Below, in pieces: positions 1-21,115 of a stretch of DNA of 21,115 bases. The notes beneath the pieces were generated by a model. It searched no databases, was not told the DNA's origin, and was given only the letters and a program-made list of their open reading frames with translations. Origin of the DNA: a virus. Positions within the stretch are counted from its first letter, which is position 1; the number at the start of each line of letters is the position of its first letter. The stretch is taken from positions 1 to 21,115 of the IMG/VR virus record IMGVR_UViG_3300025781_000091. One strand, given 5' to 3'. Both the position numbers and the translations under genes were made by a program.

Positions 1-2175
1 AGCAATAACATCTACTGTATCTAAGTTATGTGTAACTGTAAATGTGTTTGTATTAAATGGTGTTGCTGGTGTAATATCTAATGCATACTTACGAGTAACA
101 GTTGTAATATCTGAAGATTTTACAAATCCATCTGTAACAAGTTGTGATTCAATTGCTGATAGATTAACATCAAGCACTACACCTGAAGTATTTGAAATAT
201 ATGTTGAACCAGATACTACATCTGAAGCTTTGAAGCTAATTGAATTACCTGAAATTGTAATTCCGCTTCCAGCTGTGTATTCACCAGCAGCAGAGAACTG
301 TGTCCAAGTGTAATCAAAACTATCTGTATTAGATAGAATCCAACCAGTCTTACCGTTAACTGTACCGTTCTCTACGAATACAAAGTCACCCTTTGCAGGA
401 GTGCTTTCATCTGCAGCACGGGTGTAACCAGCAGCTGGCGTGAAGTCATAGATACCGTTTGTAGTGGCATCATCTTGGTTCTTAACAAGAACTCGGTCAC
501 CATTTTGAACAGTATAACCATCAATACTGGTTGTGAGTAAAAGTGTGGCGCCAACGATAGTAATGTTGGCAGTTGTAGCTACTGCTACAGAGTTCTTAAC
601 ATTAAGACCCTGAGCAACTGCATCTACATAGTTCTTAGATGCGATAGTGTCTTGATTGACGATGAGCTTTCCATCAACATCTACTGTAAGACCTGTGCTA
701 TATTGAACGGCAAGGTTATTAGAACCATCTACATAAAGAGTTCCGTCAGTATTTAATGTAAGTTCATTTGCTGCTGTTGAAAATTCTGGTCCAACAGACT
801 GAATATACTGTCCAGAAGAGGTAATGTAGTTTTGACCAGTTACAAAACCTTGTGTAGCAACTTCATTACCAGAGGTGGCAGAAGTAACATATACAGTGCC
901 ACCAGCATCAAGTATGATATTTCCACTATTAGATACAAGATCTAAATCGTTTGTAATAGCAATAACTTGGAAATTATTTGTTCCTGAATCTATAACGATT
1001 TCGCCTTCATTAGAAACAGTAACGTTATCATTAAAGTATAATGGGCCTTGAATTGTCTTATTAGAAAGAGTTTCTGTTCCCGTCTCAGTTACATATCCTG
1101 AAAGTGAAGGAATGTCTGTGGTATGGGCATAACCTAAACCAGAAATCGCTGAATCAAGTCCTGAAGATGTTTGATATGTATTGGATGCATCAGTTTGTGT
1201 TAAATAAGTATTTGAAGCATCTGTTGTTGTTAGGTAAGAACTTAATGATGTTTGAGTTGCATATGTATTAGATGCATCTGTTTGAGTCAAGTATGTAGAT
1301 GAAGCATTTGTTTGTGTCAAATATGTGCTTGAAGCATCTGTTTGAGTTAAATATGTTGAAGATGCATCTGTAGTTGTTAAATATGCTCCGAGATCTATAG
1401 TAAGATTTCCACTCATATCAACAGATAGTGGTGAACTTACAGATTTAACATAATTATCAGCATTAATATCACCAATAGTAGCAATACGGTTGCTTCCATC
1501 AATAAGCTGGGTACCAATATATGCATAACCACTTGTAGGCTTAAGAACGATATCGTTGTTAGAACCAATCAATACATCAGTTGCATTAAATCCAATATAA
1601 TTATGGGATCCTGCACCAGAAATTAATGTTCCATTGCTTCCAAATGAGATGAAACCTTGTGCTGGATCCTCTACACCCTTTACGTTAAAGGTGTTGGAAA
1701 TATTGACATCTCCAAGCCAGACATCGTCACCAATTTTAATATTTTCGCCAGTGCTACCATTATGTGTAACAGTTAAACTGGTTAAGCTTGCATCATCACC
1801 TGTTTGAATGTATCCAGACAAAGATGGGATATCTGTAGTTTTAGCATATCCAAGATTACTTACTGCACTATCAAGTCCACTTTGTGTTTGATATGTTGAA
1901 GAAGCATTTGAAGTAGTAAGATATCCTGAAAGATCTACACTTAACACTCCATCTGTTACAGAAAGATGTGATCCTACTGATGAAATATATTGAACTCCTA
2001 CTGGTGACCAGTTTCCTGTTCCCGTTCCAGTTGAGTAATAAAATGTATTATTTCCAGTATTAAAGTATAATTGTCCTGCTGCTAGAGCACTAGGTGCTGA
2101 GGAAGCAGAATGAATAACTGCGTTTAACAGCTGATTACCCTTAAGATTGATATTTGTTAAAAATGTTTTTGCCAT
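1..2175 (-). CDS. Phage tail fibre protein (3' end outside window)
   Basis: An open frame runs without a stop from an ATG at 2175 to the left edge (725 codons), preceded by an AAAGGGGA ribosome site. The N-terminus (MAKTFLTNINLKGNQLLNA) resembles phage fibre N-termini that attach to the virion. The middle carries seven 10-residue repeats of the YLTQTDASST kind and a module (SGLDSAxSxLGYAxTTDIPSLSGY) that occurs twice. Towards the visible end come a DGYTVQNGDRVLVKNQ block, common in phage fibres, and a THNLDTVDVIA stretch shared with the next gene. Role inferred: elongated trimeric fibre for receptor binding. The C-terminal tip is not seen. It is probably co-transcribed with the two genes upstream. 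Confidence 0.85.
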   Translation of the reverse strand, partial: MAKTFLTNINLKGNQLLNAVIHSASSAPSALAAGQLYFNTGNNTFYYSTGTGTGNWSPVGVQYISSVGSHLSVTDGVLSVDLSGYLTTSNASSTYQTQSGLDSAVSNLGYAKTTDIPSLSGYIQTGDDASLTSLTVTHNGSTGENIKIGDDVWLGDVNISNTFNVKGVEDPAQGFISFGSNGTLISGAGSHNYIGFNATDVLIGSNNDIVLKPTSGYAYIGTQLIDGSNRIATIGDINADNYVKSVSSPLSVDMSGNLTIDLGAYLTTTDASSTYLTQTDASSTYLTQTNASSTYLTQTDASNTYATQTSLSSYLTTTDASNTYLTQTDASNTYQTSSGLDSAISGLGYAHTTDIPSLSGYVTETGTETLSNKTIQGPLYFNDNVTVSNEGEIVIDSGTNNFQVIAITNDLDLVSNSGNIILDAGGTVYVTSATSGNEVATQGFVTGQNYITSSGQYIQSVGPEFSTAANELTLNTDGTLYVDGSNNLAVQYSTGLTVDVDGKLIVNQDTIASKNYVDAVAQGLNVKNSVAVATTANITIVGATLLLTTSIDGYTVQNGDRVLVKNQDDATTNGIYDFTPAAGYTRAADESTPAKGDFVFVENGTVNGKTGWILSNTDSFDYTWTQFSAAGEYTAGSGITISGNSISFKASDVVSGSTYISNTSGVVLDVNLSAIESQLVTDGFVKSSDITTVTRKYALDITPATPFNTNTFTVTHNLDTVDVIA
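1165..1385 (-). repeat. About seven tandem 30-bp units in the fibre gene
   Basis: Degenerate 30-bp direct repeats encode the 10-residue unit YLTQTDAS(S/N)T in one frame. Third positions vary while the protein is conserved, so selection acts on the fibre shaft. One unit (YATQTSLSS) is more diverged. Such repeats can expand or contract by recombination and so change fibre length. Confidence 0.75.
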
Positions 2176-2207
2176 TTTTTATTCCCCTTTTATTTAGTTT
2201 TTATGTC

Positions 2208-2555
2208 CTAAGACAAGTATGCATATCCCGAAATAGCTTCTGAAAATGTCAGAGTTAGTCTATTTTCATCAATATGTGCTATATCACATTCTATGTTATT
2301 TTGACCATAATCCATAACAATAACGTTTGGTCTAAAACCTAAGTTATGTGTTATATTCCATGTTGTTGAGTTTGATTGTTTTTCATATGTAAAAGATACT
2401 AATGCGACGTCAAATACTAAAGTTCCCGCTGTACCTTGAATACCCTGTACACCTTGAACACCAGATCCTGTTAAACCTTGGATACCCTGTACGCCTTGAG
2501 CACCAGATGATCCTCTGGCTCCCTTGGCTCTGACTACAATTACATTTTCACTCAC
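2208..2555 (-). CDS. Collagen-like short fibre protein with HNLG tip domain
   Basis: This 115-residue protein starts at a GTG (2555) that overlaps the upstream stop codon by four bases (GTGA), with AGGA 5 nt before it. Residues 10-46 are a collagen-like Gly-X-Y run built from GVQGIQG units, which suggests a triple-helical shaft. The C-terminal half (WNITHNLGFRPNVIVMDYG and onward) has the same THNLG..VIV pattern seen at the visible end of the large fibre gene. Role inferred: virion fibre or host-recognition accessory. The overlap with its neighbour points to translational coupling in one structural operon. Confidence 0.75.
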   Translation of the reverse strand: MSENVIVVRAKGARGSSGAQGVQGIQGLTGSGVQGVQGIQGTAGTLVFDVALVSFTYEKQSNSTTWNITHNLGFRPNVIVMDYGQNNIECDIAHIDENRLTLTFSEAISGYAYLS

Positions 2556-2932
2556 AATATTCCTGCTTCTACGTCAAACCAACCTTGTAAAAAAACATAG
2601 ACTTGGTTATATTCGTCAATTGCTTCAATTTTGTAATAAGTTCTTGGATAAATAAATACACTAGTTTTGGCGGGTGTGATTTGAATATCAAGAGTTCCAG
2701 TAACTGGATCCACTATTGTTATTCCATTTCCTATAGTACAAGAAGTAACTAAATTTCTACTTCCTGGTTTGTCATAGAACTTCATAGTGATGTTATACCC
2801 AGTAATATCTATTGGATCAATTATTTCTGTTTGATATGTATCTTGGTAAGTATGAGCATAAGTTAATTCTAGGTTAAAGGTTTCTCCTTGTGTAACCCTA
2901 AAATTTACATTTTCTTCAGAACTTACCGCCAT
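2552..2932 (-). CDS. Small beta-rich virion protein, baseplate/BppU-like
   Basis: The 126-residue protein begins MAVSSEENVNFRVTQGETFNLELTY and continues with DITGYNITMKFYD, a GTLDIQITP strand and YYKIEAIDEYNQVYVFLQGWFDV. This order (a 'tGe.f.l.l.y' strand, 'dltGy.i...i', 'G...i.lt..' and 'Yy.ie...' strands) is typical of small phage baseplate or fibre-attachment beta-sandwich proteins of the BppU N-terminal type. That assignment rests on pattern only. It ends inside the collagen-like gene's GTGA start and lies first in the structural operon. The ribosome site before the ATG is weak (AAGTTGG). Confidence 0.6.
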   Translation of the reverse strand: MAVSSEENVNFRVTQGETFNLELTYAHTYQDTYQTEIIDPIDITGYNITMKFYDKPGSRNLVTSCTIGNGITIVDPVTGTLDIQITPAKTSVFIYPRTYYKIEAIDEYNQVYVFLQGWFDVEAGIL

Positions 2933-2980
2933 TTATACCAACTTAAAACTAATTTTTCCCAACAGGTAGGATTATAAATT

Positions 2981-3010
2981 ATTATAACATCTTGGGCTAT
3001 AAATCCCTAA
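2981..3010 (-). promoter_or_regulatory. Extended -10 promoter for the tail-fibre operon
   Basis: On the minus strand TGT-TATAAT (hexamer at 2986-2981) lies about 50 nt upstream of the 2932 start. No good -35 is visible, so it would depend on the TG extension. It would let the three virion genes be transcribed separately from nrdJ, which ends at 3014. Confidence 0.4.
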
Positions 3011-3013
3011 GTT

Positions 3014-4945
3014 TTACTGATTAATATCTACTATTTCACATTCCCCCGAAACACAAGCAAGTGCTTGGGTTCCAGTGGTTGAATCCTCTAGTTCGTACAT
3101 TGATAAAGCTGCCCAATCAATGGTTTTTGGCATTGTGGCAACTAAAGATTCATAACCAGCCTTATCAACTTCTTGATAAGGTGCTTGAACATATGAGTGC
3201 TCTGAATATGGGAGGAATGAGATTCCTGATACTTCATCAAAATGCTTATAAACCCAAGCTCCGACTTCCATCCACTCTTCTTCTCTTACCGAAACAGTAA
3301 TTGATGGCTTATGCTCACACCAATGACGTTGGTATACCAGCCAAATTTCAAGCTGTTGCAAAGCGGTCAACTTATCTCTGGTTATAGCATGCGATGGTGC
3401 TTTTACTGGAAAAGAAAACACATAAGTATCGTTTGGTTTCATAACATCATCTTCAGTTGGAATTCCAGAATCTTTTAAGAACTTTGAAATAGGATCATTT
3501 TTAGATCCACGAACAGTTCTAATGTAATAATCTGAATGCCATGGATGCATTCCTGAAGACACCCCGACCAATTGGGACACTGTACCCGAAGGCTTAACGC
3601 AAGTTACTGCTGCTGAGGCGGGAATCCCAATTTTCATTGCCTCTTCAATATTAACATCTACTGCCATTTGACGAAGATTATCTAAAACTGTAGAAAGTTT
3701 ATCTAGCCCTTCTTGTCCTGAAAAAAACTTATGTCCAAATTGTCCAGTTAATGAAACTCCTAAAAGTCTTTCTTCTTCGGTGTTATCTTTCCAAATTTTA
3801 CGGATATATTTAAAATCTGTAAGTGTTGATTGCCATGTTCCTAAAATGGATGCCAGACGGACTTTATTTGCAACATCTTCCACTGTATCTTTTTCACGAA
3901 GTACGACTTCTGAAAGATTACAAAACTGATAAGGACGTAAAATAATTTCTGAGCAAGGGTTTGTTCCATAGTGGATTTCAGGATCTCTACGACCATATTT
4001 GGCTGCTTGTTTTTGGGCTGCTGCCACATTATAGATACCTCTTTCACCTGATTTTGAATCATAAAGCGATTTCCATTCTGCAATAAATTGAGCCATTTCT
4101 GGTTTTCTAGAATAAGCTACTGAATTATTTGATAAAGAACGTTGTGCATTCTTTTCCCACCAATTACCAGATTTTGCTGCTGCCATTTCAATATCATTTA
4201 TGTTTGAAAGAGAAATCATTGCAGAGCGACGTACTCCACCAACAACAACCACTTCACCAATCTTACACATCAAGTCGTGGCATTCAATAGGCTTTAATTG
4301 ACGACCAAGTGCTCCCTTAAATATTTGAATTGTAAAGTCAAAAAGATTTACTAGTGGTTGTGGACCTGATGATCTTCCACCCATTGTTTTAAGTCTTGCA
4401 CCTGAAGGGCGAACTTTGCTGATATCAATTTGTGGAATTTGTCCTGCCCACAAAAGAGATAAAAATTCACGATAAGCTTTAGCCCATCCTTCTTTTGAAT
4501 CCCCAACAATAACTGTTGTTGATGATTTTTCTAAAGTTTCTGGAAGGGCGGGAAGTTTATTGATGTACTTATATTCAACGGAAAATCCTACTCCAGTACC
4601 GCACATAAGAATGTACATGGCTTCATCAAATGAACGAGCATTATCTACAGGAAGAAATGCACAGTTATATCCAGAAACGTTTTCTCTTTCTAATGCGGCA
4701 CCTGCAGTCATAACAGATCTCATGGATGGCATAACATTTCTATTGAATACTGCATCACGAAGTTCTGCAACAATTTTTTGATCTGGAGTATATCCGTGTT
4801 TTTCACGCAATTGAGTAACCATAAAGTTAAAGTAACGGTCTACAGTTTCACCCCAAGTTTCACGACGGTTTTCATCTTCTAACCATCTTGCATAGCGAGA
4901 TAATGCAATAAAGTTTTCATAGGGATTTTCAATTGTATTTGACAC
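3014..4945 (-). CDS. nrdJ: Adenosylcobalamin-dependent (class II) ribonucleotide reductase
   Basis: It reduces ribonucleotides to deoxyribonucleotides using coenzyme B12, supplying dNTPs for phage replication. The 643-residue protein has the class II cysteine set: SGYNCAF (C95), NPCSEI (C331 and E333) and FCNLSEV (C342). The 11-residue spacing of the last two matches C408/C419 of the monomeric Lactobacillus leichmannii enzyme. A C-terminal C631-x4-C636 pair fits the thiol shuttle that re-reduces the active site. PSGTVSQLVGVSSGMHPWHS and the RTVRGSKNDP block are also typical. I chose the GTG at 4945 because AGAGGAG lies just before it; an ATG at 4984 is in frame but has no ribosome site. It needs host or salvaged B12. 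It follows the glycosyltransferase by 48 nt and is probably co-transcribed with it. Confidence 0.93.
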   Translation of the reverse strand: MSNTIENPYENFIALSRYARWLEDENRRETWGETVDRYFNFMVTQLREKHGYTPDQKIVAELRDAVFNRNVMPSMRSVMTAGAALERENVSGYNCAFLPVDNARSFDEAMYILMCGTGVGFSVEYKYINKLPALPETLEKSSTTVIVGDSKEGWAKAYREFLSLLWAGQIPQIDISKVRPSGARLKTMGGRSSGPQPLVNLFDFTIQIFKGALGRQLKPIECHDLMCKIGEVVVVGGVRRSAMISLSNINDIEMAAAKSGNWWEKNAQRSLSNNSVAYSRKPEMAQFIAEWKSLYDSKSGERGIYNVAAAQKQAAKYGRRDPEIHYGTNPCSEIILRPYQFCNLSEVVLREKDTVEDVANKVRLASILGTWQSTLTDFKYIRKIWKDNTEEERLLGVSLTGQFGHKFFSGQEGLDKLSTVLDNLRQMAVDVNIEEAMKIGIPASAAVTCVKPSGTVSQLVGVSSGMHPWHSDYYIRTVRGSKNDPISKFLKDSGIPTEDDVMKPNDTYVFSFPVKAPSHAITRDKLTALQQLEIWLVYQRHWCEHKPSITVSVREEEWMEVGAWVYKHFDEVSGISFLPYSEHSYVQAPYQEVDKAGYESLVATMPKTIDWAALSMYELEDSTTGTQALACVSGECEIVDINQ

Positions 4946-4993
4946 GGAGACTCCTCTTAAAATATTAGAACTTAAGTGTACCACAAGGTATTC

Positions 4994-5995
4994 TTAAAAT
5001 TCAGAGTTTTGAATTTCTTTTAATCTTTTTATAGCGGGCTTTGTAACTTTAGTCCAATTATAATCTTTATGAACTAAAAATGCATTAGTATAAGCTATGT
5101 CACTATAATTTTCATAATTTTCATAAACATCTTTCATATAAAACATTAGTTGATCAAAATCTGGTTTATACATTTCACCTGGATGTAATATTGGCCAAGG
5201 TGATGAAACTAATTTAGAATCCAATGGTGCTGTAATATATCTTGCATATGCTGCCCAAGATTCTGTACAAATTGTTGGAATGCCTTTTGACATTGCTTGA
5301 AGTGGATTGAATCCAAAACCTTCCCCCCAACTTGGATATACAAAAGCATCACACAAATCATATAATCCATTGATTTGTTCTGTGGAAAGTAAAGACTCAA
5401 TAGTCTTGATGTTTGGATAAAATGCTCCAGGTGAGCCTTGGATTCTGCCTGAAACAGGGTCATACACCCTGGTTGTATTCATTCTGGTACATTTTAATAT
5501 TAATTCAACATTTGGATTATTGCCAAACAATTTTATAAAAGCATCAACTACTGCTTGAGCATCTTTTCTAAAGTAAGGTTCTCCTATGTGCAAAAATCTA
5601 AATGGGCGGGACTCATCAATTTTTCTTTTTACAGGCACCCAAGAATCTTCAATTCCATGTTCATATACAAAAACAGGTTTATCAGTAAAATTTTTAAATA
5701 CAGATGCACACCATTCAGAAGTTGTCCAAAGTTCATCTATGCCATCTTTTAAATTAGATTTCCATTCCCTGGGAACATCTGTAGATTCCCAAGGTGTATA
5801 ACCAATTTTATATTGATGTTTTCCAAATTTAAATAAAGGAGGTTGAATAAATGACATTCCAATTTTTGGTTTAGGTGATCCAATTAGACATTCTATATCA
5901 TTTTTTTCAAACTCTTTGAATACATGATAAGAAGCTTCACCATATCCAACATTGCGATCCATATACTCTGGAGCACCAGTAAGTGAGATTTTCAT
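4994..5995 (-). CDS. GT-B fold glycosyltransferase (GT4-like)
   Basis: The 333-residue protein transfers a sugar from a nucleotide-sugar donor; the acceptor is unknown (phage DNA, virion protein or host glycan). The N-terminal Rossmann half opens MKISLTGAPEYMDRNVGYGEASYHVF, with a glycine-rich loop near residues 17-20. The C-terminal half has FLHIGEPYFRKD (acceptor/donor hinge), LILKCT, and YPSWGEGFGFNPLQAMSKG (residues 220-238), the nucleotide-sugar loop. The usual E-x7-E motif is E225...Q233 here, so the second acid is replaced by Gln. The start at 5995 has CAGGAAT in front. It shares a short divergent promoter region with the lysis gene at 6071. Confidence 0.88.
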   Translation of the reverse strand: MKISLTGAPEYMDRNVGYGEASYHVFKEFEKNDIECLIGSPKPKIGMSFIQPPLFKFGKHQYKIGYTPWESTDVPREWKSNLKDGIDELWTTSEWCASVFKNFTDKPVFVYEHGIEDSWVPVKRKIDESRPFRFLHIGEPYFRKDAQAVVDAFIKLFGNNPNVELILKCTRMNTTRVYDPVSGRIQGSPGAFYPNIKTIESLLSTEQINGLYDLCDAFVYPSWGEGFGFNPLQAMSKGIPTICTESWAAYARYITAPLDSKLVSSPWPILHPGEMYKPDFDQLMFYMKDVYENYENYSDIAYTNAFLVHKDYNWTKVTKPAIKRLKEIQNSEF

Positions 5996-6007
5996 TAAAT
6001 TCCTGAC

Positions 6008-6036
6008 TTGTTTTTACCAGTATATCATGATAGGAT
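6008..6036 (+). promoter_or_regulatory. Divergent promoter pair between glycosyltransferase and lysin
   Basis: Rightward: TTGTTT (6008-6013), 17-bp spacer, TAGGAT (6031-6036) with a TGA extension, about 35 nt before the ATG at 6071. Leftward: TGA-TATACT with the hexamer at 6024-6019, about 25 nt before the 5995 start. The two overlap, so firing one should interfere with the other. Confidence 0.55.
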
Positions 6037-6070
6037 AGATTTTACTACTCTTTCCTCAAGGAGGTTCAAA

Positions 6071-6751
6071 ATGAACAATGAGAACAGAACAAGGATAAGA
6101 ACAGCGTGGACTATGATAAGTGTGATGATTATCACATTAATTTTTGGAGTAAATTCCAAGGTTTACGCTTTAACAGCACCAACTATCGTGTATAATAAAA
6201 ATATATTATATATTAATAAATATATTAATTTAGTTAATATTAAAGATATTATTAATATAGATATATTAAATAATAAAAGAAAAAACAGTGAGACAATTTA
6301 TTTAATCAATGATTTATCCACTGGAAAAACTTTTCAAATGCCCGCTTATAGCAAAATGCTAAATTTAAAACAAAGAGTAGATTTAAGGGTAATAATCTCA
6401 AGACTAGCAAACGGAATCAAGTCCCAGGAAACTGGTGGCGTTGGAGCCTATGTACGCAAGTCTTATTCCAGTAGTGCATGTGGAGCATTCCAATACATGA
6501 ACGAAACATGGAACAACTTTATGGGATATAAGAGTGCCTGCCAAGCCCCAGAATGGGTACAAGATGCAAGAATCATTAGTGAGCTAAAGGTTTCATTTGC
6601 AAAGTACAAAGACTGGAAAAAGGTTGTTGCAGCACACCTATACCCATCAAGAGCTGACAATATGGCTACTTGGAGCAAACCAGTTCCAGGCAACCCATCT
6701 GTCCGTGAATATGTCACATCTGTATTTCAGAAGGCGAACATAGCATACTGA
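6071..6751 (+). CDS. Secreted lysozyme/transglycosylase-like endolysin
   Basis: It likely cleaves peptidoglycan glycan strands. The start at 6071 has a strong AAGGAGG six nt upstream; a longer in-frame version from 6008 would start inside the promoter. Residues 1-33 are a signal peptide (basic start, hydrophobic 12-26, VYA before LTAP). Residues 41-75 are a very AT-rich, Ile/Asn/Lys-rich linker. Residues 118-226 look like the SLT/lysozyme fold: SQETGG with the probable catalytic Glu at 120, ACGAFQYMNETW (compare GAYQFM..TW of transglycosylases), then VAAHLYPSR. A perfect CRP-type palindrome lies in the signal-peptide codons (6121-6136). It is first in a plus-strand run that also holds a second wall-hydrolase candidate. 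Exact enzyme class is uncertain. Confidence 0.75.
   Translation: MNNENRTRIRTAWTMISVMIITLIFGVNSKVYALTAPTIVYNKNILYINKYINLVNIKDIINIDILNNKRKNSETIYLINDLSTGKTFQMPAYSKMLNLKQRVDLRVIISRLANGIKSQETGGVGAYVRKSYSSSACGAFQYMNETWNNFMGYKSACQAPEWVQDARIISELKVSFAKYKDWKKVVAAHLYPSRADNMATWSKPVPGNPSVREYVTSVFQKANIAY
6121..6136. promoter_or_regulatory. CRP/GlxR-type palindrome inside the lysin gene
   Basis: TGTGATGATTATCACA has perfect 6-bp arms and matches TGTGA-N6-TCACA exactly. It is coding sequence, so it could be chance, but a TATAAT preceded by TG (6191-6196) lies 62.5 bp from its centre, the same spacing as in the intergenic copy at 9930. Confidence 0.35.
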
Positions 6752-6984
6752 TGAAAATTCAAGTTTTTTCACAGTATTACAATTTAGCACAGGCGGGAGC
6801 GGTAGAACCTCTCGCCTGTCCTATGCACAAGGATGAACCAGACTTAATTTATCAACTGGTACATAAAGACGAAGATGAAAAAGTTGTGCTACAATGTTTA
6901 GCATGTGGCTACAAAAATGTAGCAGGACAACAATTATATGAAAATTTATTAAAGAGAATGAAGAGGGTACAAAATGGCGTATGA
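6751..6984 (+). CDS. Small zinc-ribbon protein
   Basis: The 77-residue protein shares one base with the stop of the lysin gene (TGATG). C23-x2-H26 (CPMH) and C49-x2-C52 (CLACGYKN) form a plausible zinc ribbon, followed by a basic helix KRMKRVQ. It resembles zinc-ribbon proteins of phage genomes in general, but I do not recognise a named family. It overlaps the next start by 11 nt, so the three genes are probably translated as a coupled set. Confidence 0.75.
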   Translation: MKIQVFSQYYNLAQAGAVEPLACPMHKDEPDLIYQLVHKDEDEKVVLQCLACGYKNVAGQQLYENLLKRMKRVQNGV

Positions 6985-7456
6985 ACCAAGACTTGGAGAC
7001 TACGGAGTAGTTAAGACAAATGGATGGGCGGGATTTTTAATTCGCCTTGGAACATTTTCAAGATGGAATCATGCTTTTATTTATATTGGCAATGGTCAAA
7101 TAATTGAGGCTCGTCCGACAGGAGTAGTAATTTCTCTTGCATCTGAATATCCAAAAATTGCTTGGAATCAACATGAAGAATTAAATGCTCAAACTCGTCA
7201 AAATATAATTAATTCAGCACATAGCTTTGTAGGAAAGCCATATGGATTTTTAGATATTGGAAACATATTCCTTAGAATTTTGGGACTTAAGGTTTTGGCA
7301 AATACTCGCCTTTTAGAACGGCTTGCAATGCGTCACGGGGTAATCTGCTCAGAACTGGTTTCATTGGCTTATAAGGCTGTTGGAGTGGATTTAACTGGTA
7401 ATCCTGATAATACTGTAACTCCTGGCGATTTAGCCGAACGACTAATTTATCAGTGA
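6974..7456 (+). CDS. Permuted NlpC/P60-like (YiiX-type) hydrolase
   Basis: The 160-residue protein has a circularly permuted papain-like arrangement: RWNHAFIYIGN (His33) and IIEARPTGVV (Glu45) come before GVICSELVSLAYKAVG (Cys125). The order His, Glu, Cys is that of the YaeF/YiiX group, whose members act on peptide or lipid amide bonds. Next to a lysozyme-like gene, a peptidoglycan peptidase/amidase role is plausible but is inference. There is no signal peptide, so it would need a holin or the partner gene for export; no clear holin is visible here. A GAAGAGGG stretch 10 nt ahead of ATG 6974 serves as ribosome site. Confidence 0.78.
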   Translation: MAYEPRLGDYGVVKTNGWAGFLIRLGTFSRWNHAFIYIGNGQIIEARPTGVVISLASEYPKIAWNQHEELNAQTRQNIINSAHSFVGKPYGFLDIGNIFLRILGLKVLANTRLLERLAMRHGVICSELVSLAYKAVGVDLTGNPDNTVTPGDLAERLIYQ

Positions 7457-7470
7457 GCCAAAAATAAGAA

Positions 7471-7968
7471 ATGGATTTACTTCCTATTGTAAATAATAGA
7501 TCCTGTGAAGGATGTACGAAATGCTGCGAAGGATATCTTAGGGCAGATATTAAAGGGCATCCTATGGGAATGATGGAAGATGGTACCATAAAACCTTGCT
7601 TCTTTGTAAAGATAAATGAAGGATGCGGAGATTATGAAGATAGACCAACAATTCCATGTAAAGTATTTAGATGCGATTACTTGACAGATGAAACAATTCC
7701 TGATACATTTAAACCATCAAGAAGTAATGCTATATTCTCAACTCGCACAATTAAAGATATAGATTATACGATGCTCATTGAGGCGGGACGGAAACTGGAT
7801 TCAGAAGTTCTGTCTTGGGCAATTGAGAAACATCTCTCAGAAGGATCAAATTTTGCATGGCGGGTATTGGGAAATATATTTTGGATAGGATCAGAGGAGT
7901 TCAATAATATGATGTCGGAAGATTATCCACTATTGTCTCAATCTTCACATGGCCAAAATATACATTGA
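7471..7968 (+). CDS. YkgJ-family Cys-cluster (zinc/iron-chelating) protein
   Basis: The 165-residue protein begins with SCEGCTKCCEG (C12, C15, C18, C19), then C43, C52, and CKVFRCDY (C63, C68), with the Y-E-D-R-P segment typical of the YkgJ/UPF0153 family ('C..Y..RP..C..F.C'). These proteins are thought to bind a metal or an iron-sulphur cluster; their substrate is unknown. Distal residues from about 95 on are helical and unassigned. A GGCGGGA motif is at 7782. Its last 20 nt overlap the next gene. Confidence 0.75.
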   Translation: MDLLPIVNNRSCEGCTKCCEGYLRADIKGHPMGMMEDGTIKPCFFVKINEGCGDYEDRPTIPCKVFRCDYLTDETIPDTFKPSRSNAIFSTRTIKDIDYTMLIEAGRKLDSEVLSWAIEKHLSEGSNFAWRVLGNIFWIGSEEFNNMMSEDYPLLSQSSHGQNIH

Positions 7969-8203
7969 GCGGGCATACATTGAGCCGTTTGACGAGAAAG
8001 AAGAACAATGTCAAATATTGATCCATATCAAACAGGGAAATGATCACATATTTGCAGCAAAAGTAGAATTGACTCATGATATTGCTTGGCTTCATATGGA
8101 TAACGCCGAAAATGGGGATTTGATTATAAATAACTCGGCGGGAATGGAAGCCAATAAATGGGATCATATAACACATGAGATAGTAAGGGTAGATAATGGG
8201 TAA
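7949..8203 (+). CDS. Small protein of unknown function
   Basis: The 84-residue product MAKIYIERAYIEPFDEKEEQ... has alternating hydrophobic strands (QILIHIKQ, IFAAKVEL, IAWLHMD, LIINNSAG), which suggests a small beta-rich fold. It overlaps the Cys-cluster gene by 20 nt and the next gene by 8 nt, so a compact translated run supports it. I do not recognise the family. The ribosome site is weak; coupling to the upstream gene probably supplies ribosomes. Confidence 0.6.
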   Translation: MAKIYIERAYIEPFDEKEEQCQILIHIKQGNDHIFAAKVELTHDIAWLHMDNAENGDLIINNSAGMEANKWDHITHEIVRVDNG

Positions 8204-8435
8204 TATAGAAGAAGAACTAAATACGCCTATATTGGAGAATATACTTGATATACATGAAAATATCCGTGAACTTCTAGGTGCAATATTTATTCAGTCCCAG
8301 CGTAATTATGATATGTTATCTATTATTGCAGATAAGCTAGGTGCTGATGCTAAGGGGTTATTTGAATTGCACGAATCTGGACAGATTCTTGCTCCCGCCC
8401 CATCATTTATATTTGAAGAAGAGGATAAAGAATAA
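8196..8435 (+). CDS. Small acidic helical protein, unknown
   Basis: The 79-residue protein is rich in helix formers (EELNTPILENILDIHENIRELLGAIFIQSQRNYDMLSIIADKLG) with hydrophobic residues spaced three to four apart, compatible with a coiled coil or helical hairpin, and an acidic tail FEEEDKE. The start ATG 8196 overlaps the previous stop, with AGGGTAG upstream. It ends by sharing an A with the oxygenase start (TAATG). The GGCGGGA motif flips strand inside or just before this gene (8137 to 8393). No function is claimed. Confidence 0.6.
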   Translation: MGNIEEELNTPILENILDIHENIRELLGAIFIQSQRNYDMLSIIADKLGADAKGLFELHESGQILAPAPSFIFEEEDKE

Positions 8436-9001
8436 TGTCATTATTTGTATATGATGATAACTTCCTTACGGAAGAAGAAATGCAAAGATTTGAAGAAGAA
8501 TATTTTTCAAAGCAGATAGCTTGGAGATATTTTGAAAATACTCAGGATAACTACCTAGATCATACTGGAGTTATAAATACTCATGCTGAAGATGTACCTT
8601 ATTTTTCCTATGTGCCTCAGATTACCGATGGTCCAATTTATGACCTTTCAACTCAATTAATTAAGAAGTTTACAGATAAACATAATGTAGACTTTAAAGG
8701 TGTTTCAAGATTAAAATTTAACATTACTCCATGCAGTCCAGTTGAAAAGACTCTATATCCCCATGTAGATACTCATGATCCACATTATGTCTTTTTATAC
8801 TATGTAAATGATTCTGATGGAGATACATTTTTGTATGAAGAAACAGCATCAGATCAAAAATTAGAAAAAGCTACCATATGGAAAAGAATTACTCCTAAGA
8901 GAGGATCTGCTTTTATTATTGATGGATCTCATTATCACTCTATCTCCCCGCCTACCAAAAATAGCATTAGATGTGTATTTAATGCTAACTTAACAATATG
9001 A
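8435..9001 (+). CDS. 2-oxoglutarate/Fe(II)-dependent oxygenase
   Basis: The 188-residue protein has the double-stranded beta-helix signature: H110-x-D112 (LYPHVDTHD), a distal His in GSHYHSISPP (H166 or H168) and the 2-oxoglutarate-binding Arg in SIRCVFN (R179). RGSAFIIDGSHYHS is the characteristic strand before the distal His. The family hydroxylates proteins, nucleic acids or small molecules, and phages carry many versions with unknown substrates. With a glycosyltransferase in the same genome, hydroxylation followed by glycosylation of a virion protein or DNA base is a reasonable guess. RBS: GAAGAAGAGG before ATG 8435. It overlaps the next gene by 4 nt (ATGA). Confidence 0.85.
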   Translation: MSLFVYDDNFLTEEEMQRFEEEYFSKQIAWRYFENTQDNYLDHTGVINTHAEDVPYFSYVPQITDGPIYDLSTQLIKKFTDKHNVDFKGVSRLKFNITPCSPVEKTLYPHVDTHDPHYVFLYYVNDSDGDTFLYEETASDQKLEKATIWKRITPKRGSAFIIDGSHYHSISPPTKNSIRCVFNANLTI

Positions 9002-9792
9002 CCCTAAAACCAATTAGTGATCTATGTCACAATATTTATTATCAAATAGATAATGATTGTGATTTATATCACATTTATACAGATAAGTATTCTTTTAAGA
9101 TTCCCGTCTCAGGATTAGATCATTTAAAATATGGTCTAGATGCTCATTACAATCAAACAGAGTATCTTTTAGATTCTTCTGACTCAGAACTTAGAGAATT
9201 GGGCAAAATTAGACCAAGAAGATCATCTTTAGAAGAAGTTAACTATCAAATAGAGAGAAAGTCTTATAATATGCAAGAAATTAAGGCTAATGATTTAGTT
9301 TCTCGGCTTCCCGTCTTTTCTCAAAGTAGAAATCGTAATGGAAAACAACATATTGCTGATAATAGATGGAAAAAAGCTTTAAATTCTGGAAATGAACGTG
9401 TTGAAAGACTTTTAGAATGGTTTGAAGAAGAAGAATCTTGGATTAGAACAAAATTTCCTACAGTTCATTGGACAAGAGGTACATTTGCTATATCTCCATG
9501 TCATATTTATCCAGCTAAGAAAGATAGAGGAGAAGATTCCTGGACTCCCGACAAAATTTTAAGAGATTTAAGCATTATGAACAAGTGTTTTGATAAAATT
9601 TCAGCTTCTCCACTCCAAGGAAAGCATGCTACATCAAGAAAATGTGCTGAAACTGCTCTTGAATATCTAGATCAGTTTGATTTTGCTGATCTTTCTATCT
9701 CCCGCCAAATTTTTTATCACGTTTTGCATCGTAGAATTGCTCAAAATTTTTATGAGACCTACTATATCACTGATGTTGATCTAGGAATTTAG
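8998..9792 (+). CDS. 264-residue protein of unknown function
   Basis: It starts at ATG 8998, overlapping the oxygenase stop by four bases. The N-terminal third (residues 1-65) looks beta/alpha mixed. The middle (90-150) is basic and helical with RRSS, QSRNRNGKQHIADNRWKKAL and a Glu-rich LLEWFEEEESW. The C-terminal part has WTRGTFAISPCHIYPAKK and FYHVLHRRIAQNFYETYYITDVDLG. I find no catalytic motif I trust and do not recognise the family. It is the last gene of the plus-strand run that began at 6071, followed by a likely terminator. Coupling to the oxygenase suggests a shared job. Confidence 0.75.
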   Translation: MTLKPISDLCHNIYYQIDNDCDLYHIYTDKYSFKIPVSGLDHLKYGLDAHYNQTEYLLDSSDSELRELGKIRPRRSSLEEVNYQIERKSYNMQEIKANDLVSRLPVFSQSRNRNGKQHIADNRWKKALNSGNERVERLLEWFEEEESWIRTKFPTVHWTRGTFAISPCHIYPAKKDRGEDSWTPDKILRDLSIMNKCFDKISASPLQGKHATSRKCAETALEYLDQFDFADLSISRQIFYHVLHRRIAQNFYETYYITDVDLGI

Positions 9793-9805
9793 TTACATCC
9801 AGCTT

Positions 9806-9843
9806 AAAAATCACTTTTGATCAAAATGTTAATGGATTTTTTT
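9806..9843. terminator. AT-rich terminator-like hairpin
   Basis: AAAAATC (9806-9812) can pair with GATTTTT (9835-9841), enclosing the palindrome TTTTGATCAAAA, and a T-run follows on the plus strand. The stem is weak, but it sits 14 nt after the 9792 stop and before a new promoter. Confidence 0.4.
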
Positions 9844-9898
9844 GGTGTATGATTCACGTTTGAAACGCAAAATTAAAAAAAAGATAGTCCGCCCGAAA

Positions 9899-10005
9899 TG
9901 TCCGATTTATATGCATATCTTGACCCAAATGTGGTGTATATCACACCAAAATTGTCCGATATGTCCGTTTTGCGACTTGATTTTTCCAAAATAGTATGCT
10001 AGTAT
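9899..10005 (+). promoter_or_regulatory. Control region of the 10-kb operon: TGTCCGAT sites, palindrome, promoter
   Basis: TGTCCGAT occurs at 9899 and 9953, with TGTCCGTT at 9962. Between them lies TGTGGTGTATATCACA (9930-9945), a CRP/GlxR-like site that also contains a GGTGT/ACACC inverted repeat. The promoter is TTGATT (9977-9982), 17-bp spacer, TAGTAT (10000-10005) with a TGC extension. The palindrome centre lies 62.5 bp before the -10. The 9793-10126 gap holds no credible gene. Confidence 0.65.
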
Positions 10006-10036
10006 TCTACTATAAGAAAAATTAAATATAGATAAT

Positions 10037-10101
10037 CCTAGTGAGCCTCTAGAATATAGAGCAAATAATCTAGGCAAGGAAAGAGATTAGAAAGTCTAAT
10101 C
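10037..10101 (+). ncRNA. Structured 5' leader (two hairpins)
   Basis: In the predicted 115-nt leader, CCTAG (10037-10041) pairs with CTAGG (10070-10074), enclosing CTCTA/TAGAG (10047-10061). A second hairpin is GATTAGA (10085-10091), loop AAG, TCTAATC (10095-10101). There is no U-tract, so it is unlikely to be a plain terminator. It may stabilise the mRNA or control the gene at 10127. Confidence 0.4.
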
Positions 10102-10126
10102 AAATTAAAAGAAAGTAGGTCAATAA

Positions 10127-10336
10127 ATGACTAACTATAAATTACACTCTCCTTCTACTGCTACACCTGCAGGTGTTACTACCTGTGTGTATTGTAATCA
10201 GTCTATCCGTTACCAAAATGGTAACCCTCTTAGTGGCTATGCCCTAGTGTCTAGCGGTTCTTATCGCTGTGGCACTGTGGCTTATAATCCACCTAAGCCT
10301 ATTCAATATGTAAATGGGGTTGCAATAAATGCATAA
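10127..10336 (+). CDS. Small CxxC protein, first gene of the right arm
   Basis: The 69-residue product has CVYC (C20, C23), then R-rich and Gly/Ser-rich sequence and C48 (YRCGT). Three Cys suggest a partial zinc knuckle or a dimeric metal site. GTAGG precedes ATG 10127 by 7 nt. The predicted leader in front is strongly structured. Codons 13-17 carry a 14-bp perfect palindrome (ACACCTGCAGGTGT, 10163-10176). I do not recognise the family. It overlaps the next gene by 8 nt. Confidence 0.65.
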   Translation: MTNYKLHSPSTATPAGVTTCVYCNQSIRYQNGNPLSGYALVSSGSYRCGTVAYNPPKPIQYVNGVAINA

Positions 10337-10505
10337 TTATTTCCTTACTTATACTACAATAAATAGTGATGGGTCTTTCACTAAGTCCCCTCGCCTGCTA
10401 TTCCTAACAGAGGAAAAGGCTAACGCCTACCTTGACCTAGTAGCAGAGGATAGCGTTATCCTCTACACAAGCCTAGAAGTAACAGATAGAGAGGTGCTAG
10501 TGTGA
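10329..10505 (+). CDS. 58-residue small protein
   Basis: The frame from ATG 10329 to TGA 10505 encodes MHNYFLTYTTINSDGSF... and a helix LTEEKANAYLDLVAEDSVILYTSLEVTDREVLV. It overlaps the preceding stop by 8 nt and the following GTG by 4, so an operon arrangement supports it although it is short. Codons here are richer in G+C than in the neighbouring genes. The strand-helix-strand pattern is compatible with a small alpha/beta fold. No family recognised. Confidence 0.6.
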   Translation: MHNYFLTYTTINSDGSFTKSPRLLFLTEEKANAYLDLVAEDSVILYTSLEVTDREVLV

Positions 10506-10612
10506 TCTATCTTACATATTTACTACGCTTTATCCTCGGCGTGTCGCTTGTGTTAGCGATACCTTTCTGCTACTATATGCTACAAGATGTTAAGAATTGG
10601 ACAAATGATTAA
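10502..10612 (+). CDS. 36-residue single-pass membrane peptide
   Basis: The frame begins at a GTG that overlaps the previous stop (GTGTGA) and encodes MIYLTYLLRFILGVSLVLAIPFCYYML followed by a short polar tail DVKNWTND. Residues 3-27 form one membrane helix. It overlaps the next ATG by 8 nt. Its codons contain a promoter-like sequence (10538-10576). The role is unknown; holin-like or inhibitor peptides are possible but nothing shows it. Confidence 0.5.
   Translation: MIYLTYLLRFILGVSLVLAIPFCYYMLQDVKNWTND
10538..10576 (+). promoter_or_regulatory. GGCGTGTCG-type promoter inside a membrane-peptide gene
   Basis: GGCGTGTCG (10538-10546), 1 bp, TTGTGT (10548-10553), 17 bp, TACTAT (10571-10576) with a TGC extension. 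This is the same layout as at 13293 and 16030. It would drive 10605 onward. Confidence 0.45.
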
Positions 10613-10745
10613 AAGACTAATTATATCGTTACTAGTAGTAGCCCTACTTTCAGTAATGTCGGTGGCTAATGCTAAAGTAATTAAGCCTCATACAATTAAG
10701 GGCTATACTACACACTTTAATTTTTATACACACAAGAAACACTAA
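10605..10745 (+). CDS. 46-residue secreted peptide with signal sequence
   Basis: The frame from ATG 10605 encodes MIKRLIISLLVVALLSVMSVANA, a classic signal peptide with a basic start, hydrophobic core and an ANA cleavage site. A 23-residue polar, His/Lys-rich remainder (KVIKPHTIKGYTTHFNFYTHKKH) follows. The mature peptide would lie outside the membrane. The codons for MSVANAKV coincide with a GTCGGTG-type promoter. No homologue is recognised. Confidence 0.5.
   Translation: MIKRLIISLLVVALLSVMSVANAKVIKPHTIKGYTTHFNFYTHKKH
10658..10678 (+). promoter_or_regulatory. Weak GTCGGTG-type promoter
   Basis: GTCGGTG (10658-10664), 8 bp, TGC-TAAAGT (10673-10678). The -10 is poor, so this may be a relic or a coincidence of signal-peptide codons, but spacing and extension match the family. 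Confidence 0.3.
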
Positions 10746-10755
10746 GGACAGATAA

Positions 10756-10908
10756 ATGACTTATACATACAGTTTTGATAAAGATACACGATCATCACTA
10801 GATCCCGCCGATTTTATGCAGGCTCAAAATGATGAATATGAAATGAATAACGAATTAGACTTTGATTTCGTAGATGTCGGGGAGTTTGACCCTGACGAGG
10901 TTCTATGA
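10756..10908 (+). CDS. 50-residue very acidic protein
   Basis: The frame from ATG 10756 encodes MTYTYSFDKDTRSSLDPADF and an acidic tail with DEYEMNNELDFDFVDVGEFDPDEVL. Strong negative charge can mimic DNA, as in several phage inhibitors, but that is only a possibility. AGGACA lies before the start. The stop codon is 2 nt from a GTCGGTG promoter, so the next unit starts within this gene's end. Confidence 0.6.
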   Translation: MTYTYSFDKDTRSSLDPADFMQAQNDEYEMNNELDFDFVDVGEFDPDEVL

Positions 10909-10909
10909 T

Positions 10910-10930
10910 GTCGGTGGTCTATGCTAGACT
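10910..10930 (+). promoter_or_regulatory. GTCGGTG-type extended -10 promoter
   Basis: GTCGGTG (10910-10916), 8 bp, TGC-TAGACT (10925-10930). A second TATAAT follows at 10930-10935. The leader is CAA-rich and G-poor up to AAAAGGA before ATG 10965. Confidence 0.6.
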
Positions 10931-10964
10931 ATAATCAACAACAACAAAAGAAAAGGACAAATAA

Positions 10965-11126
10965 ATGACTCTAGAAAATAAGACATACAAGGTAGGCGAT
11001 CTATTCACTACACAAAAGAGCAAGGTTACAGGTGTAATCAAGGCTATTGAACCAAAGACACCAAATCAGACTTTAGTTCTGCTTGATGTTGATGGCGAGG
11101 AAAGATTTACCACAGTAACTTTCTAA
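10965..11126 (+). CDS. 53-residue beta-barrel-like protein, paralogue 1
   Basis: The product MTLENKTYKVGDLFTTQKSKVTGVIKAIEPKTPNQTLVLLDVDGEERFTTVTF has the length and strand pattern of a small SH3/KOW-like barrel ('G.lf.t.ks..tG.I..i......v.l...G..rf'). It aligns along its whole length with the product of 11214-11384, so the pair is a tandem duplication. AAAAGGACA provides the ribosome site. Function is not known; binding of nucleic acid or of a host polymerase would be typical for such folds, but is speculation. Confidence 0.65.
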   Translation: MTLENKTYKVGDLFTTQKSKVTGVIKAIEPKTPNQTLVLLDVDGEERFTTVTF

Positions 11127-11174
11127 CTTTCGGGAAATACCTGAAAAGTCCTGAGCAAGACTAGAAACTGCTCA
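11126..11174 (+). ncRNA. Twin hairpins between paralogous genes
   Basis: ACTTTCGGG pairs with CCTGAAAAGT (one bulged A, loop AAATA) and TGAGCA (11152-11157) pairs with TGCTCA (11169-11174). An AAAACCCAAC leader follows directly. They may act as an RNA processing or attenuation element; there is no U-tract. Confidence 0.4.
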
Positions 11175-11213
11175 CCAAAACCCAACAAGAAAAAAAAAGG
11201 AAAACTAAAAAAA

Positions 11214-11384
11214 ATGACAATTCAAGGATATACATATCAAATCGGTGATTTATTCACAACAAGCAAAACAGGAATTACAGGCAGAATTGCAAAGTTCTCA
11301 CCCGTAAGTAATAAAGTAACAAGAGTGCAACTAACTCTAGCAAATGGTCAAAAGCGTTTCGCTATGGTAAAAACTTCTAAGTAA
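11214..11384 (+). CDS. 56-residue beta-barrel-like protein, paralogue 2
   Basis: The product MTIQGYTYQIGDLFTTSKTG... shares YxxGDLFTTxKxxxTGxI with the 10965 gene and keeps the later strands (VQLTLANGQKRFAMV). The differences are mostly conservative, so both copies seem maintained as proteins. AAAAGGAAAAC precedes the start. The two copies probably have related but distinct partners; which is unknown. Confidence 0.65.
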   Translation: MTIQGYTYQIGDLFTTSKTGITGRIAKFSPVSNKVTRVQLTLANGQKRFAMVKTSK

Positions 11385-11387
11385 TGC

Positions 11388-11455
11388 TATAATAAAACGA
11401 AACAGGGGCAGTTTAGAGAGTGTTCTCGCCCAATGTCGTAAGTAAGAACTCTCAC
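11388..11455 (+). promoter_or_regulatory. Extended -10 promoter and leader hairpin
   Basis: TGC-TATAAT (-10 at 11388-11393) has no clear -35. Its predicted leader folds: GAGAG (TG bulge) TTCT at about 11415-11425 pairs with AGAACTCTC at about 11447-11455. It drives the MTRKDY gene pair. Confidence 0.45.
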
Positions 11456-11480
11456 CTATTAGAAAAGGATAGAAAATAAA

Positions 11481-11651
11481 ATGACAAGAAAAGACTACAT
11501 TGTAATCGCAGAAGTTTTGAGAAAATTTTCAACCTCTTTAGAAATTACAGAGTTTGAAGATTTGGTAAGCGAATTTTCTGAAGTAATGAAAAAAGATAAT
11601 GATAGGTTTGACACAGAAAGATTTTCTCGTGCTTGCTGGGGGAGAAAATAA
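11481..11651 (+). CDS. MTRKDY-family small protein, copy 1
   Basis: The 56-residue protein MTRKDYIVIAEVLRKFS...FEDLVSEFSEVMKKDNDRFDTERFSRACWGRK belongs to a small helical family I associate with actinophages ('MTRKDY..iA..l......F...f...l..dN.rFd..rF...c'). This comes from memory of the pattern, not a search. It is one of two adjacent copies (see 11653). AAAAGGATAG precedes the ATG. No function is known. Confidence 0.7.
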   Translation: MTRKDYIVIAEVLRKFSTSLEITEFEDLVSEFSEVMKKDNDRFDTERFSRACWGRK

Positions 11652-11652
11652 A

Positions 11653-11835
11653 ATGATGACCCGTAAAGACTATGTTGCAACAGCAGAGATTCTAAATTCA
11701 TACGGATCAGAAATTCGTTTAGAAGTTTTTGAAGATCTTGTAAATGATTTTATTGAAATGTTTTCAACGGATAACGAAAGATTTGACTCAGATAGATTTT
11801 GGGAAGAGTGTTTTAAAACCGTTAATCATAATTAA
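11653..11835 (+). CDS. MTRKDY-family small protein, copy 2
   Basis: The 60-residue product MMTRKDYVATAEILNSYGSE... matches the neighbouring copy in the N-terminal MTRKDY, the central FEDLV and the C-terminal D(N)ERFDSDRFWEEC. I placed the start at 11653, 1 nt after the previous stop, with GGGGGAG upstream; a second ATG at 11656 is equally possible, and a longer in-frame start at 11599 lies inside copy 1. The two copies have diverged well beyond a recent duplication. Confidence 0.7.
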   Translation: MMTRKDYVATAEILNSYGSEIRLEVFEDLVNDFIEMFSTDNERFDSDRFWEECFKTVNHN

Positions 11836-11842
11836 ATAAATT

Positions 11843-11880
11843 GGGAGCTGAGCGATCTCCGTAAAAGGCTCAATTTTTAA
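11843..11880 (+). terminator. Terminator after the MTRKDY pair
   Basis: AATTG..AGC pairs with GCTCAATT (two bulged G), with an inner GGAG/CTCC hairpin, followed by a TTTTT run. It fits a factor-independent terminator ending the 11388 unit. Confidence 0.5.
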
Positions 11881-11910
11881 AATGTTTTAACTTAATAAAA
11901 ATTCAAAAAA

Positions 11911-11961
11911 TTCCGCGCCCCCGAGGTCGGGCGTGTCGTTTACGGTGTGATATTTATCACT
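11911..11961. repeat. Intergenic cassette copy 1: GC-rich inverted repeat plus CRP-like site
   Basis: An A-run is followed by TTCCGCGCCCCCGAGG..., the 28-bp repeat at 11911-11938 with a CCCGA/TCGGG core and CGCGCCC/GGGCGTG outer arms. TGTGATATTTATCACT follows at 11946-11961. The repeat is identical at 13225-13252 and lacks one T at 15969-15995. Confidence 0.75.
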
Positions 11962-12001
11962 TTTAAGACGCTCCAAATACTGAGACTACTCGTCAGTATA
12001 C

Positions 12002-12030
12002 TGGATAGTAGCGATTTTATGTGTTATAAT
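12002..12030 (+). promoter_or_regulatory. Extended -10 promoter upstream of 12149
   Basis: TGT-TATAAT (12025-12030), with TGGATA 17 bp upstream (12002-12007). The centre of the CRP-like site is 71.5 bp before the -10. Confidence 0.55.
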
Positions 12031-12074
12031 TCCATTATATAAAATTACATAAGAAAAAAAGTTAGTTAATCAAC

Positions 12075-12114
12075 GGCGTGTCGCCTTGAAATTCAGCAGA
12101 AAGTCTGCTAAACT
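12075..12114 (+). promoter_or_regulatory. GGCGTGTCG-type promoter, second of the tandem pair
   Basis: GGCGTGTCG (12075-12083), 2 bp, TTGAAA (12086-12091), 17 bp, TGC-TAAACT (12109-12114). If read as RNA from the upstream promoter the same stretch folds into GGCG/CGCC and AGCAGA/TCTGCT hairpins closed by GTTAG/CTAAC. Confidence 0.5.
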
Positions 12115-12148
12115 AACGATAGTTAAAAATAAAGAAAGGTGGTCAAAA

Positions 12149-12343
12149 ATGACTACACTAAATAAAGTAAATATAGGTAAAGAATTGGGCATATCTGCTC
12201 AATTAGAAAATCGTATTATCCACGATGTAAACAATGGTGGTGCAAAATCCACTTATGGGCTAAATATGGCTCAACGTAATTGGTTAATACAAGTAATATT
12301 CTCTAACAGTTTTCCTAAGTGTAACTGCTTAGAGTGTTTATAA
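12149..12343 (+). CDS. 64-residue protein with C-terminal CxCLxC
   Basis: The ATG at 12149 follows AAAGGTGG; a longer frame from 12086 would begin inside a promoter. The helical N-terminus (LNKVNIGKELGISAQLENRIIHDVNNGG) and MAQRNWLIQVIFSN end in a Cys cluster KCNCLECL. The helix-rich basic region suggests nucleic-acid binding, but no domain is recognised. It heads a run of six genes transcribed from tandem promoters. Confidence 0.6.
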   Translation: MTTLNKVNIGKELGISAQLENRIIHDVNNGGAKSTYGLNMAQRNWLIQVIFSNSFPKCNCLECL

Positions 12344-12360
12344 GAAAGGATAACTAATAT

Positions 12361-12573
12361 ATGCTAATATCTGAAGCCCTAGAGGGTAAATTTATCCGTT
12401 CATTTAATTCCCGCCGTGAGGGAATTATTCAGCAGGCAGATATCCGTAGCGATATCTCAACCCCTGAGGGTTGCTATGCTTATGCGGTAAAAGTAAGACC
12501 ACAATGGAATGGCGAGGGATATCCTAAGCCAGATTTCTGGACAACAATTTATATTGGAAAGGATGACGAATAA
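12361..12573 (+). CDS. 70-residue small protein
   Basis: The product MLISEALEGKFIRSFNSRREGIIQQADIRSD... has strands rich in Arg and aromatic residues, ending in DFWTTIYIGKDDE. The pattern ('G.firSf.....G.I..a......Gc.ay.Vk.rp') suggests a small beta fold. AGAAAGGA lies about 9 nt before the ATG. It shares one base with the next start (TAATG). It contains a TCCCGCC motif at 12409. Family not recognised. Confidence 0.65.
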   Translation: MLISEALEGKFIRSFNSRREGIIQQADIRSDISTPEGCYAYAVKVRPQWNGEGYPKPDFWTTIYIGKDDE

Positions 12574-12692
12574 TGACTGATTTATTTGATATCTTTATCT
12601 GCGATGAATGCGATACCCTAGCCACCTTGTCGGTGGCAGGTGATACAATACAATTAAATAAATGCAAATGCTTAACAAGAAAGGACAACTAA
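12573..12692 (+). CDS. 39-residue Cys-rich peptide
   Basis: The frame MTDLFDIFICDECDTLATLSVAGDTIQ... has C10-x2-C13 and C31-x-C33, enough for one zinc site. Start and stop overlap both neighbours (TAATG at each end), which supports it as a real gene. Its codons 19-26 contain a full GTCGGTG promoter for the next gene, so the same bases serve two purposes. A similar zinc-plus-promoter arrangement occurs at 16076. No function known. Confidence 0.6.
   Translation: MTDLFDIFICDECDTLATLSVAGDTIQLNKCKCLTRKDN
12629..12649 (+). promoter_or_regulatory. GTCGGTG-type promoter inside a Cys-rich gene
   Basis: GTCGGTG (12629-12635), 8 bp, TGA-TACAAT (12644-12649). The first half lies in an inverted repeat CCACC/GGTGG (12622-12636). 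It drives the gene at 12692. Confidence 0.6.
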
Positions 12693-12877
12693 TGTCAATA
12701 GAAAAAAATGCACTAGACGAAATCGTAAGTTGCTCAAATTGCTATGGTCAAGGAATGACGGGCTGGGTATCACCAGACGGCGACTATGACTTTGAATATT
12801 GCGAATGCAACCCTAACCAAATTCCAGCAGATGAAATTGCTGAATATCACCAACTATTCGCAGGAAGCGAGGCTTAA
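12692..12877 (+). CDS. 61-residue DnaJ-type zinc-knuckle protein
   Basis: C14-x2-C17-YGQG (CSNCYGQG) resembles one half of the DnaJ CxxCxGxG zinc motif, paired with YCEC (C37, C39). The rest is acidic. A 10-codon longer frame from 12662 exists, but AAAGGACAAC just before 12692 and the stop overlap favour this start. Such short zinc knuckles are common in phages; the binding partner is unknown. Confidence 0.65.
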   Translation: MSIEKNALDEIVSCSNCYGQGMTGWVSPDGDYDFEYCECNPNQIPADEIAEYHQLFAGSEA

Positions 12878-13093
12878 ATGAAATATTCAAATTATTCAAT
12901 TACTGTCGCATATGACGGAAAACCTGTCCATTGGCAACAATGGTATGAAAATGCACTTGACGCAGTAAATTCTTTTAACAAATTTGTTGATCACGGATTT
13001 GCTGATGAATTTGCAACTGTAAATTTAATTGAAGCATCTGGCAAAATGCACACAAGACATTTTTATCGTAATGGAAAAGTTAGTGGGAAATAA
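12878..13093 (+). CDS. 71-residue small protein
   Basis: The product MKYSNYSITVAYDGKPVHWQQWYENALDAVNSFNKFVDHGFADEFATVNLIEASGKMHTRHFYRNGKVSGK starts at the base after the previous stop. The pattern (strand, helix 'ALDAVNSFNKFVD', strands 'FATVNLIEASGKMHTRHFY') suggests a ferredoxin-like small domain. AGGAAGCGAGG acts as ribosome site. No family recognised; the sequence looks like a well-conserved folded protein rather than chance. Confidence 0.65.
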   Translation: MKYSNYSITVAYDGKPVHWQQWYENALDAVNSFNKFVDHGFADEFATVNLIEASGKMHTRHFYRNGKVSGK

Positions 13094-13097
13094 AATT

Positions 13098-13208
13098 ATG
13101 GAAAAAGTAAAGCGAATTCAAGAGTTGCGTCGCAGTAATGCTGCGACTGCAATTCCATCAAAGAAAAAATATTCACGAAAAATAAAACACAAAAATAAAT
13201 TAAAATAA
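13098..13208 (+). CDS. 36-residue highly basic peptide
   Basis: The frame MEKVKRIQELRRSNAATAIP... ends in a tail with 11 Lys/Arg in 17 residues (KKKYSRKIKHKNKLK). It could bind DNA or RNA. It starts 4 nt after the preceding stop, and 16 nt after its own stop comes the intergenic cassette. Short length limits confidence; the ribosome site is weak. Confidence 0.45.
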   Translation: MEKVKRIQELRRSNAATAIPSKKKYSRKIKHKNKLK

Positions 13209-13224
13209 TTTCAGCTGCAAAAAA

Positions 13225-13270
13225 TTCCGCGCCCCCGAGGTCGGGCGTGTCGCATGTGATTAAGATCATA
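13225..13270. repeat. Intergenic cassette copy 2: GC-rich repeat plus CRP-like site
   Basis: The 28-bp repeat (13225-13252) is identical to copy 1. TGTGATTAAGATCATA (13255-13270) follows after 2 bp and is a weaker palindrome. Confidence 0.7.
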
Positions 13271-13292
13271 TAATTACAACTCTGCAATTTAC

Positions 13293-13331
13293 GGCGTGTC
13301 GTTTGCTTGTGTCGGTGCAATGTGTTATTAT
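13293..13331 (+). promoter_or_regulatory. Promoter with both recurring elements
   Basis: GGCGTGTCG (13293-13301), 1 bp, TTGCTT (13303-13308), 17 bp, TGT-TATTAT (13326-13331). GTCGGTG (13311-13317) sits in the spacer, 8 bp before the -10. The CRP-like centre lies 63.5 bp before the -10. Confidence 0.7.
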
Positions 13332-13358
13332 TCCATTATTGAAAGAAAGGAAAACTAA

Positions 13359-13502
13359 ATGAATACTTGTGAAGATTTCCCATGTTGTGGTCATGAGCTA
13401 AATGACTGCGATGGATCTTTATATGGCTCTGATGATGTCCTTAAGCAGGACATGTGGCGGATGATGACCCGCATGGCTGACGCTGAAATGGGAGACTTAT
13501 AG
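13359..13502 (+). CDS. CEDFPCCGHE-type Cys-rich small protein
   Basis: The 47-residue MNTCEDFPCCGHELNDCDGS... has C4, C9, C10, H12 and C17 close together, then a Met-rich helix WRMMTRMADAEMGDL. I recall this N-terminal motif from many small actinobacterial and actinophage proteins; its role is unknown and metal binding is likely. AAAGAAAGGAAAAC precedes the ATG. The last codons form one arm of a perfect hairpin. Confidence 0.75.
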   Translation: MNTCEDFPCCGHELNDCDGSLYGSDDVLKQDMWRMMTRMADAEMGDL

Positions 13503-13508
13503 TCTCCC
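13490..13508 (+). terminator. Hairpin over the stop codon
   Basis: GGGAGAC (13490-13496) and GTCTCCC (13502-13508) with a TTATA loop enclose the TAG. There is no U-tract; it lies 3 nt before the next GTCGGTG promoter and may insulate it. Confidence 0.45.
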
Positions 13509-13511
13509 CGT

Positions 13512-13532
13512 GTCGGTGCCCCTTGATATAAT
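13512..13532 (+). promoter_or_regulatory. GTCGGTG-type extended -10 promoter
   Basis: GTCGGTG (13512-13518), 8 bp, TGA-TATAAT (13527-13532), a perfect -10. No -35 is visible at the expected place (CTCCCC). The leader contains CCCAAC. Confidence 0.7.
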
Positions 13533-13571
13533 AAACCTAATACCCCAACTAAAGAAATGGAAAATAAATAA

Positions 13572-13781
13572 ATGACTATCTCAATCCAACACTCGCTAGA
13601 ATTCGTAACTGAATTAGACGAAACTAATCCAACCGCTAGGCGCCTGCTTGCACTATCTAATGATGAGCAAGTAGAACTGCTTGAAGGAATGCTAAAAGCC
13701 TTGGTTGCCCCACAACTTCAGCCAATACTTGATGAATTAAATGAAGGTAATACCTATGCAACTCTTAAGGTGGTGATGTAA
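13572..13781 (+). CDS. 69-residue helical protein
   Basis: The product MTISIQHSLEFVTELDETNPTARRLLALSNDEQVELLEGMLKALVAPQLQPILDELNEGNTYATLKVVM is almost wholly helical and acidic. It is the first gene of the unit from the 13512 promoter. Its last base is shared with the next ATG (TAATG). Helical, acidic and small suggests a protein-protein interaction role, which is inference. No family recognised. Confidence 0.65.
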   Translation: MTISIQHSLEFVTELDETNPTARRLLALSNDEQVELLEGMLKALVAPQLQPILDELNEGNTYATLKVVM

Positions 13782-14071
13782 TGAGTTTGGCAACACTATT
13801 TCAAATTAGAGAAACTGTGGGCGAATGCATTACTGATATTGATGTGATGACTGCTGCTCGTGAAATTGCATGGGAATATGCAGACGGGGATACTGAGAAA
13901 TTAGATCGGATCTCTAATCTAATGTTTAAGTATTCTACAATTCTTGCAAGTCTTACTGCAACTAAACTATCACACTTGCTTATGGGTGATGAGTTTGATA
14001 AAATGGCGGATGAAGCCATGCAACTAGAAAATATGTTTGATCAAATTGAAGGAGAAGAAAATAATGGGTAG
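13781..14071 (+). CDS. 96-residue helical acidic protein
   Basis: The product MSLATLFQIRETVGECITDIDVMTAAREIAWEYADGDTEKLDRISNLMFKYSTILASLTATKLSHLL... is helix-rich with an acidic end (LENMFDQIEGEENNG). It overlaps both neighbours, by 1 nt upstream and 8 nt downstream, indicating coupled translation. It has no Cys pair or catalytic motif. Unknown function. Confidence 0.65.
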   Translation: MSLATLFQIRETVGECITDIDVMTAAREIAWEYADGDTEKLDRISNLMFKYSTILASLTATKLSHLLMGDEFDKMADEAMQLENMFDQIEGEENNG

Positions 14072-14357
14072 TGTATTCGCCACTGAATTAGCAAGTAATG
14101 ATTTAAATATAGGTATGGAGACTGCTATTGGAATTCACTTAAGATCTAATCATTATCCACCCGTCCCGCTGACAATGGTGCAGCCATGCATAGATGCTAT
14201 TGATGCATACTGGGAAGAGGACCTAGGTCGTAGTATTGAATTACCCGAAGGTGTCTTATGGCGTGGTGAAACTAGTGCTCCCGCATATGCAATTATTGAA
14301 TCGCATCACTTAGAATCATGGTGCCAGGATGACTACGTGGAGGAAGACTATGAGTAA
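14064..14357 (+). CDS. Conserved phage protein MGSVFATELASNDLNIG-type
   Basis: The start at 14064 has GAAGGAGAAG in front; the longer frame from 14037 begins inside the previous gene. The 97-residue sequence contains METAIGIHLRSNHYPPVPLTMVQPCIDAIDAYWEEDL, ELPEGVLWRG and APAYAIIESHHLESWC. The HYPPVPxxMV...AI and HHLxxW patterns look strongly conserved and I have an impression of similar actinophage proteins; no role is established. It overlaps the following gene by 8 nt. Confidence 0.7.
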   Translation: MGSVFATELASNDLNIGMETAIGIHLRSNHYPPVPLTMVQPCIDAIDAYWEEDLGRSIELPEGVLWRGETSAPAYAIIESHHLESWCQDDYVEEDYE

Positions 14358-14493
14358 ATCATTAGATGAAGTATTAATGCAATGGTATCCAGACGGTGAC
14401 TTTAATGAACAAGATCTATGGGATGCAATTGCAGAAGTTAACGGTGTAGACGTTAATGAAATTATGGATCAAGATCTAACTTTATTTATTTAA
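14350..14493 (+). CDS. 47-residue acidic protein
   Basis: MSKSLDEVLMQWYPDGDFNEQDLWDAIAEVNGVDVNEIMDQDLTLFI is acidic and helical. It begins with GGAGGAAG 4 nt before the ATG, a good ribosome site, and overlaps the previous gene. The pattern W..GD..E..L...I resembles a small helical hairpin. Not recognised. Confidence 0.6.
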   Translation: MSKSLDEVLMQWYPDGDFNEQDLWDAIAEVNGVDVNEIMDQDLTLFI

Positions 14494-14517
14494 ATTTAAC
14501 TGGGACGGGGTAAAAGC

Positions 14518-14607
14518 ATGTGGGGTCGTATAATTACGTTATGGTGTTATACGGCCCTATTTGCATTCATTAATTTTATTTATAAAACTTTTAAAAATAA
14601 AAATTGA
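14518..14607 (+). CDS. 29-residue membrane peptide
   Basis: MWGRIITLWCYTALFAFINFIYKTFKNKN has one hydrophobic helix (residues 4-21) and a basic tail, so it should sit in the membrane with the C-terminus inside. GGGACGGGG lies before the ATG. It is the last gene before the third intergenic cassette. Small size limits confidence. Confidence 0.45.
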   Translation: MWGRIITLWCYTALFAFINFIYKTFKNKN

Positions 14608-14608
14608 T

Positions 14609-14697
14609 TTGACAAAGCTTTAAAAAAATTCCGCGCCCTGTCAAGCCGACACGCCGATGTTACGATGTGATATTAATTACTCTCAAGAAATCGGACA
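14609..14697. repeat. Intergenic cassette copy 3 (rearranged) plus CRP-like site
   Basis: TTGACA (14609-14614), an A-run and CCGCGCCC match copy 4. The second arm is replaced by TGTCAA and CCGACACGCC (14646-14655), the GGCGTGTCGG box in inverse orientation. TGTGATATTAATTACT (14666-14681) and ATCGGACA (14690-14697) follow. Confidence 0.65.
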
Positions 14698-14733
14698 TTT
14701 TGGACAAATTTATGATTATTTTATTATTAAGAA

Positions 14734-14763
14734 TGGACATATGTCGGTTCTATATGCTAGACT
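14734..14763 (+). promoter_or_regulatory. GTCGGTT-type promoter for the DUF932 gene
   Basis: TGGACA (14734-14739), 18 bp, TGC-TAGACT (14758-14763); GTCGGTT (14743-14749) lies 8 bp before the -10. The CRP-like centre is 84.5 bp before the -10. Confidence 0.6.
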
Positions 14764-14788
14764 AGGGATACTTAACGAAAGGAAACTA

Positions 14789-15817
14789 ATGTCTAACTTA
14801 GCACATAAATCAGAAGTAGAAAAAGGCGAAGTGTCTTTTGCTCTTGTTGATTCCCGCCAAAAACCTGCGTGGCATTCATTTGCAAATCACGTATGGGATG
14901 CCGATGTTGAAACACCTACAATTCAACAAATTATGGATTCTGCGAAACTTTCAAATTGGAATGTTCGTTTAGAACCTGTTGCAGATTTAGTCCCTACCTA
15001 TAATATGGTTAGCGATTCTTATCTTGTAGTGCGTGATAACCCATATAACGATGGCGAAAAAGATGTTCTCGCCACCGTAGGATCACGCTACAAAGAAGTG
15101 CAGAATGAAGATTTATTTGCATTCGCACAAAATCTACACGATTCAAACCCTGATGTAAAAGTTGATTCTGCGGGATCACTTAAGGGTGGGCGTGTAGTAT
15201 TTGGCACATGGTCTATTCCAAACACTCTAGTACTAGATCCAAAAGGTGCAAATGATCAAACAAATCTTTATTTGGTTATTTATACCTCTCACGATGGATC
15301 AGTTGCGGTTCAAACTGCAATTACACCTGTTCGTGTCCGTTGCCAAAACACACTTAATTTTGCTATGAAACGTGCTAAGCAATCTTTCAAGATTCGCCAC
15401 ACACAAACCGTAGATGGCAAAATTGCTGCTGCTCGTGAGGCACTAGGTCTATCAGTTGCTTATTTTGATGAATTTTCAAAGCAAGCACAAACACTATTTG
15501 AAACAAAAGTTGATGACGCTAAGTTTAGCAAAATTATCAACACGATGTATCCAAAGCCTGAATTGGATAAAAAAGGTTCAATCAAAAAGTGGGAAAATAA
15601 AGTTCTCTTGCTTGATGAGTTGTATCACAATTCAAACACAAATGCTAATATCAAAGGCACTGCTTGGGGTGTTGTAAATGCTCTAACTGAACGCCTAGAT
15701 TATTTCCGCACTGCTCGTAAGGGTGGAGATTCACTAATGGCAGGTGCAAGCGGATTTGATCCTGTTATTACTGCAGAAAAAAATAAAATTGTTAAGCAGG
15801 TTCTTGCTCTCGCTTAA
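14789..15817 (+). CDS. DUF932 / TIGR03299-type phage/plasmid protein
   Basis: The largest gene of the right arm (342 residues) starts at 14789 behind AAAGGAAAC; a longer frame from 14657 would start within the cassette. Typical features of the family are an early KPAWHSFANHVW segment, VxRDNPYNDGEKDVLATVGSRYKEVQNEDLF, GGRVVFGTWSIP, NLYLVIYTSHDGSVAVQTAITPVRVRCQNTL, KIRHTQTVDGKI and the C-terminal KGTAWGVVNALTERLDYFR. The family is widespread on phages and plasmids; its biochemical role is not settled (a link to DNA or recombination has been suggested). It is followed by a strong hairpin and tRNA-Asp, so it forms a single-gene unit. Confidence 0.85.
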   Translation: MSNLAHKSEVEKGEVSFALVDSRQKPAWHSFANHVWDADVETPTIQQIMDSAKLSNWNVRLEPVADLVPTYNMVSDSYLVVRDNPYNDGEKDVLATVGSRYKEVQNEDLFAFAQNLHDSNPDVKVDSAGSLKGGRVVFGTWSIPNTLVLDPKGANDQTNLYLVIYTSHDGSVAVQTAITPVRVRCQNTLNFAMKRAKQSFKIRHTQTVDGKIAAAREALGLSVAYFDEFSKQAQTLFETKVDDAKFSKIINTMYPKPELDKKGSIKKWENKVLLLDELYHNSNTNANIKGTAWGVVNALTERLDYFRTARKGGDSLMAGASGFDPVITAEKNKIVKQVLALA

Positions 15818-15822
15818 TAAAT

Positions 15823-15844
15823 TGGTGGGGCGAAAGCCCCACCA
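15823..15844 (+). terminator. Strong GAAA-loop hairpin after the DUF932 gene
   Basis: TGGTGGGGC (15823-15831), loop GAAA, GCCCCACCA (15836-15844): a perfect 9-bp stem 6 nt after the stop. There is no U-run, and the tRNA begins 6 nt later, so it may be a 3' stabiliser or processing signal and not a true terminator. Confidence 0.6.
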
Positions 15845-15850
15845 CATTCT

Positions 15851-15924
15851 GGTCTGGTAGATCAATTGGTTAGATCGTCGCCCTGTCACGGCGGAGGTTG
15901 CGGGTTCAAGTCCCGTCCAGATCG
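15851..15924 (+). tRNA. tRNA-Asp (GUC anticodon)
   Basis: A 74-nt cloverleaf: the acceptor GGTCTGG pairs with CCAGATC (one G-U), the D-arm has TAGATCAATTGG, the anticodon stem TCGCC/GGCGG encloses CTGTCAC with GTC at 15885-15887, and the T-loop region reads GGTTCAAGTCC. The discriminator base is G73. The 3' CCA is not encoded (CAA follows), so it would be added by the host enzyme. It is the only tRNA seen in the window. Confidence 0.95.
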
Positions 15925-15937
15925 CAAAATAAAATAC

Positions 15938-16018
15938 GGCGTGTTGATTTGACAAAGCTTTAAAAAAATCCGCGCCCCCGAGGTCGGGCGTGTCGTTTAC
16001 GATGTGATATTAATCACT
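15938..16018. repeat. Intergenic cassette copy 4 with CRP-like site
   Basis: GGCGTGTTG (15938-15946), TTGACA (15949-15954), A-run, then the GC-rich repeat (15969-15995) and TGTGATATTAATCACT (16003-16018). About 33 bp around the TTGACA match copy 3 almost exactly. Confidence 0.75.
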
Positions 16019-16029
16019 CTGGGTTTTAC

Positions 16030-16068
16030 GGCGTGTCGTTTGATTACCCATAATTATTTTGCTACAAT
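16030..16068 (+). promoter_or_regulatory. GGCGTGTCG-type promoter for a leaderless gene
   Basis: GGCGTGTCG (16030-16038), 1 bp, TTGATT (16040-16045), 17 bp, TGC-TACAAT (16063-16068). The CRP-like centre is 52.5 bp before the -10. ATG 16076 lies 7 nt after the hexamer, so transcription should start at or next to the AUG. Confidence 0.7.
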
Positions 16069-16075
16069 ATCTGCT

Positions 16076-16690
16076 ATGATGAATACAAATGAAAAACCAA
16101 CCTGGTATAAATGGGATTATTTATGCACAAATTGCGATTCTAATATCGTAATGATTATCAAGTCTGAGGGATTACCACACGCAGAAATGTGTCCGAAGTG
16201 CTGTGTTCAGATGACCTTGATGTCGGTGGTAGATGCTACAATATATCCAACAAAGAAAGAGGAAACAATGGAACTTACAACTGACTATAATCCAAACCTA
16301 CTCGTTACTTACAAAGTTATTACTGATGGTGAAACAACCTATGAAACTCGCAAGATGAACGAACTAGAGTGGGATATGGAACAATTCCGCAAACTCCGTA
16401 AAGCAGAAAATAATTGGTGGGGCAAAGAAAGCCAACTCCGTAATCTTATTTCTGATGTATATCAAGACTCTCCAGATCAAGAAACATTATTGCAAATTGC
16501 AGATATTTTTGGTATCCCATTAACTAAGACTATTGAATATATTGCAACCATAAATGTATCTGGAACTATGGAAGTAGATTTAACTGATACCTATGACCTG
16601 AGTGATATGTTATTTAGTAATCTAAATGTATCTGGATATGGCGAAGTTGAAGTATTAGATTTTGATGTATATTCAGTAGAGGAGTGTTAA
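16076..16690 (+). CDS. Zinc-ribbon protein with embedded promoter and in-frame internal gene
   Basis: Start 16076 (or 16079) is placed right behind the promoter with no ribosome site. The first 64 codons encode a zinc ribbon, LCTNCDSN and MCPKCCVQM (CxxC...CxxC), then MSVVDATIYPTKKEE. The codons for SVVDATI are also a GTCGGTG promoter (16222-16242), and an in-frame ATG at 16268 follows AGAGGAAAC. From there the product is 140 residues (MELTTDYNPNLLVTYK...), with a helical W-rich middle and a C-terminus with two repeats NVSGxxEV. So one frame probably gives a 204-residue fusion and a 140-residue short form. Function unknown. Confidence 0.7.
   Translation: MMNTNEKPTWYKWDYLCTNCDSNIVMIIKSEGLPHAEMCPKCCVQMTLMSVVDATIYPTKKEETMELTTDYNPNLLVTYKVITDGETTYETRKMNELEWDMEQFRKLRKAENNWWGKESQLRNLISDVYQDSPDQETLLQIADIFGIPLTKTIEYIATINVSGTMEVDLTDTYDLSDMLFSNLNVSGYGEVEVLDFDVYSVEEC
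16222..16242 (+). promoter_or_regulatory. GTCGGTG promoter inside the zinc-ribbon gene
   Basis: GTCGGTG (16222-16228), 8 bp, TGC-TACAAT (16237-16242). No -35 of the usual type. It would express only the 140-residue in-frame product starting at 16268. Confidence 0.65.
16268..16690 (+). CDS. Internal-start 140-residue product
   Basis: The ATG at 16268 has AAAGAGGAAAC 1 nt ahead and its own promoter 26 nt upstream. The product is the C-terminal two thirds of the 16076 frame, with TTDYNPNLLVTYKVITDGETTYETRKMNELEWDMEQFRKLRKAENNWWGKE and later QIADIFGIPLTKTIEYIATINVSGTMEVDL. This could be the principal product, with the zinc ribbon a former separate gene fused by loss of a stop codon. No family recognised. 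Confidence 0.6.
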   Translation: MELTTDYNPNLLVTYKVITDGETTYETRKMNELEWDMEQFRKLRKAENNWWGKESQLRNLISDVYQDSPDQETLLQIADIFGIPLTKTIEYIATINVSGTMEVDLTDTYDLSDMLFSNLNVSGYGEVEVLDFDVYSVEEC

Positions 16691-16691
16691 T

Positions 16692-16916
16692 ATGGCAGTA
16701 GCCCTTATTCAAGTCCCGTCTCGTGCTCGTATGGCGAACGGGATTAGCAAAGCCATCACCGCTGGTGTAGAATATGACCTTCTGGATAATATGCAGGTAG
16801 AGGTTACTTGTGCAGATGAGTTGGTCTTGGCAAAGATTATTACCGCCTTTCAAGGCAAGATCCTAAAGGCTTGGCACACAAAGCCTGTCGTGCCTGACCT
16901 ACCCCGTAACGACTAG
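16692..16916 (+). CDS. 74-residue small protein
   Basis: The ATG at 16692 lies 1 nt after the previous stop, with GAGGAG within 10 nt. The product MAVALIQVPSRARMANGISKAITAGVEYDLLDNMQVEVTCADELVLAKIITAFQGKILKAWHTKPVVPDLPRND has a helix-strand-helix pattern. It belongs to the same unit as 16268. The end lies next to a hairpin that contains the following promoter. Not recognised. Confidence 0.65.
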   Translation: MAVALIQVPSRARMANGISKAITAGVEYDLLDNMQVEVTCADELVLAKIITAFQGKILKAWHTKPVVPDLPRND

Positions 16917-16935
16917 ATTTCTCTACCCCCTGCTT

Positions 16936-16956
16936 GTCGGTGGGGGGTGGTAGAAT
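16936..16956 (+). promoter_or_regulatory. GTCGGTG promoter within a hairpin
   Basis: GTCGGTG (16936-16942), 8 bp of G-rich sequence, TGG-TAGAAT (16951-16956). CTACCCCC (about 16923-16930) can pair with the GGGGG...GGTAG strand, so a message from upstream would fold across the promoter. The leader contains two CCCAAC copies. Confidence 0.6.
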
Positions 16957-16993
16957 AAACCCCAACAACCCAACAAACAAAGGAAAAGAAAAT

Positions 16994-17413
16994 ATGGCAT
17001 CAAGAGCAATATCTGTAAAAGTAGCAACTATTAAAGTAATCAAGTCTTTAGAGGATAAGTTAGAACAAATCCAAAAAGACTATGCTAATCAAGAACAATA
17101 TGAAGCACAATATCAAGAAGCATTTAAGGCTTGGCAAAAGCAGTTATTTGACTATGCAGTATCAAATGTTGCAAATGCTACAAATGTCCGCACAAACTAC
17201 CGCACTTGGAATAATATTCTAAATGTAGATTTTGATATTACTACAAATGGAACTGATTTTCCTGCTGAACCAAAGCGTGATTTCACACAAATGCACCAAC
17301 ACACTTACAACGAAATGGTTGAGGAAATCTCAAATGCTATCCGCATCTTAAAGATGACCGACGAGGAAACTGTAAATGCAACGACTTTCAAGTCTATTGC
17401 AAAGTATCTCTAA
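16994..17413 (+). CDS. Conserved phage protein MASRAISVKV-type
   Basis: The 139-residue product starts at 16994 behind AAAGGAAAAG. The longer frame from 16934 begins in the promoter. The N-terminus MASRAISVKVATIKVIKSLEDKLEQIQKDYANQEQYEAQYQEAFKAWQKQL is strongly helical, probably a coiled coil (residues 15-50). The C-terminal half is mixed. I recall this N-terminal motif from actinophage proteins of unknown role, an unverified impression. It ends 12 nt before a 10-bp hairpin. Confidence 0.7.
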   Translation: MASRAISVKVATIKVIKSLEDKLEQIQKDYANQEQYEAQYQEAFKAWQKQLFDYAVSNVANATNVRTNYRTWNNILNVDFDITTNGTDFPAEPKRDFTQMHQHTYNEMVEEISNAIRILKMTDEETVNATTFKSIAKYL

Positions 17414-17425
17414 ATAAATAATCTT

Positions 17426-17454
17426 AGTGGGTGGGGTTCAAGTTCCCACCCACT
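17426..17454 (+). terminator. 10-bp hairpin
   Basis: AGTGGGTGGG (17426-17435) pairs perfectly with CCCACCCACT (17445-17454), loop of 9 nt, followed by TT. An AAAACCCAAC leader begins at once after it. It may attenuate between 16994 and 17489 genes. Confidence 0.55.
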
Positions 17455-17488
17455 TTACAAAACCCAACTAATAGGATAGGATAGCCAA

Positions 17489-17560
17489 ATGGACTTATTA
17501 CTTTATGTAGCAATACCACTAACCATAGCAGTTATCTTTGCGATAGGAATGATGCTGTAA
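17489..17560 (+). CDS. 23-residue membrane peptide
   Basis: MDLLLYVAIPLTIAVIFAIGMML is a pure hydrophobic helix. AGGATAGGATAG lies before the ATG, and the stop shares a base with the next start (TAATG), so it is probably translated. Role unknown; it may be a membrane anchor, small toxin-like or regulatory peptide, or mainly serve to couple translation. Confidence 0.45.
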   Translation: MDLLLYVAIPLTIAVIFAIGMML

Positions 17561-17907
17561 TGGGTGCAAGAACAAACTATACAATAGTAACGACAAACTT
17601 TGATTCTCAAAATATAAATGTTTATGCTCATTGGGATGGAGACGAGGCTGTCGCAATTATGCAGTCTGCTGTTTCCGCAGCGATGCCACGCATAAAGATG
17701 GGCGATACTGCTTATGCCGTTCGCATTATCATTGACCAACTAACTAAACTCGGGCGGGATTCAGAAACTGGCTATGGTATTTATATTGGCTCAGAAATAA
17801 CCGCAGAGGAACAATATGAATATAAAGAAATTAACTTAGTTAATAAAACAATTACTGTCGGAAGTATGAAGTTCGGGCTAGAACAATTTGTGGAGGTATT
17901 AACATGA
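17560..17907 (+). CDS. 115-residue small protein
   Basis: The product MGARTNYTIVTTNFDSQNINVYAHWDGDEAVAIMQSAVSAAMPRIKMGDTAYAVRIIIDQLTKLGRD...YGIYIGSEITAEEQYEYKEINLVNKTITVGSM has strong strand and helix alternation (NINVYAHWDG, helix AVAIMQSAVSAA, AYAVRIIIDQL, GIYIG) and looks like a compact alpha/beta fold. A similar profile ('h.h..g......l......') is common in phage hypothetical proteins. It overlaps the next gene by 4 nt (ATGA). Confidence 0.65.
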   Translation: MGARTNYTIVTTNFDSQNINVYAHWDGDEAVAIMQSAVSAAMPRIKMGDTAYAVRIIIDQLTKLGRDSETGYGIYIGSEITAEEQYEYKEINLVNKTITVGSMKFGLEQFVEVLT

Positions 17908-18056
17908 TGGGATATGATGCAAATGATGTAAGACTAATGATGGATGCCATTGGTCTTGCAAAAAAGTCAGTCTCAAATCAGAATACTAAAATTCTAGCTG
18001 GATTAGATTTAGCATATGAATTCTTTGAAGGATTGATGGCAGAAGGCAGAGTATAA
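17904..18056 (+). CDS. 50-residue helical protein
   Basis: MMGYDANDVRLMMDAIGLAKKSVSNQNTKILAGLDLAYEFFEGLMAEGRV is helical throughout with a central basic stretch. TGGAGG lies 5 nt before the ATG, a strong ribosome site. It is the last gene of its unit. Not recognised. Confidence 0.6.
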   Translation: MMGYDANDVRLMMDAIGLAKKSVSNQNTKILAGLDLAYEFFEGLMAEGRV

Positions 18057-18061
18057 AACCA

Positions 18062-18171
18062 GGCGTGTCCCACTTGACAAAAATGGGACGTTTGGGCCGC
18101 GGAACAAATCAGACAAATCGGACATTTACGACTATGATAAAAATCACCTTTACGATGTGAGAAAAATCACC
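18062..18171. promoter_or_regulatory. Cassette copy 5: GGCGTGTCC, hairpin, ATCGGACA and two CRP-like sites
   Basis: GGCGTGTCC (18062-18070), TTGACA (18074-18079), hairpin GTCCCA/TGGGAC (18067-18072, 18084-18089), CCGCGG, ATCGGACA (18117-18124), TATGATAAAAATCACC (18133-18148) and TGTGAGAAAAATCACC (18156-18171). The two palindromes are 23 bp apart, centre to centre. Confidence 0.6.
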
Positions 18172-18192
18172 CTCAACTTTGATTTTATTTAA

Positions 18193-18221
18193 TTGACCAA
18201 CTGAATTTTATTTGATAGAAT
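18193..18221 (+). promoter_or_regulatory. Consensus promoter for a leaderless gene
   Basis: TTGACC (18193-18198), 17 bp, TGA-TAGAAT (18216-18221). The CRP-like centre is 52.5 bp before the -10, as at 16063. ATG 18228 is 6 nt beyond the hexamer, where transcription should start. Confidence 0.75.
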
Positions 18222-18227
18222 GCTTGC

Positions 18228-18482
18228 ATGGAAACTTTACGAATATATGAAATAGACTATAGTGTCTCACCAGGTGGAATAAACTCATATGAAATATATA
18301 ATGATTTAGATAATGATTATGAGAGTCCATATCCACTATATGAGACAGAAAGTCTCACAGATGCTTGTAAATGGGCATATAACCAAGGATGTAATTTTAC
18401 TGTATATACTCTAGCACAATATAACTTAGAATTCAATTCCGACACTCCCGCCCAGCCCTTGACGGCTGTCGGTGGGTTCTGA
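18228..18482 (+). CDS. 84-residue acidic protein, predicted leaderless
   Basis: METLRIYEIDYSVSPGGINSYEIYNDLDNDYESPYPLYETESLTDACKWAYNQGCNFTVYTLAQYNLEF... is acidic and Tyr-rich with two Cys. There is no ribosome site before the ATG, which fits a message starting at the AUG itself. The last 8 codons (QPLTAVGGF) overlap the next promoter, and the stop codon TGA is the extension of its -10. Family not recognised. It contains a TCCCGCC motif (18446). Confidence 0.7.
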   Translation: METLRIYEIDYSVSPGGINSYEIYNDLDNDYESPYPLYETESLTDACKWAYNQGCNFTVYTLAQYNLEFNSDTPAQPLTAVGGF

Positions 18483-18488
18483 TACAAT
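18459..18488 (+). promoter_or_regulatory. GTCGGTG promoter overlapping the stop of 18228 gene
   Basis: TTGACG (18459-18464), 18 bp, TGA-TACAAT (18483-18488), with GTCGGTG (18468-18474) 8 bp before the -10. CCGACA (from about 18439) and TGTCGG form an inverted repeat with an inner AGCC/GGCT. The leader contains CCCAAC. Confidence 0.7.
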
Positions 18489-18517
18489 GAACCTATTAAC
18501 CCAACGAAAGGATACAA

Positions 18518-18685
18518 ATGCCAAAATATGAAGTCTATAACACACAAGTTATATCTTACTGCCTAGATGTAGAGGCTGACTCACCTGAGGAAGCCGAACG
18601 TATCTCTACTCAAACCACTTTTGATAAGTGGGAGATTACTTATCAAGATGTTAAGCAAGATAGCATTATTCAAGTTTCAGAATAA
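18518..18685 (+). CDS. 55-residue small protein
   Basis: MPKYEVYNTQVISYCLDVEADSPEEAERISTQTTFDKWEITYQDVKQDSIIQVSE begins with a YEVYxT.xxx.c.dVEADSPEEAE pattern, seen in small phage proteins with a ferredoxin-like or strand-helix-strand unit. ACGAAAGGA precedes the ATG by 6 nt. Its stop is followed at once by AAACCCAAC and the next ribosome site, so it shares a message with 18712. Unknown function. Confidence 0.65.
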   Translation: MPKYEVYNTQVISYCLDVEADSPEEAERISTQTTFDKWEITYQDVKQDSIIQVSE

Positions 18686-18711
18686 ACCCAACTAATAGAA
18701 AGAAGAATAAA

Positions 18712-19395
18712 ATGCCGAACTGGGTGTATAACGGACTTACTGCAGAGGGTAAGCCAGAATCTATAAATAAACTAGTAGAACAACTCAATCAACCATTCTC
18801 TCTTGTCCATGACTCATGGGATATAGAATCTGGTGAGATGAAGAAGAAACTAACAACATATCCAAATCCTGTATTTGCTTTCTGGAACATAATTAAACCA
18901 ACAGATATGGAAGCATATTCTAGCCAACCTGATCACAGCAAAGATATCTATGATAGATCTGGAGATGACTGGTATAACTGGAATGTTAGAAACTGGGGCA
19001 CCAAGTGGGATGTTGCTAAATCATCTAATGAGGATCATGATTTCACATATATGGAAGGTCCTGCAGATAATGGTGATAACAAAGTAGTTTATTATAGTTT
19101 TAATACAGCATGGGGTGTTCCTATGCCTGCTCTGGTTACATTGTCCACTCAGTATCCCGACCTCTTATTCACATTGTCATATGAAGAAGAAACGGGCTGG
19201 GGCGGAGAACTAGAATTACTCAGAGGTGTATTATTGTCAGATGAACAATATACATGGAAGTGTTCTGATTGTGATTTGATGTTAGAACAAGAACCACAGT
19301 ATTGTGAAGATTGTGAAAACTATGTATGTCCGCAATGTTCATTTGGAGCAGAAGATGACCACAACGAACATGTAATGGAGGAGGCAAATGTCTGA
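18712..19395 (+). CDS. YubB-like (DUF1281) ferredoxin-like protein with zinc-ribbon tail
   Basis: The 227-residue protein opens MPNWVYNGLTAEGKPE and contains FWNIIKPTDME, WNVRNWGTKWDV, VYYSFNTAWGVPMPALVTLSTQYPDLLFTLSYEEETGWGGELE. This matches the pattern of Api92/YubB/DUF1281 proteins (MPNWcxN.., NWGTKWD, F.TaW.pP.p...lS..yPdl.f...Y.E.g..f.G), small proteins of plasmids and phages with unknown role. An added C-terminal CxxC cluster (KCSDCDLML...YCEDCENYVCPQCSFG, about residues 183-210) should bind one or two zinc ions, ending acidic. AGAAAGAAG before the ATG is modest. It overlaps the next start by 8 nt. Confidence 0.8.
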   Translation: MPNWVYNGLTAEGKPESINKLVEQLNQPFSLVHDSWDIESGEMKKKLTTYPNPVFAFWNIIKPTDMEAYSSQPDHSKDIYDRSGDDWYNWNVRNWGTKWDVAKSSNEDHDFTYMEGPADNGDNKVVYYSFNTAWGVPMPALVTLSTQYPDLLFTLSYEEETGWGGELELLRGVLLSDEQYTWKCSDCDLMLEQEPQYCEDCENYVCPQCSFGAEDDHNEHVMEEANV

Positions 19396-19627
19396 TAAAT
19401 TAGATTCTCGTATTATAAAACAAGTTAGGGCGGGTATTAATGGATTAGATATAATTCATGGTGAACTAAAAGTCCTTATGTTAGAAGCAGAAAATATGAT
19501 GTTAACTAGATCTAATCCAGATCATAAAGAATTCTATAAAGGTAAATTAGACGCTTTCACAGAATTATATCAATTGACTTATAACATCTCATTTGCCCAA
19601 CAAGATATGGAGAATTCTAATGTCTAA
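19388..19627 (+). CDS. 79-residue helical protein
   Basis: MSDKLDSRIIKQVRAGINGLDIIHGELKVLMLEAENMMLTRSNPDHKEFYKGKLDAFTELYQLTYNISFAQQDMENSNV has two long amphipathic helices, compatible with a helical hairpin. GGAGGAGG lies just before the ATG. It overlaps both neighbours by 8 nt. A GGCGGG motif is at 19429. Not recognised. Confidence 0.65.
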   Translation: MSDKLDSRIIKQVRAGINGLDIIHGELKVLMLEAENMMLTRSNPDHKEFYKGKLDAFTELYQLTYNISFAQQDMENSNV

Positions 19628-19985
19628 TGAATTAGATATACAAGATCATACACGTATGATGGATACATATAAAGATATCAATGACATTATTGATAGGATT
19701 AGCAATCTTCAGTTATTCCCGCCCCTGGTTTGGGTATATGCATGGGACATAGCCAAGGACCTATATAGGGACTTTCAAGAAGGTAGCGAAGGTGAGTATG
19801 GCGTTACCATGAGCCTTGAGGAATTCTGGGCATTGTTTTACAACAATGCTGATCAAAATGGTTTTTCATTAGACTATGGGTCAGATGATCTGTATGAGCA
19901 CATCCGTGACTGGATGTTTGATGCAGGTGTTGTTGAAGAAGTAGAATTTGACGAAGACGAAGACGATGTGCTAGAATCAGAATAG
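19620..19985 (+). CDS. 121-residue acidic protein
   Basis: The start at 19620 has GGAGA 6 nt upstream; the longer frame from 19593 lies within the previous gene. The product MSNELDIQDHTRMMDTYKDINDIIDRISNLQLFPPLVWVYAWDIAKDLYRDF... is helical with aromatic-rich LVWVYAW, and ends in a strongly acidic tail EEVEFDEDEDDVLESE. A DNA-mimic or inhibitor role is possible but is not shown. Not recognised. Confidence 0.65.
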   Translation: MSNELDIQDHTRMMDTYKDINDIIDRISNLQLFPPLVWVYAWDIAKDLYRDFQEGSEGEYGVTMSLEEFWALFYNNADQNGFSLDYGSDDLYEHIRDWMFDAGVVEEVEFDEDEDDVLESE

Positions 19986-19999
19986 GAAGAGGAGTAACT

Positions 20000-20287
20000 A
20001 TGGATAAGACACATAAAGCAATTGTAAAAGGTTTGGGACACTCAGATGTTTCTCCAGCAGCACTATCTTATAAAATGTTACACGAATCTAGATACGTTAA
20101 TGAATCTATGTTGCAGTATGCTGTCAATTACATAATCATTATGGCAACACATCCAGTGGTGCCTGCACATTTACAAGAAGTGCACGAAGAATGCAAAGCG
20201 ATTTATGGTTCCTTTAGGGAGTTGGGCCTGACGGGAACCGTTGGACGAGTTACAGAGGCACGTAACGAGTTCATCCAAAATAGATAG
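20000..20287 (+). CDS. 95-residue helical protein, last gene of the arm
   Basis: MDKTHKAIVKGLGHSDVSPAALSYKMLHESRYVNESMLQYAVNYIIIMATHPVVPAHLQEVHEECKAIYGSFRELGLTGTVGRVTEARNEFIQNR is helical and basic at the end. AGAGGAGTAAC precedes the ATG, a good ribosome site. It lies 14 nt after the preceding gene and is followed by two terminators, so it closes the operon from the 18193/18459 promoters. No family recognised. Confidence 0.7.
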   Translation: MDKTHKAIVKGLGHSDVSPAALSYKMLHESRYVNESMLQYAVNYIIIMATHPVVPAHLQEVHEECKAIYGSFRELGLTGTVGRVTEARNEFIQNR

Positions 20288-20317
20288 GGGCGATCAGGCG
20301 TCAGCCAAGTCCACAAC

Positions 20318-20350
20318 AAACCCTCCAAGCATCGGCAGCTTGGGGGGTTT
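20318..20350 (+). terminator. Factor-independent terminator 1
   Basis: AAACCCTCCAAGC (20318-20330) pairs with GCTTGGGGGGTTT (20338-20350) with one G-U and a loop of 7 nt; T-rich sequence follows. This closes the right-arm operon about 30 nt after its last stop. Confidence 0.8.
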
Positions 20351-20410
20351 ATCTATTTAAATATATATTTGTATCTTTTTTAAATTTTGCCGTGCCACAT
20401 AAAAAATAGA

Positions 20411-20520
20411 TTACGAACGGGCCTAAAAATCTCTGGAGCTTTTGGCGGGAGCCAAAAGGTTTTCATTTTTATTTAATATATACATTACGAACATAATAAA
20501 ATATCTCTGGAATAAAAAAA
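20411..20520 (+). repeat. Imperfect direct repeat with TTACGAAC and TCTCTGGA
   Basis: TTACGAAC followed about 15 bp later by AAATCTCTGGA occurs at 20411-20437; TTACGAAC and ATATCTCTGGAA recur at about 20485-20512. The first copy leads into terminator 2. Purpose unknown. Confidence 0.45.
20439..20470 (+). terminator. Factor-independent terminator 2
   Basis: CTTTTGGC (20439-20446), loop GGGA, GCCAAAAG (20451-20458), then GTTTTCATTTTTA. A classic tail and stem. The GGCGGGA motif (20444-20450) fills the loop side. Confidence 0.8.
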
Positions 20521-20554
20521 TCATCTAGTATATAATATAAAATTTGTTTAGTCA

Positions 20555-20735
20555 AACAATTTGTGTGTGAATTTGATCATATAAATGTATGTTAAAATAA
20601 AAATATTAAAAATGGATCATTTTTCACACAAATTAATTAAAAATAGATCAAAATTGTGCACATTTACATCAAAATTGTCTAAAATGTGTGCAAAATCACA
20701 TCATTTTTTATGTGATATATATCATATGCACAAAA
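20555..20735. repeat. AT-rich repeat region with TGTGCA-type words
   Basis: TTTGTGTGTG...TTTGATCAT (about 20557-20582) is mirrored by ATGGATCATTTTTCACACAAA (about 20612-20635), an imperfect 20-bp inverted repeat. TGTGCACAT, TGTGTGCAAAAT and TGCACAAAAT then recur in both orientations. No gene is visible. It could be an origin or a regulator-binding region. Confidence 0.4.
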
Positions 20736-20766
20736 TTTGACATTACGATGGGCAATATGTTATGCT
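20711..20766 (+). promoter_or_regulatory. CRP-like site and promoter at the right end
   Basis: TGTGATATATATCATA (20711-20726) lies before TTGACA (20737-20742), 18 bp, TGT-TATGCT (20761-20766); a further TATAAT is at 20778-20783. Centre to -10 distance is 42.5 bp. It points right, into a leader of over 250 nt with no clear gene until 21050. Confidence 0.6.
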
Positions 20767-20832
20767 CTATAACTAGGTATAATGTATATATATTTAATAA
20801 CTGAATTTATTTATCTATCTATGTAGTATATT

Positions 20833-20859
20833 CTCCACTTTGCTCCACTATTCTCCACT
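20833..20859 (+). repeat. Three CTCCACT direct repeats at 10-bp period
   Basis: CTCCACT occurs at 20833, 20843 and 20853, exactly one helical turn apart, about 60-80 bp downstream of the predicted transcription start. An operator or RNA-binding site array is possible. Confidence 0.55.
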
Positions 20860-21049
20860 TTTCAGTGAAATAAATACCATAGGAGCAGCAAAATCCACCA
20901 CATATGAATTATTCTAAATACCACTTATCAACTATTTCTTGGGTTATTTTTTTGATTCTAAAGTATCTAAAAGGGTTTCTAAGAAAGCCTTTGACTCTCA
21001 TATATTTTAAATTGGGCGGGGTTTTAAAAGGCTTGCAATTGGAGCATTT

Positions 21050-21115
21050 ATGCTCTTGGCAACTATAGGTTACATTGGTGTATTTCTCTATATAGTCAAT
21101 ATGTATATAGTTAGC
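21050..21115 (+). CDS. Possible membrane peptide (cut by window end)
   Basis: A frame from ATG 21050, with GGAG 5 nt upstream, stays open to the right edge for 22 codons and encodes a hydrophobic helix (MLLATIGYIGVFLYIVNMYIVS). It would be expressed from the 20737 promoter through a long leader. Too little is seen to name it. Confidence 0.35.
   Translation, partial: MLLATIGYIGVFLYIVNMYIVS

Follow-up and report, generated by a model that had tools for sequence, protein, structure and literature searches.

Structure of the nested frame

The window, that is, the whole stretch of DNA that was analysed, is a 21,115-base IMG/VR virus record. By ORF translation, a single open frame of 204 codons runs on its plus strand from ATG 16076 to a stop codon ending at 16690. 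A second ATG at 16268, which is preceded by 64 codons, opens the 140-codon 3' part of this frame. The features of the locus are as follows.

16040..16068, plus strand: predicted long-form promoter, TTGATT-17-TACAAT, with the -10 at 16063-16068 and TG before the -10
16076..16690, plus strand: long frame of 204 codons (zinc ribbon, linker and C domain), predicted leaderless start
16076..16267, plus strand: N part of 64 codons, zinc ribbon (CTNC...CPKCC) and linker
16222..16242, plus strand: putative internal promoter, GTCGGTG-N8-TACAAT, with an extended -10 (TGC), which also encodes MSVVDATI
16258..16263, plus strand: short-form SD, AGAGGA, an in-frame part of KEE, 4 nt before ATG 16268 and kept in relatives
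16268..16690, plus strand: short frame of 140 codons, C domain alone, which occurs ribbon-free in other phages

The preliminary description had placed a ribbon segment, a GTCGGTG promoter and a second ATG with its own SD in one frame, and its positions and wording were correct. The 204- and 140-codon frames, which share one stop, are both open in the window. The long-form promoter, which ends 7 nt before ATG 16076, was absent from that description. RNA folding around the internal start gave no structure exceeding that of shuffled sequences.

Predicted zinc ribbon and C domain

The N part had been called a zinc ribbon, and its cysteine knuckles (CTNC and CPKC) are plain, but the Pfam zinc-ribbon scores stayed below the gathering cut-offs (Zn_ribbon_8, 16.5 vs. 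34.4 bits; SprT ribbon, 13.5 vs. 28.1 bits). Three ribbon strands were present in the predicted model, with a pLDDT of 86.8 and a pTM of only 0.45. The best PDB ribbon match was 4af1, with a middling score (Z 5.3, rmsd 2.2 over 46 residues). Among 22 aligned ribbons, just three cysteines were invariant. In the model, with its pTM of only 0.45, the third ribbon strand comprises residues 47-53 (TLMSVVD), and residues 49-53 are encoded by the internal promoter. The first half of the peptide MSVVDATI, encoded by 16222-16242, would thus lie in this strand. Because some codons of the last ribbon strand lie in the promoter, the same bases would act as promoter and protein at once.

As to the function of the C domain, the window protein had no match of weight in Pfam and PHROG. 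Among 59 members of the family, the most frequent matches were DpnI in 3 and phrog_3048 in 4, and no primase or helicase Pfam match was obtained for the window protein or for these members. A sequence search of PDB returned one match (E 0.15), the best PDB match by Foldseek had an E of 0.054, and VIA-align on the C model gave a top Z no higher than 3.9. The best Foldseek matches in BFVD were uncharacterised phage proteins, and the first of them (220 aa, E 2.1e-17) is probably a fused relative.

The putative GTCRGTG promoter class

GTCGGTG occurs eight times in the window, always on the plus strand, against 0.55 expected, and eight was reached in 0 of 100 shuffles. Five occurrences are exact GTCGGTG-N8-TANAAT sites. 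Those at 12629, 13512, 16936 and 18468 precede an ATG at gene borders, and the one at 16222 lies inside the 204-codon frame. Looser sites are found at 10658, 10910 and 13311, all on the plus strand. The promoter at 18468 overlaps the final codons of ORF 18228-18482.

GTCRGTG-N8-TANNNT was found 688 times on the plus strand and once on the minus strand in 1.37 Mb of fetched loci, a redundant set that was mostly turned so that the searched gene lies on the plus strand. A stricter motif was present in 27 of 30 whole contigs, mostly on one strand and in one region, and a reversed control pattern gave 1 match. In the larger relatives, the class was mostly clustered in one region. The motif looks like a genuine promoter class of these phages. 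A phage sigma factor that would read it was sought and rejected, with Sigma70_r4 above the cut-off in 0 of 30 contigs (many of which may be fragments) and 8 weak matches.

A promoter-wide control was performed on 327 unique strict promoters, 274 of which had an SD-ATG within reach. A stop codon lay between promoter and ATG in 156 of the 274. The open frame reached at least 120 nt upstream in 51 of the 274, and 44 of these 51 were the nested gene, with 7 sporadic others. A chance open frame was ruled out by this control. At the 223 non-nested promoters of the class, the lengths from -10 to ATG were distributed 91/48/84 over the three remainders.

The A or G type of the promoter was also tried as a test of coevolution and set aside. 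All three contigs with a G-type internal site hold only G-type strict sites (5, 4 and 3), yet the test is weak: near copies make up two of the three, and both types occur among the A-type loci (132 A, 32 G).

Conservation of the fused frame in relatives

A whole-protein search returned two relatives, 97% and about 52% identical, both with the fused frame, internal promoter, SD and ATG. From a profile of the C part, the best 80 of 126 relatives were taken, and from a later scan the best 80 of 202. The N and C profiles were run on ORFs from all six frames of 166 loci plus the window, which gave 145 C matches and 139 N matches. The latter comprised 89 distinct ones (not identical over 300 nt, with near copies counted apart), of which 64 were fused to a downstream domain.

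Among these 64, with the window included, 61 carry the C domain (one of them, L070, with half a ribbon) and three carry another domain (L111, L116 and L162). The domain that follows the ribbon in L111 shares 50-59% identity with stand-alone proteins to which the C profile gave weak matches (E 3e-7 to 1e-4), and it is therefore taken as a remote relative of C. The other 25 N matches were 22 stand-alone ribbon genes, L010 with its own stop, L152, which is cut by the locus end, and L128, where the match is the promoter-coded peptide only.

Since fused loci are in frame by definition, the real test is the existence of out-of-frame neighbours; a lack of neighbours that are out of frame or split off by a stop is the one result that does not depend on the definition. 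The preliminary description had proposed to look for a stop between the parts in related phages. No ribbon was found beside an out-of-frame or stop-separated C domain, and no stand-alone ribbon adjoined a C domain among the loci examined. Separate frames, which it had named as contrary evidence, were seen only as distinct genes within one locus, with starts 2.1-3.1 kb apart and with ribbons that lack the internal promoter; a ribbon paralogue in L010 lies 1.2 kb before the fused copy.

The internal -10-to-ATG lengths were 25, 28, 31, 34, 37, 40 and 43 nt, i.e., steps of three. In the VES class, the -10 (TAGAAT) lies in another phase, with a compensating length of 26 or 29 nt. The lengths were obtained by script in 59 of the 64 fused loci and by eye in L027, L034, L044, L116 and L162, which are outside the SD pattern (28 or 29 nt, in the phase of their class).

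Two later scans, which overlap with the first set, yielded 97 loci, of which 94 were fused and 3 had only the C domain; none had only the ribbon. They contained 27 distinct fused segments that were new relative to the first set, a count that allows for L249 being the contig of L132, and these were 80-96% identical to the first set where the match was long. Their -10-to-ATG lengths leave the same remainder (22 by script; L234, L250, L256, L257 and L264 by eye, 25 or 28 nt). In L234, the -10 match has been lost by decay. A tblastn search with either part over 50,697 isolated-phage records gave no match, and neither part nor the motif was found in the terminal region of Streptomyces phage Bmoc.

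Selection on the ribbon, linker and internal promoter

Substitution rates were compared over 29 disjoint pairs, some of which have differing ribbon types. The dN/dS was 0.30 for the ribbon and 0.255 for the C domain. For the linker (-10 to ATG) it was 0.93, so selection at the protein level was not seen there. Synonymous divergence was 0.089 in the promoter codons vs. 0.338 in the ribbon and 0.358 in the C domain, about 4-fold lower in the promoter. About 170 changes were counted in promoter and linker over the 29 pairs, and 5.25% of the single changes possible in the promoter-to-ATG stretch create a stop. About 9 stops would therefore be expected without selection on the frame. The linker is, by these measures, free in sequence and constrained in frame.

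The strict internal motif was present in 36 of 48 distinct promoter-leader pairs and missing in 12. Five of these 12 (L011, L015, L041, L060 and L129) have lost the GTCRG box and retained TACAAT. Codon choice in the promoter was counted in 54 distinct loci, which were chosen by the peptide. Thr was ACA in 54/54 (58% elsewhere in these ORFs), Val was GTG in 48/53 (12% elsewhere), Ala was GCT in 51/51 (27% elsewhere), and Ile was ATA in 32/54 (7.5% elsewhere).

Start of the long form

The position upstream of the long form is occupied in relatives by a GTCRGTG-N8-TANAAT or a TTGATT-type promoter. The -10 ends 6-8 nt before the long-form ATG in 52 of 59 distinct fused starts (6 nt in 31, 7 nt in 20 and 8 nt in 1), as scored by a script that saw only 0-8 nt before the ATG. 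The other seven starts, without a -10 within this range, were those of L004, L010, L011, L015, L016, L041 and L132. In L004 the -10 lies 9 nt from the ATG, and in the remaining six the long form seems to follow an upstream gene. Of the 24 later-fetched new loci that were scored, 20 had this -10 at a distance of 6 or 7 nt from the long-form ATG.

The distance to the first ATG that opens a long frame, taken over 342 unique strict promoters with no 0-8 nt limit, was two-peaked, at 6-7 nt (50 promoters) and 22-53 nt (282 promoters). The nested gene accounted for 44 of the 51 promoters with an ATG at 3-10 nt. Because the -10 ends only 6-8 nt before the ATG, the long form probably starts leaderless. 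Judged from spacing, the two products would use different start modes, leaderless for the long one and SD-dependent for the short one. Efficient initiation on leaderless mRNAs is described for mycobacteria in the accessible part of PMC4633059.

Another family (..RLQKL[VI]D[LM]GESGTDILH) also starts 6 nt past a GTCRGTG -10 (L114:8665, L119:5723, L122:8277 and L157:9054) and may be leaderless as well.

Loss and exchange of the ribbon

Several loci have lost all or part of the ribbon. The 5' half is missing in L070, where the internal promoter, SD and short frame are retained. L068, L128 and L215 have no ribbon and a single promoter before the C domain, with the SD and short frame retained. An in-frame stop lies between promoter and ATG in L068 and L215, and the frame is open by chance in L128. 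These four loci indicate that the promoter and the short frame outlive the ribbon. In L069, the C domain has neither ribbon nor promoter.

In L215 (L215:1-345), one upstream-type promoter stands directly before a leader and SD resembling those of the short form, and the ribbon is missing. The layout is as a deletion between two promoter copies would give.

The second ribbon of L010 and L012 (L010:2560-2800) has a predicted leaderless start, an internal promoter-like site in its 3' end and its own stop. It is followed, out of frame, by an unrelated gene (MPNWVYN). Ribbon and promoter can thus occur together unfused next to a different gene.

On a tree of 77 C domains, which has few columns and many open forks, the ribbon type changes at least 28 times; the minimum possible is 6 and the shuffled mean is 45.7, with the types being seven labels from patterns that we made. 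L044 and L045 have identical C domains and different ribbons. L057 and L060 are 96% identical in the flank, 61% in the ribbon and 93% in the C domain. Four other swapped pairs are 88-98% identical in the C domain and 65-75% in the ribbon, and their left flank has diverged too (65-73%). The identities in these five pairs come from global alignments, which give high values also between unrelated sequences. Two pairs were aligned in detail, and in both the right-hand identity resumes only past the linker and not at the promoter. With at least 28 changes of type, the ribbon acts like an in-frame cassette that can be swapped.

One gene with two predicted products

The observed basis consists of the frame, motifs, spacing, conservation and selection. 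According to the preliminary description, either a stop codon had been lost or the dual output was selected. An open frame, an internal promoter kept against synonymous change, an SD and an ATG, all maintained across many diverged relatives, favour the selected dual output, and conservation and selection make a lost stop unlikely. It is probable that one gene gives two selected products, a long protein with the zinc ribbon and a short one without it. From this basis we infer promoter activity, a leaderless start and the existence of both proteins. The first promoter would give an mRNA starting at or next to ATG 16076, which would be translated without a leader into the 204-residue protein of ribbon, linker and C domain. 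The internal promoter of the GTCRGTG class would give a shorter mRNA, whose leader of about 19 nt (for a start near 16249) contains the SD and from which ATG 16268 would yield the 140-residue C domain alone. The SD and ATG at 16268 could also serve on the long mRNA. Against this reading stand the 12 of 48 promoter-leader pairs without the strict motif, the decayed -10 of L234, the linker without selection at the protein level, the 7 of 59 long-form starts outside the leaderless spacing, the unfused second ribbon of L010 and L012, and the bare C domain of L069.

It could instead be that only the long fusion matters, with the internal promoter and SD as unused leftovers of the promoter-mediated recombination that brought the ribbon in. 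Selection on both ribbon and C domain in one frame fits this, as does the decay of the internal box in some fused loci, but the promoter's synonymous sites change about 4 times less than their surroundings, the SD and ATG are kept, and derivatives without the whole ribbon retain promoter, SD and short frame. We consider it improbable. It appears very unlikely that the short C protein is the sole product of importance and that the ribbon is a separate small gene that lost its stop and whose run-on is tolerated. The C domain does occur by itself in another lineage, as well as in L068, L069, L128 and L215, and the linker is without protein-level selection; against this, zero stop-split ribbon-C pairs were found where about 9 stops were expected without selection, and the fused ribbon is joined to the C domain in 61 of 64 loci and to a remote relative of C in the other 3.

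A further reading takes the ribbon and its two flanking promoter copies mainly as a recombination cassette, in which exchange between repeated promoters swaps ribbons in phase. The many changes of ribbon type on the C tree, the different ribbons on the identical C domains of L044 and L045, and the dip in identity over the ribbon between L057 and L060 speak for it. On the other side, the right-hand identity resumes after the linker in both aligned pairs, the left flank has also diverged in 4 of 5 swapped pairs, and the VES class, with its -10 in another phase and a compensating length, indicates that register alone does not keep the frame. This reading has somewhat less than an even chance, and it is compatible with dual output. 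Equally tentative is the proposal that the 21-bp element serves as the promoter of the short protein, as code for a portion of the last ribbon strand and as one of two repeated exchange borders. If it holds, an exchangeable N-terminal domain would stay in frame on a gene with a leaderless long start and an SD short start, and the long/short ratio may vary with how the promoters are used and with the condition of the host ribosomes.

Comparison with known systems

Shigella VirF30/VirF21 is described in the accessible part of PMC5101355 as having a promoter inside the gene, two mRNAs of which one is leaderless and the other longer, and a long and an N-truncated protein. The predicted phage gene resembles it, as far as that text goes, in the internal promoter and in a long and an N-truncated product from one gene. 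In VirF, however, the short form comes from the leaderless mRNA, whereas here the long form is predicted to be leaderless and the short one to use an SD; the proteins also differ.

The Tn5 inhibitor Inh is Tnp minus its N-terminal part, in the same frame. For Tn5/IS50, PMC4265352 (as far as accessible) describes a pair of promoters, the transcripts T1 and T2, and dimerisation of the inhibitor with the transposase. Two promoters and a long and a short protein from one gene would be shared with the phage gene. The promoters of Tn5 overlap each other, whereas the putative second promoter of the phage gene is within the coding sequence of the long form and 174 nt further downstream than the first. 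In the model, a long helix of the C domain (residues 94-129) might conceivably pair long with short chains, and by analogy with Tn5 and VirF the ribbon-free form could tune or temper the long form or act as its partner.

T7 gene 4 encodes colinear 63- and 56-kDa proteins through an internal start with a second ribosome site, and its full-length protein has an N-terminal zinc-binding domain (PMC12593628, accessible part). A zinc segment in the long form only and an internal start with its own ribosome site are common to both, by that account. The phage gene would add an internal promoter to the internal start described for T7, and the primase/helicase match is absent. E. coli CsqR-l and CsqR-s are a long and a short regulator, the latter starting at Met25, with predicted internal promoters for the short RNA (PMC10991401, accessible part). 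The phage gene is similar in its long and short forms and in the predicted internal promoter; in CsqR only 24 residues are removed, and an added domain is not described in that part.

As far as seen in these sources, none of the four brings together an internal promoter, a zinc domain, a long form that starts leaderless and an N-terminal domain that is exchanged. A phage gene of this arrangement was not found among the open-licence papers that the searches listed. The in-frame nested genes compared here are single cases, whereas the phage arrangement recurs in many diverged genomes, so that sequence comparison by itself is enough to measure selection for dual output. It would also be a clean example of a promoter embedded in a protein domain and shaped together with it, of one frame that carries both a leaderless and an SD start, and of domains that are swapped without loss of the frame. 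Two ideas become testable: that a phage sets a long/short ratio through two modes of translation start, and that coding domains are exchanged at borders formed by repeated promoters.

Host and surroundings

A ribonucleotide reductase gene lies on the minus strand at 3014-4984, and its best matches, 64-65% identical, are in Streptomyces phages of 120-134 kb (e.g., Coruscant and Daubenski). One relative of the C domain lies on a contig of an Actinomycetota MAG. Both points suggest that the host is probably an actinobacterium.

A tRNA-Asp (gtc) gene is located at 15851-15925, upstream of the nested gene. By eye, a tRNA-like sequence is present at the same place in L003, L128 and L215.
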